Of a DNA stretch of 64,000 nucleotides, positions 1 to 64,000 are shown piece by piece. Source of the DNA: Hyphomonadaceae bacterium BL14 (GTDB taxonomy: Bacteria > Pseudomonadota > Alphaproteobacteria > Caulobacterales > Maricaulaceae); the NCBI GenBank assembly GCA_027627705.1, contig CP091242.1, positions 110,075 to 174,074 on the forward strand. Reading direction: 5' to 3'. Below the pieces are notes generated by a model. The model did no database searches, was not told the origin of the DNA, and saw only the letters and a list, made by a program, of their open reading frames with translations. The first letter of the stretch is position 1; each line of letters starts with the position of its first letter. Position numbers and translations under genes: made by a program.

Positions 1-195
1 TTCTTCGCCACCCATCTGCACCGGCTGTTGCAGGCCTTGCTGGATCTGCCCGTGCCGGTCTGGCACCACCACCGCCTGCTGACCGACAACACCGGGCGCC
101 GCTACGCCAAGCGCGACCGGTCCCTGACACTGGAGGCTTTGCGCCAGGCGGGGGTCACGCCGGAGGATATCCGCGCGCGGGTGGGGCCGGGCTGA
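1..195 (+). CDS. gluQ: Glutamyl-Q tRNA(Asp) synthetase, C-terminal end (5' truncated by window)
   Basis: Only the last 64 codons are present; the gene runs in from before the window in frame 1 and stops with TGA at 193-195. The visible residues include HRLLTDNTGRRYAKRD followed by SLTLEALRQAGVTPEDI, which matches the end of the catalytic domain of GluQRS, where the KRDRS segment stands in for the class I KMSKS loop. GluQRS is a truncated glutamyl-tRNA synthetase paralog that attaches glutamate to queuosine-34 of tRNA(Asp). It lacks the anticodon-binding domain, and the short tail after the KRD loop fits this better than a full GltX. The reading as GluQRS is an inference from this end fragment alone. 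Confidence 0.75.
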   Translation, partial: FFATHLHRLLQALLDLPVPVWHHHRLLTDNTGRRYAKRDRSLTLEALRQAGVTPEDIRARVGPG

Positions 196-262
196 TCGCC
201 AAGCAGCCCGCGCGCCTTGCCCTGACGGGCGGGTCAGCGTCTATTGGGGGTGGTGAGATCAC

Positions 263-859
263 GTGTATGGACGACCCCCCATGGCCCTGTGGCGCGACGA
301 TAATCAGGAGCTGGTGCTGTGGGGCGAGGGCGTGCGTCTGCGCCCGCCTCATGCCGATGATTACGAGGCGTGGGCCAAGTTGCGCTATGCCAGCCGCCCC
401 CATACCGAACGCTGGGAGCCGGCCTGGGCCGAGGATGAGTTGACGCGCTCGGCCTACAAGCGCCGCCTGCGCCGATATCAGACAGATCTCGACAACGGGA
501 CGGGCTATCCGTTCTTTGTGTTCCGCCATGACGATGACGTGCTGGTGGGTGCGTGCAATCTCAACAATGTCCGGCGCGGCGTGCTCCAGGCCGCGGATCT
601 GGGATACTGGATCGGCACGCCCTATGTGCGCCGCGGTCATGCCCGGGCGGCGGTGCGCCGCGTCGTCGGCTACGCCTTTGCCACCTTGCGCCTGCACCGT
701 GTCGAAGCGGCAACGCGGCTGGAGAATCACGCCTCGCGCGCCCTCTTGGAATCACTCGGCTTCACCCATGAAGGCCGGGCCCGCGAGTTTCTGAAAATCC
801 ATGGGGCCTGGCGCGATCATGACCGGTTCGCGATTTTGGCAAGTGATCCGATCCGATGA
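263..859 (+). CDS. GNAT family acetyltransferase, RimJ/RimL type
   Basis: A 198-residue protein with the layout of RimJ/RimL-type N-acetyltransferases. The N-terminal strand reads GVRLRPPHADDYEAWAKLR. An acetyl-CoA loop follows (YWIGTPYVRRGHARAAVR, about residues 115-132), then the conserved LHRVEAATRLENHASRALLE stretch and GFTHEGRAREF near the end. RimJ/RimL enzymes acetylate N-termini of ribosomal proteins, but this large family has many substrates, so the target is unknown. The GTG at 263 has a GGTGAG five bases upstream; an ATG at 281 is an alternative start with no clear ribosome binding site. The stop overlaps the start of the EAL gene by four bases (ATGA), so the two are probably co-translated. 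Confidence 0.85.
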   Translation: MYGRPPMALWRDDNQELVLWGEGVRLRPPHADDYEAWAKLRYASRPHTERWEPAWAEDELTRSAYKRRLRRYQTDLDNGTGYPFFVFRHDDDVLVGACNLNNVRRGVLQAADLGYWIGTPYVRRGHARAAVRRVVGYAFATLRLHRVEAATRLENHASRALLESLGFTHEGRAREFLKIHGAWRDHDRFAILASDPIR

Positions 860-1998
860 GCGAGGCAGCGTTCAGGTCAGCGGCTCTCGCTGCCGGCGCG
901 CTGGCGCTGGAATGGGACGCGGTTACGCAAACGCTCACCCTGTCAGGCGACGCGAGCGCCATGGGCCTGGCCGGCGTGGCCGGGGCCGGTTGCCTGGCGG
1001 CGCTGGGCGAGCGCCTGGCACCGGGTGACCGGGCTGCGCTTGGAGCGCTCGGCGCGGCCCGCGAGCTGGACGTGCGCCTGCGCCTGGTGGGTGAGGACCG
1101 GCGCCTGCGGCTGGTGCGCCTGATCGGAAAAAGCGAAGCGGGGGTCTGGCGCGGCCTGATCCTGCCAGCCGGTGTGACGCCGGAGGACGGGCTTGAGCGC
1201 CTCGACCTGGAGGCCGATTTGTGCGCGGCGCTGGACACCGGCGCGATCACTGCCCATCACCAACCCATTGTATCTCTGGCCGGCCGGCACCTGGCCGGGT
1301 TCGAGGCGCTGGCGCGCTGGGTGCGCCCTGATGCCAGCGTCATGCGCGCCGATGATTTTGTGCCGCTGGCGCTGGAGCTTGGCCTCGCCGGTCAGATCGG
1401 GACGGCTGTGCGCGCAGCGGCGGCGGCCGATGCCGCCGCCTGGCGCGCGCTGGTACCGGACGCCAACGCTTTGTTCGTCGCCGCCAACGCTACGGCGGGC
1501 GAGATTTGCGATGCCGGTTTTGCCGATGCGCTGATCGCGACCGTGGAGGCGGCGGGCCTGCCTGCCCGCGCCTTCAAGCTGGAGATTACCGAAACGGAAA
1601 TCATGCGCGATCCCGATGCCGCCGAACGGGCCATGCAGGCGCTTAAATCGGCCGGGTTCTCGCTCGCGCTGGATGATTTCGGGACCGGATATTCCTCGCT
1701 GGCCCGGCTCGACCGCTTTCCCTTCGACACGGTCAAGGTCGACCGCTACTTCGTGCGCGCAGCAGGCGCGGATGCGTCGGCGCGCGCCATCATCTCATCG
1801 GTGGTGCGCATCGCCCACAGCTATGGCATGGGCGTCGTGGCCGAGGGCGTGGAAACCGAAGCGGACGCGGTTTTGTGCGCCGAGCTAGGCTGTGATCTGG
1901 CCCAGGGCTTCCGCTTTGCGCGCGCCCTGTCCGGCGACGCGGCGGGGGAAGCGGTGGTGAGCGGCGTGGCGGGGCGGTTCCTCGCGCCCGTTGCCTGA
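856..1998 (+). CDS. EAL-domain cyclic-di-GMP phosphodiesterase
   Basis: A 380-residue protein. Residues 1-125 are poorly conserved and may be a degenerate sensory domain; residues 130-375 form an EAL domain. Catalytic signatures are visible: FEALARW (the EAL motif), EITETEI, LALDDFGTGYSSL (loop 6 Asp pair), DTVKVD and VVAEGVET. The metal and general-base residues therefore look intact, so it should hydrolyse c-di-GMP to pGpG. The usual V-N-x-S strand reads VAANATA, a mild deviation. No GGDEF domain, receiver or membrane segment is present, so it is likely cytoplasmic. c-di-GMP turnover controls motility and polar development in this group, but no partner gene is adjacent. It overlaps the upstream acetyltransferase gene and converges on rnhA five bases downstream. 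Confidence 0.88.
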   Translation: MSEAAFRSAALAAGALALEWDAVTQTLTLSGDASAMGLAGVAGAGCLAALGERLAPGDRAALGALGAARELDVRLRLVGEDRRLRLVRLIGKSEAGVWRGLILPAGVTPEDGLERLDLEADLCAALDTGAITAHHQPIVSLAGRHLAGFEALARWVRPDASVMRADDFVPLALELGLAGQIGTAVRAAAAADAAAWRALVPDANALFVAANATAGEICDAGFADALIATVEAAGLPARAFKLEITETEIMRDPDAAERAMQALKSAGFSLALDDFGTGYSSLARLDRFPFDTVKVDRYFVRAAGADASARAIISSVVRIAHSYGMGVVAEGVETEADAVLCAELGCDLAQGFRFARALSGDAAGEAVVSGVAGRFLAPVA

Positions 1999-2002
1999 CC
2001 GG

Positions 2003-2464
2003 TCAGGTTTCAGCGGCGTCCACCGGACCGTTCAGAGTTTTGATTGCGGCGCGCGCCAGGGCGTCGGCGCGCTCGTTCTCGGGATGGCCGGCATGGCCCT
2101 TGACCCATTCCCAGACGATCTCGTGGCGGGCCGTGGCTGCATCGAGCCGCTTCCAGAGGTCCTCGTTCTTCACCGGCTTCTTCGCTGAGGTCTTCCAGCC
2201 ATTGGACTTCCAGGCGTTCATCCAGCGCATCACACCGTCGCGCACATAGGTGGAATCGGTCACCAGCCGCACCCGGCAGGGGCGCTTTAGCGTTTCCAGC
2301 GCCACGATCGCGGCCATCAGCTCCATGCGGTTATTGGTGGTGTCTGCCTCCCCGCCGGACAGCTCACGCTCCCTGCCGGCATACTCCAGCAGCGCACCCC
2401 AGCCGCCGGGGCCCGGATTGCCTGAACAGGCGCCGTCGGTGTGGATGACGACGGTCTGGCTCAA
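2003..2464 (-). CDS. rnhA: Ribonuclease HI
   Basis: A 153-residue protein of standard RNase HI length. The catalytic acidic residues are visible in [17 protein letters not shown] (first Asp), NNRMELMAA (Glu), LVTDSTYV (Asp) and NERADALAR (last Asp), together with the basic-protrusion region [17 protein letters not shown]. It removes the RNA strand of RNA-DNA hybrids during replication and repair. The start overlaps the end of ispH by four bases on the same strand, so the two form an ispH-rnhA transcription unit. This pairing is common in alphaproteobacteria. Confidence 0.97.
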
Positions 2465-3405
2465 GCCACTTCCCGGGGTAGTTTGAACACCACATCCTCG
2501 CGCGCCACGGTCACTTCGCGAATGGTGATTGCGTAGCGCCCGGCCACCGCCGCGATCAAATCCTCAACCAGGTCCTCGGGCGCGCTGGCACCTGCGGAGA
2601 CGCCCAGCGTGGTGACTCCGTCCAGCCACGCCCAGTCAATCTCGTCAGCGCTGGGGACCAGATGCGCGGCGCGGGCCCCGGCTTTGAGCGCCACTTCGAC
2701 GAGGCGCACCGAGTTGGATGAGTTGGCCGCGCCCACCACCAGCACCAGGTCTGCATCCGCGCCGATCGCCTTGACCGCCGCCTGGCGGTTGGTGGTGGCG
2801 TAGCAGATGTCTTCCTTGTGCGGCGCAGCCATGGCGGGAAAGCGCGCCTGCAGGGCGCTGACAATCTCGGCGGTGTCATCCACCGACAGCGTGGTCTGGG
2901 TCACGAAGGCAAGATTGCCCGGATCGCGCGGGGTGAAGGCTTGTGCATCCGCTACGGTCTCGATCAGGTGAATGGCGCCATCGGGCAGCTGGCCCAGCGT
3001 CCCGACCACTTCGGGGTGGCCGGCATGGCCGATCAGCAGAATTTCCTTGCCTGCCTTGTGATGGCGCTCCGCCTCGACATGGACTTTGGAGACCAGCGGG
3101 CAGGTCGCGTCGACATAGAGCAGATTGCGCCGGGCAGCCTCGTGGGGCACGCGCTTGGGCACGCCATGGGCGGAAAACACGACGGGGCGGTCATCGGGGC
3201 AGTCGTCAAGCTCCTTGACGAACACCGCGCCCATGGTCTTGAGCCGGTTGACCACATGCTTGTTGTGCACGATCTCATGGCGCACATAAACCGGCGCGCC
3301 ATAGCGCTCCAGCGCCTTCTCGACGATCTGGATCGCCCGGTCCACGCCGGCGCAGAAGCCGCGCGGGGCGGCGAGCAGAACGGTCAGGGCAGGTTTGGCG
3401 GTCAT
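2461..3405 (-). CDS. ispH: 4-hydroxy-3-methylbut-2-enyl diphosphate reductase
   Basis: A 314-residue IspH/LytB. The three cysteines that hold the 4Fe-4S cluster are visible in [22 protein letters not shown] and ICYATTNRQ. Substrate-binding signatures [25 protein letters not shown] and ANSSNSVRL are also present. It carries out the last step of the non-mevalonate (MEP) isoprenoid pathway, making IPP and DMAPP from HMBPP in the cytoplasm. It is the first gene of a two-gene minus-strand unit with rnhA. The length is normal and nothing is missing. Confidence 0.97.
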
Positions 3406-3562
3406 CGCAGTCCTCTGTCAGCCGGCGCGGGCGGGCGTTGCCCTTCGCGCGCGCGCGTCGTAGAGACGTCTACCAGACCCGGCCCGCCCCGCAAGGGTGC
3501 GCCGGACGAAGTCATCGGCGGCGCCGCCCGGCGCCGCGCTCTCAGGTCCGGGACTTTTCGTC

Positions 3563-4153
3563 ATGCGTTTCGCCGTCATCAGCCTCGCCGCCGCCGCCCT
3601 GACCCTCTCCGGCTGCCAGGGAGTGCGGAACTCGCTGAGCGGACCGCAACCCAATCCGGGACCCTGCCCGAACGCCCTGTCGCTCTATGACGCCCACCGG
3701 ATCGTCAATTTCGCCGGCCCGGACATCGTCTACGGCAATGTGGGCTTTACCGGTGAGATTCTCAATGTGGTCAGCAGCTGCACCTATGATGACCGGGCGG
3801 CGACCCCGATCGACATGGAGATGGGCATGCGCCTGGGCTTTGGCCGCGGCCCGGCAGCGATCGGCGACAGCGAGACCTACGAGCTGTTCATCACCGTGGT
3901 GCGCCTGGACCCTCAGCGTAATTTTATGGCTGTGATCCACCGGGAAAGCTTTCAGGTCACGGCAAATTTTCCGGCGGGCGTTGACCGGGTCGAGATCGTC
4001 GAGGAGTTCTCGTCGATCCGCATTCCGCGGGTGGAGCGGGACACTTCGGGCGTCAATTTCGAGGTGCTGGTCGGCTTCGAACTGACCGACGAGCAGCTGG
4101 AGTTCAACCGGTCTGGCATGCGGTTCCGTGTCAATGCCGGTCAGGACGGCTAG
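3563..4153 (+). CDS. Putative lipoprotein of unknown function
   Basis: A 196-residue protein starting MRFAVISLAAAALTLSGCQG, a lipoprotein signal peptide whose lipobox ends LSGC at Cys18. The mature part has two further early cysteines (GPCPNAL and SSCTYDD) and a beta-rich pattern, with RVERDTSGVNFEVLVGFEL near the C-terminus. I do not recognise a named family. It is probably anchored in the inner or outer membrane facing the periplasm. The upstream in-frame extension has no ribosome binding site and would bury the signal peptide, so the ATG at 3563 was chosen. It lies nine bases before argS and may be cotranscribed with it, without an obvious functional link. Confidence 0.75.
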   Translation: MRFAVISLAAAALTLSGCQGVRNSLSGPQPNPGPCPNALSLYDAHRIVNFAGPDIVYGNVGFTGEILNVVSSCTYDDRAATPIDMEMGMRLGFGRGPAAIGDSETYELFITVVRLDPQRNFMAVIHRESFQVTANFPAGVDRVEIVEEFSSIRIPRVERDTSGVNFEVLVGFELTDEQLEFNRSGMRFRVNAGQDG

Positions 4154-4162
4154 AGCGCGCCC

Positions 4163-5926
4163 ATGACGTCCCTTGTTGAAGACCTGACCGGCGCGGTCTC
4201 GGCCGCGTTCGAGTTGGCGGGCCTGCCGCCCGAGTTGGGCGGTGTGATCGAAAGCGACCGCCCCGATCTTGCGCCGTATCAGTGCAATGGCGCGCTGGCG
4301 GCCGCCAAAGCGGCCAAGGCCAATCCGCGCGCACTGGCAGCTTCCATCGCCGAGCACCTCAAGGCTTTGCGGCCTGACCTGAGCGTTGAAATCGCCGGGC
4401 CGGGCTTCCTCAATCTGATCCCGCCTGCATCGCTTTACGCCAATCGGGCGCAAGCGCTGTCCGCTGATCCCCGCACCGGCGCGCGCCTGGCACCCGATCC
4501 GCTGCGGGTCGTCATCGACTTTGGCGGCCCCAACGTCGCCAAGCCCATGCATGTGGGCCATCTGCGCTCCAGCGTGATCGGCGACAGCCTGCAGCGCCTC
4601 ATGCGCTTTCTTGGACACAGTGTGACCAGCGATATCCATCTGGGCGATTGGGGCCTGCAGATGGGCCAGCTGATCACCGAGCTGGAAGACGAGCAGCCAG
4701 ATCTTCCTTACTTTGACGCCGGATTTTCAGGACCTTATCCGGAGGCCGCGCCGGTCACCATTGATGATCTGGCCCGGCTCTATCCGCAGGCCAGCGCCAA
4801 GGGCAAGGTCGACCCGGCGCGCCAGGAGCGCTCGCGTCACGCGACGGCAGAGCTGCAGGCCGGCCGGCCGGGCTACCGCGCGCTGTTGCGCCATTTCATC
4901 TCGGTGTCGATTGCGGCACTGAAAGTGGATTTCAATGATCTCGGCGTGCATTTCGACCTTTGGAAGGGCGAGAGCGACGTCAATGACCGGATTGCCGGTA
5001 TGGTCGCCGATCTTCGAAAGCGCGCGATTGCTGAAGAGAGCGATGGCGCACTGGTGATCCGGGTGGCGCGTGAGGATGACAAGAAGGATCTGGCGCCCCT
5101 CATTCTGGTCAGCTCGCAAGGCTCGGCGCTCTACGCCACCACCGATCTGGCCACCATTCTGGAGCGCCGCCGCGAGCTGGATCCCGACCTGATGCTTTAC
5201 GTGGTCGACCTGGGCCAGTCGGACCATTTCGAACAGGTGTTCCGCGCCGCTGTTCTGGCGGGCCTGGCTGAAGACGGCGGGCTGGAGCATGTGAAGTTCG
5301 GGACGGTCAATGGCCCGGACGGCAAGCGCCTGCGTACCCGCGATGGCGGCACGTTCCGCCTGGCTGACCTGATCGGTCAGGCCCGCGAGCGCGCCCGCGC
5401 CCGTCTGACCGAGGCGGGGCTGGGAACCGAACTGCCGGCCGAGGCTTTCGAGGATGTGGCGCGCAAGGTCGCCAATGCGGCGATCAAATTCTCCGACCTG
5501 CAGAACGTGCGCACCACCAATTACGTCTTTGATCTGGACCGGTTCGTCAGCTTTGAGGGCAAGACCGGTCCGTACTTGCTGTATCAGGCCGTGCGCATTG
5601 GCTCGCTCTTGCGCAAGGCCGCAGGCGAGGGTCTGAAAGATGGCCCGGTGCAGATCAGCCATGACGCCGAGGCCGCGCTGGTGCGCCGGCTGGACGGATT
5701 CGATGCGGCGGTGCAACGGGCCGAAAGCGGGCGTGCGCCGCACATATTGTGCGAGCACGCCTTCAACCTCGCCCAGGCGTTTTCCGCCTTCTACACCCAG
5801 TGCCCGATCCTGCCGGAGAAGGACGAAGCGGTTCGCGCCGCCCGCCTGACCCTGGCGCGTACCACACTGACCCAGTTGCGCACCGTGCTGGACCTGATCG
5901 GCCTGGATGTGCCGGAGCGGATGTAG
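4163..5926 (+). CDS. argS: Arginyl-tRNA synthetase
   Basis: A 587-residue class I aminoacyl-tRNA synthetase. An N-terminal Arg-tRNA synthetase additional domain (about residues 1-100) is followed by the HIGH motif as HVGHL at residues 130-134 within NVAKPMHVGHLRSS. The catalytic core contains YVVDLGQSDHFEQVF, and the loop GTVNGPDGKRLRTRDGGT occupies the KMSKS position. The C-terminal DALR anticodon-binding domain ends LRTVLDLIGLDVPERM. Length is typical. It charges tRNA(Arg) in the cytoplasm. The next feature downstream is the glycine riboswitch, and I see no strong terminator between the two. Confidence 0.97.
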   Translation: MTSLVEDLTGAVSAAFELAGLPPELGGVIESDRPDLAPYQCNGALAAAKAAKANPRALAASIAEHLKALRPDLSVEIAGPGFLNLIPPASLYANRAQALSADPRTGARLAPDPLRVVIDFGGPNVAKPMHVGHLRSSVIGDSLQRLMRFLGHSVTSDIHLGDWGLQMGQLITELEDEQPDLPYFDAGFSGPYPEAAPVTIDDLARLYPQASAKGKVDPARQERSRHATAELQAGRPGYRALLRHFISVSIAALKVDFNDLGVHFDLWKGESDVNDRIAGMVADLRKRAIAEESDGALVIRVAREDDKKDLAPLILVSSQGSALYATTDLATILERRRELDPDLMLYVVDLGQSDHFEQVFRAAVLAGLAEDGGLEHVKFGTVNGPDGKRLRTRDGGTFRLADLIGQARERARARLTEAGLGTELPAEAFEDVARKVANAAIKFSDLQNVRTTNYVFDLDRFVSFEGKTGPYLLYQAVRIGSLLRKAAGEGLKDGPVQISHDAEAALVRRLDGFDAAVQRAESGRAPHILCEHAFNLAQAFSAFYTQCPILPEKDEAVRAARLTLARTTLTQLRTVLDLIGLDVPERM

Positions 5927-6024
5927 GCGCGCCTTCCCGATTGACTCGACTCTGCGTCTGGCTAGTTTGGCGCGTCGGTTGCGAGCGCCGGGAGGCGGAC
6001 GGGATCGGGTATGCATGAAGGCCC

Positions 6025-6230
6025 CCTGCGGGAGAGACCGGCCAAAGACGCCGGCGCCGAAGGCGCAACCGCCCCGGAAACGCTCAGGCGACAGGACCGC
6101 AGGATGATGGCCGACGCTGGAAAGCGGGCGCGGGTGCATGGCATCCGCCGCCCCACCGAAGGAGCAATGCGCCGCAGGCCCGGGGTCTGTGGACGCAGGA
6201 ATCTCTCAGGTCTCGGGACAGCGGGGGCGC
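6025..6230 (+). promoter_or_regulatory. Tandem glycine riboswitch (two aptamers)
   Basis: The 364-base gap between argS and gcvT carries two glycine aptamers in series. The first has a 7-bp P1 helix formed by CCTGCGG (6025-6031) and CCGCAGG (6097-6103), and contains GGGAGAGACC, CGCCGAAGGCGCAACC and CGCTCAGGCGACAGGACC. The second, about 6108-6230, contains the canonical cores ACCGAAGGAGCAA (6155-6167) and CTCTCAGG (about 6203-6210) followed by GGGACAGCGGGGGC. These are the conserved elements of the gcvT motif (RF00504 class). Glycine-bound riboswitches of this type usually turn on glycine cleavage genes, which fits the gcvT start 60 bases downstream. No clear intrinsic terminator is visible, so control may be at translation initiation. 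Confidence 0.9.
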
Positions 6231-6290
6231 ATACGGTACCGGCTCACGCCGGATCGTAGCCGCCAACCCGCGCTTGAGGATTCCGACGAG

Positions 6291-7391
6291 ATGGCCGACG
6301 ACGCAAGCCTTCACAAGACCCCGCTTTACGACCTCCATGTTGAGCTCGGCGCGCGCATGGTGCCGTTCGCGGGCTATGCCATGCCGGTTCAGTATGACGG
6401 CGTCATGGCCGAACACAACCATACCCGCGCCGCCGCGGGGCTGTTTGACGTGTCCCATATGGGTCAGGCGCGCGTGTCGGGTGACGAAGCCGCCTTCGAG
6501 GCGCTGATCACCGCCGATCTCGGCGCGCTGGGCGTGGGCGAGCAGAAATACACCCTCCTGCTCAATGACCAGGGCGGGATCATGGACGATCTGATGATCT
6601 CGCGGCCGGACGACGGCGATCTGTTCATGGTGGTCAACGCTGCGTGCAAGGACAGCGACTTCGCCCACATGCGTTCGCGCTTCGGCTCGCGCGCCGGGCT
6701 TCACGAACTGAACGACCGCGCATTGCTGGCTCTGCAGGGGCCGCAGGCGGGCGCGGTGATGGCCGATCTGTGCCCGGATGCGGCCAAGCTGGTGTTCATG
6801 CAGGCGAGTGCGGTCACGCTGGACGGTATGGACTTGCTGGTGTCGCGCTCGGGTTATACCGGCGAGGACGGGTTCGAGATTTCGGTGGCCGCCCATCAGG
6901 CCGACGCGCTGGCACGCCGTCTCCTGAGCGATGAGCGGGTCAAGCCCATTGGCCTGGGCGCGCGTGATTCGCTGCGGCTGGAGGCCGGCCTGTGCCTCTA
7001 TGGCCATGACATGGACGAGACGATCACGCCGGTGGAGGCGAGCCTAGTCTGGGCGCTCGCCAAGTCGCGCCGCGAGCGGGGTGATTTCCCCGGCTCCGCG
7101 CGCATCCTGGCCCAGCTGGAGGCTGGCGCAGAGAAGAAGCGTGTCGGCATTCTGCCCGGCGACCGCGCCCCGGCCCGCGAGGGTACGCAGATTGTCGTGG
7201 GCGGTGAAACCGTTGGGGTGATCACCTCGGGCGGGTTCGGCCCGACCGTGGGCGGGCCTGTCGCCATGGGCTATGTCCGCACGGATCTGGCCAAACCCGG
7301 CCAGCCCGTCGAGCTGATGGTGCGCGGCAAATCGCGCCCGGCCGAAATCGCCAAAACCCCATTTGCGCCGCACCGCTTCTATCGCGGCTGA
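6291..7391 (+). CDS. gcvT: Glycine cleavage system T protein (aminomethyltransferase)
   Basis: A 366-residue GcvT. Folate-binding and structural signatures include [42 protein letters not shown] and the catalytic-region [24 protein letters not shown] stretch, seen here as [18 protein letters not shown]. It moves the aminomethyl group from lipoyl GcvH to tetrahydrofolate and releases ammonia. The start ATG at 6291 has GAGGA ten bases upstream. Longer in-frame starts would place coding sequence inside the riboswitch and are rejected. It is the first gene of gcvT-gcvH-PaiB-like-gcvPA-gcvPB and sits directly behind the glycine riboswitch. Confidence 0.97.
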
Positions 7392-7416
7392 TCTGATTGT
7401 CTGGAGGAGACGCACC

Positions 7417-7782
7417 ATGACCACCCGTTACACCAAGGACCATGAATGGATACGCATCGATGGCGATTTCGCTGTTGTGGGGATCACCGCCTACGCCGCC
7501 GAGCAGCTGGGCGATGTGGTGTTCGTCGAGCTGCCCGAAATCGGCAAAACCCTGTCCCAGGGCGATGAAATGGCCGTGGTCGAGAGCGTCAAGGCGGCCT
7601 CGGAGGTTTACGCCCCGGCCTCGGGCGAAGTGGTCGCGGTCAATGACGCGCTGGAAGGCACGCCGGCCATGGTCAACGAGGCACCGGACGGGGAGGGCTG
7701 GTTCGTCAAGCTCAAGCTGTCCGACCCTGCCCAGCTTGAGGCCATGATGGATGACGCTGCCTACAAGGCGCACACGAGTTAG
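7417..7782 (+). CDS. gcvH: Glycine cleavage system H protein (lipoyl carrier)
   Basis: A 121-residue GcvH of standard length. The lipoylated lysine lies in [19 protein letters not shown], and the protein opens with [19 protein letters not shown], both diagnostic. It shuttles the methylamine group between the P and T proteins. Ribosome binding site GGAGGAGA lies just upstream of the ATG at 7417, 25 bases after the gcvT stop. Upstream in-frame codons overlap gcvT and are not needed. Confidence 0.97.
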
Positions 7783-7798
7783 AAGGGCTGATCGCGCG

Positions 7799-8443
7799 AT
7801 GAGCTGGCCGCCGCACGCCTTTGCTGTCACCGACCGGGCCGAAGCGGCGTCTGTGATCGCGGCCTGGCCCTTCGCTACGATCGTGGTGAATGGCCCGGAC
7901 GGCCTGGTGGCGGCGCGCACGCCAGTGGCGCTGGAGCACGCCGCAGATGGCGGGCTGGAGGCGCTGGTGGGCCATGTATCGCGGGCCAACCCGATCTGGT
8001 GCGCTATAGGCGAGGGCGCTCCGGCGATGGCATTGTTTTCCGGGCCGCACGCCTATGTCAGTGCCTCGGCCTACCCGTCCAAGGCGGTGCATCGACGCGC
8101 GGTGCCAACCTGGAATTACGTTGCCGCCGAAGCCCATGGCGATGCGGTTGTGTTCGAGGACGAGGCGCAGCTGCACGCGCTGGTCGAGGCGCTGACGCAG
8201 CGCTTTGAATCGGGCCGCGCGCAGCCCTGGTCTGTCGCCGACGCGCCGGCGGACTATGTGTCGGCGCTCATGAAAGGAATTGTGGGCCTGCGCCTGACAG
8301 TGCGCGAGGTCCATGCGACGAAAAAGCTCAGCCAGAACAAGGCGGGCGCAGACTTTGACGGGGTGAAGGCGTTTCTGAACGCCGAACCTGAACCGGGCGC
8401 CCGCCAGACGGCGGCGCTGATGAGCGAACTGGAGCGAGGCTGA
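7799..8443 (+). CDS. PaiB-like FMN-binding protein inside the gcv operon
   Basis: A 214-residue protein of the PaiB family (FMN-binding negative transcriptional regulator, flavin split-barrel fold). Family signatures are [38 protein letters not shown] and, near the end, [15 protein letters not shown]. In Bacillus PaiB is linked to control of sporulation and protease genes, but most proteobacterial members are uncharacterised. It is translationally locked into the operon: AGAAGGG precedes its ATG 17 bases after gcvH, and its TGA overlaps the gcvPA ATG by one base. The context suggests a role tied to glycine or pyridoxal/flavin metabolism, but that is inference. Confidence 0.82.
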
Positions 8444-9789
8444 TGCGCTATCTGCCGCTGACACCTGAAGACCGCAAAGACATGCTGGAGACGATCGGGG
8501 CACCCAGCGTGGACGCGCTGTTCGCCGACGTGCCCGAAGCGGCGCGGCTGAAAGGCCCCGTGGACCTGCCGCGCAGGGCCACCGAGCTGGAAGTGGAGCG
8601 CGCCTTCACCGCAATGGCGGGACGAAACCTGAGCGCCTCCACCGCGCCGTTCTTCGTGGGCGCGGGCGCTTACAAGCACCATGTGCCCGCGACGGTGGAT
8701 CATCTGATCCAGCGCTCGGAGTTTCTGACCAGCTACACGCCCTACCAGCCTGAAATCAGCCAGGGCACGCTGCAGACGCTGTTCGAATTCCAGACCCAGG
8801 TGGCGCTGCTGACCGGGACCGATGTGGCCAATGCGTCCATGTATGACGGGTCCACAGCCTGCGCCGAGGCGGTGCTGATGGCCTGCCGCATCACCAAGCG
8901 CCAGCGCGCCGTGCTCAGCGGCAATCTGCATCCCCATTATGCAGAAGCCACGCGCACGCTGGCCAAATACATGGATATCGAGATCGAGGCGGCGGCACCG
9001 GTGCCCGGCGGGCTCGACGCGGTCAGCGACGCGCTGACCGACGATGTCGCCTGCGTGGTGGTGCAGAACCCGGACGTGTTCGGCCAGGTTCATGACCTGC
9101 GGCCGCTGGCCGAAGCCGCCCATGCCAAAGGTGCGCTGCTGATTGCCGTGTTCACAGAAGTGGTGTCGCTGGGCCTGATCGAAAGCCCCGGGGCCATGGG
9201 TGCCGACATCGTGGTGGGCGAGGGCCAGTCGCTGGGCGTGGGCCTGCAGTTTGGCGGGCCGTATGTGGGCCTGTTCGCCTGCCGCGACGACCGCAATTTC
9301 ATCCGCAACCTGCCCGGCCGCCTGGCCGGTGAGACGGTGGATGCCGACGGGCGGCGCGGCTTTGTGCTGACCCTGTCAACGCGCGAGCAGCACATCCGGC
9401 GCGACAAGGCGACGTCGAATATCTGCACCAACTCCGGGCTGATGGCGCTGGCCTTTACCATCCACATGACGTTGCTGGGCGAGACGGGCCTGCGCACGCT
9501 GGCCCGTCTGAACCATGAGCGCGCGTGCGAGATGGCTGACCGGCTCGCCGCCCTGCCGGGCGTGGAGGTGCTCAACAGCGCCTTCTTCAACGAGATCACT
9601 GTCCGCCTGCCCAAACCCGCCGCGGGCGTCGTGGAGGCGCTGGCCGCCAAGGGGATACTGGCAGGCGTGCCCGCCAGCCGGTTGTTCCCCAAAGGCGGAC
9701 TGGACGATCTTCTGATGCTGGCCGCGACCGAAACCACTACCCAAGCCGACCTCGACGCGCTCGAGGCGGGCCTGAAAGAGGTGCTGTAA
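8443..9789 (+). CDS. gcvPA: Glycine dehydrogenase (decarboxylating) subunit 1, split P protein
   Basis: A 448-residue N-terminal-half P protein. Signatures are [19 protein letters not shown] at the start, [20 protein letters not shown], the PLP-fold stretch [20 protein letters not shown], and [23 protein letters not shown] sequence near residue 310. In the split type, subunits 1 and 2 together form the PLP-dependent decarboxylase that loads the aminomethyl group onto GcvH. It overlaps both neighbours by one base (TGATG upstream, TAATG downstream), which implies coupled translation and fixed subunit ratio. Confidence 0.97.
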
Positions 9790-11360
9790 TGAGCATGAAC
9801 GCACAAGGCCGCCCCTCCCGTCCGCTCCACGCCCATGATGCGGGTGCGTATCAGGACACGTTCTCCGGCTCGCGCGGGTTGGACCAGGCCGAGCCGCTGA
9901 TCTTTGAGCGCGGGCGTGTGGACGTGACGGGTGTGGATCTGCCCGACCCGACCGGCGCGCCATCGCGCATTGGCGGACTGGAGCGCAAGGCCGAGATTGG
10001 CCTGCCGGGTCTGGCCGAGCCTGAAACCATGCGCCATTACGTGCGGCTGAGCCGGAAGAATTACGCCATCGATCTGGGGCTTTATCCGCTGGGTTCGTGC
10101 ACCATGAAGCACAATCCGCGCCTGAATGAGAAAATGGCGCGCCTGCCGGGCTTTGGCGATATCCACCCGCTGCAGCCCCAGTCCACAGTTCAGGGCGCGC
10201 TGGAGCTGATCGGTGAGCTGGCACACTGGCTGATGGTCCTGACCAACACGCCGTGCGTGGCGATGAGCCCGAAGGCCGGTGCCCATGGCGAGTTGTGCGG
10301 CATGATGGCGATCCGTGCGGCGCTGGACGCGCGCGGCGAAACCGGACGCCGGCGTGTGCTGGTGCCCGAAAGCGCCCATGGCACCAACCCGGCCACCGCC
10401 GTGCAGTGCGGCTTCTTCTGCGACGAGATTCCCGCCGACACTACGGGCCGCGTGGACATGGAGGCGTTCAAGGCCAAGCTGGGGCCTGACGTGGCCGCCA
10501 TCATGCTGACCAATCCCAACACGTGCGGATTGTTCGAGCGCGATATCAAGGAAATCGCCGACCTGATCCATGAGGCGGGCGGGTATTTCTATTGCGACGG
10601 CGCGAACTTCAACGCCATCGTGGGCCGCGTGCGGCCGGGCGATCTGGGCATCGATGCGATGCACATCAATCTGCACAAGACCTTCTCGACTCCCCATGGC
10701 GGCGGCGGTCCGGGCTCGGGTCCCACCGTGTTTTCGCAGGCGCTCGCGCCCTTCGTGCCCGTGCCTTTCGTGGTGCGTGAGGGCGAAACCTGGCACCTGG
10801 TGGAGCACGAGCACGAAGCCGAGGGTCAGCCCTTCGGCCGCATGGTCGCCTTCCACGGCCAGATGGGCATGTTCACGCGGGCGCTGAGCTACATGATGAG
10901 CCACGGCTCGGACGGCCTCAGACAGGCCGCCGAGGATGCGGTATTGAACGCCAACTACGTGCTGGCGCGCCTGCGCCATGTGATGACGGCGGCGTTCGAC
11001 GGTACCTGCATGCACGAAGCCCTGTTCGATGACCGCTTCCTGAAAGGCACGGGCGTGTCCACCCTGGATTTCGCCAAGGCGATGATCGACGAGGGCTATC
11101 ACCCGATGACCATGTACTTCCCGCTGGTGGTCCACGGTGCCATGCTGATCGAGCCGACCGAAACCGAAAGCAAGGCCTCGCTGGACCGGTTTTGCGATAC
11201 GCTGGAAGGACTTGCCCTGGCCGCCAAGGCCGGCGAGGCCGAGCGCTTCACCGCTGCGCCGCGCCATGCGCCGGCCAAGCGCCTGGACGAGACACGCGCT
11301 GCGCGCAGCCCGGTCCTGCGCTGGAGTCCGCCGGCGCAAACGCCGCAGGCGGCCGAGTAA
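9789..11360 (+). CDS. gcvPB: Glycine dehydrogenase (decarboxylating) subunit 2, split P protein
   Basis: A 523-residue C-terminal-half P protein carrying the PLP lysine in HINLHKTFSTPHGGGGPG. Other signatures are YPLGSCTMKHNPRLNE, PESAHGTNPATAV, MLTNPNTCGLFE and FDGTCMHEALFDD. It pairs with subunit 1 to form the P protein of the glycine cleavage complex. It is the last gene of the riboswitch-controlled operon. The final 30 residues are rich in Ala, Arg and Pro and are probably disordered. Confidence 0.97.
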   Translation: MSMNAQGRPSRPLHAHDAGAYQDTFSGSRGLDQAEPLIFERGRVDVTGVDLPDPTGAPSRIGGLERKAEIGLPGLAEPETMRHYVRLSRKNYAIDLGLYPLGSCTMKHNPRLNEKMARLPGFGDIHPLQPQSTVQGALELIGELAHWLMVLTNTPCVAMSPKAGAHGELCGMMAIRAALDARGETGRRRVLVPESAHGTNPATAVQCGFFCDEIPADTTGRVDMEAFKAKLGPDVAAIMLTNPNTCGLFERDIKEIADLIHEAGGYFYCDGANFNAIVGRVRPGDLGIDAMHINLHKTFSTPHGGGGPGSGPTVFSQALAPFVPVPFVVREGETWHLVEHEHEAEGQPFGRMVAFHGQMGMFTRALSYMMSHGSDGLRQAAEDAVLNANYVLARLRHVMTAAFDGTCMHEALFDDRFLKGTGVSTLDFAKAMIDEGYHPMTMYFPLVVHGAMLIEPTETESKASLDRFCDTLEGLALAAKAGEAERFTAAPRHAPAKRLDETRAARSPVLRWSPPAQTPQAAE

Positions 11361-11429
11361 CGGGCGCGGCGCCAGAGACACGGCGCCACAAATTCGCCCC
11401 GCGATCCGTTCACTGACTGCACAAACCGG

Positions 11430-11453
11430 CCCGGCCCCCTTGGTCAGGCCGGG
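11430..11453 (+). terminator. Possible intrinsic terminator after gcvPB
   Basis: CCCGGCC (11430-11436) can pair with GGCCGGG (11447-11453) around a ten-base loop, followed by TTTGG. The T run is short, so this is a weak candidate for the end of the gcv operon. Confidence 0.35.
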
Positions 11454-11523
11454 TTTGGCGCTCTAGATTGATGTCCCTCCCGTCAGTGACCGGCCGGGAC
11501 GCGGGAGCTGGAATGTGGTGGCG

Positions 11524-11805
11524 ATGAACGATCATCTCAACGGCTGGGGGAAAAACGGGGTTGTGCAGATCGTCCAGGCGGTGCTGCGCGCTATTGGCGT
11601 GGCCTTGGGCCTGTTCATGTTGGCCATTGCCATACCGTTGTTTTTCCTGCCTATTCCGCTCGGGCTGCCGCTCGCGATCCTGGCGCTGATCCTGTTGGCA
11701 GCCACCTCCAAGACCGCCCACCGCGCGATCACGGGCTGGTTGCGCCGCCATCCGAAAGTCTGGGAGAAGGTCAAGCATTTGTTTGACCGAGGCGAAAAGG
11801 ACTGA
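11524..11805 (+). CDS. Small two-helix membrane protein, unknown function
   Basis: A 93-residue protein. Two closely spaced hydrophobic stretches (about residues 16-37 and 40-57) are interrupted by FFLPIPLGLPLA, whose proline/glycine turn suggests a hairpin in the membrane. A basic C-terminal tail contains WLRRHPKVWEKVKHLFDRGEK. It resembles the general pattern of small PGPGW-type transmembrane proteins, but I cannot assign a family with certainty. A GTG three codons upstream (11515) is an alternative start. It is a short stand-alone gene between the gcv operon and a GST gene. Confidence 0.65.
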   Translation: MNDHLNGWGKNGVVQIVQAVLRAIGVALGLFMLAIAIPLFFLPIPLGLPLAILALILLAATSKTAHRAITGWLRRHPKVWEKVKHLFDRGEKD

Positions 11806-11850
11806 ATTTCGCCGGTCAGAAATTTAATTTAAGATCCAAGGGGTTCGCCC

Positions 11851-12474
11851 ATGACAATCATCCTGCACCATCTCGGTCAGTCGCGTTCCGAGCGCATTGT
11901 CTGGCTGCTGGAGGAGCTGGGGACCCCCTATGAGCTGGTCCGCCACAGCCGTGACCCGCAGACCCGTCTGGCACCCGCGGCGCTGGGGGATATCCATCCG
12001 CTGGGCAAGGCCCCGGTTCTGGTGTTCGACGATGGGCGCACGCTCGCCGAAACAGGTGCTATTGCGCAGTATTTACTGGAGAAATTCGATCTGGCGAACC
12101 GGCTTCATCCGGTTCCGGGCAGCGCGGCCTGGCCGGTATTTCTCGAATGGATGCACGCCAGCGAGGGCGCGGTCTTCCTGCCCTTCCTGATGAACGCGTA
12201 TCTGCGCCCCAGCGGGCTGATGGAGAGCCCGCTGGGGCAGTTCATGGCGGCCGAGCGGGCCAAGGTGCTGCGCCATGTGGAGGCTCACCTCAAACGCCAT
12301 AGCTGGTTTGCTGGCGAGGCGTTCAGCGCGGCGGACTGCCTGATGGGATTCCAGCTGGAAGCAGCAGAAAAAGCCGGTGTGATTTCAGAAGGTTCGTCCG
12401 TTCACGACTGGCTGACCCGCGCCCGCGCCCGGCCCGCCCACCAGGCGATGCGTCAGGTGACGGCGCAGGACTGA
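11851..12474 (+). CDS. Glutathione S-transferase family protein
   Basis: A 207-residue protein with a thioredoxin-fold N-terminal domain (TIILHHLGQSRSERIVWLLE, then HPLGKAPVLVFDDGRTLAET with the conserved cis-Pro and the ET glutathione-binding pair) and an all-helical C-terminal domain containing WFAGEAFSAADCLMGFQLE. These are standard soluble GST features. The active-site residue near the first helix is probably the Ser or Arg of QSRSER. The substrate cannot be predicted. It has its own AAGGGG ribosome binding site before the ATG at 11851 and no evident operon partner. Confidence 0.93.
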   Translation: MTIILHHLGQSRSERIVWLLEELGTPYELVRHSRDPQTRLAPAALGDIHPLGKAPVLVFDDGRTLAETGAIAQYLLEKFDLANRLHPVPGSAAWPVFLEWMHASEGAVFLPFLMNAYLRPSGLMESPLGQFMAAERAKVLRHVEAHLKRHSWFAGEAFSAADCLMGFQLEAAEKAGVISEGSSVHDWLTRARARPAHQAMRQVTAQD

Positions 12475-12550
12475 TTGACGGCTCCGCCTATCCCCACCCC
12501 ACACCCTCACTTGTCCCCTTCCCGTGGGGTCGTCTGGCACCTCTTTTCGG

Positions 12551-12628
12551 GTCGAAAACCGGCCTCTGAATGTCCAGAACCGGCCCTGAGGGGTTCAAAA
12601 CGGCCATTTTCGGGTTCAAGCGCACCGG
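12551..12628. repeat. Four degenerate ~20-bp tandem units
   Basis: The 165-base gap between the GST and helicase genes contains the recurring core TCxAxAACCGGCC at about 12552, 12573, 12594 and 12615 (AAAACCGGCC, GAACCGGCC, AAAACGGCC, CACCGG), spaced 20-21 bases. The copies are imperfect and the function is unknown. Confidence 0.45.
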
Positions 12629-12639
12629 ACGCCCTCACC

Positions 12640-15240
12640 TCACCCCATCGCTTCGCTGGCGAGCGCCGCGCTGGCGTCTTCCAGGATGGCGTCGCCGGCC
12701 TCGCCGAACACCGCCTCGCGCCCGACCTCGAGCATGACGGGGACGGCCAGCGGCGAGATTTTGGCGAGCGCCATGTGATCGACCCGGCCCGCGACTTTGG
12801 CGAGCCGGTCGGCGAGGCGGCGGATGTCCAGAAGGCCGGACGCGGCGTCCTGCCAGGCCGCTTCGAGCAGGATGTGGCCCGGCTCATGCTCGCGCAGGAC
12901 CTTGTAAATGAGGTCGGCGGAAAACGTGACCTGACGGCCGGTTTTCTCCTGACCGGGCAGGCGGCGCTCGATCAGGCCGGCGATCAGGGCGCAGTTGCGG
13001 AAGGTGCGCTGCATCAGCGCGCTTTCAGCCAGCCAGGCGTCGAGATCGTCGCCCAGCATGTCTTCGCTGAACAGGGCCGCCATATCGCAATCGGCCATGT
13101 CGGACAGGCCCCAGACCGCCAGCGCATATTCATTGGCGACAAAGCCCAGAGGCCGCTTGCGTGCCCGCTCCAGCCGGCGGGTCAGCAGCATGCCCAGGGT
13201 CTGGTGAGCCAGGCGGCCCTCGAACGGATAGCAGACCAGATAGAATTTGCCGCCGCGCGGGAAGGTCTCCACCAGCAGCCGGTCAGGCTCGGGCAGGCGC
13301 GAGCGCTCTTTCTGCAGGGCCAGCCACTCGCGCACCTGGGCGGGCAGGCCGTCCCAGGCGTCGGGCGTGTGGACCAGCTCGCGCACCCGCTCGGCCAGGA
13401 AGGTGGTGTAGGGAAATTTGCCGCCCTGCCAGCTGGGGATTTTCGGGTCGGTGCCGCTGGCGCGGCTGACCAGGCATTCGGTTCCGCTGACCCCTTCAAA
13501 GCGCAGCATCTGGCCGGCGAACAGGAAGGTGTCGCCGGGGGTGAGCTGGTCGGCAAACCATTCCTCCACCTGACCCAGGCGCGGGCCGCCGCCGCGCAGG
13601 GCAGGCGTGCGGGCGATTCCAGAAGCGGCGGGCAGGGGTGCCCCGGCGGCGTAGGACGGCGGGGCGGTGAGGCGCGCGGGCGCGGCGCGCTGGCTGAGGC
13701 TGGCGGTCTGCGGTGGAGGCGCTGGCGTGGTGGCACCCTTGCGCCCGGCGGCCAGGCGCACGTCCAGCATCGGGCTTTCGATGATCACGCCGATATTGAG
13801 CCGGTGGCGCTGGGCGGTGTCGCGATTGCGGGCGCGCCAGAGCCCGTCGCGCCCCTTCACGATGCGCCGGAACCGGTCATAGGAGCCCAGCGCATAGCCG
13901 CCCGTGGCCACGAACGCCAGCACCCGGTCAAACACATCGCGCTGAAGGCCCGCATAGGGCGCGGCCCGGCGCACCTCGTCATACAGCGCATCAGCCTCGA
14001 ACGGATCACCGCAGGCGCGGCCCATGACATGCTGGGCCAGCACGTCCAGCGCGCCGTCGCGCAAGGGTTCCCCGTCCAGCGCGCCGGCGTTCACCGCGTC
14101 GCGCGCGCAGGCGCATTCGAGGTGCTCGAACCGGTTGGTGGGGACCAGCACGGCACGCGAGGGCGCATCGAGCCGGTGATTGGCCCGGCCCAGGCGCTGC
14201 ATCAGGCGCGCGGCACCCTTGGGCGCGCCCATCTGGATGACCAGGTCCACATCGCCCCAGTCAATGCCGAGATCGAGGGTGGAGGTGCACACCACCGCGC
14301 GCAGTTTTCCCGCCGCCATGGCCGCCTCCACCTTGCGGCGCTGCTCCACCGACAGCGACCCGTGGTGCAGGGCGATGGGCAGGGCGTCCTCATTCACGCC
14401 CCACAGCATCTGGAACACGAACTCGGCCTGGGAGCGGGTGTTGACGAAGACCAGCGTCAGGCGCGCGTCGCGGATGCGGGCATAGACATCGTCAATGGCG
14501 TGGCGGCCCGAATGGCCCGCCCAGGGGATGCGCGCCGCGTCGGGGGTCATGATCTCGACCACCGGCGCGGCACCCGGCGCGCCCCGGATGATGCGGGCCT
14601 GACGGCTTTCGCTTGGGCTTTGACGCGCCAGCCAGCTTGCATGGCCCGCCTCATCCATCACGGTGGCCGACAGCCCCACCCGGCGCGCGTGCGGCGCGTA
14701 GGTGGACAGCGCCGCCAGACCCAGCGCCAGCAGATCGCCGCGCTTGCCCGGTGCCAGCGCATGCACCTCGTCAATGATCACGGCCCTGAGGTCGGCAAAG
14801 AACGCCGCACCGTTTTCCTGTGCACAGAACAGGGCGAGCTGTTCGGGCGTGGTCAGCAGCATGTCGGGCGGGGAGGCGCGCTGGCGGGTGCGGCGCGATG
14901 GCGGCGTATCGCCGGTGCGCGTCTCGATGCGCAGGTTCAAACCCATCTCCGCCACCGGATTGGTGAGATTGCGCGCCACATCATAGGACAGCGCCTTGAG
15001 CGGCGAGACATAAAGCGTGTGCAGGCGGTGCGGCCGGTCCGCGCCCGCGCCCTCGGTCAGGTCGGCCAGCTCGGTGAGGCTGCCCAGAAACCCGCCCAGC
15101 GTCTTGCCCGCGCCGGTGGGCGCGATCAGCAGCGCATCCTCGCCCGCCTGCGCCGCCGCCAGCATGTCCAGCTGATGGGCCCGCGGCGCCCAGCCACGCG
15201 CGTCGAACCAGGCTTCAAAACGGGCGGGCAGGGCGCTCAT
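12640..15240 (-). CDS. Lhr-type DEXH-box helicase (ligase-associated class)
   Basis: An 866-residue superfamily 2 helicase of the Lhr-Core type. Motif I is APTGAGKTLGGFL near residue 40, motif II is IIDEVHAL (DEVH box), motif III is LSATVMD. Domain 2 contains VFVNTRSQAEFVFQ, CTSTLDLGIDWGDVDLVIQ and LMQRLGRANHR (motif VI). The C-terminal half has the winged-helix and Lhr-specific domains. Bacterial members of this length are often called ligase-associated DNA damage response helicases because they sit beside an ATP-dependent ligase and the PdeM-like nuclease; neither is adjacent here. The start codon GTG/ATG region at 15240 begins MSALPARFEAWFDARGW, as in relatives. Confidence 0.92.
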   Translation of the reverse strand: MSALPARFEAWFDARGWAPRAHQLDMLAAAQAGEDALLIAPTGAGKTLGGFLGSLTELADLTEGAGADRPHRLHTLYVSPLKALSYDVARNLTNPVAEMGLNLRIETRTGDTPPSRRTRQRASPPDMLLTTPEQLALFCAQENGAAFFADLRAVIIDEVHALAPGKRGDLLALGLAALSTYAPHARRVGLSATVMDEAGHASWLARQSPSESRQARIIRGAPGAAPVVEIMTPDAARIPWAGHSGRHAIDDVYARIRDARLTLVFVNTRSQAEFVFQMLWGVNEDALPIALHHGSLSVEQRRKVEAAMAAGKLRAVVCTSTLDLGIDWGDVDLVIQMGAPKGAARLMQRLGRANHRLDAPSRAVLVPTNRFEHLECACARDAVNAGALDGEPLRDGALDVLAQHVMGRACGDPFEADALYDEVRRAAPYAGLQRDVFDRVLAFVATGGYALGSYDRFRRIVKGRDGLWRARNRDTAQRHRLNIGVIIESPMLDVRLAAGRKGATTPAPPPQTASLSQRAAPARLTAPPSYAAGAPLPAASGIARTPALRGGGPRLGQVEEWFADQLTPGDTFLFAGQMLRFEGVSGTECLVSRASGTDPKIPSWQGGKFPYTTFLAERVRELVHTPDAWDGLPAQVREWLALQKERSRLPEPDRLLVETFPRGGKFYLVCYPFEGRLAHQTLGMLLTRRLERARKRPLGFVANEYALAVWGLSDMADCDMAALFSEDMLGDDLDAWLAESALMQRTFRNCALIAGLIERRLPGQEKTGRQVTFSADLIYKVLREHEPGHILLEAAWQDAASGLLDIRRLADRLAKVAGRVDHMALAKISPLAVPVMLEVGREAVFGEAGDAILEDASAALASEAMG

Positions 15241-15409
15241 GGGACATGAGATAGCGCAAGGGGCGGGGAAAGGGGATGGGGGAGGAAGACTGATCAGACA
15301 CCCTCACGCCGGTTTTCCCGGAAGCCGCGACGCGGCGGTCCGGGACCCATCCCGCTGTGTTTGAACCGCCGCGACGGCGGACAAGATCGGTGGATGGGTC
15401 CCGGCTCTC

Positions 15410-15428
15410 CCCCGGATCAAGTCCGGGG
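15410..15428. repeat. CCCCGGA-TCAAG-TCCGGGG palindrome
   Basis: A perfect 7-bp inverted repeat around TCAAG. The related arrangement CCCGGA...CCCCGGC-CTTGA-GCCGGGG...TCCGGG occurs at 18040-18075 on the other side of lon, so these look like two copies of one short intergenic repeat family. Confidence 0.6.
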
Positions 15429-15483
15429 TCGGCCGGGACGGCAGTGTTGGAGACCCACCGCTGCACCTGCCCGCCCGGCCTGA

Positions 15484-15512
15484 CTTGAAGGGGCGGGTGC
15501 GGGGCTCCACTT
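15484..15512 (+). promoter_or_regulatory. Possible RpoH (sigma-32) promoter of lon
   Basis: CTTGAA (15484-15489), 15-base spacer, then CTCCACTT (15505-15512), close to the CTTGAA / CCCCATnT heat-shock consensus. It lies 88 bases upstream of the lon ATG. lon is a known RpoH target in proteobacteria, which supports the match, but no transcription start is visible from sequence. Confidence 0.45.
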
Positions 15513-15599
15513 GTGTCTGCACACGAAGCGGGCGACGCTGGCCCGCATGGCATGATGGCGCCCGGACGCGTATCGTCACGGGCGCGGAGAACCAAGCTG

Positions 15600-17999
<2,400 letters not shown>

Positions 18000-18039
18000 G
18001 CCGGGCTTCCCCGTAACGGCAGTCATCTCATGGTGCCGT

Positions 18040-18075
18040 CCCGGACGCCCCGGCCTTGAGCCGGGGTGATCCGGG
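18040..18075. repeat. Nested GC-rich palindrome between lon and mlaA
   Basis: CCCGGA (18040-18045) pairs with TCCGGG (18070-18075), enclosing CCCCGGC (18048-18054) and GCCGGGG (18060-18066) around CTTGA. It lies between convergent genes, so it could act as a bidirectional transcription end, but it has no T run and resembles the palindrome at 15410-15428. Confidence 0.55.
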
Positions 18076-18087
18076 TGCCGCCGCCCC

Positions 18088-18831
18088 CTAATCGCGTCCG
18101 GCTCTCGCCGCCTCGATCCGTTCGCGGCGCTGGGCGAGCCAGATCTCGCGCAGCAGGACATAGGGGTCTTGCGCCGTCCCGGCCTCGCGCTCGTCCGTGC
18201 CATCTTGCGCCATGCGCTCGAACGTTTCCTCCAACTCCAGCCGGATCTCGCCCACGCGCAGGACCCGTTCGGTCCAGCGTATGGCGTCATCGGGCTCGTG
18301 GGTGCTCCAGTTGAACGGGTGGGCGTAGCGGTCGGCGACGCGCCCGCCGGTATCACGCACCGTGGACGGCCCCAGGAAGGGCAGGACCACATAAGGGCCC
18401 TCGCCCACGCCCCAGACCGCCATCGTCTCGCCGAAATCGGCGTCGTGGCGTGGAACGCCTTCGCCGCCGGCCACATCGAACAGCCCGCCCAGACCCACCG
18501 TGGTATTGGCGGCGAAGCGGAAGGCGCTGTCGGCGGCGGGGCCGGGCTGGCCCTGCAGGATCAGATTGGCGAACACTACCGGCTCACGCAGGTTTCGCAG
18601 CACATTGCCGATACCGGCGCGCACAAAGCCCGGCGTGTAGTCGCGATAGGCGCGCGCCGCCGGGCCGACCACGGCACGGTCGGCCGCGACATTGAAGCCC
18701 AGCGTGGCGCGGTTGACCGGCTCGAACGGGTCATTGGCGTGGCCGGGTGCGCCATCGGGGGTGCCGGCGCAGGCCGACAGGCTCAAGGCGGTGGCAAGGG
18801 CGAGCATCAAAGCGGGCAGGGCGGGGCGCAT
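18088..18831 (-). CDS. mlaA: MlaA (VacJ) outer-membrane lipoprotein
   Basis: A 247-residue lipoprotein. The signal peptide ends in the lipobox SLSACAG. The mature protein has the MlaA signatures NDPFEPVNRATLGFN, YTPGFVRAGIGNVLRNL, NTTVGLGGLFDVA and YVVLPFLGPSTVRDTGG. MlaA extracts mislocalised phospholipids from the outer leaflet of the outer membrane and passes them to MlaC and the MlaFEDB transporter; those genes are not next to it here. The ATG at 18831 has GGAGACGCC upstream; a longer start would place 20 basic residues before the signal peptide. It ends convergent with lon. Confidence 0.95.
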   Translation of the reverse strand: MRPALPALMLALATALSLSACAGTPDGAPGHANDPFEPVNRATLGFNVAADRAVVGPAARAYRDYTPGFVRAGIGNVLRNLREPVVFANLILQGQPGPAADSAFRFAANTTVGLGGLFDVAGGEGVPRHDADFGETMAVWGVGEGPYVVLPFLGPSTVRDTGGRVADRYAHPFNWSTHEPDDAIRWTERVLRVGEIRLELEETFERMAQDGTDEREAGTAQDPYVLLREIWLAQRRERIEAARAGRD

Positions 18832-18978
18832 GGCGTCTCCGGTTGAAAAGGGTCGCGGACGGACAATCGGTCGCAGGTGGACATGGATCATATAAGACGC
18901 CGGTCAAGCTTTCGCTGATGCAGCGCATGTTCACCATCGTGTGCGCGGCGTGCCCGTTGAACCTGGACGGATAATCGC

Positions 18979-18994
18979 ATAAAGATATCTTTAT
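18979..18994. promoter_or_regulatory. Perfect 16-bp palindrome upstream of metF (putative SahR-type operator)
   Basis: ATAAAGATATCTTTAT is a perfect palindrome in an otherwise GC-rich region, 40 bases before the metF start. A TTGAAC at 18957-18962 lies at about -35 distance, so the palindrome would overlap the -10 region and a repressor here would block transcription. ArsR-family regulators of the methyl cycle (SahR-like) bind AT-rich palindromes before met genes in proteobacteria. The regulator identity is inference, as none is encoded nearby. Confidence 0.65.
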
Positions 18995-19034
18995 ATGGAC
19001 CGGCCTGCGCCGGGGAGTCTGACCGGAGCCGATC

Positions 19035-19925
19035 ATGTCTCAAGGGGATGTTGCAAATTCAGGCGCGCCGCGCGTTTCGTTCGAGTTCTTCCCGCCGAAG
19101 ACCGAGGACATGGAGACGCGGCTGTGGGAGTCCATTGGGCGGCTGGCGCCGCTGGGCCCGGCCTTCGTGTCGGTGACCTATGGCGCGGGCGGCTCGACGC
19201 GCGAGCGCACCCACCGCACGGTCAAGCGTATCGTGGAGGAAACCGATCTCCTGCCCGCGGCGCACCTGACCTGCGTCAGCGCCACCAGGGCCGAGATCAA
19301 TGACGTCATCCAGAGCTACTGGGATGCGGGCGTGCGCCATATCGTGTCGCTGCGCGGCGATCCGCCCGAGGGCATTGGTGAACGCTATGCGCCCCATCCG
19401 GGCGGCTATGAAAACGCGGCCGACCTGAGCGCGGGCATCCGCGCCATCGGCGATTTCGAGATCTCCGTGGGCTGCTATCCGGAAAAGCACCCGGAAAGCG
19501 CCAGCCTGCAGGCCGATATCGATCACCTGAAACGCAAGATCGACAATGGCGCGACCCGCGCGATCAGCCAGTTCTTCTTCGATGCCGGCGTGTTCCTGCG
19601 CTATGTGGATACGGTGCGCGCGGCGGGCATCACCATCCCCATCGTGCCGGGCATCATGCTGCAGCCCAATTTCAAGGGCCTCAAGCGCATGGCCAGGCTG
19701 TGCGGTGCCTCGATCCCCCAGCGTCTGGATGCTGTGTTCGACGGCATGGAGGGGGACGAGAAAACCCGCGAGCTGGTCACCGCCCATATCGCCGCTGATC
19801 TGTGCCATGCGCTCAAGGCAGGCGGCGTAGAGCAGTTCCATTTCTACACGCTCAACCGCGCCGAGCTGGCGCTGGCGACCTGCGCGCTGCTGGGCGTCAA
19901 ACCCGAACCGGCGAAGGCGGCCTGA
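19035..19925 (+). CDS. metF: 5,10-methylenetetrahydrofolate reductase
   Basis: A 296-residue MetF, standard bacterial length. Signatures are [13 protein letters not shown] (catalytic Glu region), [46 protein letters not shown], and [12 protein letters not shown]. It reduces 5,10-methylene-THF to 5-methyl-THF with FAD/NADH, supplying the methyl group for MetH. It lies four bases before the first half of metH, so metF-metH-metH form one operon behind the palindromic operator. The start ATG at 19035 follows GGAGCC. Confidence 0.96.
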
Positions 19926-19929
19926 ACAC

Positions 19930-20991
19930 ATGACACGGCAAGATCGCATCAAGGCGCTCGAAGCGCTGGCACGGGACCGTATTCTGGTGCTCGACGGGGC
20001 CATGGGCACCATGATCCAGCGCCTGAAGCTGTCGGAAGAGGATTATCGCGGCGCGCGCTTTGCCGGCTGGAAGACGGCGGTGCAGGGCAATAACGATCTG
20101 CTCAATCTGAGCCGGCCCGACGCCATTCGCGACATCCACGCGGCCTATTTCGCGTCCGGATCGGACCTGGTGGAGACCAATACGTTTTCGGCCACCACCA
20201 TCGCCCAGGCCGATTACCATATGGAAGATATCGCCGCCGAAATTGCGAGCGAGGGCGCGCGCCTGGCGCGCGAGGCCGCTGACGCCGCCGAGGCCGAAAC
20301 CGGCCAGCCCAAGGCCGTTCTGGGTGCCATCGGGCCGACCAACCGCACGCTCTCGCTGTCGCCCGACGTGGAGGATCCCGGCTATCGCGCCGTGACCTTT
20401 GACGAGGTGCGCGAAACCTATGCCGAGCAGGCGAAAGCCATGGCGCCGTTCGTGGATTTCTTCCTGATCGAGACGATTTTTGACACCCTCAACGCCAAGG
20501 CGGCGATCAAGGCGCTTCTGGACCTGCGCGCCGAGGGCGGAGTGGACGCCGATATTCCGATCATGCTGTCAGGTACCATCACCGACGCGTCGGGCCGCAC
20601 CCTGTCGGGCCAGACCACCGAAGCCTTCTACAACTCCGTGCGTCATGCCCGGCCCTGGGCCATCGGGCTCAATTGCGCGCTGGGTGCCGACCAGCTGCGT
20701 CCCTATTTGGCCGAGATGAGCCGCATCGCCGAGACACGCGTCATCGCCTATCCCAATGCGGGCCTGCCCAACGCGTTCGGTGAATATGACGAGACGCCCG
20801 AAGAGACCGCCGGCTTCATCGGTGACTGGGCGCAATCGGGGCTGGTGAACATTGTCGGCGGGTGCTGCGGCACCACGCCTGAGCACATCGCCCGCATCGC
20901 CAGAGCCGCCTTCGCAGGCCGCCCGCGCGAGATCGCCAAACGCCCGCCCGCCATGCGGCTGTCGGGCCTAGAACCGTTTGAACTGGCATAA
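19930..20991 (+). CDS. metH: Methionine synthase, homocysteine-binding subunit (split MetH, N part)
   Basis: A 353-residue protein that equals the first domain of cobalamin-dependent MetH. It opens [18 protein letters not shown], and the zinc-binding cysteines are visible in GLNCALGAD and [12 protein letters not shown]. It activates homocysteine for methylation. In most bacteria this domain is fused to the rest of MetH; here it is a separate ORF ending in TAA four bases before the next ATG. The break falls precisely at the domain boundary, and both halves are intact, so it is a genuine split and not a frameshift. Split metH genes are known in Caulobacter and relatives. Confidence 0.95.
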
Positions 20992-20994
20992 TCG

Positions 20995-23673
<2,679 letters not shown>

Positions 23674-23761
23674 GGGGCGGACCCTATTCGGGCTCGCCCT
23701 GACGATGATCGCATTTGGGTCAGGTTTATCGGACTGAGGTGACTTAGGGCCTGTCTCTTCT

Positions 23762-23918
23762 CCCTCCCCCTTGGGGGAGGGTCGGGGTGGGGGGATGCAG
23801 TTTCAGCCACCTGTACGTCACCCGTCACCGCCTCACACCCCACCCCAACCCTCCCCTCAAGGGGAGGGAGTAAAAGTTCCAGCCTCAAACCCGATAGTCC
23901 TTCCCTCAAGGGGAGGGG
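23762..23918. repeat. Three copies of CCCTCCCC/GGGGAGGG palindromes
   Basis: The 253-base gap between convergent metH and the oxoprolinase gene holds CCCTCCCCC-TT-GGGGGAGGG (23762-23781), CCCTCCCCT-CA-AGGGGAGGG (23849-23868) and a partial third copy, TTCCCTCAAGGGGAGGG, at about 23901-23917. The first copy is followed by TCGGGGTGGGG and the second is preceded by CCCCACCCCAA, so the first two copies are in opposite orientation and could form one long hairpin. A related hairpin is found at 63865-63892. I see no gene here. Confidence 0.75.
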
Positions 23919-23926
23919 GTCAGTGC

Positions 23927-26900
23927 TCAATTCTCAAAGGCGATAGCTTTGGGCTCGCCCCAGCCGCCCCCGCCCGGGGTTTCGATCTCCAGAATATCGC
24001 CCGCTTCCACGTCCACCCGGAACAGGGCCGGCAGGGTCTCGACCGCTCCACTGGTGCGGATCAGGCGCTGGGCACCGGGCTTGCCCGCCTCCCCACCCTT
24101 GAGGCCTGGCGGGGCGACGCTGCGCCGTCCTGACAGGAGCGCCGCCTCCATGGGTTCGAGGAACTGGATGCGGCGCACTGTGCCGTCGCCGCCGCGCCAG
24201 CGTCCCGCGCCGCCCGATCCGGGGCGCAGGTGGTGGGCCAGGATGCGTACCGGATAGCGCAGTTCCAGCACCTCGGGATCCGTCATGCGCGAATTGGTCA
24301 TGTGGGTGTGGACGCCCGATGCACCGTCAAATCCTTTGCCGTCGGCGAACACGCCCGCCCCGGCACCGCCGCAGATCGTCTCGTAATACTGACGCCGGTC
24401 ATCGCCGAAGGTGAGGTTATTCATCGTGCCCTGGCTGGGCGCCAGGCGGCCCGTGGCGGCGAACAGGGCGTCCACGATGAGCTGGCTGGTCTCCACATTG
24501 CCCGCGACGACGGCGGCGGGCGGCTGCGGCGCGATCAGGCTGCCCTCGGGGATGATCAGGCGGATGGGTTTGAGACAGCCCTCATTGAGCGGGATCACGT
24601 CATTGACCAGGCAGCGCAGCACGTAGAGTACGGCGGCGCGGGCCACGGCGCTGGGGGCGTTGAAATTATCGCTCAGCTGGGCGCTGGTGCCGGCAAAATC
24701 GATCACCGCCTCGCGCGCTGCCCGGTCGACGCGGATGGCCACGCGGATGACGCCGCCGCCATCCATGTGCATCTCCGCCGCACCATCCTCCAGCGCGCCG
24801 ATCACCCGGCGCACGGCGCGTTCGGCATTGTCCTGCACATGGCCCATATAGGCGCGCACCTTGGCCAGACCCTCGCGTGTGACCATGTCCGTGAGCGCCC
24901 GTCCGCCGGCGGCACAGGCGGCGAGCTGGGCCTTGAGATCGGCGACATTCTGGTCGGGATTGCGGGCGGGATAGTGTCCGGTGCCAAGCGCTGCGCGCAC
25001 GCCGGTTGCATCAAACTTTCCGCCCTTCAGGATGCGCACCGCGTCCAGCACCACGCCCTCTTCCTCGATCGTGCGGGAGAAGGGCGGCATGGAGCCCGGT
25101 GCAATGCCGCCCACATCGGCGTGGTGGCCGCGCGCCGCCACGAAGAACAGGCGCGTCCCGTCCTGATCGCACACGGGCTGGATCACCGTGATGTCAGGCA
25201 GATGCGTGCCGCCATTCCAGGGCGCGTTGAGGGCGATGGCGTCCTGCGGTCCCAGATCGGGATGGGCGTCCAGCGCGGCGCGCACGCTGGCCGACATGGA
25301 GCCCAGATGCACCGGCATGTGGGGCGCGTTGGCGACTAGCCCGCCGTCTGCGTCGAATACCGCGCAGGAAAAATCCAGCCGCTCCTTGATATTGACCGAG
25401 TGGGCGGTGCGCTCGAGCACGGCACCCATCTGCTCGGCCACGGCCATGAAGCGCCGGTTGAAAAGCTCCAGCGTCACCGGATCGGCTTGCGTATTGTCAT
25501 CGCCGTGCCGGGCAACCGTGTCCGCGTCAGCCTGCCGGGTGAGGACCAGCATGCCGTCCGCGCTGCGCCGCGCACCCCAGCCGGGATCTACCACAACGGT
25601 CTGGTGATCATCCACGATCAGGGCCGGGCCGGTGATGGCGTGACCCGGTGCGATATCGCGTAAGGGATAGACCGGCGTGGCACTTGCGCGGCCTGCGAAG
25701 TGAGTTTCCACCTCGCCGGCCTGCACCAGCGGGCCATCGGCCTGCGCCAGCTCTGCCGCCGCCGCGCCTGCGCCTGGCGACGCGCCTTCTGCCGCTGCGG
25801 CTGCAGATTCCAGGATCAGGGTGGCACCGGCTTCGGGCGCGAAGCCGAACAGGCGCTCATGGGCCTCACCGAAGGCGGCACGGATATCATCCTGGTTACC
25901 TGCCGGAACCGGGATCGCGGTGTCAGATCCGGCCGCGCGCAGGCGCAATTCAGTTCGCATACGAATATTGTCGCCGCCCTGATCGGCGACGCTGGCGCGG
26001 GCCTGACCGGACAGCGCATCCAGCAGGTCTTGCGCGGCTTTCAGGCCCGCTGCGTCCAGCGCCCGCTCCAGACCCGCCTCGTGCAGCGCGCGGATGGGTG
26101 CCAGGCCGATGCCGTAGGCGGACAGCAACCCCGCTTGCGGGTGGATCAGTGCCGTGGTCATGCCCAGCGCATCGGCGACCAGACAGGCATGCTGCCCCCC
26201 TGCGCCGCCGAACGCGTTGAGGGCATAGCCACGCGGGTCCACGCCCTCGGCGGTGGTGATCTGGCGGATCGCGCCGGCCATGGCCTCCACAGCCACGGCG
26301 AGGAATCCCTCAGCAGCGGCTTGCGGGCTGGCAAGGCCCATGGCGTCAGCGAGTTTGCAGAGGGCGGTGCGGGATGCGCCTGCGTCCAGGCCCTGGTCCT
26401 GGTCAGGGCCGAACACGCGCGGGAACCAGTCAGGCTGGATGCGGCCCAGCACCAGATTGGCGTCGGTCACCGCCGCCGGCCCGCCGCGCCCATAGCAGGC
26501 CGGTCCCGGATCCGCCCCGGCACTGTGCGGTCCGACCCGCGCACGCTCGCCGTCAAAGCTCAGGATCGAGCCGCCTCCCGCCGCCACAGTGTGCACCGCC
26601 AGCATGGGCGCGCGCAGCACGCGGCCATCGAGGCGCGCAAGGTCGGTGCGGGCATAGTCCCCGCCATCATGCCGCGACACGTCGGTGGAGGTGCCGCCCA
26701 TGTCAAACCCGATGACCTTCCCGAACCCGGCGGCCTTCGCGGTGACCGCCATCCCCACCACGCCGCCCGCCGGGCCGGACAGGACAGCATTGCGGGCTGC
26801 AAACATATTCGCATCCGAAAGACCGCCGCCTGACTGCATGAAATAGAGCGGCGCACCGTCCAGCCCCCGGGCCACGCGCGCCACATAATCCTGCAAGACC

Positions 26901-27547
26901 GGCTGGAGATAGGCGTCGATCACGGCGGTGGAGGCGCGCGGGATCAGGCGGATCAGCGGGCTCGCGGCGCTGGACAGCGTGACATGGTCGAAACCGGCCT
27001 CGCGGGCGAGGCTGGCGAGGCGCTGCTCCTGCTTGTCATTCGCGTGCGAATTGATCAGCACGATGGCGACAGATTCGAACCCGTCAGCGCGCGCCGCGTC
27101 CAGCACGGCGCGGGCGTGCGCCTCGTCCAGCGCATCGGCGATCTGGCCGTCGGGCGTCATGCGGCCGGTCAGGCCGCACACACGCGCCGCCAGCGGCTCG
27201 GGGCGGTCAATGCGCAGGGCGAAAATGTCCGGCCGCGTCTGGTCGGCGATGGTCAGGGCGTCTTCAAAGCCCCCGGTCACCAGAAACAGCGTACGCGCGC
27301 CCTTGAGTTCCAGCAGGGCATTGGTGGCCACGGTGGTGCCCATCTTGACCGCCGACAGCGCGCCGGCCGGGATGGGCGCATTGGGGGCAAGACCGAGCGC
27401 CCGGCGCACGCCGGCGCTGGCCGCGTCGTCATAGGCGGGCGACTGGGACAGGAGCTTGAAGGCGTCCAGGCGGCCATCGCCGTGGCGCGCCAGAATGTCG
27501 GTAAACGTGCCGCCCCGGTCGATCCAGATCTCCAGAGCCTTGGTCAC
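23927..27547 (-). CDS. Fused hydantoinase/5-oxoprolinase (HyuA-HyuB)
   Basis: A 1206-residue protein with the hydantoinase A part first (WIDRGGTFTDILARH, KMGTTVATNALLELKGART, GFDMGGTSTDVSRHDGG, NAFGGAGGQHACLVADALGM) and the hydantoinase B part after about residue 680 (RLDFSCAVFDADGGLVANAP, AARGHHADVGGIAPGSMPP, TPGGGGWGEPKA at the C-terminus). This fusion is the architecture of ATP-dependent 5-oxoprolinase, which opens 5-oxoproline to glutamate in glutathione salvage; related fusions act on hydantoins. On the minus strand AGGAG abuts ATG at 27553 and is six bases before an in-frame GTG at 27547, so the GTG is the better start. The gene is convergent with metH. Confidence 0.9.
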   Translation of the reverse strand: MTKALEIWIDRGGTFTDILARHGDGRLDAFKLLSQSPAYDDAASAGVRRALGLAPNAPIPAGALSAVKMGTTVATNALLELKGARTLFLVTGGFEDALTIADQTRPDIFALRIDRPEPLAARVCGLTGRMTPDGQIADALDEAHARAVLDAARADGFESVAIVLINSHANDKQEQRLASLAREAGFDHVTLSSAASPLIRLIPRASTAVIDAYLQPVLQDYVARVARGLDGAPLYFMQSGGGLSDANMFAARNAVLSGPAGGVVGMAVTAKAAGFGKVIGFDMGGTSTDVSRHDGGDYARTDLARLDGRVLRAPMLAVHTVAAGGGSILSFDGERARVGPHSAGADPGPACYGRGGPAAVTDANLVLGRIQPDWFPRVFGPDQDQGLDAGASRTALCKLADAMGLASPQAAAEGFLAVAVEAMAGAIRQITTAEGVDPRGYALNAFGGAGGQHACLVADALGMTTALIHPQAGLLSAYGIGLAPIRALHEAGLERALDAAGLKAAQDLLDALSGQARASVADQGGDNIRMRTELRLRAAGSDTAIPVPAGNQDDIRAAFGEAHERLFGFAPEAGATLILESAAAAAEGASPGAGAAAAELAQADGPLVQAGEVETHFAGRASATPVYPLRDIAPGHAITGPALIVDDHQTVVVDPGWGARRSADGMLVLTRQADADTVARHGDDNTQADPVTLELFNRRFMAVAEQMGAVLERTAHSVNIKERLDFSCAVFDADGGLVANAPHMPVHLGSMSASVRAALDAHPDLGPQDAIALNAPWNGGTHLPDITVIQPVCDQDGTRLFFVAARGHHADVGGIAPGSMPPFSRTIEEEGVVLDAVRILKGGKFDATGVRAALGTGHYPARNPDQNVADLKAQLAACAAGGRALTDMVTREGLAKVRAYMGHVQDNAERAVRRVIGALEDGAAEMHMDGGGVIRVAIRVDRAAREAVIDFAGTSAQLSDNFNAPSAVARAAVLYVLRCLVNDVIPLNEGCLKPIRLIIPEGSLIAPQPPAAVVAGNVETSQLIVDALFAATGRLAPSQGTMNNLTFGDDRRQYYETICGGAGAGVFADGKGFDGASGVHTHMTNSRMTDPEVLELRYPVRILAHHLRPGSGGAGRWRGGDGTVRRIQFLEPMEAALLSGRRSVAPPGLKGGEAGKPGAQRLIRTSGAVETLPALFRVDVEAGDILEIETPGGGGWGEPKAIAFEN

Positions 27548-27721
27548 GCGCATCTCCTGCAGCCGCTGAGGGGACGGGTTATGCAGCACAGCGCGGCCAC
27601 CCCTGCAAGGGTGCGAGGGACCGGACCGGCTTGACGCGCCCGCCCCCGGGCGTCAATCAGGATGGCCGCGCACGCTGGCAGCCCTGCGGCGGCGCCCCCT
27701 TTGAGACCCCACGGACCCGCC

Positions 27722-28432
27722 ATGGACTTCTGGCGCAAGCTCGCCGCCCTTCTGACCGGATCGCAAGACCCGTTCGACTGCGCGGAGGAGGACTGCCCGC
27801 CGGGCCGGCGCGTGGATGATGCCGAGTTTGCCATGGCGCTGATCGGGCTGGGCGCCAAGATGGCCAAGGCCGATGGCGAGGTCAGCCGCGAGGAAGTTGC
27901 CGCCTTCGCCCAGGTGTTCCGCGCCCCGGCAGGCTTCGAGGCACCGCTGGCGCGGGCGTTCGATCTGGCCAAGCAGACCACGCTGGGCTTTGACGGCTAT
28001 GCACGGCGTCTGGCGCGCCGCTTCCAGCATCATCCGGCGGTGCTGGAGGATGTGCTGGACGGTCTGTTCCATATCGCCAAGGCCGACGGGCGTGTGACCG
28101 CGCAGGAGGAAGCCTATCTGGAAGCGGTGGCGGAGATTTTCGGCTTCGACGCGCAGGGCTTCGAGCGGATCAAGTACACCCATATCGCCGCGCCTCATGA
28201 TGATCCGTACGTGATCCTGGGCGTCAGCCGCGCCGCCAGCGACGCAGAGGTCAAGAGCGCCTATCGCGCCATCGCCTCGCAGAACCATCCCGACAGGCTG
28301 ATCGCGCGGGGTGCCCCGGCGGAGTTGCAGCGCATCGCGGTGGAGAAGATGGCGGTGATCAATGCGGCCTATGACGCTGTGATGCAGGCGCGCGGCGTGC
28401 GCCCGCGCCGCCTCGAAGCCCGGACGGTGTGA
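27722..28432 (+). CDS. TerB-DnaJ domain protein (DjlA-like, no membrane anchor)
   Basis: A 236-residue protein. Residues about 40-150 form a TerB-like helical domain with two related segments, ALIGLGAKMAKADGEVSREE and LFHIAKADGRVTAQEEAYLE. A C-terminal J domain starts YVILGVSRAASDAEVKSAYR and includes the HPD tripeptide in NHPDRL, so it should stimulate a DnaK-type chaperone. Classical DjlA has an N-terminal membrane helix; here only LAALLTG near residue 8 is mildly hydrophobic, so the protein is probably soluble. The ATG at 27722 starts MDFWRKLAALL as in relatives. No operon partner is evident. Confidence 0.88.
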   Translation: MDFWRKLAALLTGSQDPFDCAEEDCPPGRRVDDAEFAMALIGLGAKMAKADGEVSREEVAAFAQVFRAPAGFEAPLARAFDLAKQTTLGFDGYARRLARRFQHHPAVLEDVLDGLFHIAKADGRVTAQEEAYLEAVAEIFGFDAQGFERIKYTHIAAPHDDPYVILGVSRAASDAEVKSAYRAIASQNHPDRLIARGAPAELQRIAVEKMAVINAAYDAVMQARGVRPRRLEARTV

Positions 28433-28558
28433 GGCAGTCCGCCAAATCGTCCCTGCCCCGAACAGGGGATATGCCGCTCTGGGCCGCGCCCTCAATACTG
28501 CGCGCAGACCGGGACGGCGCTCTGCCGGCCCGGCTTGTGGGCAAAAGGGGACAGAACC

Positions 28559-28945
28559 ATGGTGCCGACGCTGACCAAGACCGTGAAGATGATGCTGATC
28601 GCTGCGGCCGTCACGCTGGTGGCGGGCTGCGAGAGCATGATCACCGGAGGGCCGCTGATCCGTCCGGGCGAACCGACCGGCGTGATCGAAGTGGTGAACA
28701 ATTCCGGGCGCACCCTGAACGCCGTGCTGATTTCCACCTGCTCGGCCAGCACATATGGGCTCAATCGCCTGCCCAGCGGCCTGGTGATCCCCCACGGGCG
28801 CAGCTTCGCCTTCCCCGTGTCGGCGGGCTGCTGGGACATCAATGCGGGCCATTCCACGTCTGATTTTGCGTATGCAGATGTGCGCCGCCGGGTCAATGTC
28901 GCGCCGAACCAGCGTTTGCGCTTCCATGTGAATGACGGGCGCTAG
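28559..28945 (+). CDS. Small lipoprotein of unknown function
   Basis: A 128-residue protein. The signal peptide ends in the lipobox TLVAGCES (Cys about 23). The mature part is a compact beta-type domain with two cysteines, STCSAST and SAGCWDINAG, that could form a disulfide, and the segment VIEVVNNSGRTLNAVLIS. I do not recognise a named family. AAAGGGGACAG provides a good ribosome binding site before the ATG at 28559. A hairpin with a short T run follows 17 bases after the stop, so it is probably a single-gene transcript. Confidence 0.7.
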   Translation: MVPTLTKTVKMMLIAAAVTLVAGCESMITGGPLIRPGEPTGVIEVVNNSGRTLNAVLISTCSASTYGLNRLPSGLVIPHGRSFAFPVSAGCWDINAGHSTSDFAYADVRRRVNVAPNQRLRFHVNDGR

Positions 28946-28961
28946 CGCGCTTCAAGGCTCG

Positions 28962-28995
28962 AAAGCCCTGCTGCGCAGCCCGCGCGGCGGGGTTT
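28962..28995 (+). terminator. Intrinsic-terminator-like hairpin after the lipoprotein gene
   Basis: AAAGCCCTGCTGCGC (28962-28976) pairs with GCGCGGCGGGGTTT (28982-28995) with two G-U pairs and one bulge around a five-base loop. The helix ends in A-T pairs that leave TTT at the 3' side. Confidence 0.55.
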
Positions 28996-29119
28996 CTGCC
29001 TTTCATGGCGTTTTTGTAAGGCGCCAGGCATTGACGGGGGGCATGGAAACCCCAACCTTGTGTGGGTCGCGTGTTCGCGCGCGCAGCATGCGTTCCGTTT
29101 CCGGCGCAGGAGCCCGCCC

Positions 29120-29410
29120 ATGACCCAGACCCAGGCGTTTCCGTCCCATGGCCTCTTGGCCGCGATGAGAGCCATCCTTGCGGCGATGATCGCGGGCGCG
29201 GTGATTGCCATGGGCGTCATCCTGGCAGCCTTCCTGACCATGGCCGCCCTGGCCGTCGCGGCGGTGTCGATCGCTGGCGCAGGCGCCTGGTGGCTTTACG
29301 CCAAGGTGCGCGGACGCCGTCCGGCCCGGCGCGATCCCAATGTGCTGGAGGCCCATCGCGGGCCCCATGGCTGGACCGTCGACGGCGACCAGCCGGAAGA
29401 ACGCGCCTGA
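29120..29410 (+). CDS. Small membrane protein with a hydrophobic N-terminal half
   Basis: A 96-residue protein. Residues about 14-60 are one long hydrophobic stretch, long enough for two helices with AFLTMAALAVAAVSIAGAGA in the second part. A basic and acidic soluble tail contains YAKVRGRRPARRDPNVLEAH. The tail is the only distinctive region and I do not recognise the family. GCAGGAGCC upstream of the ATG at 29120 is a plausible ribosome binding site. It has no adjacent gene in an operon arrangement. Confidence 0.6.
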   Translation: MTQTQAFPSHGLLAAMRAILAAMIAGAVIAMGVILAAFLTMAALAVAAVSIAGAGAWWLYAKVRGRRPARRDPNVLEAHRGPHGWTVDGDQPEERA

Positions 29411-29542
29411 GCGGTTCAGTCTTCACTGCGCAATTTCAGGGACGTGCGCCGCATAGCCGGTGAGGCGTTCCTTTTCACAATCGCGTGACGGTGCCGCGTG
29501 CGCGGCCTTGAAGCCGGGCGTGCGCTTCGATAGAGCCACGCC

Positions 29543-30454
29543 ATGAGCTTGCGCCATTTCGCCCTTCTGTTCGTCATCTGCCTGATCTGGGGCGTCAATT
29601 TCGTGGTTGCGAAATGGTCGCTGTCCGGCACGCCGGTGATTGTGGAAGGGTTTGAGGGCGCGCCGCCGCTCTTCTTTGCCTTCCTGAGATTCGCCCTGCT
29701 GTATGCGATGCTGGCACCCTGGTTGCTGCCCGTACCGCGGCCCTTCGGGCCGGTGATCGGCGCGGCGCTGACCATGGGCGCCGTGCAATTTGCGCTGCTG
29801 TTCATCGGCCTGCGCTACGCCACCCCGTCAGCCATCGCCATCGTGGTGCAGCTGTCCGTGCCGTTCACCACATTCCTGTCGGTATTGTTCCTGTCCGAAC
29901 GCGTAGGCTGGATCCGGGCGTCGGGCATGGCCATTGCGTTCGCCGGCGCGGCGCTGGTGGTGTTCAAGCCGGCCGAGTTCTCCTTCACCATCGGTTTGTG
30001 GGCCGGTGTGGGCGCGGCCATGGCCGCTGCCGCCGGTGCCATTTTCATCAAGCGCACGCCCGCGCCGGCGCTCAAGCTCCAGGCCTGGATCGGACTGATT
30101 TCGTTTCCGCCGCTGGCGCTGTTGTCACTGCTCACAGAGCGCGACCAGATCAGCGCCTCGCTGGCGGGCGGCTGGCCGTTCGTCGCCACGCTGGTGTTCA
30201 CCGTGGTGCTGGTCAATGTGTTCGGCCATGGCGCGTTCTACTGGCTGCTGCGCCGCTATGACGCTTCGCTGATCGCGCCGCTGACCCTGATGGCTCCCCT
30301 GGTCGGGGTGATCAGCGGGGTGGCGCTGCTGGGCGATGAAATCACCTGGCAACTGGTCACCGGCGGCTTGATGGCGCTGGCCGGTGTTGGCATTGTCGCA
30401 GCGCGCCGCTCGCGCACGGCGCCGGTGGAGACGGTGCTCAGGAAGCCGCGATGA
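29543..30454 (+). CDS. EamA/DMT family transporter
   Basis: A 303-residue protein with about ten hydrophobic segments in two EamA repeats. Features include LLFVICLIWGVNFVVAKWSL at the start, FLRFALLYAMLAPWLLPV, and the second-repeat start YWLLRRYDASLIAPLTLMAP with LLGDEITWQLVTGG. This pattern is that of drug/metabolite transporters that export amino acids or other small metabolites across the inner membrane; the substrate cannot be predicted. The stop overlaps the start of the amidase gene by four bases (ATGA). Confidence 0.92.
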   Translation: MSLRHFALLFVICLIWGVNFVVAKWSLSGTPVIVEGFEGAPPLFFAFLRFALLYAMLAPWLLPVPRPFGPVIGAALTMGAVQFALLFIGLRYATPSAIAIVVQLSVPFTTFLSVLFLSERVGWIRASGMAIAFAGAALVVFKPAEFSFTIGLWAGVGAAMAAAAGAIFIKRTPAPALKLQAWIGLISFPPLALLSLLTERDQISASLAGGWPFVATLVFTVVLVNVFGHGAFYWLLRRYDASLIAPLTLMAPLVGVISGVALLGDEITWQLVTGGLMALAGVGIVAARRSRTAPVETVLRKPR

Positions 30455-31131
30455 CCCTCACGCTGATCGACGCGCCCTCGCCGAACTTCAATGCGCGCAC
30501 TCAGCCGGTCTCCATTCTGGTGCTGCACTATACCGGGATGGAGAGCGGGCCGGCCGCGCTTGACCGTCTGCGCGATCCCGGGGCCCAGGTCAGCGCGCAT
30601 TATCTGGTCGAAGAGGACGGGCGCGTCTTTGCCCTGGTGCCCGAAGACCAGCGCGCCTGGCATGCGGGCCGGGGGTCGTGGCGCGGCCGGGCCGATGTCA
30701 ATTCGGCCTCCATCGGGATCGAGATCGTCAATGGCGGCCATGATTTCGGCTTGCCCGAGTTTCCCGACGCCCAGATCGAGGCGGTGATCGCGCTCTCGCG
30801 CGCCATCCTCTCGCGCCACGCCATTGCGCCGGGCAATGTCATCGGCCACAGCGACATGGCCCCGTCACGCAAAAGCGATCCGGGCGAGAAATTTCCCTGG
30901 CGCCGCCTGGCCCGGGCCGGGGTGGGCCTGTGGCCGGAAGACCCCGTCCCGTCAATCGCCGCTGCGGATGCGCTCTGGGGCTTGGCCACCATCGGCTATC
31001 CGGTGCAGGACGATGCGCTGGATCATGTGGTGCGCGCCTTCCAGCGCCGCTACCGGCCGGCACGGGTCGACGGGCATCTGGACGCCGAGACGCTGGGCCT
31101 GATCGGCGCAGTCAAGGCGCTGTGCGCTTGA
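30451..31131 (+). CDS. N-acetylmuramoyl-L-alanine amidase, AmpD type with C-terminal peptidoglycan-binding domain
   Basis: A 226-residue protein. The Amidase_2 domain shows the zinc ligands in LVLHYTGMES (His), VIGHSDMAPSRKSDPGE (His and Asp) and the substrate region AHYLVEEDGRVFALVPED. Residues about 165-225 form a peptidoglycan-binding-1-like helical domain (LWGLATIGYPVQDDALDHVV). There is no signal peptide, as in cytoplasmic AmpD-type enzymes that cleave anhydro-muropeptides during wall recycling. The exact start ATG overlaps the EamA gene. Its TGA stop is inside the -35 box of the RNase P RNA promoter. Confidence 0.9.
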   Translation: MTLTLIDAPSPNFNARTQPVSILVLHYTGMESGPAALDRLRDPGAQVSAHYLVEEDGRVFALVPEDQRAWHAGRGSWRGRADVNSASIGIEIVNGGHDFGLPEFPDAQIEAVIALSRAILSRHAIAPGNVIGHSDMAPSRKSDPGEKFPWRRLARAGVGLWPEDPVPSIAAADALWGLATIGYPVQDDALDHVVRAFQRRYRPARVDGHLDAETLGLIGAVKALCA

Positions 31132-31157
31132 CGCGAAGGGTGCAAACCCCGACTTAA
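31128..31157 (+). promoter_or_regulatory. Probable rnpB promoter overlapping the amidase stop codon
   Basis: TTGACG (31128-31133), 18 bases, then ACTTAA (31152-31157), six bases before the mapped 5' end of the RNase P RNA at 31164. The amidase stop TGA lies at 31129-31131, inside the -35 box. Confidence 0.5.
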
Positions 31158-31163
31158 GGGCGG

Positions 31164-31580
31164 TGTCAGGCGGCCGGGCGGTCGCTTCCGTCCAATGGCG
31201 AAAGCCGGGCGGGAGAGGAAAGTCCGGGCTCCATGGAGGCAAGGCGCCGGGGAAAGCCCGGCGGGCCGGGCAACCGGTTCAGGGACAGCGCCGCAGAAAT
31301 CAGACCGCCAGACCCGGCTTCGGCCCCGTCTGGCAAGGGTGAAACGGTGGGGTAAGAGCCCACCGCCCCGACCGCAAGGAAGGGGGCACGGCAAGCCCCG
31401 CCTGGAGCAAGACCGAATAGGGACGGGCGTTCCGGTTCTGCCGGAACAGGCGCGCCTCCGCGCTGCCGTCCGGGTAGGTCGCTTGAGGCGGCGCGCAAGC
31501 GCCGTCCCAGAGGAATGGCCGCCGCGTTCTTTCCGTTCCGGAAAGAGCGGCACAGAACCCGGCTTACAGGCCGCCTGACA
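31164..31580 (+). ncRNA. rnpB: RNase P RNA, bacterial type A
   Basis: The RNA component of RNase P, which removes 5' leaders of tRNA precursors. The ends are set by a perfect 10-bp P1 helix, TGTCAGGCGG (31164-31173) with CCGCCTGACA (31571-31580). Conserved core segments are GAGAGGAAAGTCCGGGCTCC (P2/P4 region and J3/4), CAGGGACAGCGCC, GTAAGAGCCCACCGC, GAATGGCCGCC and CAGAACCCGGCTTACAGG near the 3' end. About 417 nt is a normal alphaproteobacterial size. Confidence 0.97.
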
Positions 31581-31737
31581 CGCTTCATCCAGCTCCGGCG
31601 ATCACCCTCCCGCGCACCCGCGCGCCGAGGCGCGTTAACCTGTTCTTTCTCTGTTCTTGGAATGAGCGTCTTCGCCTGTGCTGCTTGACTGTTGTGCACA
31701 AGCAAAACCCGCCTCCCGGAGAGGTTTACGCATTGTG

Positions 31738-31762
31738 TCCCATGGCATCCCATGTTATCCCA
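31738..31762. promoter_or_regulatory. Three MraZ boxes upstream of mraZ
   Basis: TCCCA is repeated exactly three times (31738-31742, 31748-31752, 31758-31762) with 5-base spacers, that is TGGGA boxes on the minus strand with a 10-bp period. This is the arrangement bound by MraZ in other bacteria, where it represses its own dcw operon. The boxes lie 53-77 bases before the mraZ start. I could not assign a convincing -35/-10 promoter. Confidence 0.85.
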
Positions 31763-31814
31763 TAGTTAACCACGCAAATTGGGGGCGTGGGCGAGCGGGG
31801 ACTCCAGAACGGCC

Positions 31815-32273
31815 ATGTTCGTCTCGACGACCACGAACGCGATTGACGCGAAGGGACGGGTTTCCGTCCCCGCCGATTTCCGCGCGAGTGTGGCCGCCCA
31901 GGGTTTCAATGGTGTTTATGTCTGGCGCTCGTTCAACGGCCCCTTCCTGGAAGGTGGCGGCCAGCGCCTGCTGGAAGACTATGCCGAGGCCATCGAGGAG
32001 ATGGACCCCTATGACGATGCGCGCACCGCGTTCGAGCGGGTGATTTTCGGCGGCGCGCGGGCGCTGGCGTTTGAATCCACCGGCCGGGTGTCGCTGCCGC
32101 GTGATCTGATCGAGCATGCGGGGCTCAGCTCCAGCGCCGTGTTCGTGGGCATGGGCCGCCGCTTTGAGATCTGGGACGCCAAGGCCCATGGCGAGCAGGC
32201 GGGCAAAGACCTCAGCTATGCGCGCGAGCACAAGGCCGCGCTGCGCCGTCCGCGCCGGCGCGAGGGGGCGTGA
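31815..32273 (+). CDS. mraZ: MraZ transcriptional regulator of the dcw cluster
   Basis: A 152-residue protein with two SpoVT/AbrB-like MraZ repeats. The first reads [19 protein letters not shown]. The second contains [20 protein letters not shown]. Both carry the DxKGR/GR-S-P pattern of the family. It binds TGGGA-type boxes upstream of itself, which are present here. The ATG at 31815 was chosen because the conserved domain starts at [14 protein letters not shown]. The stop overlaps rsmH (TGATG). Confidence 0.95.
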
Positions 32274-33277
32274 TGACCGGCGCGCCCCATACCCCTGTCA
32301 TGCTGGACGAAGTCCTCCACGCGCTGATGCCGCGCGATGGCGGGCTTTACATTGACGGCACGTTCGGCGCGGGCGGCTACACGCGCGCCATCCTGGGCGG
32401 GGCGGACTGCCGGGTGCTGGGCATCGACCGCGATCCCACGGTGCGCGAGAACGCCAACATCATGCAGGGCGCCTTCAAGGGGCGCTTCGCCTTCGCCTTC
32501 GGACCATTCTCCCTGATGGAGGATGTCATCCAAGCCGCCGGGTCGTCCGGCGCTGACGGGGTGGTGCTGGACCTGGGCGTTTCGTCCATGCAGATCGACG
32601 AGGCCGAGCGCGGCTTCTCCTTCCAGCAGGACGGGCCGCTGGACATGCGTATGGCGCGCTCCGGCCCCAGCGCCGCCGATGCGGTCAACCAGCTGGACGC
32701 CAGCGAGCTGGCCGCGATCTTCCGCTACTATGGCGAGGAGCGTCATGCCGGGCGCATCGCGCGCGCCATTGTCGAAGCGCGTCAGGACGCGCCGATCACC
32801 CGCACGCTGGCGCTGGCCGAGCTGGTGGCGCGTGTCATGCCGGGCAAGCCCATGCGCATCCATCCGGCCACGCGCGTGTTTCAGGCCTTGCGCATTTTCA
32901 TCAATGACGAGCTGGGCGAGCTGACACGCGGGCTGGAAGCGGCCGAGCGCATCTTGCGCCCCGCGGGCCGGCTGGTGGTGGTCAGCTTCCACTCGCTGGA
33001 GGACCGCATCGTGAAGACCTTCCTGCGCGCGCGCTGCGGGTTGGAGGGTGCGGGCTCGCGCCATCAGCCCGAACAATTCCCGGCCCACGCGCCGAGCTTC
33101 TCCCTGCTCACCCGCAAGGCGCTCACCGCCAGCGAGGCCGAGGCGCAGGACAATCCGCGCGCCCGCTCTGCCAAGCTGCGTGCCGCCGTGCGCTCGTCCG
33201 CCCCCGCCTGGCCGCGTGATGCGGCCGGTGCATCCCGTTTGCCCGATCTGTCCCGTCTTGTGGAGGCCCGCTCATGA
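32273..33277 (+). CDS. rsmH: 16S rRNA (cytosine1402-N4) methyltransferase
   Basis: A 334-residue RsmH/MraW. SAM-binding and family signatures are [56 protein letters not shown], and [19 protein letters not shown]. The C-terminal part has [12 protein letters not shown]. It methylates N4 of C1402 of 16S rRNA. The ATG at 32273 overlaps the mraZ stop; a GTG one codon earlier would add only one residue. The C-terminal tail is longer and more Ala/Pro-rich than in E. coli. Confidence 0.96.
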
Positions 33278-33606
33278 TCCGCCTGGTCAATTTTGTCGCT
33301 TTACTGGTCGCCGTCGCCCTGCTCGCGGCGCTCTTTGTGGCCAAGACCGGCACGGCCAGCGACCAGCAGAGGCTGGCCGAGCTACAGGCCGATCTGGCGC
33401 GCGAGCGCGGGCGCATCAGCGCCCTGGAAGCCGAGATCGCGCTGCAGGAAGATCACGAGAACCTGCGCCGCCTGGCGCGCATCTATCTGGGCTTCGAGCC
33501 GGTGCGCCATGATCAGGAAATCATCTTCAGCGAGCTGCCGCGGGTCGCGGCAACCGTCCCCGGCGAGCCGGTGCAGGCGGCCTATCGGGAGGCGATCCGG
33601 CGGTAA
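33274..33606 (+). CDS. ftsL: FtsL-like cell division protein
   Basis: A 110-residue bitopic membrane protein. It has a short cytoplasmic start MIRLVNF, one hydrophobic helix at about residues 6-26, then a coiled-coil segment rich in heptads ([20 protein letters not shown]), then a periplasmic tail. Size, topology and position between rsmH and ftsI match FtsL, which forms a complex with FtsB and FtsQ and activates FtsWI. Sequence conservation in FtsL is low, so the call relies on topology and gene order. It overlaps rsmH and ends where ftsI starts. Confidence 0.85.
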
Positions 33607-35439
33607 ATGGGCTCCTGGCGCAGGAAAATCCGGGCGATCAATGTCCGCACCCAGCCGCGCCGCGCGGCACCGGGCGAGCGCGCGCCTGCGGGCATGTCGC
33701 GCCAGGTCCATGTGGCCGGCGGACGCGCCGGTCAGGAGGCGCGCCAGCGCGGCCGCCTGCGCATCGCGGGCCTGGTGCTGGCGGCCGGGTTCATCATTGT
33801 CGCCGCGCGGGCTCTGGATGTGTCGCTGGTAAGTGGCGCGACGGCAGGGCCAGGCTTGCAGGCGGCAGGCGAAGCCACCGTGCGCCGTGCGGCGCTGACG
33901 GACCGCCATGGCCAGGTGCTGGCCTCGACCCTGGATTTCCACGCCGCCTATGCAAATGGCCAGCACATCCCGCGCGAGCTGGTGGACGAGACGGTGGCGC
34001 GCTTGCAGAGCGTGCTGCCGGATATCGACGCGGAACGGATGGCCGCGCGCATGCGCGCGCGCAACGCCTACATCCTCATCGCGGACGGTCTGACGCCGCG
34101 CGCGCGCCAGTCCATCCATCATCTCGGCCTGCCCGGTGTGTATTTTCAGACCCAGCCCGGGCGCGTCTATCCGCGCCAGAGCGCGGCGGCCCATGTGGTC
34201 GGCTATGCCGGGCGTGAAATGCGCGGCCTGTCCGGTGCGGAGCTGGCGTTTGACGCCGAGCTCAATGATCCGTCGGGCCGGCCCGTCGCCCTGTCCATCG
34301 ACCTGACCGCCCAGCACCGGGTGGAGAGCGTGCTGGCCGAGCACATGGCACGCCATCAGGCCCAGGGCGCAGCCGCGATCCTGATGCGCGTGGGCACGGG
34401 CGAAGTCATCGCCATGGCCTCGCTGCCGGACTATGACGTGAACCGCTATACCGAGGTTCGCCCGTCTGCGGCGGACGGTGTCGATCCGCGCTTCAATCGC
34501 GCCAGCGTGGGCGTGTACGAACTGGGTTCGGTGTTCAAGCCGCTGGCCCTGGCCGCAGGGCTGGAGAGTGGCCGGGTCGCGCTCGATGACCTGTTCGATG
34601 TGCGCCAGCCGCTCCGGGTGGCCGGACACTCCATCGATGATTTCCGGGGTCAGCGCCGGGAGCTGACCGCGCGCGAGGTGATCATCCACTCGTCCAATAT
34701 CGGCTCTGCCCTGATGGCCCGGCAAATGGGCGCAGAGACCCTGCGGCCCTTCTATGAGGCGCTGCGTCTGCATGAGCGTCCGCCGCTGGAATTGTCGGAA
34801 AGCGCCCATCCGCGCATGCCGCGCAACTGGGGCCGGACCGAGACCATGACGGCCGCCTTCGGTCACGGCCTGGCCGTCAGCCCGCTGGCGCTGACGTCGG
34901 CCTATGCGGCCCTGGCCAATGGCGGGGTCTACGTCCCGCCGACGCTGCGCCCGGTGGCACCCGGCGAGATCATTGCAGGTGATCCGGTGATGAGCGCGCG
35001 CACCGCCGCCCAGGTGCTGGCGGTGATGCGCGAGACGGTTGCCCGCTCTCAGGCCGGCGGTCCAGACGTGGAGGGCCTGGCGGTAGCGGGCAAGACCGGC
35101 ACGGCGCTGCAGGCCGGTCCCGGCGGCTATGACCGCGATCACCGGGTGACGACATTCGTGGCGGTGTTCCCGTTTGATGATCCCCAATACGTGCTGACCG
35201 TGACCTTCGACCGCCCCCGTCCGAGCCGCGCGACCCATGGATTCGCCACAGCCGGCTGGAACGCCGCCCCCGCTGCCGGTGACATTCTGCGCCAGCTGGC
35301 CGGCGTACTGGAACTGCGCCGCCGCGACGCGGACCCGTCTGCGCGCGCCGAGCAGGTCGCCGCCCTGTTCGCTCCGCGTGTGCGGGCCGTGGTGCCATCA
35401 GAAGAGCCCGTCCTTCTCACCTCCGGGGAGCCGCAATGA
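33607..35439 (+). CDS. ftsI: Peptidoglycan D,D-transpeptidase FtsI (PBP3)
   Basis: A 610-residue class B penicillin-binding protein. A basic cytoplasmic tail of about 55 residues is followed by one membrane helix (IAGLVLAAGFIIVAARAL). The periplasmic part has the dimerisation domain (ADRHG-like ALTDRHGQVLAS) and the transpeptidase domain with the catalytic motifs Ser308-Val-Phe-Lys311 (LGSVFKPL), Ser362-Ser-Asn364 and Lys496-Thr-Gly (AGKTGTAL). It makes septal crosslinks in the divisome with FtsW. It begins immediately after the ftsL stop and overlaps murE by four bases. The catalytic residues look intact. Confidence 0.96.
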   Translation: MGSWRRKIRAINVRTQPRRAAPGERAPAGMSRQVHVAGGRAGQEARQRGRLRIAGLVLAAGFIIVAARALDVSLVSGATAGPGLQAAGEATVRRAALTDRHGQVLASTLDFHAAYANGQHIPRELVDETVARLQSVLPDIDAERMAARMRARNAYILIADGLTPRARQSIHHLGLPGVYFQTQPGRVYPRQSAAAHVVGYAGREMRGLSGAELAFDAELNDPSGRPVALSIDLTAQHRVESVLAEHMARHQAQGAAAILMRVGTGEVIAMASLPDYDVNRYTEVRPSAADGVDPRFNRASVGVYELGSVFKPLALAAGLESGRVALDDLFDVRQPLRVAGHSIDDFRGQRRELTAREVIIHSSNIGSALMARQMGAETLRPFYEALRLHERPPLELSESAHPRMPRNWGRTETMTAAFGHGLAVSPLALTSAYAALANGGVYVPPTLRPVAPGEIIAGDPVMSARTAAQVLAVMRETVARSQAGGPDVEGLAVAGKTGTALQAGPGGYDRDHRVTTFVAVFPFDDPQYVLTVTFDRPRPSRATHGFATAGWNAAPAAGDILRQLAGVLELRRRDADPSARAEQVAALFAPRVRAVVPSEEPVLLTSGEPQ

Positions 35440-36896
35440 TGACCCGCCGCCTTGCCGATCTTCTGCCCGACGGGCTGGCTGCGCCGCAGGGCGCGCACGG
35501 GCTGATCGTCACGGGTCTGGCCCTGGACAGCCGCAAGGTGCGGCCCGGCGATCTGTTCGCCGCGCTGCCCGGCGTGCGCGTGGACGGTCGCCAGTTCATC
35601 GACGCCGCCATCGAAAAGGGTGCCGTCTGCGTGCTGGCACCGCGCGGCACATCCGCGCCGGTTCCGGTCATCGAGACCGATGATCCCGCCGGGGCGCTGG
35701 CGGCGATCGCCGCGGCATTCCATCCGCGCCAGCCCGGACACATCGCTGCGGTCACCGGCACCAATGGCAAAAGCTCCACCGTGGAGTTCCTGCGCCAGAT
35801 CTGGGCGTCGGCGGGCATCAGCGCGGCCGCGCTGGGCACGCTCGGCGTGACACGCGAAGCCGGGCGCACGGAGGTGGGTTACACCACGCCGGATGCCATC
35901 GCGCTGCATGCGGCGCTGGATGCGCTGGCAGGCGAGGGGGTGTCGCACCTGGCCATGGAAGCGTCGTCCCACGGGCTCAAGCAGCGGCGCATGGATGGCG
36001 TGCGGGTAGCGGTCAGCGCGTTTACCAACCTCACCCAGGACCATCTCGACTATCACCCGGACTTTGAAGATTACTTCGCCGCCAAGATGCGGCTGTTCAC
36101 AGCGCTGACGCCGGCAGGCGGGCGCGTGGTGATCAATATGGATTCCGACTGGTCGGCTCGGGTGGAGCAGACGGCTCTGGCCGCCGGGCTGGAGGTGATG
36201 ACGCTGGGCTGGCGCGGCCGGGATCTGGCTGTGCGTGAAATCACGCCGCGTCCGGCCAGCCAGGCGGTGCGCTTTGCGTGGCGCGGCGGGGAGCGCGTGG
36301 CCGAGTTGCCGCTAATCGGCGAGTTCCAGACCGCCAATGCGCTGGGGGCCGCGGTGATGGCGATTGCGTCAGGCATGGACGCGGACACAGCCTTTGCGGC
36401 GCTGGAAAACCTGACGGGCGTGGCCGGTCGCCTGCAACAGGCGGGCATTACGCGTCAGGGCGCGCCGATCCTGCTCGACTACGCCCACACGCCTGACGGG
36501 CTGGACAAGCTGCTGCGCGCGGCGCGCCCCCATACGCGCGGGCGGGTCGTGCTGGTGTTCGGCGCGGGCGGCGACCGCGACCCCACCAAGCGCGCGAAGA
36601 TGGGTGCCGTGGCGGCCCAGCTGGCAGACGTCTGCATCGTGACCGACGACAATCCGCGCAGCGAGGATCCGGCTTCGATCCGGGCGGCGATCCTGTCGGC
36701 GTGTCCGGGCGCGCAAGAGATCGGCGACCGTGAAAGCGCGATGCGCGCCGGCATCGCCATGCTGGAGGCGGGCGACACGCTGCTGATCGCGGGCAAGGGC
36801 CACGAGATCGGCCAGATTGTCGGCGACCGTATCATTCCGTTTGACGAGCCGGCCATCGTCACGCGCCTGCTGCAAGAGCTGGAGACGCGATCATGA
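35436..36896 (+). CDS. murE: UDP-MurNAc-tripeptide synthetase, meso-DAP adding
   Basis: A 486-residue MurE. The ATP-binding loop TGTNGKSSTVEFL has its lysine at residue 112. The DNPR motif for meso-diaminopimelate is present in TDDNPRSEDP. Other signatures are MEASSHGLKQRRMDG and GAGGDRDPTKRAKMG. It adds meso-DAP to UDP-MurNAc-L-Ala-D-Glu. This means the pathway assumes the dipeptide-plus-Glu product that MurD makes. Overlap ATGA-type with ftsI and murF. Confidence 0.97.
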   Translation: MMTRRLADLLPDGLAAPQGAHGLIVTGLALDSRKVRPGDLFAALPGVRVDGRQFIDAAIEKGAVCVLAPRGTSAPVPVIETDDPAGALAAIAAAFHPRQPGHIAAVTGTNGKSSTVEFLRQIWASAGISAAALGTLGVTREAGRTEVGYTTPDAIALHAALDALAGEGVSHLAMEASSHGLKQRRMDGVRVAVSAFTNLTQDHLDYHPDFEDYFAAKMRLFTALTPAGGRVVINMDSDWSARVEQTALAAGLEVMTLGWRGRDLAVREITPRPASQAVRFAWRGGERVAELPLIGEFQTANALGAAVMAIASGMDADTAFAALENLTGVAGRLQQAGITRQGAPILLDYAHTPDGLDKLLRAARPHTRGRVVLVFGAGGDRDPTKRAKMGAVAAQLADVCIVTDDNPRSEDPASIRAAILSACPGAQEIGDRESAMRAGIAMLEAGDTLLIAGKGHEIGQIVGDRIIPFDEPAIVTRLLQELETRS

Positions 36897-38302
36897 CCGC
36901 GCCGCTGTGGACCTCTGCCGAGGCCGCGCTCGCCACAGGCGGGCACCCGATCGGTGAGGGCTGGGCTGCCACCGGCGTCTCCATCGACACCCGCACGCTG
37001 CAGCCGGGCGATCTGTTTGTGGCGCTGAGCGATGTCCGCGACGGCCATGAGTTCGCGCAAGCCGCGCTGGACAAGGGCGCGTGCGCGGTGCTGGTCTCAC
37101 GCGCCGATTGCTGTAACGGCCCGCGCCTGGTGGTTGATGACACGCTGGCAGCCTTGCAGGCGCTGGGTCAGGGCGCGCGCCTGCGGTCACCGGCGCTGCG
37201 CATCGGCGTCACCGGGTCGGTGGGCAAGACCAGCGTGAAAGAGGCGCTGGCCGTGGTGCTGCGCGCGGCCGGTCCGGCCCACTGGAGCGTGGCCAGTTAC
37301 AATAATCACTGGGGCGTGCCGCTGACCCTGGCGCGCATGCCGCAAGAGACACGCGCGGCGGTGTTTGAAATGGGCATGAACCATGCCGGCGAGATCGCGG
37401 CCCTGTCGGCGCAGGTGCGCCCCCATGTGGCGCTGATCACCAAAATCGCGCCTGCGCATCTGGAAAATCTCGGCTCCATGGAGGCCATTGCTGACGCCAA
37501 GGCGGAGATATTCACCGGGCTGGAGGTCGACGGCGTGGCGGTCATCCCCGCTGACGATGATTTTGCCCCGCATCTGACGCAAGCGGTGAACGCCTCGCAC
37601 GCCGCCTTCCTGATCAATTTCGGCCTGGCGCGTGGTGCCGCTGTGCGGGTGCTGAGCTATACGGCGGACGGGGAAGGCGGATCGGGTGACATGGACGTTA
37701 TGGGCAAGGTGCGCCCGTTCCGGCTCAGCCAGCCGGGTGCCCATCAGGCGGTGAATGCCGCCGGCGTGGTGGCGGCCGCGTTTGCCGCGGGCATTGATGC
37801 TGAACTGGTGCTGGATGCGCTGGCCGGGCTTGCCGCCCAGGCGGGCCGGGGTGCGCGCTTTGATGTGCAGCTGAGCGACGGGCGCGCCCTGACGCTGATC
37901 GATGACAGCTATAACGCCAACCCCGCCTCCATGCGCGCGGCGTTCGCCAGCCTGTGCGCGCGTACCCCGTCTGCGGGCGCACGGCGCATCGCGGTGCTGG
38001 GCGAAATGCTGGAGCTGGGCCCGGATGCGTCGGCGCTGCATGCGGCGCTCGCCGGTCCGCTGGCAGAGGCGGGCGTGAGCGCCGTGATCGGCGTTGGCAA
38101 AGGCATGGGCGCGCTTCTGGAGGCGTTGCCCTCACAGGTCGAAGCGGTTCACGCTGCAGACTGGAGCGCTGGCATTGAACAGCTGGACGCACTGGCGCGC
38201 GAGGGGGATGTCGTGCTCATCAAGGGCTCCAATGCCTCGGGCGTTCACAGGATCGCCGCTGCCCTGAAATCCGCGCGCGCCGGCGCGTCAACACAGGCCT
38301 GA
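36893..38302 (+). CDS. murF: UDP-MurNAc-tripeptide D-alanyl-D-alanine ligase
   Basis: A 469-residue MurF. The ATP loop GVTGSVGKTSVKEAL is intact, and the family signatures SYNNHWGVPLTLAR, FEMGMNHAGEIAALS and DSYNANPASMRAA are visible. It adds D-Ala-D-Ala to UDP-MurNAc-tripeptide in the cytoplasm. It overlaps murE by four bases and lies seven bases before mraY. Length is typical. Confidence 0.96.
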   Translation: MTAPLWTSAEAALATGGHPIGEGWAATGVSIDTRTLQPGDLFVALSDVRDGHEFAQAALDKGACAVLVSRADCCNGPRLVVDDTLAALQALGQGARLRSPALRIGVTGSVGKTSVKEALAVVLRAAGPAHWSVASYNNHWGVPLTLARMPQETRAAVFEMGMNHAGEIAALSAQVRPHVALITKIAPAHLENLGSMEAIADAKAEIFTGLEVDGVAVIPADDDFAPHLTQAVNASHAAFLINFGLARGAAVRVLSYTADGEGGSGDMDVMGKVRPFRLSQPGAHQAVNAAGVVAAAFAAGIDAELVLDALAGLAAQAGRGARFDVQLSDGRALTLIDDSYNANPASMRAAFASLCARTPSAGARRIAVLGEMLELGPDASALHAALAGPLAEAGVSAVIGVGKGMGALLEALPSQVEAVHAADWSAGIEQLDALAREGDVVLIKGSNASGVHRIAAALKSARAGASTQA

Positions 38303-38308
38303 ACGCCC

Positions 38309-39409
38309 ATGCTGTACCTGTTGCTGTCACCGCTCGCTGAACAATTCACCCTGTTCAATGTCCTCAATTACCTGACCTTCCGCACCGGCGCGGCGATCAT
38401 GACCGCCTTCGTGGTGGCGCTGGTGGTGGGCATGCCGTTCATCGGATGGCTCAGGAAGCAGGGCTCTCAGCCGATCCGCGATGACGGCCCTGAAAGCCAT
38501 GTGCTGACCAAGGCCGGGACGCCCACCATGGGCGGCTTTATCATCCTGACCGGCATCGTGTCGGGCACGCTGCTCTGGGGCGATTTGTCCAACGCCTATC
38601 TGTGGGTGGTGATGTTCGTGACCATCAGCTACGGCGCGATCGGCTTCCTCGATGACTGGCGCAAGGTCACCAAGCGTTCCCACCACGGTCTGTCGGGCAA
38701 GGGCAAGCTGGCGCTGCAGGGCGTGGTGGCGCTGATCGCGGTGATCTGGATGGTCAATCTGCTGGATGGTGCGCCCAATACGCCGGACGATTTCTCCACC
38801 TCGGTTGCAGTGCCCTTTTTCAAAGATGTGCTGATCCCGCTGGGCCTGGTCTTCTTTGCCTTCGGGGTGCTGGTGATTGTCGGAGCCTCCAATGCGGTGA
38901 ACCTCACCGACGGGCTGGACGGGCTGGCCATCGTGCCGGTGATGATCGCGGCGGGCGCGTTCGGCGTGATCGCCTACATGGTCGGGTCATCGGTCTATTC
39001 CAATTACCTGTTTTTGAATTTCACCCCCGGCACCGGCGAGCTGGCCGTGATCTGCGGCGCGATGATCGGCGCCGGGCTGGGCTTTCTCTGGTATAACGCG
39101 CCGCCGGCCATGGTCTTCATGGGCGATACCGGCTCGCTGTCGCTGGGCGGCGCGATCGGCGCCATCGCGGTGGCGGTCAAGCACGAGATCGTCCTGGTCA
39201 TCATTGGCGGGCTGTTCGTGCTCGAAGCCGTGTCGGTGATGGTGCAGGTGGCCAGCTTCAAGCTGACCGGAAAGCGCGTGTTCCTGATGGCCCCCATCCA
39301 CCACCATTTTGAAAAGCTGGGCTGGTCTGAATCCACAATCGTGGTGCGGTTCTGGATCATCGCCTTTGTCCTCGCCCTGATCGGTCTGTCTACGCTGAAG
39401 CTGCGCTAG
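38309..39409 (+). CDS. mraY: Phospho-MurNAc-pentapeptide transferase
   Basis: A 366-residue polytopic membrane enzyme with about ten hydrophobic segments. Conserved catalytic and substrate motifs are [22 protein letters not shown] (Asp-Asp), [13 protein letters not shown] and [11 protein letters not shown]. It transfers phospho-MurNAc-pentapeptide to undecaprenyl phosphate to make lipid I. The next gene has a very strong AAGGAGG ribosome binding site in the 13-base gap after the mraY stop. Confidence 0.97.
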
Positions 39410-39422
39410 CCAAGGAGGCGTC

Positions 39423-40772
39423 ATGATTCCCGTTCGCGCCAGCGGCGAAGGCCGGGCCGCCGTCATGGGCCTGGGCTTGCGCGGGCGTGCCATGGCGCGG
39501 GCTTTGGCGGCGGGCGGCATGGCGGCATCGGGCTGGGATGAGGACGCAGACACACGCGCCGCTGCGGCACGCCACGGCGTGGTGATCGAGGACCCGACGA
39601 CGCGCGACTGGGGCGACCTGTCGGCGCTGGTGATCGACGATGTCAGCCGCCTGGATGGGCCGGAGTCCGGTCCGGTGGGGCTGGCCCGGATCACCGGCAC
39701 GCCGGTCCTCACCGAGTTGGCCCTGTTTGGCCGCGCCCTGACAAGCACCGGTGGCGCGCGCGCGGCTCTGGTCCTGGGCGGCGATAAGGCGGACGCGGCG
39801 GCCGAGCTGGCCGGAGCCTGCCTTTCGCGCTGCGGGCTGGATGTGCGCCGGGGCGGTGCCGGGGTTGCGCTGTTCGACGCGCCGCCGTTGCGCGCCGGGT
39901 CCATCACGCTGATCGCTGCCAGTGCCGCCGAATGCGCGGCCGCGCCGGATTTCCATGCTCACGCCTTGCTGGTCATGGCGGACGCGGCGATCAGCACCGC
40001 TGATCTCGAAGCCCTTGCCATGCGCGTGTCCGGCCCGGTCCTTCTGGACATGGATGCGCCCGACGCCGGCGCGCGTCTGGCGGCGCTGCGCCGTGGCGGC
40101 GTGGATCGCGCGCGCGTGACCGCATGTTCGGGCCGGATGGTGCTGGGCGATGGCTTCTATCTGGTGGGCAGCCGCCTGCATGATGCGCGGTCCGGCGCGC
40201 CGCGCCGCCCGCTTCAGACAGCGGGGCCGGGCCTGGCCGGGCTGACGCCGGGACTGATCGCAGGCGCGGGCGGTCTGGCGCTGGCGCTGGGCGGCGAGCC
40301 CGACGCGCTGGAAGCGGCGATGGCTTTCTTTCCCGGTGTGCAGGGCTGGCGCAACCCTGTGACGGGCCTCGGGCGGGTGCAGGTGTTTGATTATGCGGCC
40401 GCACAAGACCCGAAGACGGCCCTGGCCGGGTTCACCGGCGCCGCACCGATATGGTGGATCGCGCACGCCGGGCTGGACGCGGCCGAGCTGCCCGACACCC
40501 TGCCCGCTGCCCTGCAGGGGGTGATCCTGTGCGGCCCCGATGCGCGCGCGGAGCGGCGTCTGGCATCACGCATGGCCTGCCGTCAGGCGGACAGTCTGGA
40601 CGATGCGCTGGCGCGGTCGCTGCATGCGGCTGCGCTGACCGGCAAGGACGCGCGCATTCTATACGCTCCGTCAACCCGGTGCGGCCCAGAGGAGAGACGG
40701 GTGCGCAGCCAGACCTTCACGGCGGCGCTGGAGCGGCTGACCGGATTGATCCGCAAGGGGCACGCAGCATGA
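39423..40772 (+). CDS. MurD-like protein lacking the Mur-ligase ATP-binding loop (probable pseudoenzyme)
   Basis: A 449-residue ORF in the murD slot between mraY and ftsW, with MurD length. The N-terminal Rossmann part, AVMGLGLRGRAMARAL (residues 13-28), matches MurD. The C-terminal part also lines up: AFFPGVQGW (301-309) for the GLPHR loop, YAAAQDPKTALAGFTGA then PIWWIAHAG (342-350) for DSKATN...YWIAGG, and YAPSTRC (414-420) for LSPACAS. Where MurD has TGTNGK-S/T, this protein has LVLGGDKADAAAEL (116-129); GTN and the Ser/Thr are gone. The ELSSFQL segment is ITLIAASAAEC (161-171), and NxTxDH is missing. It is unlikely to bind ATP as MurD does. AAGGAGG five bases before the ATG and the ATGA overlap with ftsW argue it is expressed. 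Its role is unknown; a scaffold function is inference. Confidence 0.8.
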   Translation: MIPVRASGEGRAAVMGLGLRGRAMARALAAGGMAASGWDEDADTRAAAARHGVVIEDPTTRDWGDLSALVIDDVSRLDGPESGPVGLARITGTPVLTELALFGRALTSTGGARAALVLGGDKADAAAELAGACLSRCGLDVRRGGAGVALFDAPPLRAGSITLIAASAAECAAAPDFHAHALLVMADAAISTADLEALAMRVSGPVLLDMDAPDAGARLAALRRGGVDRARVTACSGRMVLGDGFYLVGSRLHDARSGAPRRPLQTAGPGLAGLTPGLIAGAGGLALALGGEPDALEAAMAFFPGVQGWRNPVTGLGRVQVFDYAAAQDPKTALAGFTGAAPIWWIAHAGLDAAELPDTLPAALQGVILCGPDARAERRLASRMACRQADSLDDALARSLHAAALTGKDARILYAPSTRCGPEERRVRSQTFTAALERLTGLIRKGHAA

Positions 40773-41899
40773 GCCTGACACGGCAGTATTCAAGGGTCCT
40801 GCGTGAGCTCGACAAGCCGCTTCTTGTGGTGATCCTGTGCCTGCTGGGCATGGGGTTCATGCTCGTTTTTGCCGCCAGTCCGGCGGTGTCCAGCGACGCC
40901 GATCCCTTCTTTTATGTGCGCCGTCAGGTGATGTTCATGACCGCGGGTGTGGTCATCATGATGACCGCTGCCGCCTTCTCGCTGACCGGCGTGCGGCGCA
41001 TGTCTGGTCTGGCGCTGCTGGGGTCGCTGGTCTTGCTGGTCCTGGTCCTCGTGGTGGGCCAGCCCATCAACGGCTCCACGCGCTGGCTGCACCTGCCGGG
41101 GTTCTCGCTGCAGCCCAGCGAGATCTTCAAGCCGGCCTTCATCGTGTTCACCGCCTGGCTGTTCAGCGAGGAAGACCGCGGCGCGCCTGCCCCCGGGCGC
41201 CTTCTGGCGCTGGGGATTTACGGCGTGGCGGCGGTGCTTCTGAGGCTGCAGCCCGATATCGGCCAAACCGCGCTGATCACGCTGATTTTTGCCGCAATGC
41301 TGTGGATTGGCGGCCTGTCCTGGCGCTGGACCATCGGGCTGGGTGCCGGCATGGCCGCAGGCGCGGCGGCGGCGGTGAATTTCGTGCCGTACATTCAGAC
41401 CCGCGTTGCCACCTTCCTGTCCAGCGGTGGCGGCCCGCGCAACCAGACCGACATCGCCTTGGATGCCATCGGCAGTGGTGGTCTGTGGGGTCTGGGGCCG
41501 GGAGAGGGGCGCATCAAGCACGTGCTGCCCGAGGCCCACAATGACTATATTTTTGCGGTGGCGGGCGAGGAGTTCGGCGCGCTGGCCATGTTGCTGATCA
41601 TCGCGCTGTACGCGCTTTTGTTCCTGCGCGCCTGGACGCTGGCCATGCGGCTCAATGATCCCTTCGCGCGGCTGGCGACGGCGGGTCTGGCGCTGCTGTT
41701 CGCGCTGCAGGCGCTGGTCAATATTGCGGTCAATCTCGATCTGGCGCCCTCGACGGGCATGACGCTGCCTTTCCTGTCCTATGGCGGCTCGTCCATGCTG
41801 GCGCTGGCCTTCTCGGCGGGGCTGATGCTGGCGCTGACGCGGCACCGGCCCGGTGCCTATAAGCCCATGCGCCAGCGCCTGGTGAGTGCGCCGGCATGA
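40769..41899 (+). CDS. ftsW: Septal peptidoglycan glycosyltransferase FtsW
   Basis: A 376-residue SEDS-family membrane protein with about ten hydrophobic segments. Family signatures are GSTRWLHLPGFSLQPSEIFK, LLRLQPDIGQTALI, GPGEGRIKHVLPEAHNDYIF and the C-terminal PSTGMTLPFLSYGGSSMLA. It polymerises lipid II at the septum with FtsI. The start ATG overlaps the stop of the MurD-like gene (ATGA), and its stop overlaps murG. A much longer in-frame start upstream would be within the MurD-like gene and is rejected. Confidence 0.96.
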   Translation: MSLTRQYSRVLRELDKPLLVVILCLLGMGFMLVFAASPAVSSDADPFFYVRRQVMFMTAGVVIMMTAAAFSLTGVRRMSGLALLGSLVLLVLVLVVGQPINGSTRWLHLPGFSLQPSEIFKPAFIVFTAWLFSEEDRGAPAPGRLLALGIYGVAAVLLRLQPDIGQTALITLIFAAMLWIGGLSWRWTIGLGAGMAAGAAAAVNFVPYIQTRVATFLSSGGGPRNQTDIALDAIGSGGLWGLGPGEGRIKHVLPEAHNDYIFAVAGEEFGALAMLLIIALYALLFLRAWTLAMRLNDPFARLATAGLALLFALQALVNIAVNLDLAPSTGMTLPFLSYGGSSMLALAFSAGLMLALTRHRPGAYKPMRQRLVSAPA

Positions 41900-42984
41900 C
41901 CGGCAAGCGTCTTGTCATGGCGGCAGGCGGCACGGGCGGGCATATTTTCCCGGCGCGCGCGGCAGCTGAAACCCTGATCAAACGCGGCTGGCGGGTGCGC
42001 CTGGTGACCGATGTGCGCGGCGCACGCCACACCGAAGGCTTTCCCGGAGACGGCGTCAGCGTCATCCGCGCGGCCAGCCCGTTCCAGTCCAATCCGCGCC
42101 GGGTGCCCGGTGCGCTGGCAGACCTGGCGGCGGGTCTGCGGGCCACGCGCGCCCTGGTGAAGGATTTCGAGCCGGACGTGGCTGCCGGGTTTGGCGGCTA
42201 TCCCGCCTTTGCGCTTCTGGCCTCGGCGCGCATTGCCTCGCTGCCCTTCGTGATCCATGAGCAGAACGCAGTGCTGGGCCGGGTCAATCGGCTGTTCGCC
42301 AGATCGGCGCACACGGTCGCCTCGGGCTTCGAGCGGCTGGACCGCTTGCCCCGCAAGGCACGCCACGCCGTTACCGGCAATCCGGTGCGCGCTGCCGTTC
42401 TGGTCGCGCGCGACACGCCCTATGCGCCGCCTTCAGACGACGGTGAGATACGGCTTCTGGTGCTGGGCGGCAGTCTGGGCGCGCGCATCCTGTCCGAGAC
42501 GGTGCCCGCTGCCATCGCGCGCCTGCCAGCAGCCCTGCGCGCCCGCCTGGTGGTGGTGCAGCAGACCCGTGATGAAAGTCTGGAGGCGGCCCGCGCCGCT
42601 TATGAAACGGCGGGTGTGCGCGCCGAGCTGTCGGCCTTTTTTGACGATATGGGTGCGCGCTATGCGGCGGCCCACCTGGTGATTTCGCGCGCGGGCGCAT
42701 CATCGGTGTCAGAGCTTGCCGCCATCGGGCGCCCCTCGATTCTGGTGCCGCTGGCGATCGCCATGGACGATCACCAGACCGCCAACGCCCAGGGCCTGGT
42801 GCACGCCGGCGCCGCCGACGCCATGGCCGAGGCCGACCTTACGGCAGACAGCCTGTCACAGCGCCTTGAATCGCTGCTGGCGGACGGCGAAGCTCTCGCC
42901 GCGCGGGCTGCTGCGGCCCGCGGCACCGGCCGGCCCGACGCGCATGAGGCGCTGGCCGATCTCATCGAACGCGCCGCGGAGTAG
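41896..42984 (+). CDS. murG: Lipid II synthase MurG (GlcNAc transferase)
   Basis: A 362-residue GT28 glycosyltransferase. The N-terminal glycine-rich loop AAGGTGGHIFPARAAAE, FGGYPAFALL, HEQNAVLGRVNRLFA and the UDP-GlcNAc site VISRAGASSVSELAAIGRPS are visible. It transfers GlcNAc to lipid I on the inner face of the membrane, making lipid II. It overlaps ftsW by four bases and lies six bases before murC. Confidence 0.97.
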   Translation: MTGKRLVMAAGGTGGHIFPARAAAETLIKRGWRVRLVTDVRGARHTEGFPGDGVSVIRAASPFQSNPRRVPGALADLAAGLRATRALVKDFEPDVAAGFGGYPAFALLASARIASLPFVIHEQNAVLGRVNRLFARSAHTVASGFERLDRLPRKARHAVTGNPVRAAVLVARDTPYAPPSDDGEIRLLVLGGSLGARILSETVPAAIARLPAALRARLVVVQQTRDESLEAARAAYETAGVRAELSAFFDDMGARYAAAHLVISRAGASSVSELAAIGRPSILVPLAIAMDDHQTANAQGLVHAGAADAMAEADLTADSLSQRLESLLADGEALAARAAAARGTGRPDAHEALADLIERAAE

Positions 42985-42990
42985 CGATTC

Positions 42991-44397
42991 ATGCCCCCCA
43001 GAGACCTCGCCGCCGCGGCTTCGCCCGTCCATTTTGTCGGGATTGGCGGGATCGGGATGAGCGGCATCGCCGAGGTGATGCTCAATCTGGGCTATCAGGT
43101 CACCGGGTCGGACATTTCCGAAAGCGCCAATGTGCAGCGCCTGCGGGCCAAGGGCGCGGTCATCCATATCGGCCATGATGGCGAGAACGTCACGGGTGCC
43201 GGGGCGCTGGTGGTGTCCAGTGCCGTGCGCCGGGACAATCCCGAGCTGGTCGCGGCCCGCGCCCGGCGCATCCCGGTGGTGCGCCGCGCCGAAATGCTGG
43301 CCGAGCTGATGCGTCTGAAGCAATGCGTCGCCGTGGCCGGTACCCATGGCAAGACCACCACCACCTCGCTGGTGGCGGCGCTGATGGATGCAGCCGGGTT
43401 CGATCCCACCGTGATCAATGGCGGCATCATCTCGGCCTATGGCTCCAATGCCAAGATGGGCGAAGGCGAGTGGATGGTGGTGGAGGCCGACGAGAGCGAC
43501 GGCTCTTTCCTGAAACTGCGCGGCACGGTGGGCATCATCACCAATATCGATCCCGAGCATATGGAGCATTACGGCGATTTCGACACGCTGCGCGAAGCCT
43601 TCCGGCAATTCGTCGAGAACCTGCCCTTCTACGGCTTCGCCGTGCTGTGCGTGGATCATCCCGAGGTGCAGGCGCTGGCCGCGCGCATCGAGGACCGGCG
43701 CGTGATCACCTATGGATTTTCGCCCCAGGCCGATGTGCGGATCGTCAATCATTCCGGCGACGCTGCGGGGGCCCGCTTTGATCTGCGCTTCCAGGCGCGC
43801 GGTGCCGAGCCGGCTGTCTGGGCGGGCCTGAGCCTGCCCATGATGGGCGAGCACAATGTGCTCAACGCTGCGGCGGCCCTGGCGGTCGTGCAGGCGCTGG
43901 GCGGGCAGGAGGACGAGGCGCGTCAGGGCCTCGCGGGGTTTGCCGGCGTGAAGCGGCGCTTCACCCTGGTGGGCGAGCCCGGCCGCGTGGCGGTGATTGA
44001 TGATTACGGCCACCACCCGGTAGAGATCGCCGCCGTCCTCAAAGCCGCGCGCCAGCGCGCGGGCGAGGGCCGGGTGATCGCCGTGGTCCAGCCTCATCGC
44101 TATACGCGCCTTGCCGATCTGTTCGAGGATTTTTGCACCTGTTTCAACGATGCCGACAGCGTGCTGGTCACGCCGGTCTACACGGCCGGCGAAACGCCCA
44201 TCGAAGGGGCCGATCAGGACAGCCTGGTGGCCGGGCTGCAGCGCCATTCGCACCGCGACGCGTCGGCCACCACGCGCGAGACGCTGGCCGCTGACCTCAA
44301 ATCCCGCATCCAGCCCGGTGATGTCGTGGTGTGCCTGGGTGCCGGCGATATCACCGCCTGGGCGGCGGAGCTGCCTCAACGGCTGGAGCAGGGGTGA
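42991..44397 (+). CDS. murC: UDP-N-acetylmuramate-L-alanine ligase
   Basis: A 468-residue MurC. It has [17 protein letters not shown] at the start, an intact ATP loop [11 protein letters not shown] (Lys121), [24 protein letters not shown] and [14 protein letters not shown]. It adds L-Ala to UDP-MurNAc. All the Mur-ligase signatures that are missing from the MurD-like protein are present here, which makes a sequencing artefact across the cluster unlikely. Its stop overlaps the murB start by one base (TGATG). Confidence 0.97.
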
Positions 44398-45311
44398 TGG
44401 CAGGGGTCGCCGACCGCCTCCCGCCCGTGCGCGGCAAGCTGATCGAAGGCGCGCCACTGGCCGACATCACCTGGCTGCGCGTCGGCGGACCGGCCGAGGT
44501 GCTGTTCCTTCCCGCCGACGAGGCGGACCTGGCGCGCTTTCTGGCCGAGACGCCGCGCGACATTCCCGTTCAGGTGCTGGGCGCAGGCTCCAATACGCTG
44601 GTGCGCGATGGCGGATTGCCGGGCGTGACTGTGAGGCTCACCCCGGCCTTCGGGCAGATCACAGCCGACGGCGTGCGCCTGCGCGCCGGGGCGGCGGCGC
44701 TGGACAAGGCCGTGGCGAAAGCGGCGGCCAAAGCCGGCATTGCGGGCCTGGAATTTTTCGTCGGCGTGCCGGGCACGATTGGCGGCGCGCTGCGTATGAA
44801 TGCCGGCTGTTATGAGCGCGAAACACGCGATGTGCTGGTGGAGGCCGTCGCGCTGGACCGGCGCGGGCGGCGGATCATCGCGCCGCTGGAGGAGCTGGGC
44901 TATGCCTATCGCCACAGCGACGCGCCGGGCGAGTGGATATTCGTGGAGGCCGTGTTTGAAGGCCGCGCCGACGACCCCGCCGCGATCACGCAGCGCATGG
45001 ATGCCATCACGGCCCGGCGCGAGAGCACCCAGCCGATCCGGGAAAAGACGTCCGGCTCCACCTTCAAGAACCCGGACCCGGCGCAGTCAGGCGGACGCTC
45101 GGCCTGGCAGCTGATCGAAGCGTCGGGCTGGCGCGGCAAGCCGATGGGCGGTGCGCGCTTTTCCGAGCAGCACTGCAATTTCCTGATCAATGACGGGACG
45201 GCCACCGCCAGCGATCTCGAAACGCTGGGCGAGACGGTGCGGGCCGAGGTGAAGGCGCAATTCGGCGTGGAGCTCGAATGGGAGGTCCGGCGCGTGGGGG
45301 AGAGATCATGA
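44397..45311 (+). CDS. murB: UDP-N-acetylenolpyruvoylglucosamine reductase
   Basis: A 304-residue MurB with the FAD-binding segment [35 protein letters not shown], and the catalytic-site stretch [19 protein letters not shown] followed by EQHCNFLIN. It reduces UDP-GlcNAc-enolpyruvate to UDP-MurNAc using NADPH. The ATG at 44397 fits family N-termini; longer in-frame starts lie within murC. It overlaps ddl by four bases. Confidence 0.96.
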
Positions 45312-46222
45312 GCAAGCGCATCGCCGTCCTGTCCGGCGGGTTGAGCCCGGAACGTGATGTCTCGGCCGTCTCCGGCGCGCAGGTGGCCAGGGCGCTGCGC
45401 GCGCGCGGCCATGAGGTGATGGAGATTGATCCGGCGCAGGCCTTCTGGCCGGAGACGCTGAAGGCATTCGCCCCGGATCTTGCCTTCAACGCCCTGCATG
45501 GCGAGTGGGGCGAGGACGGGCGCATTCAGGGCGTGCTGGAGTATATGCGCCTGCCCTATACCCATTCAGGCGTGCTGGCGTCGGCGCTGGCCATGGACAA
45601 GCAGCGCGCCAAGGCGGTGCTGCGCACAGCGGGGCTGAACTGCCCGGCCGGCCTGATCGCCAACCGGTTCGAGGCCGCGCGCGATCATCTGATGAAACCG
45701 CCCTATGTGGCCAAGCCCAATGCACAAGGTTCCTCGGTGGGTGTGGTCATTGTGCCGGAAGGCGCAAACCGCCCGCCGTCTGTGCTGGCGTCGGCAGACT
45801 GGCCCTATGGCGACGAGGTGCTGATCGAGCGCTTCATTCCGGGCCGGGAGCTGACTGTGGCGGTGCTGGGCGACCGTGCGCTGACGGTGACCGAGATTGT
45901 GCCCAAGACCGCCTTCTATGATTACGAGGCCAAATACGCCGATGGCGGGTCGGTGCACCAGCTGCCCGCTGACATCCCGCAGGCTGTAGCCGACGAGGCG
46001 ATGACAGCGGCCCTGATCGCGCATAAGACGCTGGGATGCCGGGGACTGACGCGCTCTGACTTCCGGTATGATCCGGCTGTAAACGGACTGTGGTTACTGG
46101 AAATTAACACCCAGCCGGGCATGACTCCGACATCACTCGCGCCCGAACAAGCGGCGTATTGCGGGATCGAATTTGCTGATCTCGTGGAGTGGATGGCGGA
46201 GGATGCGTCGTGCCCAAGGTAA
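45308..46222 (+). CDS. ddl: D-alanine-D-alanine ligase
   Basis: A 304-residue ATP-grasp ligase. Signatures are [78 protein letters not shown] and [18 protein letters not shown] (metal ligands at the end). It makes the D-Ala-D-Ala dipeptide used by MurF. The ATG at 45308 overlaps the murB stop. Its 3' end overlaps the start of ftsQ. Confidence 0.97.
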
Positions 46223-47124
46223 CGCGCGTCAGGGCCAGCGGCTCCGCTCAAGGCCGGCGACGGGCTCCCAAGCGCGCACCGGTCCGGACGTCGCCAGCTG
46301 GGCGTATGAAGCTGTCGCACTGGCTGGCTGCCCGCTTGCGCGCGGCGCGGCACCGGGCGAGCTATGCCTTGCGTCTTTCCATCATGACTGCTGCGATCAT
46401 CGCCTGCGGGGCACTTTCCCTGACGGCGGCAACCGGACGCCTCGGTGATGCCGGCGCAGCGCTTGAACGCTGGATCGAGGCGCGTCTCGACAATGCCGGC
46501 TATGTGGTCGCCTGGGTGGATGTGGCGGGCGCCCGGCGCGTCAATGCCAGTGAGGTGGCCGAGCTGATCGGTGCTGCGCCGGGTGCGGGCCTGGCCGGGA
46601 TTGATCCGCAGGAAGCGCGCGCGCGGCTGGAAGCGCTGAGCTGGGTGGAACACGCCCAGGTTCTGCGCCTGTGGCCGGACCGGGTGGGGGTGATCCTCAC
46701 CGAGCGCGAACCCTTCGCCCTGTGGCAAAACAATCAGGTTCATCATGTGATTGACCGCTCCGGCGTCGTCATCGAGGCTGCCGACCCGGCCGATTTTGTA
46801 GAGCTGCCCATCGTGATCGGAGAGGGTGCCCCGCAAGAGACGGCAGCCCTGATCGCGATCCTGGACCTGCATCCCGAGATCGCCTCGCGCACCACGCACC
46901 GGGTGCGGGTGGGCGACCGCCGCTGGTCGTTGCGCCTTGCCAGTGGCGGGGAGGTGCTGCTGCCCGAAGCCGATCCGGGCGGGGCGCTGGCGCATTTATC
47001 CGCCATGCATGCAGAGCGCGGCGTGCTCGATTACGAAGCCCAGATCATTGATCTGCGCGTGGATGGCGAGATGGTATTGCGGCCCTGGCCCGACCGCACC
47101 ACAGAGCCGGGCCGGGGAGCGTGA
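46210..47124 (+). CDS. ftsQ: Cell division protein FtsQ
   Basis: About 304 residues. A basic cytoplasmic segment is followed by one membrane helix ([19 protein letters not shown]). The periplasmic POTRA domain contains [36 protein letters not shown] and EREPFALWQ, then a beta domain. FtsQ links the FtsBL complex to the divisome. The start is not certain: GTG at 46210 is used here and overlaps ddl by 13 bases, while ATG at 46189 would add seven residues. The stop overlaps the ftsA start. Confidence 0.92.
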
Positions 47125-48449
47125 TGAGCGTGATCGATCTGTTCCGCACCCAGCCTGGAGAGGCCTCCGCCGCGCGCAAACCGGCGATCTATGCTGCGCT
47201 TGATCTGGGCGCGGCCAAGACCGTGTGCTTTATCGCGCGCACCGAGCCAACCCTGGCCGGCCTGCGCCCGCGGGTGATCGGGGTGGGACATGTCTCCACC
47301 AAGGGTGTGCGCGCGGGCGCTGTCGTGGATATGGAGGCGGCTGCCGCCTCGATCCGCGCCGCGGTGGACAATGCCGAGCGCATGGCCGGCCAGACGGTGA
47401 GCGAGCTGCATATCTCGGCGGCGTGCGGCGGGCTTTCGAGCACGCGTATCGCGGTGGACATGGAGCTCGATCAGCGCGAGGTGCGTGACCGGGATCTGCG
47501 CCGTATCATTCACGAGGCCGCTGGCGTGTTTGACGAGCCGGGCCGCACCATCCTGCACGCGCTGGCCCTGTCCTGGCGTGTGGACGGCCATCGCGGCGTG
47601 CGCGACCCGCGCGCCATGGTCGGCGAGGTGCTGGGCGTGGACCTGCATCTGGTCAGCTGCGCTGCGGACCCGCTTCATAATCTGGCGGCTTGCGTGGAGC
47701 GGGCGGGTTATTCGGTCGCCGGCGTGGCGGCGACGCCATATGTGTCGGGTCTGGCGGCGCTGACGCGCGACGAGCTGGAGCTGGGCGTGATGGTGCTCGA
47801 TCTGGGTGCCCAGATGACCTCGCTGGCCGTGTTCGCCGAAGGTGTGCTGCAGCATGTGGACGCCATGCCTGTGGGCGGGGCCCATGTCACCAGCGATATC
47901 GCGCGCGGCCTGTCTACGCCGATGTCGGCGGCCGAACGCATCAAGGCGCTCAATGGCAGCGCGCTGGACAGTCCCGAAGACGATCAGGTGATGATCGAGG
48001 CACCGCCTTTGTCGGGCGGGCCGGCCTCGACCATGACCCAGCATCCGCGGGCCATGCTCAACGCCATCATCCGCCCGCGCCTGGAAGAGATTTTCGAGAT
48101 GGCCCGCGACCGGGTCAAATCCGCCGACGCCGCCAGTGCCGCCGGGCGCGGACTTGTGCTGACCGGCGGTGCCGCGCAGATGCCCGGCATCGCCCAGCTG
48201 GCCGGCCGGGTGATGAGCAAGCAGGTGCGCCTGGGCCGTCCCGAAACCCTCAATGGCCTGGGCGATGCGGTCAGCGGCCCGGCCTTCAGCGCCTGCGCCG
48301 GTCTGATCCAGCGCGCCGTTCACGGCCCGGGCGAAGCGCTGGCCGGGCTGCCGCGCATGCTGACCCCCGCCGACCGCCAGCGCCGCACCCATACGCCGGG
48401 CGAACGCGGTCCGGCGGCCGTCTGGCGCTGGTTCGCGGAGAGTTTCTAG
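47124..48449 (+). CDS. ftsA: Cell division protein FtsA
   Basis: A 441-residue actin-like ATPase. Phosphate-binding and family signatures are YAALDLGAAKTVCFIAR, GVGHVSTKGVRAGAVVDME, VLDLGAQMTSLAVF and LVLTGGAAQMPGI. The C-terminus ends in an amphipathic membrane-targeting helix, AAVWRWFAESF. FtsA tethers FtsZ filaments to the membrane and recruits later division proteins. In most dcw clusters ftsZ is next, but here a minus-strand gene begins its 3' end five bases after the ftsA stop. Confidence 0.96.
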   Translation: MSVIDLFRTQPGEASAARKPAIYAALDLGAAKTVCFIARTEPTLAGLRPRVIGVGHVSTKGVRAGAVVDMEAAAASIRAAVDNAERMAGQTVSELHISAACGGLSSTRIAVDMELDQREVRDRDLRRIIHEAAGVFDEPGRTILHALALSWRVDGHRGVRDPRAMVGEVLGVDLHLVSCAADPLHNLAACVERAGYSVAGVAATPYVSGLAALTRDELELGVMVLDLGAQMTSLAVFAEGVLQHVDAMPVGGAHVTSDIARGLSTPMSAAERIKALNGSALDSPEDDQVMIEAPPLSGGPASTMTQHPRAMLNAIIRPRLEEIFEMARDRVKSADAASAAGRGLVLTGGAAQMPGIAQLAGRVMSKQVRLGRPETLNGLGDAVSGPAFSACAGLIQRAVHGPGEALAGLPRMLTPADRQRRTHTPGERGPAAVWRWFAESF

Positions 48450-48453
48450 GCTC

Positions 48454-49578
48454 TCAGAACTCCGCTTCCTCCCAGTCGGGGACATCGTCTTCATCGGCGC
48501 CGATATGGCGCAGATACGACATCACCAGCGAGGAATAGGGCGGCACGGGGATCGAGCTGGCGGTGAAGCTGCCGTCGGGATCGATGGTGTCGCGAATCTC
48601 GAAATGGAGATGGTCAGTCGTCATGGAGCGCTGGCACGACCCGCCGCGCCACCCAATGCCGAACCAGTTGGAGACCCGGCCGATGGGATCTCCGGCGCTG
48701 ACGTCCTGACCGGGCTCCACCTGCAGCGCCGAGCGGGTGCACACGCTGGGCAGGTTGGAAGCGGTGCACTGGGCCGGCGTGGTGAGCTGGGTGAGGTCGC
48801 AATCTTCCCAGTGCTCCAGATGCAGATACCAGTAATTCCGGCCGTCATCGCCGCGCAGGCGCACGGTCATGGACGCGATGGAGGAGATATAGCCGTCGGC
48901 CACCGCCACCGCCATCTGGCGGTCCTCCAGATTGAAATTACGGGTGCAGACCTCTGGCCGGATGTCCTGGCCGACATGGTGGCCCGTGCTGTTGTCCGGG
49001 CAAAACAGGCTGCGGGTGGACGAGCTGCGGATTTCGCAGAAATTGTCCTCGAACGGGTAGTCGAAATTGCGCGCGTCGCACTCGCCCGATCCGCCGGCAC
49101 CACCGACGCCGGACCCGCTGCCGCCGGGGCGGTAAACCTGGGTGTTGGCGTAGCCGGCGCCATCGAGGGGCCAGGTCAGGTTCGGCGCGAACACGAAATT
49201 GCGCGACAGATCGCCGGACCCTGCCCAGCCGGTACCGGAGCGGCCGGCCACGTCCACATTATTGCGATAGTCGAAGGTGGGCAGATCGCCCGGCGGATTC
49301 CAGACGAACAGCGTCCCGTCCGGGTCGATTGGTCCGGAGCCGGGCGCCTCGGGCGCTGGCTCTTCTGGCCCCGGTTCCTCCGGAGCGGGCTCTTCGGGAG
49401 CAGGTTCTTCGGGCTCGGGCTCTTCTGGCCCAGGCTCTTCGGGGCCGGGTTCTTCCGGCGCTGGCTCTTCCGGTCCAGGAGGCGGCGGTGGAGCGGGTGG
49501 AAGGGTGTCCAGCGGATAGAAGACCAGCGCCGCGCCTCCGGCCACGGCCACAACCGCCGCTAGCACATAGTCACGCAT
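48454..49578 (-). CDS. M23-family peptidase-like protein with Pro-Glu repeat spacer
   Basis: A 374-residue protein. Residues 4-20 are a hydrophobic helix (signal anchor). Residues about 26-80 are a low-complexity spacer of repeated (A/G/E)PEEP units. Residues about 150-166 are Gly/Ser-rich. The C-terminal part has the LytM/M23 zinc motif as HHVGQD (His201...Asp205), a middle YLHLEHW (His253) and the final DHLHFEIRD (His323, His325), so the metal site looks complete. Ten or so cysteines in this part suggest disulfides in the periplasm. M23 proteins cut peptide crosslinks or activate amidases in division. The gene converges on ftsA. GAGGGGGG precedes the ATG at 49578. Confidence 0.82.
   Translation of the reverse strand: MRDYVLAAVVAVAGGAALVFYPLDTLPPAPPPPPGPEEPAPEEPGPEEPGPEEPEPEEPAPEEPAPEEPGPEEPAPEAPGSGPIDPDGTLFVWNPPGDLPTFDYRNNVDVAGRSGTGWAGSGDLSRNFVFAPNLTWPLDGAGYANTQVYRPGGSGSGVGGAGGSGECDARNFDYPFEDNFCEIRSSSTRSLFCPDNSTGHHVGQDIRPEVCTRNFNLEDRQMAVAVADGYISSIASMTVRLRGDDGRNYWYLHLEHWEDCDLTQLTTPAQCTASNLPSVCTRSALQVEPGQDVSAGDPIGRVSNWFGIGWRGGSCQRSMTTDHLHFEIRDTIDPDGSFTASSIPVPPYSSLVMSYLRHIGADEDDVPDWEEAEF
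49343..49477. repeat. Nine 15-bp coding repeats (Pro-Glu spacer)
   Basis: Nine 15-base units of the type GGCTCTTCTGGCCCC lie in tandem, in frame within the M23-like gene (minus strand). They encode (A/G/E)PEEP. Units vary at third codon positions, and repeat-number change would alter only spacer length. Confidence 0.8.
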
Positions 49579-49614
49579 GGCTCTCACACCCCCCTCAGAT
49601 CAGGTCCGGAGTTC

Positions 49615-50436
49615 TCACTCCTCCGGATTGCCGCCGGCCACCACAAGGCTCCGGACGATGCCGCGAACAGTGTCTTCGGACTGGCACCGTGGATCGCGCG
49701 CGGTCGCGCATTCGATGGTCACCGTGTAGGCCGCGCCATAGCGGGAAAAATTCGCGGTATAGCCCCCGCTTTCATCGGCCTGCACCTGAACGCCGTCCGC
49801 ATCGCGGCCGATATTCATGGTGCGGCGCATCTCCGGCGCGTTCATGCGGTGATGGATGATGCGCGTGCCTGAAATGGCCACGCTCATGCCGTCCAGATCG
49901 TACGAGGCGTCGTAGAAATTCGCCCTCGTGCGCAGCATCAGGCCGGGCTCGCCACCCGGCCGGGTCGAAATCACACCGTTCACCCGCGGCAGAAGCACCG
50001 GCATGTGCACCGGCTCCAGCCGGCCGGCCAGGCCACGCGACACGAAAGGCGTGTAGCTCTCGGTGGTCACGACCCGCGTCTCCGTCGCCTGGGTTTGCTG
50101 GCGGAATTCGCCAAGCTGGCGCTCCATGTCGGAGCGCGCCGCATCCCAATCGATCTCGGCCAGGCGCGGATCGCGCTCACGCGGCGCAGTTTGCGCTGTA
50201 TCGGTTCGACCCTGCGCGGCCTGTTCAGCGCCACGGCGGATCACCTCCATCTGCCGGAAGCGCTCAATGTCGAAGCGCTCCGGCAAGGGCCGCTGAAGAT
50301 CACGCTGGGCAGGCACCCGGGCCGGCTCATCACGCTGCTGGGCGAAGGCTGGGGGCGCAATGAGCATGCACGTCAGAAGCGCTGCGCCTATAGCACCCAA
50401 CCCCTGATGTGTCCGGTTGTTACACGGCTGAGCCAT
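49615..50436 (-). CDS. Secreted protein of unknown function
   Basis: A 273-residue protein starting MAQPCNNRTHQGLG with a signal peptide that likely ends after PPAFAQ. The region after is rich in Arg, Gln and Glu and probably helical (RDLQRPLPERFDIERFRQM). The C-terminal half is a compact domain with ESYTPFVSRGLAGRLEPVHM, RTRANFYDASYDLDGMSVAI and two cysteines, ECATARDPRC. I do not recognise a family. GGAGGGGG lies before the ATG at 50436. It is followed after 37 bases by the M23-like gene on the same strand, so the two may be cotranscribed. Confidence 0.7.
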   Translation of the reverse strand: MAQPCNNRTHQGLGAIGAALLTCMLIAPPAFAQQRDEPARVPAQRDLQRPLPERFDIERFRQMEVIRRGAEQAAQGRTDTAQTAPRERDPRLAEIDWDAARSDMERQLGEFRQQTQATETRVVTTESYTPFVSRGLAGRLEPVHMPVLLPRVNGVISTRPGGEPGLMLRTRANFYDASYDLDGMSVAISGTRIIHHRMNAPEMRRTMNIGRDADGVQVQADESGGYTANFSRYGAAYTVTIECATARDPRCQSEDTVRGIVRSLVVAGGNPEE

Positions 50437-50572
50437 GAATTCCCCCTCCCGGTATTGGTTAATAGATAGCATGAAGGGGTACCCCGAGCCTAGGCCGGAA
50501 TTGAACGCGGCCAGCCCCGCGCGTTCGCGTGGCGCGATCAGGGCAGGTTTATGGCCGCTTCAACGCCAGACG

Positions 50573-50593
50573 CCCCGGCGCAGCGCGCCGGGG
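50573..50593 (-). terminator. Hairpin downstream of fliJ
   Basis: CCCCGGCGC (50573-50581) and GCGCCGGGG (50585-50593) form a perfect 9-bp stem with a 3-base loop, 31 bases after the fliJ stop. There is no T run on either side, so termination is only a suggestion. Confidence 0.4.
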
Positions 50594-50623
50594 TCCTGAC
50601 GTGCTGATCCGGGGCTGGCGTGC

Positions 50624-51043
50624 TCAGTGCGCGCGGCGCAGGCGCTGTCCGGCAATCTCGTCCATTTCGGCCTGTTCAGCCATCCGCACTGCGTCCTGCA
50701 AACGGCTCAGCCGGCGTTCCTCAAGCAGCTCGTACTTCTTGAGATCACCGAAGGCCTGCTCCAGCCGGGACCGCAAGCCATCGGCCTCCATGTCCACATC
50801 ATGGAGCGAGGTGCGCAGCTTGTCCTTGCGCTGGATGACCGAGCGGGCATAGCTGCCATAGGCCAGATAGCCTTCGCGCGATTCAACCGCCACGCTCTGC
50901 TCTTCAGGCACGCTTTCTTCCAGCCGGTCGATCTGCTCGTGGATCGACGCGCGGATGCGCTCGATCTCGGCCATCTGTTTTTGTAGTTCTTCCACCTTGA
51001 ACCGGGCCAGCCGGATCAGGGGCGCGTGGGACCGCACCGCCAT
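50624..51043 (-). CDS. fliJ: FliJ-like flagellar export chaperone
   Basis: A 139-residue protein that is almost entirely alpha-helical and strongly charged, as in FliJ (LIRLARFKVEELQKQMAEIE near the start and long coiled coil after). FliJ binds FliI and FlhA in the flagellar type III export apparatus. Sequence identity to FliJ cannot be judged by eye; the call rests on size, coiled-coil character and the position three bases after fliI. A hairpin lies about 30 bases downstream. Confidence 0.85.
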   Translation of the reverse strand: MAVRSHAPLIRLARFKVEELQKQMAEIERIRASIHEQIDRLEESVPEEQSVAVESREGYLAYGSYARSVIQRKDKLRTSLHDVDMEADGLRSRLEQAFGDLKKYELLEERRLSRLQDAVRMAEQAEMDEIAGQRLRRAH

Positions 51044-51046
51044 TGT

Positions 51047-52372
51047 CTATCCCTCCTGTTCCACCACAATATCTGCCAGCTGCGCGAAGCTGGCCTCGAT
51101 GGAGGCCGCCTCGTCTTTTGTCTGCGCCAGCAATCGTTCAAGCGGTTCGTTGACCGCAATCGCCCGGTCCACCTCCGGGTTTGTTCCGCGGGTGTAGGCA
51201 CCCAGCCGGATTAGTTCCTCCATGTCGGCATACGCCGCCAGGAGCCTGCGCGCCTCGATCGCCAGGGGCACCTCATGGGGCGCGTAAACCTCTGGCGCGG
51301 TGCGCGAGATTGATTTGAGAACATCGATGGCCGGAAACCGGCCGCGCTCGGCAATGGCCCGGCTCATCACCACATGGCCATCCAGAATGCCGCGTACAGC
51401 GTCAGCGATCGGCTCGTTGTGATCGTCGCCATCCACCAGCACCGTGAACAGGCCGGTGATTGTGCCCGAGCCTTCGGCGCCGGGCCCGGCGCGCTCCAGA
51501 AGCCCTGGCAGTTCGGCGAACACGGACGGCGTGTAACCGCGCGTGGTCGGCGGTTCGCCAGCGGCCAGGCCGATCTCGCGCTGGGCCAGCGCAAAGCGCG
51601 TCACCGAATCCATCAGGCAGAGCACGTTCAGGCCCTGATCGCGGAAAAACTCTGCCGTGGCCATGGTGACATAGGCCGCGCGCCGGCGCGCCAGGGCCGG
51701 GGCGTCGGACGTTTCGGTGATCACCACAGCGCGCGCGCGCCCGTCCGGACCCAGCACGTCCTCGACAAATTCGCGCGCCTCCCGGCCCCGCTCGCCGATC
51801 AGGCCGATGACGATCACATCCGCACCAGAGCCCCGCGCCAGCATGCTCATCAGAACCGATTTGCCCACGCCCGATCCGGCGAACACGCCCAGACGCTGGC
51901 CCAGCCGCATGGGCGTGAAAATGTTGAGCGCCCGTACACCCAGCTCCAGCCGCTCGCCCAGACGGGCGCGGCCATGGGCACTGGGCGGACGGCCCTTCAA
52001 GGGATAATCGGCCGGACCGTCGGGCAGGGCACCAAGCCCGTCCTGCGGGCGGGCAAAACTGTCGAGCACACGGCCGAGCCAGGCGCGGCTGGGGCGCACC
52101 GCCCCTCCATCCGGTTCGATCAGCGCGCGCCCCCCCGGGCGCACCCCGGCCAGATCGCCATAGGCCATCATGAGAGCGGTTTCGCCGCGAAACCCCACCA
52201 CTTCGCACGTGGTCGGCTCGCCGCCGGGCGCGGCCTCGAGCGTGGCGTGGGCGCCCAGCCGCAGCGCCGCACCGGGCCCCTGAACTTCGATCAGCAGTCC
52301 GTTGACCGCGCTGACGCGGCCTTTGAACGTACGGGTCTCGAGCCCCTCGACTCTCTCGATCAAGCTTTGCAC
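51047..52372 (-). CDS. fliI: Flagellar export ATPase FliI
   Basis: A 441-residue FliI/YscN family ATPase. The Walker A loop is [17 protein letters not shown]; further signatures are [58 protein letters not shown] and [20 protein letters not shown]. It powers export of flagellar rod, hook and filament subunits. fliI starts the unit and fliJ follows after three bases. Length is normal. Confidence 0.96.
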
Positions 52373-52689
52373 AGGGCGTTCCGCCTGTTGTCCGGGCGCG
52401 TTTTGCGCCGTTTGGAAACCGGTCTTAACCCAAATGCGGTTTCAGCCGCGTAAACGCCGTGTGCGATTGGGCGATTTATACTGGCGAGGCGGCAAATAGC
52501 TGCCAGCCGGTTCCATTTGCGCCGAAAATCACTATTTTCCGCCTCACGCCGCCGCAGGCCGCCCTCATCGTACAGGTGGGCCCGGCGCCGGGTCCATACA
52601 GATCGTTCGCGCCCCGGGGGCGTGCGGCCCGAGACACACAACCGTTGGCGCAATCGCCGCCGCCGAGCCATCGACGACGAGGAGGAGCC
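52373..52689. other. Gene-free interval between divergent fliI and the KamA-like gene
   Basis: This 317-base stretch lies between two divergent genes. The frame of the KamA-like gene stays open back to a GTG at 52459, but the upstream residues are low-complexity and unlike the family. One TTAACC (CtrA half-site) lies at 52425-52430, about 55 bases before fliI. I see no full TTAA-N7-TTAA site, sigma-54 promoter or RNA gene. Confidence 0.5.
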
Positions 52690-54135
52690 ATGCCGTTTGA
52701 TAACCGGCCCGAGCCCGTGGCGGGATCCCGCCCCAAGCTGAAAGCGGTATCGCGCCGCCACAAGGACAATGTCTACGCCCGGATCGATGAGACCCGGTTC
52801 AACCGCTATATCGTCCACGATATCGCGCGCTATCGCGAGTATGTCGCGCAAGGCGGAGCGGCGGTGTATTCGCAAGGCGAACTCGATGCGCTTGAAGCCT
52901 CCGGCGTGTCCGACCGCCTGCCGCCTCGGGCCACGGGCTATTACCTCGATCTCGCCATCCGCTCGCGCGCCGTGCGCAATCTGATCAAGGCGCGCCCCGA
53001 AGAGATGGAGGATCTGTCAGGCGAGGCTGATCCGTCCAACCAGCTCAAATACAGCCCCGTGCCGGGCCTTTTGCACAAGTACGAGCTGGTACTGCTCTAT
53101 GTGGTGCGCGCGTGCTCAAGCTGGTGCCGCTATTGCTACCGGTCCGACTTCCTGACCGGCAAGACCTCCAAGGATACCGGCTCCATCCACGAGATCCGGC
53201 AGTATATCGAGGGTCATAACGAAGCCGTCGAGCGCGGCGAGATCACGGACAAGCCGAAAATCCGCGAGGCGCTTTTGTCGGGCGGCGACCCGATGGTTTT
53301 GTCCAACCGCAATCTGTTCGATTACCTCAATGGCCTCGCCGAGGCCGGGCTGGAGGTGATCCGCATCGGGACCAAGGAGATGGCCTTCTTCCCCGAGCGC
53401 TTCGACGAAAACTTCATGGAAATGCTGGACCTGTTCCACGAGCTGCACCCGCAAGTCCTGCTCGCCTTCATGGTTCATTTCACCCATCCCGACGAGTTCC
53501 TGTTGCTGGGCGAAGAAGGCGAATATGTCCGCGGTGAGTCCGGCTGCCTGTTGCGCAATCCGCTGGTTGAGGACGCTGTCCGGCGCCTGCGCTCGCGCCC
53601 CTGGATCACGCTGGAAAACCAGACCCCGATCATTGATGACGTCAATGACGATGTTGATGTCCTGCGCCTCCTGCAGCAGGAGCTCAAGCGCATGGGTGTG
53701 AACAACCACTACTTTTTCCAGTGCCGTGAGATCGAGGGCCACCGCGCCTTCGCCGTGCCGGTGGAAAAAGCCTGGAAGCTGCATGCGCAGAGCCAGGCCA
53801 ATCTGTCGGGTATCGAGCGCTCGCGCTTTGCCCTGTCCACCGAGGCGGGCAAGATGGAGATGGTGGCCGTCACCGACGGTGATGAGCGCCTGCGCTCCAT
53901 TGGCGGTCCGCTGGGCGATGCGCTGGCCGAGGGCGTGGTCGTGTTCCGCCTGCACCGCACGCCTCACGCCGACGCGCAGAGCGATCTGGTGATCGCGCGG
54001 CGCAATCCCGACGCGCTCTGGATCACCGGCTATGAGGACCGCATCCTCTATGACGGGCGGGTGCGTTCTCCTGAGGATAAATGGGGGCCGCTCTTGCGCG
54101 CCCTGGCGCCGGCGCTGCTCGACGCTGCAGAATAA
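52690..54135 (+). CDS. KamA-family radical SAM aminomutase-like protein
   Basis: A 481-residue protein. The radical-SAM cluster motif is ACSSWCRYCYR (Cys142, Cys146, Cys149), followed by EALLSGGDPMVLSN and the PLP-binding lysine candidate Lys388 in LSTEAGKMEM. This is the lysine 2,3-aminomutase (KamA)/EpmB superfamily. It is longer than EpmB (about 340) and lacks the PGGGGK of canonical KamA, so the substrate is uncertain. No ablB-type acetyltransferase, epmA or efp gene is nearby. GGAGGAG six bases before the ATG fixes the start. Confidence 0.82.
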   Translation: MPFDNRPEPVAGSRPKLKAVSRRHKDNVYARIDETRFNRYIVHDIARYREYVAQGGAAVYSQGELDALEASGVSDRLPPRATGYYLDLAIRSRAVRNLIKARPEEMEDLSGEADPSNQLKYSPVPGLLHKYELVLLYVVRACSSWCRYCYRSDFLTGKTSKDTGSIHEIRQYIEGHNEAVERGEITDKPKIREALLSGGDPMVLSNRNLFDYLNGLAEAGLEVIRIGTKEMAFFPERFDENFMEMLDLFHELHPQVLLAFMVHFTHPDEFLLLGEEGEYVRGESGCLLRNPLVEDAVRRLRSRPWITLENQTPIIDDVNDDVDVLRLLQQELKRMGVNNHYFFQCREIEGHRAFAVPVEKAWKLHAQSQANLSGIERSRFALSTEAGKMEMVAVTDGDERLRSIGGPLGDALAEGVVVFRLHRTPHADAQSDLVIARRNPDALWITGYEDRILYDGRVRSPEDKWGPLLRALAPALLDAAE

Positions 54136-54143
54136 TGCATGCG

Positions 54144-54298
54144 TTAACCCTTTGAGACTCCTTGCCCGTCACGGATATGGCCGGCGCCGGACTCGATTCG
54201 GCCTAATGAGTCAAACGCGCGTTAACTTCCTTTAAGGACTTCTCGCCTCACAGTGCGAACAAGGTTAACGCTTTGGACGTCAGGCGCGGGGTTGATTC
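54144..54298 (+). promoter_or_regulatory. ctrA upstream region: five GANTC sites and TTAA half-sites
   Basis: The sequence before ctrA contains GANTC at 54156, 54190, 54195, 54208 and 54294. It also has TTAACC at 54144, TTAA-N6-TTAA at 54222-54235, and TTAACG at 54265. GANTC is the CcrM methylation target read by GcrA, and TTAA pairs are CtrA binding elements (usual spacing N7). This matches the known logic of ctrA autoregulation and methylation control in Caulobacter. The exact promoters are not assigned. Confidence 0.75.
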
Positions 54299-54326
54299 GT
54301 GCCGGCTGCCTTGGGAGGGGGAACCG

Positions 54327-55028
54327 ATGCGGGTTCTGCTAATTGAAGACGATCGCGCCACGGCGCAGGGGATCGAGCTGATGCTGAAGTCGGAAGGCTT
54401 CAACATCTACGTGACGGACCTCGGCGAAGAGGGCGTCGATCTCGGCAAGCTGTATGACTACGACATCATTCTTCTGGACCTGAACCTGCCGGACATGCCG
54501 GGTTTTGACGTGCTCAAGACCCTGCGCGTGGCCAAGGTGGACACGCCCATCCTGATCCTGTCGGGCAATGCCGACATCGACAACAAGGTGCGCGGTCTGG
54601 GCTCTGGCGCTGACGACTACATGACCAAACCCTTCCATAAAGAAGAGATGATTGCGCGCATTCACGCTGTGGTGCGCCGCTCCAAGGGTCACTCCCAGTC
54701 GATCATCCGTACCGGCGATATCGCGGTGAATCTGGACGCCAAGACGGTGGAGGTCGCCAATCAGCGCGTTCACCTGACCGGCAAGGAATACCAGATGCTC
54801 GAGCTGCTCTCCCTGCGTAAGGGCACTACGCTGACCAAGGAGATGTTCCTCAATCATCTCTATGGCGGCATGGACGAGCCGGAGCTGAAAATCATCGACG
54901 TCTTCATCTGCAAGCTGCGCAAGAAGCTGTCAGCTGCCACGGGCGGCGACAACCATATCGAAACGGTCTGGGGCCGCGGCTATGTGCTGCGCGATCCCGT
55001 CGCCGAACAGCGCGCCGCCAGCGCCTGA
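54327..55028 (+). CDS. ctrA: Cell cycle response regulator CtrA
   Basis: A 233-residue OmpR-family response regulator. The receiver domain has the phosphoacceptor Asp51 in [14 protein letters not shown], and the signature [14 protein letters not shown] is distinctive of CtrA. The winged-helix domain includes [20 protein letters not shown] and [20 protein letters not shown], hallmarks of CtrA orthologs. CtrA governs DNA replication initiation, flagellar and cell-division genes. GGGAGGGGG precedes the ATG at 54327; the longer in-frame start is not needed. The degradation tail ends AEQRAASA, so the Ala-Ala-like end seen in Caulobacter CtrA is only partly kept (ASA). Confidence 0.98.
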
Positions 55029-55054
55029 GGCCTGGCCTGACGCCAACGCAATCG

Positions 55055-55087
55055 AAAAAGCCCTGGCAGCAATGCCGGGGCTTTTTT
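55055..55087 (+). terminator. Intrinsic terminator of ctrA
   Basis: AAAAAGCCCTGGCA (from 55055) pairs with TGCCGGGGCTTTTT (ending 55086), with one G-U pair and a four-base loop GCAA, and the helix runs into TTTTTT. It lies 27 bases after the ctrA stop. The A-tract on the other side could let it work in both directions. Confidence 0.92.
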
Positions 55088-55134
55088 CGCGCCGGGCTCG
55101 CCCGGATGCAGGGGCGGTGCTATAATCAAACGCC

Positions 55135-55695
55135 ATGAGATACGCACCAATTGTCCTGCTTTCCTGTGTTCTGGCGGCGGCCGCCGCGCCGCAAACCCGC
55201 GCCCAGATCGTTATGGGCTCCAGCCAGGCCGAAGCCTGCTATAATGCAGTTGAAGCCGGTGATCGCGGGCGCGCGGCGACCATTGCGCGGTGCCAGGATG
55301 CGTTTGACGATGCGCGCCTCACCGCCCGCGACCGGGCCGCGACCCACAATAATCTGGGCATTCTGTTCCACCGTGCCGGCCGCCCGGCAGACGCGCTGGC
55401 GCAGTTCGACCGGGCGCTGGCCATCAGTGCCGATCACGCCGCGTTCTGGCATAATCGCGGCGTGGCGCTGATGGGGGCCGAGGATTACGCAGACGCCGTC
55501 ACGCATTTCACCCGGGCGCTGGACCTGGGCTTCGAGCCGGCGGCCCATGCGCTCTACAACCGGGCCCTGTCGCGCGAACAGACTGGCGATCTGGCTGGCG
55601 CCTACCGCGATCTGCGCGCCTCCCTGGACTCCAACCCCGCCTTCGCCCTGGCCCGCGAGGAGCTGACACGGTTTGTGGTAGAGCCGTCGGGGTAG
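55135..55695 (+). CDS. Secreted TPR-repeat protein
   Basis: A 186-residue protein. A signal peptide (MRYAPIVLLSCVLAAAAAPQ) is followed by three or four tetratricopeptide repeats, for example THNNLGILFHRAGRPADALA, AFWHNRGVALMGAEDYADAV and HALYNRALSREQTGDLAGAY. TPR domains mediate protein-protein contacts, and the signal peptide places it in the periplasm. The N-terminal part has the Cys pair EACYNAVE and ARCQDAFDD. The partner cannot be predicted. It converges on the sugar dehydrogenase gene. Confidence 0.85.
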   Translation: MRYAPIVLLSCVLAAAAAPQTRAQIVMGSSQAEACYNAVEAGDRGRAATIARCQDAFDDARLTARDRAATHNNLGILFHRAGRPADALAQFDRALAISADHAAFWHNRGVALMGAEDYADAVTHFTRALDLGFEPAAHALYNRALSREQTGDLAGAYRDLRASLDSNPAFALAREELTRFVVEPSG

Positions 55696-55715
55696 GGGAC
55701 GGCGGTGCCGTCCCC
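55695..55715. terminator. Hairpin between convergent TPR and sugar dehydrogenase genes
   Basis: GGGGACGGC (55695-55703) and GCCGTCCCC (55707-55715) form a perfect 9-bp stem with loop GGT, beginning at the last base of the TPR stop codon. No T run follows, so its role as terminator is unproven. Confidence 0.4.
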
Positions 55716-55774
55716 CGTCCGTCAGTTTCGCCGACACCTCCCCCGCGGGCAGGGGAAGGTAACGCCGCGCCCGC

Positions 55775-56899
55775 CTACTGCGCCGGCACCAGGCGGATCA
55801 CTTCGCCGTCGATGTCGTCGACCAGCACGTAGATGAAGCCGTCCGGGCCGATGCGCACATCGCGGAAGCGCTGTTCGCGGTCGGTGAGGAGGTCTTCGAC
55901 GCCGATCACGCGGTCGCCGCTGATTTCCATGCGCTGCAGGGTCATGCCGGCCAGCGCGGCGTGGAACAGATCCCCCTGCCAGTGCTCGAAGGCATCGCCG
56001 GTATAAAACGCCATGCCTGCCGGCGCGATGGAGGGGCGCCAATACCAGATCGGCGGCTCGAACCCGGGCCGGTCGCGCTCTTCGGTAATCACCGAGCCAT
56101 TGTAGTTGATGCCATAGGTTACCGTGGGCCAGCCGAAATTCGCGCCGGGCTGGAGGATATTGATCTCATCGCCGCCGCGCGGTCCGTGCTCGGTGGTCCA
56201 GACCGATCCGGTGGCCGGGTTGCGGTCAATGCCCTGGACATTGCGGTGGCCGAAGCTGAACACCCCTGCCGCACCGGCCTCGATGTCCGGATTGCCGGCG
56301 GGAATCGAGCCGTCGGGATTGAGGCGCACCACGGTGCCCAGATGATTGGAGGGATCTTGCGCCTCCTCGATCGTGCGGCCGCCATCGCCCAGGGTCAGGA
56401 AGAGTGTGCCGTCCTCATTGAACAGGATGCGCCCGCCGAAGTGAAAGCCAGCAGCCTTGTCGATATTGGCGCGGAACAGCACCTCCACGTCTTCCAGTGC
56501 GGTCATGCCGGTATTCAGTACGCCGCGGGCCAGCGCCGTGCCGTTGGCACCTTCAGTGCCTTGGGCGTAGCTGAAATAGACGTGTCGGGAGGTTTCAAAG
56601 TCCGGGGCGATGCGCACATCCATCAGACCGCCCTGACGGACGACGATCAGATCCTCTGGCAGGCCGGCAACCGGGTCGGTGCGCAGGCTGCCGTCCGCTT
56701 CGATCACGCGCAGCCGGCCCTCGCGTTCGGTGACCAGCATGGCCCCGTCCGGCAGGAAATCGATCGACCAGGGAAACTCGAGGCCTTCAACCACCGTCTC
56801 GACGGTGAAATTTGCCTGCTCGCTCTCTTGGACCTCGCTGGCGAGGGCCGGGGCGGTGAGCACAAGCGCGATGGCGCTGGCGCTGGCGAGGTGACGCAT
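55775..56899 (-). CDS. PQQ-dependent sugar dehydrogenase family protein (aldose dehydrogenase-like)
   Basis: A 374-residue protein with a signal peptide ending near LTAPALASE. The beta-propeller fold of soluble aldose/glucose dehydrogenases is seen in LEFPWSIDFLPDGAMLVTER, GLMDVRIAPDFETSRHVYFS, GDGGRTIEEAQDP, SFGHRNVQGIDRNPATG, TEHGPRGGDEINILQPGANF and the C-terminal RFRDVRIGPDGFIYVLVDD. These members oxidise aldoses in the periplasm with PQQ. PQQ synthesis genes are not in the window. The start follows a clear signal peptide. Confidence 0.92.
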   Translation of the reverse strand: MRHLASASAIALVLTAPALASEVQESEQANFTVETVVEGLEFPWSIDFLPDGAMLVTEREGRLRVIEADGSLRTDPVAGLPEDLIVVRQGGLMDVRIAPDFETSRHVYFSYAQGTEGANGTALARGVLNTGMTALEDVEVLFRANIDKAAGFHFGGRILFNEDGTLFLTLGDGGRTIEEAQDPSNHLGTVVRLNPDGSIPAGNPDIEAGAAGVFSFGHRNVQGIDRNPATGSVWTTEHGPRGGDEINILQPGANFGWPTVTYGINYNGSVITEERDRPGFEPPIWYWRPSIAPAGMAFYTGDAFEHWQGDLFHAALAGMTLQRMEISGDRVIGVEDLLTDREQRFRDVRIGPDGFIYVLVDDIDGEVIRLVPAQ

Positions 56900-56992
56900 G
56901 GGGTCTCTCCCTTCGGCTGCAAACGGTTACGCCCACTACATAGGGGCTCGTCCGAGAAAGGGAACTGACGATTGCGTCAGATGCTTGCGGTG

Positions 56993-58129
56993 TCAGCCTG
57001 CGGCGGCCAGGCGCCGGGGCGCGTTGGAAAACGCACCGGCCATGCGCCGCATCCGGCCCGAGAGGTCCGGTTCAATGGCGGCGGTGTGCGTCCAGCGCCG
57101 GCGCAGACGCACCGGGGCGCTGGCCAGCGGTTCGGGCAGAATGGAGCTGGCGGCTTCAGCCATGGCCCACAGGCCGGCACCGGCGGCAGCCACGCCCGGA
57201 CGCAAGGCACGTCCGGTGCTGAGCGGGGTTTCATAATCGGTGTAGTAGGTTTTGTAGACCTGCTCCCCGCGGCCCAGATCAACGCGGTCGATGCCCATCG
57301 CCCCCGCCTGCTCCAGAATCCCGTGCAGCAAGAGGAGGCCTGGAGACACGCTGGCAAAGCGCGCATCATAGGCCGGTATCCAGGAATGATAGACGCCCCC
57401 GGCGGCCATCCCCATCTCTACCGCCGCCAACTCGTCACCCAGATAGAGCGAGGCCACAAGGCCCCGGAACGGCCCGAAGGCGCGCGCTGCCGTCCCCGCC
57501 AGTACGGCATTGATCCAGCTGACATCGAACAGATCGACCAGGCCGGAGGCGCGGTATTGCGCGCTCTTCCAGGCTTTCAGCGCGGCGAAGCGCTCGCCCA
57601 GCGGGTCGCCGAACACAACGCGTATGTCGCCAAACTCACGCTCGGCCTTGCGGCGGCGCTGATCTATTTTCTTGAAATGCGAGCGGTACAAGTTGCGGCG
57701 CGCCGCAAACCAGGCCTCGGCACCGCCGGTCAGGTCAATCACCGCCGACCCGCCACGCGCGCTGACCTTGCCCGGTGCCGGCCCGATCCAGTTTTCGTAC
57801 ACCAGGCTGCGCGCCCCCAGCGTGCGCAGCAGCGCTTCCTCACTCACCTGAAGGCCGGGGCGGCCGGCGAAACCCTGGTAGTCCGACAGCGGTGCGCCCA
57901 CCGGGCGCGCCACGCCATCAGCGCCTACATGGCAGGCGAAAAAGCCGACGGGCGCGCCCTTTTCCTCGGCGATCATGACACGGACATCCCCGCGTTCGGT
58001 GTCCACCATGTCGGCGAATTCGGGCATGAGATAGGGGCTGATCAACTGGCCGTGGGACAGGGCCAAAGCCCGCCAGGCGTCACGGTCGCGTGCGCTCAAC
58101 TCGCTCAGCGGTGTGTCAAACAGGCGCAT
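56993..58129 (-). CDS. FemAB/CelD-like GNAT acyltransferase
   Basis: A 378-residue protein with the pattern of Acetyltransf_6/CelD proteins. These have paired GNAT domains, here with VRVMIAEEKGAPVGFFACHV, FAARRNLYRSHFKKIDQRRR, and SWIPAYDARFASVSPGLLLL followed by IDRVDLGRGEQVYKTYYTD. Relatives are linked to polysaccharide or cell-envelope modification, but the acceptor is unknown. On the minus strand GGGAGGCC lies before the ATG at 58129, which is favoured over the start 13 codons further upstream. It is divergent from def. Confidence 0.85.
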   Translation of the reverse strand: MRLFDTPLSELSARDRDAWRALALSHGQLISPYLMPEFADMVDTERGDVRVMIAEEKGAPVGFFACHVGADGVARPVGAPLSDYQGFAGRPGLQVSEEALLRTLGARSLVYENWIGPAPGKVSARGGSAVIDLTGGAEAWFAARRNLYRSHFKKIDQRRRKAEREFGDIRVVFGDPLGERFAALKAWKSAQYRASGLVDLFDVSWINAVLAGTAARAFGPFRGLVASLYLGDELAAVEMGMAAGGVYHSWIPAYDARFASVSPGLLLLHGILEQAGAMGIDRVDLGRGEQVYKTYYTDYETPLSTGRALRPGVAAAGAGLWAMAEAASSILPEPLASAPVRLRRRWTHTAAIEPDLSGRMRRMAGAFSNAPRRLAAAG

Positions 58130-58215
58130 GACAGGCCTCCCGGGGTTGTCCTGGGCCATGTCCTGCAAGGGGCGCGCCGCTTGAACGCGGGCGGCGCATA
58201 CCGTATTTATTCTTT

Positions 58216-58731
58216 ATGACCGTACGCACGATCCTGACCGTCCCCGATCCGCGCCTGAAACTGGTGTCAAAGCCGGTGGCGGGCGTCGATGATGAATTGC
58301 GCGCGCTCATGGATGACATGGTCGAGACCATGTACGCCGCTGACGGAATCGGGCTGGCGGCAATCCAGATCGGCGTGGACAAGCGCGTCATCGTCATGGA
58401 CCTGTCCGATTCGCGCAATGAGCCGCGTTATTTCGTCAATCCGGTCATTACGCCCCTCACCGGGGAACTGAAACCCTATTCGGAGGGTTGTCTCTCTGTG
58501 CCGGAGATTTATGACGAGGTTGAACGACCCGTGCGAGTGAAGGTCAACTATCTCGACTATGACGGGTCAGCCCGCGAGGAGATCGCTGAAGATCTGTTCG
58601 CCGTGTGCATTCAGCACGAAATGGATCATCTAGAAGGCGTGGTCTTTATCGACTACCTGTCCCGGCTCAAGCGCGAGCGCGCCGTCCGGCGTGTTCAGAA
58701 ACTGATGAAATCCAAAGGGGAGGCCGCCTGA
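58216..58731 (+). CDS. def: Peptide deformylase
   Basis: A 171-residue PDF with the three family motifs: [10 protein letters not shown] (motif I, with Ile for the usual Pro, as often in alphaproteobacteria), EGCLSVPE (motif II, metal Cys) and [11 protein letters not shown] (motif III, HEMDH). It removes the formyl group from nascent Met. The next gene starts two bases after the stop. Confidence 0.97.
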
Positions 58732-58732
58732 T

Positions 58733-59455
58733 ATGAGACATTTGCTTTTGATGACGAGCGCTTGCGCGCTGGCGCTGGCTGCGTGCGAAGACGCGCCGGA
58801 GCGCGAAGAGATCGAAGAGTCCGCGGCTGACGCCATTGAACAGGTCCAGGAGGCCGGCGAAGACGCGCTGGACGCGCTGGACGGTGCCATGGACGATGCC
58901 GGCGACGAGATCGACGCCATGATGGACTCTGACGATGCGGCGTCCGCCGGGCTGATCGAAGGCCTCGGCGCGCTGTGCGGCCAGTCCTTCGCCGGGTCCA
59001 TAACCAGCGCCGAGGATCCGCGAGATGATGGTTTTGCCGGACGTGATCTGATCATGCATGTGCGCGAGTGCATGGATGACGAGGTCCGCGTGCCTTTCCA
59101 TGTCGGCGATAACCATTCGCGAACCTGGCTGATCACCCGGCTGGAAGACGGTCGCCTGCGCCTGAAGCATGATCACCGCATGGAAGACGGATCAGAAGAC
59201 GTGCTGACCCAGTATGGCGGCGAGACCGAAGCGCCGCCCGCGGGTGCCCGCGCCGAGTTCGTGGTTGATACGTTCAGCCAGGAATTGTTCGTTCGCGAGG
59301 ACATTCCGGAATCGGCTACCAATATCTGGATCATGGAGCTGACCGACACGGCGTTCTATTACCGCCTGACCCGGGAGAACCGCTTCTTCGAGGTGACGTT
59401 CGACCTGACCCAACCGGTCGATACCCCGCCCACCCCGTGGGGCTGGGAAGACTAG
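58733..59455 (+). CDS. Acidic lipoprotein of unknown function
   Basis: A 240-residue protein. The signal peptide ends in the lipobox LALAACED (Cys18). Residues about 20-72 are an acidic helix with nearly no hydrophobic-block breaks (EEIEESAADAIEQVQEAGED), and the rest is a folded domain with two cysteines and the segment LMTSA-like start not repeated. The C-terminal domain contains SRTWLITRLEDGRLRLKHDH and ENRFFEVTFDLTQPVD. I do not recognise the family. It directly follows def by two bases and so is likely cotranscribed. A strong hairpin terminator follows. Confidence 0.72.
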   Translation: MRHLLLMTSACALALAACEDAPEREEIEESAADAIEQVQEAGEDALDALDGAMDDAGDEIDAMMDSDDAASAGLIEGLGALCGQSFAGSITSAEDPRDDGFAGRDLIMHVRECMDDEVRVPFHVGDNHSRTWLITRLEDGRLRLKHDHRMEDGSEDVLTQYGGETEAPPAGARAEFVVDTFSQELFVREDIPESATNIWIMELTDTAFYYRLTRENRFFEVTFDLTQPVDTPPTPWGWED

Positions 59456-59480
59456 GTCTTTTCAGATCGCAGCCTGAAAT

Positions 59481-59510
59481 CACCCCCGGCGCGCCGCGCC
59501 GGGGGTGTTT
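59481..59510 (+). terminator. Bidirectional hairpin terminator
   Basis: CACCCCCGGCGC (59481-59492) and GCGCCGGGGGTG (59496-59507) form a perfect 12-bp stem with loop GCC, preceded by AAAT and followed by TTT. It separates two convergent genes and can serve both. Confidence 0.8.
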
Positions 59511-59514
59511 CATG

Positions 59515-60099
59515 TCAGCGCGGGCGCCCGCCGCGATACGGCTCCACCGAGCGGGCGGTCATGGAATAGGCGATTGCCGCCAGCTCGGTGTCCACGCGTT
59601 CGATCTGCATGCGCCCCTCGATCCAGACCGGGTCCCACAGGGCATTGAACTGGATAGGGTCGATAGAGCGCAGATAGACAATCTGGTTGGGCGGAGGCGC
59701 GGGCGTGTGAATGCAGGCACCATGATAGGGCAGGAACAGAAACTCCCGCGCCGAGCCTCGCTCGACATAGTCGAGCGGCAAGAGATAGCCCGGCATGCGC
59801 ACGATCAGCCCGTCGAGATCCTCCACCACATTGAATGACCCGACCTGGCCCTCCACCAGGCCTTCGCCCAGAAAGCGGCCCATCAGCGACGGATCGCGCC
59901 GGCCCTCATTGAGCGCCGCCAGCGCCTCCAGCTCGTCATCGGGTATCAGGTCGCTCCAGCCGAGCAGTTCAGCCGGCGCGTCCGGGTCCACCGGAACCAG
60001 GCCGGCCATGGCGTCCGACGCGCCGGGCGCGTCGTCGCCACTGCACCCCGCCGCCGGCAGGGCGATGAGGACGAGAGCGGCGAGCAAAGCTCGGATCAT
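59515..60099 (-). CDS. DUF3299 family lipoprotein
   Basis: A 194-residue protein. The signal ends in the lipobox ALPAAGCS (Cys19). The diagnostic DUF3299 stretch is VRMPGYLLPLDYVERGSARE followed by FLFLPYHGACIHTPAPPPNQ. The invariant CIHTPxPPPNQ segment may bind a metal or cofactor. The function of the family is unknown. It is divergent from the histidine kinase, with 139 bases between them. The longer in-frame upstream extension lacks a ribosome binding site and a signal peptide. Confidence 0.88.
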   Translation of the reverse strand: MIRALLAALVLIALPAAGCSGDDAPGASDAMAGLVPVDPDAPAELLGWSDLIPDDELEALAALNEGRRDPSLMGRFLGEGLVEGQVGSFNVVEDLDGLIVRMPGYLLPLDYVERGSAREFLFLPYHGACIHTPAPPPNQIVYLRSIDPIQFNALWDPVWIEGRMQIERVDTELAAIAYSMTARSVEPYRGGRPR

Positions 60100-60238
60100 G
60101 GCGATTGGCTCCAACTTGGCAGGGCGGATTGGGCGATTTCCAGATGATAAACGCACCATGCACCCTGTTTTAAGACCTATAGGGCACGATTGTCGTGTCA
60201 GAACCGCACACAGAGGCGGTCGCAGGAAGGGTGTTGGG

Positions 60239-62086
60239 ATGGGTATGCAGGCGAACCGCGCCGTTGAGCGCGACGACGACATCTCCATGAGGGTGCGGGA
60301 CGCGCGGCTCCGGCTGATCGCGCGCAGCGGGCTGGCCTCCGGGCCGTTGAACGTGCTCAATGCCGGCTTGCTGGCAGTGTTTCTCGCAGGCGGGGTCAGT
60401 CCCTGGATCCTGGGTGTCTGGCTGGCGGCGGTGGTTGCCGTGTCGGGGGCCCGGATGGTTGTGCTGCTGCCGGCCCGCAAGCCGGGCCGCGCGCTGAGCC
60501 CGCGCATGATGGCCACGTTCATCTTCCTCTCGTGCGCCATGGGTGCCCTTTGGGGCGCAGCGCCATGGATGGTCGGCGAGGGGGCGTCGCCTTACGCGCT
60601 GACGGCCGCTCTGGTCTTTGTCGCCGGGATGACGGCGGGCTCGGCCCTCACATCGGCTGCCGCGCCGTCCGCCGTTCTGGCCTACAATGCTCCGGCGATT
60701 CTCATCAGCGCCGCGAACCTGGTCTATATGGGCGGGTTTTTCGGTTTCCTGTTCGCCGGCGTCCTCACCTTGTTCCTGGTGGTGACGTTCAAGCTGGCGC
60801 GCACCTTCTCGGACACCTTGACCGACGCGGTGCGCAGCAATTTCGATCTTGAAGAGGCCCGCCGCCAGACCGAGGCCCAGGCAGCGGCCATGACGCGCCT
60901 GGCTGAACATAATGACCTGGCGGCGCGCCGGGCCGAGGATCAGGCCCGCGCCAACGCTGCAGTGCTGGCCAATATGAGCCATGAGCTGCGCACGCCGCTC
61001 AATGGGGTGCTGGGCATGGCGCACCTGCTGGAGGAGGCAGGCCTGGAAGGCGAGCCGGCGCGCATGGCTGCGCGCGTGCGCGAATCCGGCCAGGCGCTGG
61101 CGCGCATGCTGGGCGATGTTGTGGACGTGGCGCGCATCGAGGCGGGCCATGTGGAACTGAATATCGAGGACATGACGGCGCAGGGGCTGGGCGAACGCAT
61201 CCGCCGCGCCGCCGGGCCGGAAGCGGCCTGTAAAGGCCTCGCCCTGACTGTAGGATATGAAGGCGAAACGGACCGGGCGCTGCGCGCGGACTCAGGGCGC
61301 CTGTTCCAGATGGCGCAGATCTTTCTTTCCCACGCCCTGCGCACGACCGGCGAAGGCGGCGTGGATGTGACCGTGGCCACCCGGTTGGATGATGCGGGGG
61401 CGGCGCGCCTGCGTGTCACAGTGCGCGATACCGGCGAAGGTGTGCCGGAATCGGCCCGCAACCGCCTGTTTGATTCCCTCGCTCAGGATAGCGTCGACCC
61501 CTATATCCGCGCCAATGGTGCCGGTCTTGGCCTGCACCTGGCCAAGCGCCTGGCCGGGCTGATGCAGGGCCGGGTCGGCTATGAACCTGGACCCGCGCAG
61601 GAAGGCTCTGTGTTCTGGTTCGAGGTCACCTTGCCCGTGTCGTGCAAGGCGGACCGCTATGCCGATGGCGAGACCTTCAGCCTGACCACGCGCCGGCTGC
61701 GTATGCTGGTCGCAGAGCGCGATGCGGCCCGGCGTTCGGTGCTGCTGGGCTATCTCAAATCGTTCAACTGCGTGGTGACATGCGTCGGCTCCAGCGCCGA
61801 GCTGGTGTCGGTGCTTGGCGCTGCGGCCTATGACTCGGTCGTGGTCGGGCTCAGCCTCGAGGACTGCGAACCTGAAGACGCCTGTGATGACGTGCGTTCG
61901 CTGGCGTCCACAGCCGCCATGACCCCGGTGGTGCGCCTGGTGCGCGATCTTGAAGCGCCGGTGCAGACCGGCGCGGCGGAAACCCTGGTGCGCGCGCCGG
62001 TGTCGGCGGACAATCTCAAAGCTGCGCTGGTCGAGGCGCTCGCCAGCGATCTGGCGGCCTCGGCCACGTTGCGGCGGATCGCCTGA
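60239..62086 (+). CDS. Hybrid sensor histidine kinase with degenerate N-box and receiver
   Basis: A 615-residue protein. Residues about 30-190 hold about six membrane helices with no large periplasmic domain. A HisKA domain follows with His248 in NMSHELRTPLNGVLGM, then an ATPase domain. There the G1 box DTGEGVP (Asp397) and G2 box GAGLGLHL (427-434) are kept, but the N-box reads FLSHALRTT, with His365 in place of the usual Asn. The C-terminal receiver (about 490-610) has Gly537 where the phosphoacceptor Asp should be (VVVGLSLEDC) and Arg in place of the conserved Lys (LVRAPVS). AGGAAGG eight bases before the ATG at 60239 fixes the start. No response regulator is adjacent. Confidence 0.85.
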   Translation: MGMQANRAVERDDDISMRVRDARLRLIARSGLASGPLNVLNAGLLAVFLAGGVSPWILGVWLAAVVAVSGARMVVLLPARKPGRALSPRMMATFIFLSCAMGALWGAAPWMVGEGASPYALTAALVFVAGMTAGSALTSAAAPSAVLAYNAPAILISAANLVYMGGFFGFLFAGVLTLFLVVTFKLARTFSDTLTDAVRSNFDLEEARRQTEAQAAAMTRLAEHNDLAARRAEDQARANAAVLANMSHELRTPLNGVLGMAHLLEEAGLEGEPARMAARVRESGQALARMLGDVVDVARIEAGHVELNIEDMTAQGLGERIRRAAGPEAACKGLALTVGYEGETDRALRADSGRLFQMAQIFLSHALRTTGEGGVDVTVATRLDDAGAARLRVTVRDTGEGVPESARNRLFDSLAQDSVDPYIRANGAGLGLHLAKRLAGLMQGRVGYEPGPAQEGSVFWFEVTLPVSCKADRYADGETFSLTTRRLRMLVAERDAARRSVLLGYLKSFNCVVTCVGSSAELVSVLGAAAYDSVVVGLSLEDCEPEDACDDVRSLASTAAMTPVVRLVRDLEAPVQTGAAETLVRAPVSADNLKAALVEALASDLAASATLRRIA

Positions 62087-62090
62087 TCCG

Positions 62091-62432
62091 TCAGCCCGGT
62101 CTTGAGCTCGCCTCGCCGCGCACCCAGGCCAGGAAACCGGGCGCGCTGCCGGTTTCGTCCACGTTCAGCGCAATCACGCACGGTTCGTCATACGGGTGCA
62201 GACGCGCCAGACGCTCGCCGAGGCTGGCAGCCTTGCCTGCCGAGGTCTTGAACAGGGCAATCACCTCTCTCTCCCGGCGCATCTCGCCTTCCCACAGGAA
62301 CAGCGACTGGCTCTCGCCCAGAATGTTGGCGCACGCGCACAGGCCTTCGGCGAGCACCGCCTCGGCAGCGCTCTCGGCGCTCCCGGCATCCGGCCAGGTG
62401 GTATAAAGCAGGCCCATTGCGCTGCCGCTCAT
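62091..62432 (-). CDS. cutA: CutA-type divalent-ion tolerance protein
   Basis: A 113-residue CutA, with the family pattern LLYTTWPDAGSAESAAEAVL, CACANILGESQSLFLWEGE and HPYDEPCVIALNV. CutA forms trimers; a role in metal tolerance has been proposed but is weakly supported across the family. AAGGAGAAGCG precedes the ATG at 62432. Its stop lies five bases after the histidine kinase gene, with convergent orientation. Confidence 0.94.
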   Translation of the reverse strand: MSGSAMGLLYTTWPDAGSAESAAEAVLAEGLCACANILGESQSLFLWEGEMRREREVIALFKTSAGKAASLGERLARLHPYDEPCVIALNVDETGSAPGFLAWVRGEASSRPG

Positions 62433-62494
62433 GACGCTTCTCCTTGCAGAATGTGTCGTCACGACAGATATACACGCCCCTCATGGAGGATGCG

Positions 62495-63196
62495 ATGGAT
62501 CACGGCGCACGCGCACTGGTGCTCTTGTCGGGCGGACAGGATTCGGCTGCCTGCCTGGCGTGGGCGCTGGCGCGCTACGGGCATGTGGAGACCATCGGCT
62601 TTACCTATGGCCAGCGCCACAGCGTCGAGATGGAGGCGCGCCAGCGCGTGCGCGAACAGATCGCGCACCATTTCCCCGACTGGGGCACGCGGCTGGGCGA
62701 GGACGTGGTGGTGGACCTCGCCGGTTATGGTGCCCTGGCCGAAAGCGCGCTGACGCGCGATGTGGCCTTCGAAATGGGCGCGCGCGGCCTGCCCAACACC
62801 TTCGTGCCCGGGCGCAATCTGGTCTTCCTGACCGTGGCGGGCGCCCATGCCTGGCGCCGTGGCCTGTCGCATATCATCACCGGCGTGTGCCAGACTGATT
62901 ATTCAGGCTATCCTGACTGCCGCGAGGACACGATCGCGGCCCAGGCGCGGGCCCTGTCGCTGGGGCTTGATGCGCCGGTGACCATCGAGACGCCGCTGAT
63001 GCATCTGACCAAGGGCGAGACCTGGGCGCTGGCTCAGGAACTGGGCGGGGACGCGCTGGTGGACCTGATCGTGGAGCACAGCCATACCTGCTATCGCGGC
63101 GTGCGCGATGTGCGCCATGAGTGGGGCTATGGCTGCGGCGCCTGTCCGGCCTGCGATTTGCGCGCCAAGGGCTGGCGCGACTGGCGCGGCGCATGA
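62495..63196 (+). CDS. queC: 7-cyano-7-deazaguanine synthase
   Basis: A 233-residue QueC. The PP-loop motif [20 protein letters not shown] is at the start, [18 protein letters not shown] follows, and the zinc cysteines are in [16 protein letters not shown] and HTCYRG. It converts CDG to preQ0 with ATP and ammonia in queuosine synthesis. GGAGG six bases upstream supports the ATG at 62495. It overlaps queE by four bases (ATGA). Confidence 0.96.
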
Positions 63197-63822
63197 CCTA
63201 CGCGGTCAAGGAAATCTTTCTCACCGTCCAGGGCGAGGGCGGCCAGGCCGGGCGCCCGGCCGTGTTCCTGCGCTTTGCCGGATGTAACCTCTGGAGCGGG
63301 CTGGAGCGCGACCGCGCCAGCGCCGTGTGCCGCTTCTGCGACACCGATTTTATCGGGACCGACGGCGTCAACGGCGCCAAATTCGCCACGGCGCAGGCGC
63401 TGGCCGCCAAAATCGCCTCGCTGTGGCCGGGCGGCGGCGTTCCCTATGTCGTGTGCACCGGCGGCGAACCGCTCCTTCAGCTGGACCGCGCCCTGATCGA
63501 TGCGTTGCACGACGCCGGGTTCGAAATCGCCGTGGAGACCAACGGCACCATCGAAGCGCCCGATGGCATTGACTGGATCTGCGTCAGCCCGAAATCCACC
63601 GCGCCGCTCAAACAGATCTCCGGCCACGAGCTCAAACTCGTCTATCCCCAGGCCGACGCCATGCCGGAGCTCTACGCCCATCTCGATTTTCAAGAATTCC
63701 GCCTGCAGCCCATGGACGGGCCGGACCAGATGGCCAATGCTCAGGCGGCATATGAATACTGCCTCAAGCATCCCCAATGGCGGCTGAGCTTGCAGACGCA
63801 CAAGTGGATTGGCGCGCCTTAG
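63193..63822 (+). CDS. queE: 7-carboxy-7-deazaguanine synthase (radical SAM)
   Basis: A 209-residue QueE. The start has [20 protein letters not shown]. The radical-SAM cluster has the QueE-type insertion, CNLWSG through CRFCDTDF (C-x14-C-x2-C). [12 protein letters not shown] and the C-terminal [10 protein letters not shown] are also visible. It contracts CPH4 to CDG, the step before QueC. The pair queC-queE forms one unit; queD and queF are not in the window. Confidence 0.96.
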
Positions 63823-63864
63823 GGGGGGCTGCGAAAGCAGCGCCAGGCACCGCCCCCTCACCTT

Positions 63865-63985
63865 ACCTCTCCCCCATAAATGGGGGAGAGGTGGCTTTTG
63901 GTGTTGCATCGTCATGGGTTGGGCCAGGCGCTTGCATTTCCCGAAGAAAATCTGCGTCAAAGCCCCCTCGCCCCTCTGAGAGGGG
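63865..63985. repeat. Two GC-rich palindromes after queE
   Basis: The last 178 bases have no gene. They hold ACCTCTCCCCCA-TAAA-TGGGGGAGAGGT (63865-63892, perfect 12-bp stem) and CCCCTC-TGA-GAGGGG (63971-63985). These resemble the CCCTCCCC/GGGGAGGG elements at 23762-23918. Confidence 0.7.
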
Positions 63986-64000
63986 AGAGGATAAAGGTGA

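Follow-up and report, generated by a model that had tools for sequence, protein, structure and literature searches.

A MurD-derived putative pseudoenzyme between mraY and ftsW in Oceanicaulis/Alkalicaulis, in genomes carrying a MurD2-type ligase and a MurL homologue

The window, the whole stretch of 64,000 nucleotides from Hyphomonadaceae bacterium BL14 that was analyzed here, contains a cluster of genes for peptidoglycan synthesis and cell division in which the place of murD, between mraY and ftsW (hereafter the slot), is occupied by an ORF of 449 aa. The main features, all on the + strand, are the following.

35436..36896, +, murE, intact
36893..38302, +, murF, intact
38309..39409, +, mraY, upstream neighbour of the slot gene (TIGR00445, 389 bits)
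39412..39418, +, AAGGAGG, ribosome-binding site of the slot gene, read from the sequence
39423..40772, +, slot gene, flanked by mraY and ftsW, coding for a MurD-derived pseudoenzyme of 449 aa
39774..39797, +, LGGDKADA (residues 118-125), the lost Mur-ligase ATP loop
40769..40772, +, ATGA, where the stop of the slot gene lies under the start of ftsW, read from the sequence
40769..41899, +, ftsW, downstream neighbour (best model TIGR02614, 322 bits, cut-off 337.5)
41896..42984, +, murG (TIGR01133, 259 bits)
42991..44397, +, murC, intact

An earlier note on this DNA had described the ORF as having the position and length of MurD in an operon whose MurC, MurE and MurF keep their signatures, with a strong AAGGAGG ahead of it and an ATGA coupling to ftsW, and all of these features are confirmed. 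Among the 15 genomes of the genus sampled (Oceanicaulis/Alkalicaulis), 11 carry the slot gene; the AAGGAGG is exact in four of these 11, and the 4-base overlap with ftsW is found in all six from which ftsW was extracted. Given this overlap, the slot protein would be made in step with FtsW. Further downstream, an ORF at 48454-49587 converges after ftsA (a gene named here by its order) and appears M23 peptidase-like by eye, with no NCBIfam match at E 1e-10.

The slot protein scores 11.3 bits against the MurD model TIGR01087, below the cut-off of 211.95. A GxxGK(S/T) motif is absent anywhere in all 11 slot proteins of the genus, as are the residues corresponding to K115, E157, N178, H183, K198, R302, D317 and K348 when these are aligned to E. 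coli MurD, to which identity is 12-18% and the alignment register is not certain throughout. The same eight positions are kept throughout the 15 intact slot MurDs that our residue table includes from other genera; ten further panel genomes lie outside that table. The SPG triad that contacts UDP is also gone in 11 of 11. The loss of the ATP loop, central to the earlier note, is thus common to every slot protein of the genus, and the alignment with MurD of relatives that it had proposed finds the site intact in a genome outside the genus, G023. An assembly error or frameshift, against which the note had already argued, is ruled out, as separate assemblies of the relatives show the identical loss.

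The MurD-like fold that had been read from the sequence is also what structure prediction gives, although 20 of the 46 rows in the underlying alignment carry Mur_ligase domains, so that the model is drawn towards MurD. In comparisons with the PDB, the best 50 matches comprised Mur ligases and cyanophycin synthetase, which still leaves room for other folds. The 11 slot proteins of the genus form a single clade (100/100) with a long stem branch (1.32), whose sister is G023's intact slot MurD (99/95). A BLASTP comparison between the slot protein and the second MurD-type ligase of the same genome (see below) gave nothing significant (best E 0.061). The slot protein is best explained as a descendant of the original MurD of the genus. 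It resembles an ordinary MurD in gene position, length, predicted three-domain fold and ancestry, but has neither the P-loop, the carbamyl-lysine, the catalytic His, Asp and Lys, nor the UDP triad or the family score. Sequences distantly related to the slot protein (28-31%) also occur on two Parvibaculum MAG contigs (L122 and L123).

The genome consists of one contig of 3.03 Mb and contains five PF08245 matches, corresponding to MurE, MurF, MurC, FolC and a second MurD-type ligase. Two genes outside the window are relevant here.

C1:354547-355824, second MurD-type ligase with MurD2 features (TIGR01087, 265 bits)
C1:1419696-1420988, MurL homologue (NF041275, 257 bits, E 1.3e-76)

The second ligase has the core of a Mur ligase, with an intact P-loop (GTKGKST) and K198 kept, and carries Glu and Arg at the positions of E. 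coli D182 and K348. According to excerpts of PMC8788868, the equivalent residues set L-Glu versus D-Glu specificity in Xanthomonas MurD2, and passages of PMC5808125 are also cited for them. This ligase is above the murD cut-off in 14 of the 15 genus genomes, the exception being G004 (a draft of 1.7 Mb and 240 contigs), where none was found. All 14 extracted sequences have Arg at the K348 position; in that of G007, the first specificity position is still Asp.

The second gene matches NF041275 over its full length (positions 22-445 of 447), and we term it a homologue because its score lies below the cut-off of 700 of this Xanthomonadales model, which none of the 398 genomes of the order passes. 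MurL homologues are present in all 15 genus genomes; within our 41-genome panel, G023 and G036 also have one, and the remaining 24 genomes lack it. The murL and murD2 genes are neighbours in Xanthomonas, an arrangement that does not strictly define MurD2; they are adjacent in eight of the 14 genus genomes having both, whereas in the BL14 genome they lie ~1.06 Mb apart.

MurI gave no match in any of the 15 genus genomes, nor did PF01177 in the BL14 genome, which rules out that MurI supplies D-Glu to a second MurD of the canonical kind. A D-amino acid aminotransferase appears unlikely as the source of D-Glu in the MurL-positive genomes, judging by one model, whose cut-off of 277.45 is passed by none of the 41 panel genomes: matches of at least 190 bits occur in 19 of the 41, and in none of the 17 that are MurL-positive (best 153.5). 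MurI went unmatched in 24 panel genomes, 17 of them MurL-positive and seven MurL-negative; six of these seven show an aminotransferase match of 247-277 bits, a score suggesting that the aminotransferase may supply their D-Glu, and the seventh, the fragmented draft G016, shows one of 149. Taken together, 40 of the 41 panel genomes have MurI (17 genomes, 13 above cut-off), MurL (17) or an aminotransferase match with a high score (6).

In the genus, D-Glu is very probably installed as in Xanthomonas, with MurD2 adding L-Glu and MurL carrying out the epimerization, a pathway known from Xanthomonas and from some alpha- and actinobacteria (PMC8788868, in excerpt). Such a route would make the old MurD redundant. 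The BL14 genome is like Xanthomonas in having a second ligase with Glu/Arg, a MurL homologue and no MurI match, but in the window's genus the displaced murD persists as a conserved non-catalytic protein. The earlier note had offered two alternatives, a second MurD elsewhere or a new way of adding D-Glu, and each was right in part: the genome search that it suggested for a further Mur ligase does find one, with GTKGKST and the MurD2 residue pattern, but the route in which it would act was already described (PMC8788868, in excerpt). Its operon position and predicted fold might still suggest that the slot protein is itself a D-Glu ligase working through a rearranged active site, which we regard as extremely improbable, since the P-loop and the catalytic lysine, histidine and aspartate are gone, MurI is absent where MurD2 and MurL are present, and one clade of the genus survives without the slot gene.

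This clade comprises the four of the 15 genus genomes in which the gene is deleted, the other 11 having a degenerate MurD. The distance from the mraY stop to the first ftsW start is reduced there to 53 (G007), 40 (G008), 52 (G014) and 9 (G004) bases. The four group together (100/99) in a tree built from MurC, MurE and MurF of 13 genomes, so that one deletion event suffices, and the placement of the group within the genus has a support of 80/85. The slot gene is not indispensable everywhere, as this clean deletion attests. In G023, an intact slot MurD coexists with MurL and a second ligase, and MurI gave no match. Its MurD2 is very distant from that of the genus in a tree of low resolution, where 2 of 12 inner branches are starred, and may represent a separate acquisition; we therefore view this genome as a parallel early stage and not as a proven intermediate. 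On its contig L092 (positions 1669-5856), murL, murD2 and an Mpl-like ORF are clustered. In another genome, G024 (C78:16420-17876), the slot murD appears in pieces in the murD search, one with an internal TAA, despite the presence of MurI.

Selection on the slot gene was estimated through dN/dS by the simple NG86 method. The ratio is 0.23 (0.18-0.32) for G000-G012, 0.24-0.28 for five further pairs among G000, G012, G013 and G001, 0.45 (0.35-0.56) for G009-G006 and 0.48 (0.39-0.62) for G000-G009, with intervals below 1 in all eight of these unsaturated pairs, and 0.13 for G002-G003, where dS is saturated. Corresponding values are 0.04-0.16 for mraY and 0.07-0.24 for ftsW (eight pairs each), 0.12-0.29 for murL (nine pairs), and 0.03, 0.07 and 0.05 for three pairs of intact murD (the last with a dS of 2.1), a fourth pair being saturated. 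When four pairs were split by domain, the C domain was the least constrained in each, reaching at most 0.67 (0.43-0.97) in G009-G006, where it approaches relaxed evolution. Between G000 and G012, the closest pair, change at second codon positions is lower than that at third positions by a factor of 3.6 (0.076 vs 0.272), whereas in neutral simulations it is higher, with a mean of 1.5-6.1 stops per gene and just 0 to 39 stop-free runs of 200 per setting. None of the 11 slot genes has a stop codon inside the match, and four pairs (G000-G012, G000-G001, G009-G006 and G002-G003) align without gaps across the whole gene. With dN/dS below 1, fewer changes at second than at third positions and no stops, the slot protein is constrained at the protein level, less so than an active MurD.

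These data bear on two other explanations. A slowly decaying pseudogene without present function could account for a dN/dS several times that of intact murD, for the long stem branch and for the deletion in one clade, but it is hard to reconcile with open frames in all 11 genomes, gapless alignments, intervals below 1, the bias against second-position change in the closest pair and the rarity of stop-free genes under neutrality, and we judge it very unlikely. Alternatively, the frame could be kept purely in cis, letting ribosomes or transcripts run on from mraY into ftsW while the protein is idle, which would agree with the overlap with ftsW wherever this was measured; we give this little credence too, because the amino acids themselves are under selection, beyond the openness of the frame, and four genomes of the genus live without the frame.

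Across the order, MurL is present in 35 of 398 genomes, 20 of which belong to a second family (f5), and the slot MurD is degenerate in 16 of these 20 (15 clearly, and G150 partly). One further genome, G212, has an intact slot MurD, and the other three have no murD after mraY: in G088 an ftsW-like ORF begins 166 bases after mraY, while none was seen there in G137 and G184, where the cluster may be broken. No MurI above cut-off was found in these 20 genomes or in G023 (0/21), with four weak partial matches of 24-28 bits. All 16 degenerate proteins retain the P-loop Lys and have lost K319, 15 have lost H183 (retained in G150), and 14 have lost the Lys of column 198 (present in G036 and G127); the 15 clearly degenerate ones all keep K115 and D317, and 13 of them R302. 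Constraint is seen here as well (dN/dS 0.06-0.34 in five pairs, a sixth being saturated). The f5 slot proteins group in a clade of their own (100/99), within which the intact G212 is nested; this indicates that the loss in f5 was an event separate from that in the window's genus, and G150 may represent a third one.

In a sample of 398 genomes from the whole phylum, 20 are MurL-positive, including the BL14 genome. Among the other 19, an ftsW-like ORF directly follows mraY in 17, so that retention of a dead MurD appears exceptional in the sampled MurL genomes outside the order; G455 shows neither an ftsW-like ORF nor a murD there. An intact-looking slot murD with GTNGKT is present in one MurL-positive genome outside the order (G505, L175).

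Which parts of the protein are retained differs between the two groups. Canonically conserved columns were mapped onto E. coli MurD where possible, which gave 15, 63 and 45 for the three domains from the N-terminal one onwards; the genus retains 71%, 25% and 28% of these, respectively, and f5 55%, 53% and 44%. This bias towards the N domain in the genus but not in f5 provides no common clue to a partner. The slot protein might instead have gained a new ligand-binding or catalytic activity, a view to which the good conservation of the Rossmann-like N-terminal domain in the genus would lend itself, as would the retention of K115, D317 and R302 in f5, where ATP may still bind; with the nucleotide site and the SPG triad gone throughout the genus, we find it unlikely.

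A non-catalytic role in wall assembly would find a parallel in Thermotoga, where, according to excerpts of PMC6420597 and PMC4929429, MurG binds MurD, MurE and MurF, MurD is reported to bind MurG and MreB, and either of the latter two is a possible scaffold; the three ligases show no mutual binding without MreB or MurG (PMC4929429, in excerpt). Such contacts are a possible reason for the retention of a MurD body in the slot protein, although the Thermotoga ligase is an ordinary MurD. Under this scenario, another enzyme pair, MurD2/MurL, would have taken over the job of MurD; the slot MurD would then have lost its catalytic residues while keeping its predicted fold under purifying selection; and, as the least certain step, it would have been kept for its binding to partners in the Mur/MraY/MurG/FtsW assembly of the cytoplasm, where it would serve as a structural or regulatory subunit whose synthesis is coupled to that of MraY and FtsW. 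The structural role imagined in the earlier note, that of holding such partners together, fits the purifying selection and the published MurD contacts with MurG and MreB (PMC6420597 and PMC4929429, in excerpt), but any such contacts of the slot protein itself are putative, and the gene is deleted in one clade. Taken as a whole, displacement of the original MurD by MurD2/MurL and its retention as a non-catalytic part of the assembly, in a role that we infer, is in our opinion a likely explanation.

In the open literature, as far as listings and the beginnings of abstracts go, we found neither a description of a MurD pseudoenzyme nor any work on MurD from this genus. The MurD2/MurL pathway was already known, and is extended here to a genus that the excerpts of PMC8788868 do not list; a dead MurD that is conserved as a protein and evolved at least twice is new within the literature searched. 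One practical consequence is that the annotation 'MurD' in these genomes can denote an inactive protein, five of 28 matches lacking the Pfam domain being so named by their source. It has been proposed that Mur ligases, besides being enzymes, belong to a larger complex, two roles that are inseparable where the enzyme is essential. The ATP-contact residues kept in f5 leave room for a version that may depend on nucleotide. We tentatively entertain, at somewhat less than even confidence, the broader idea that MurD has a non-catalytic role in wall assembly at the membrane side, worth keeping even once its chemistry is superfluous, and that two families of one alphaproteobacterial order independently made pseudoenzymes of it following the takeover by MurD2/MurL, one without a nucleotide site in the window's genus and one in f5 that may be an ATP-responsive switch. 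In these bacteria, evolution seems to have split both roles, with catalysis passing to MurD2/MurL and the body of the old MurD being retained.
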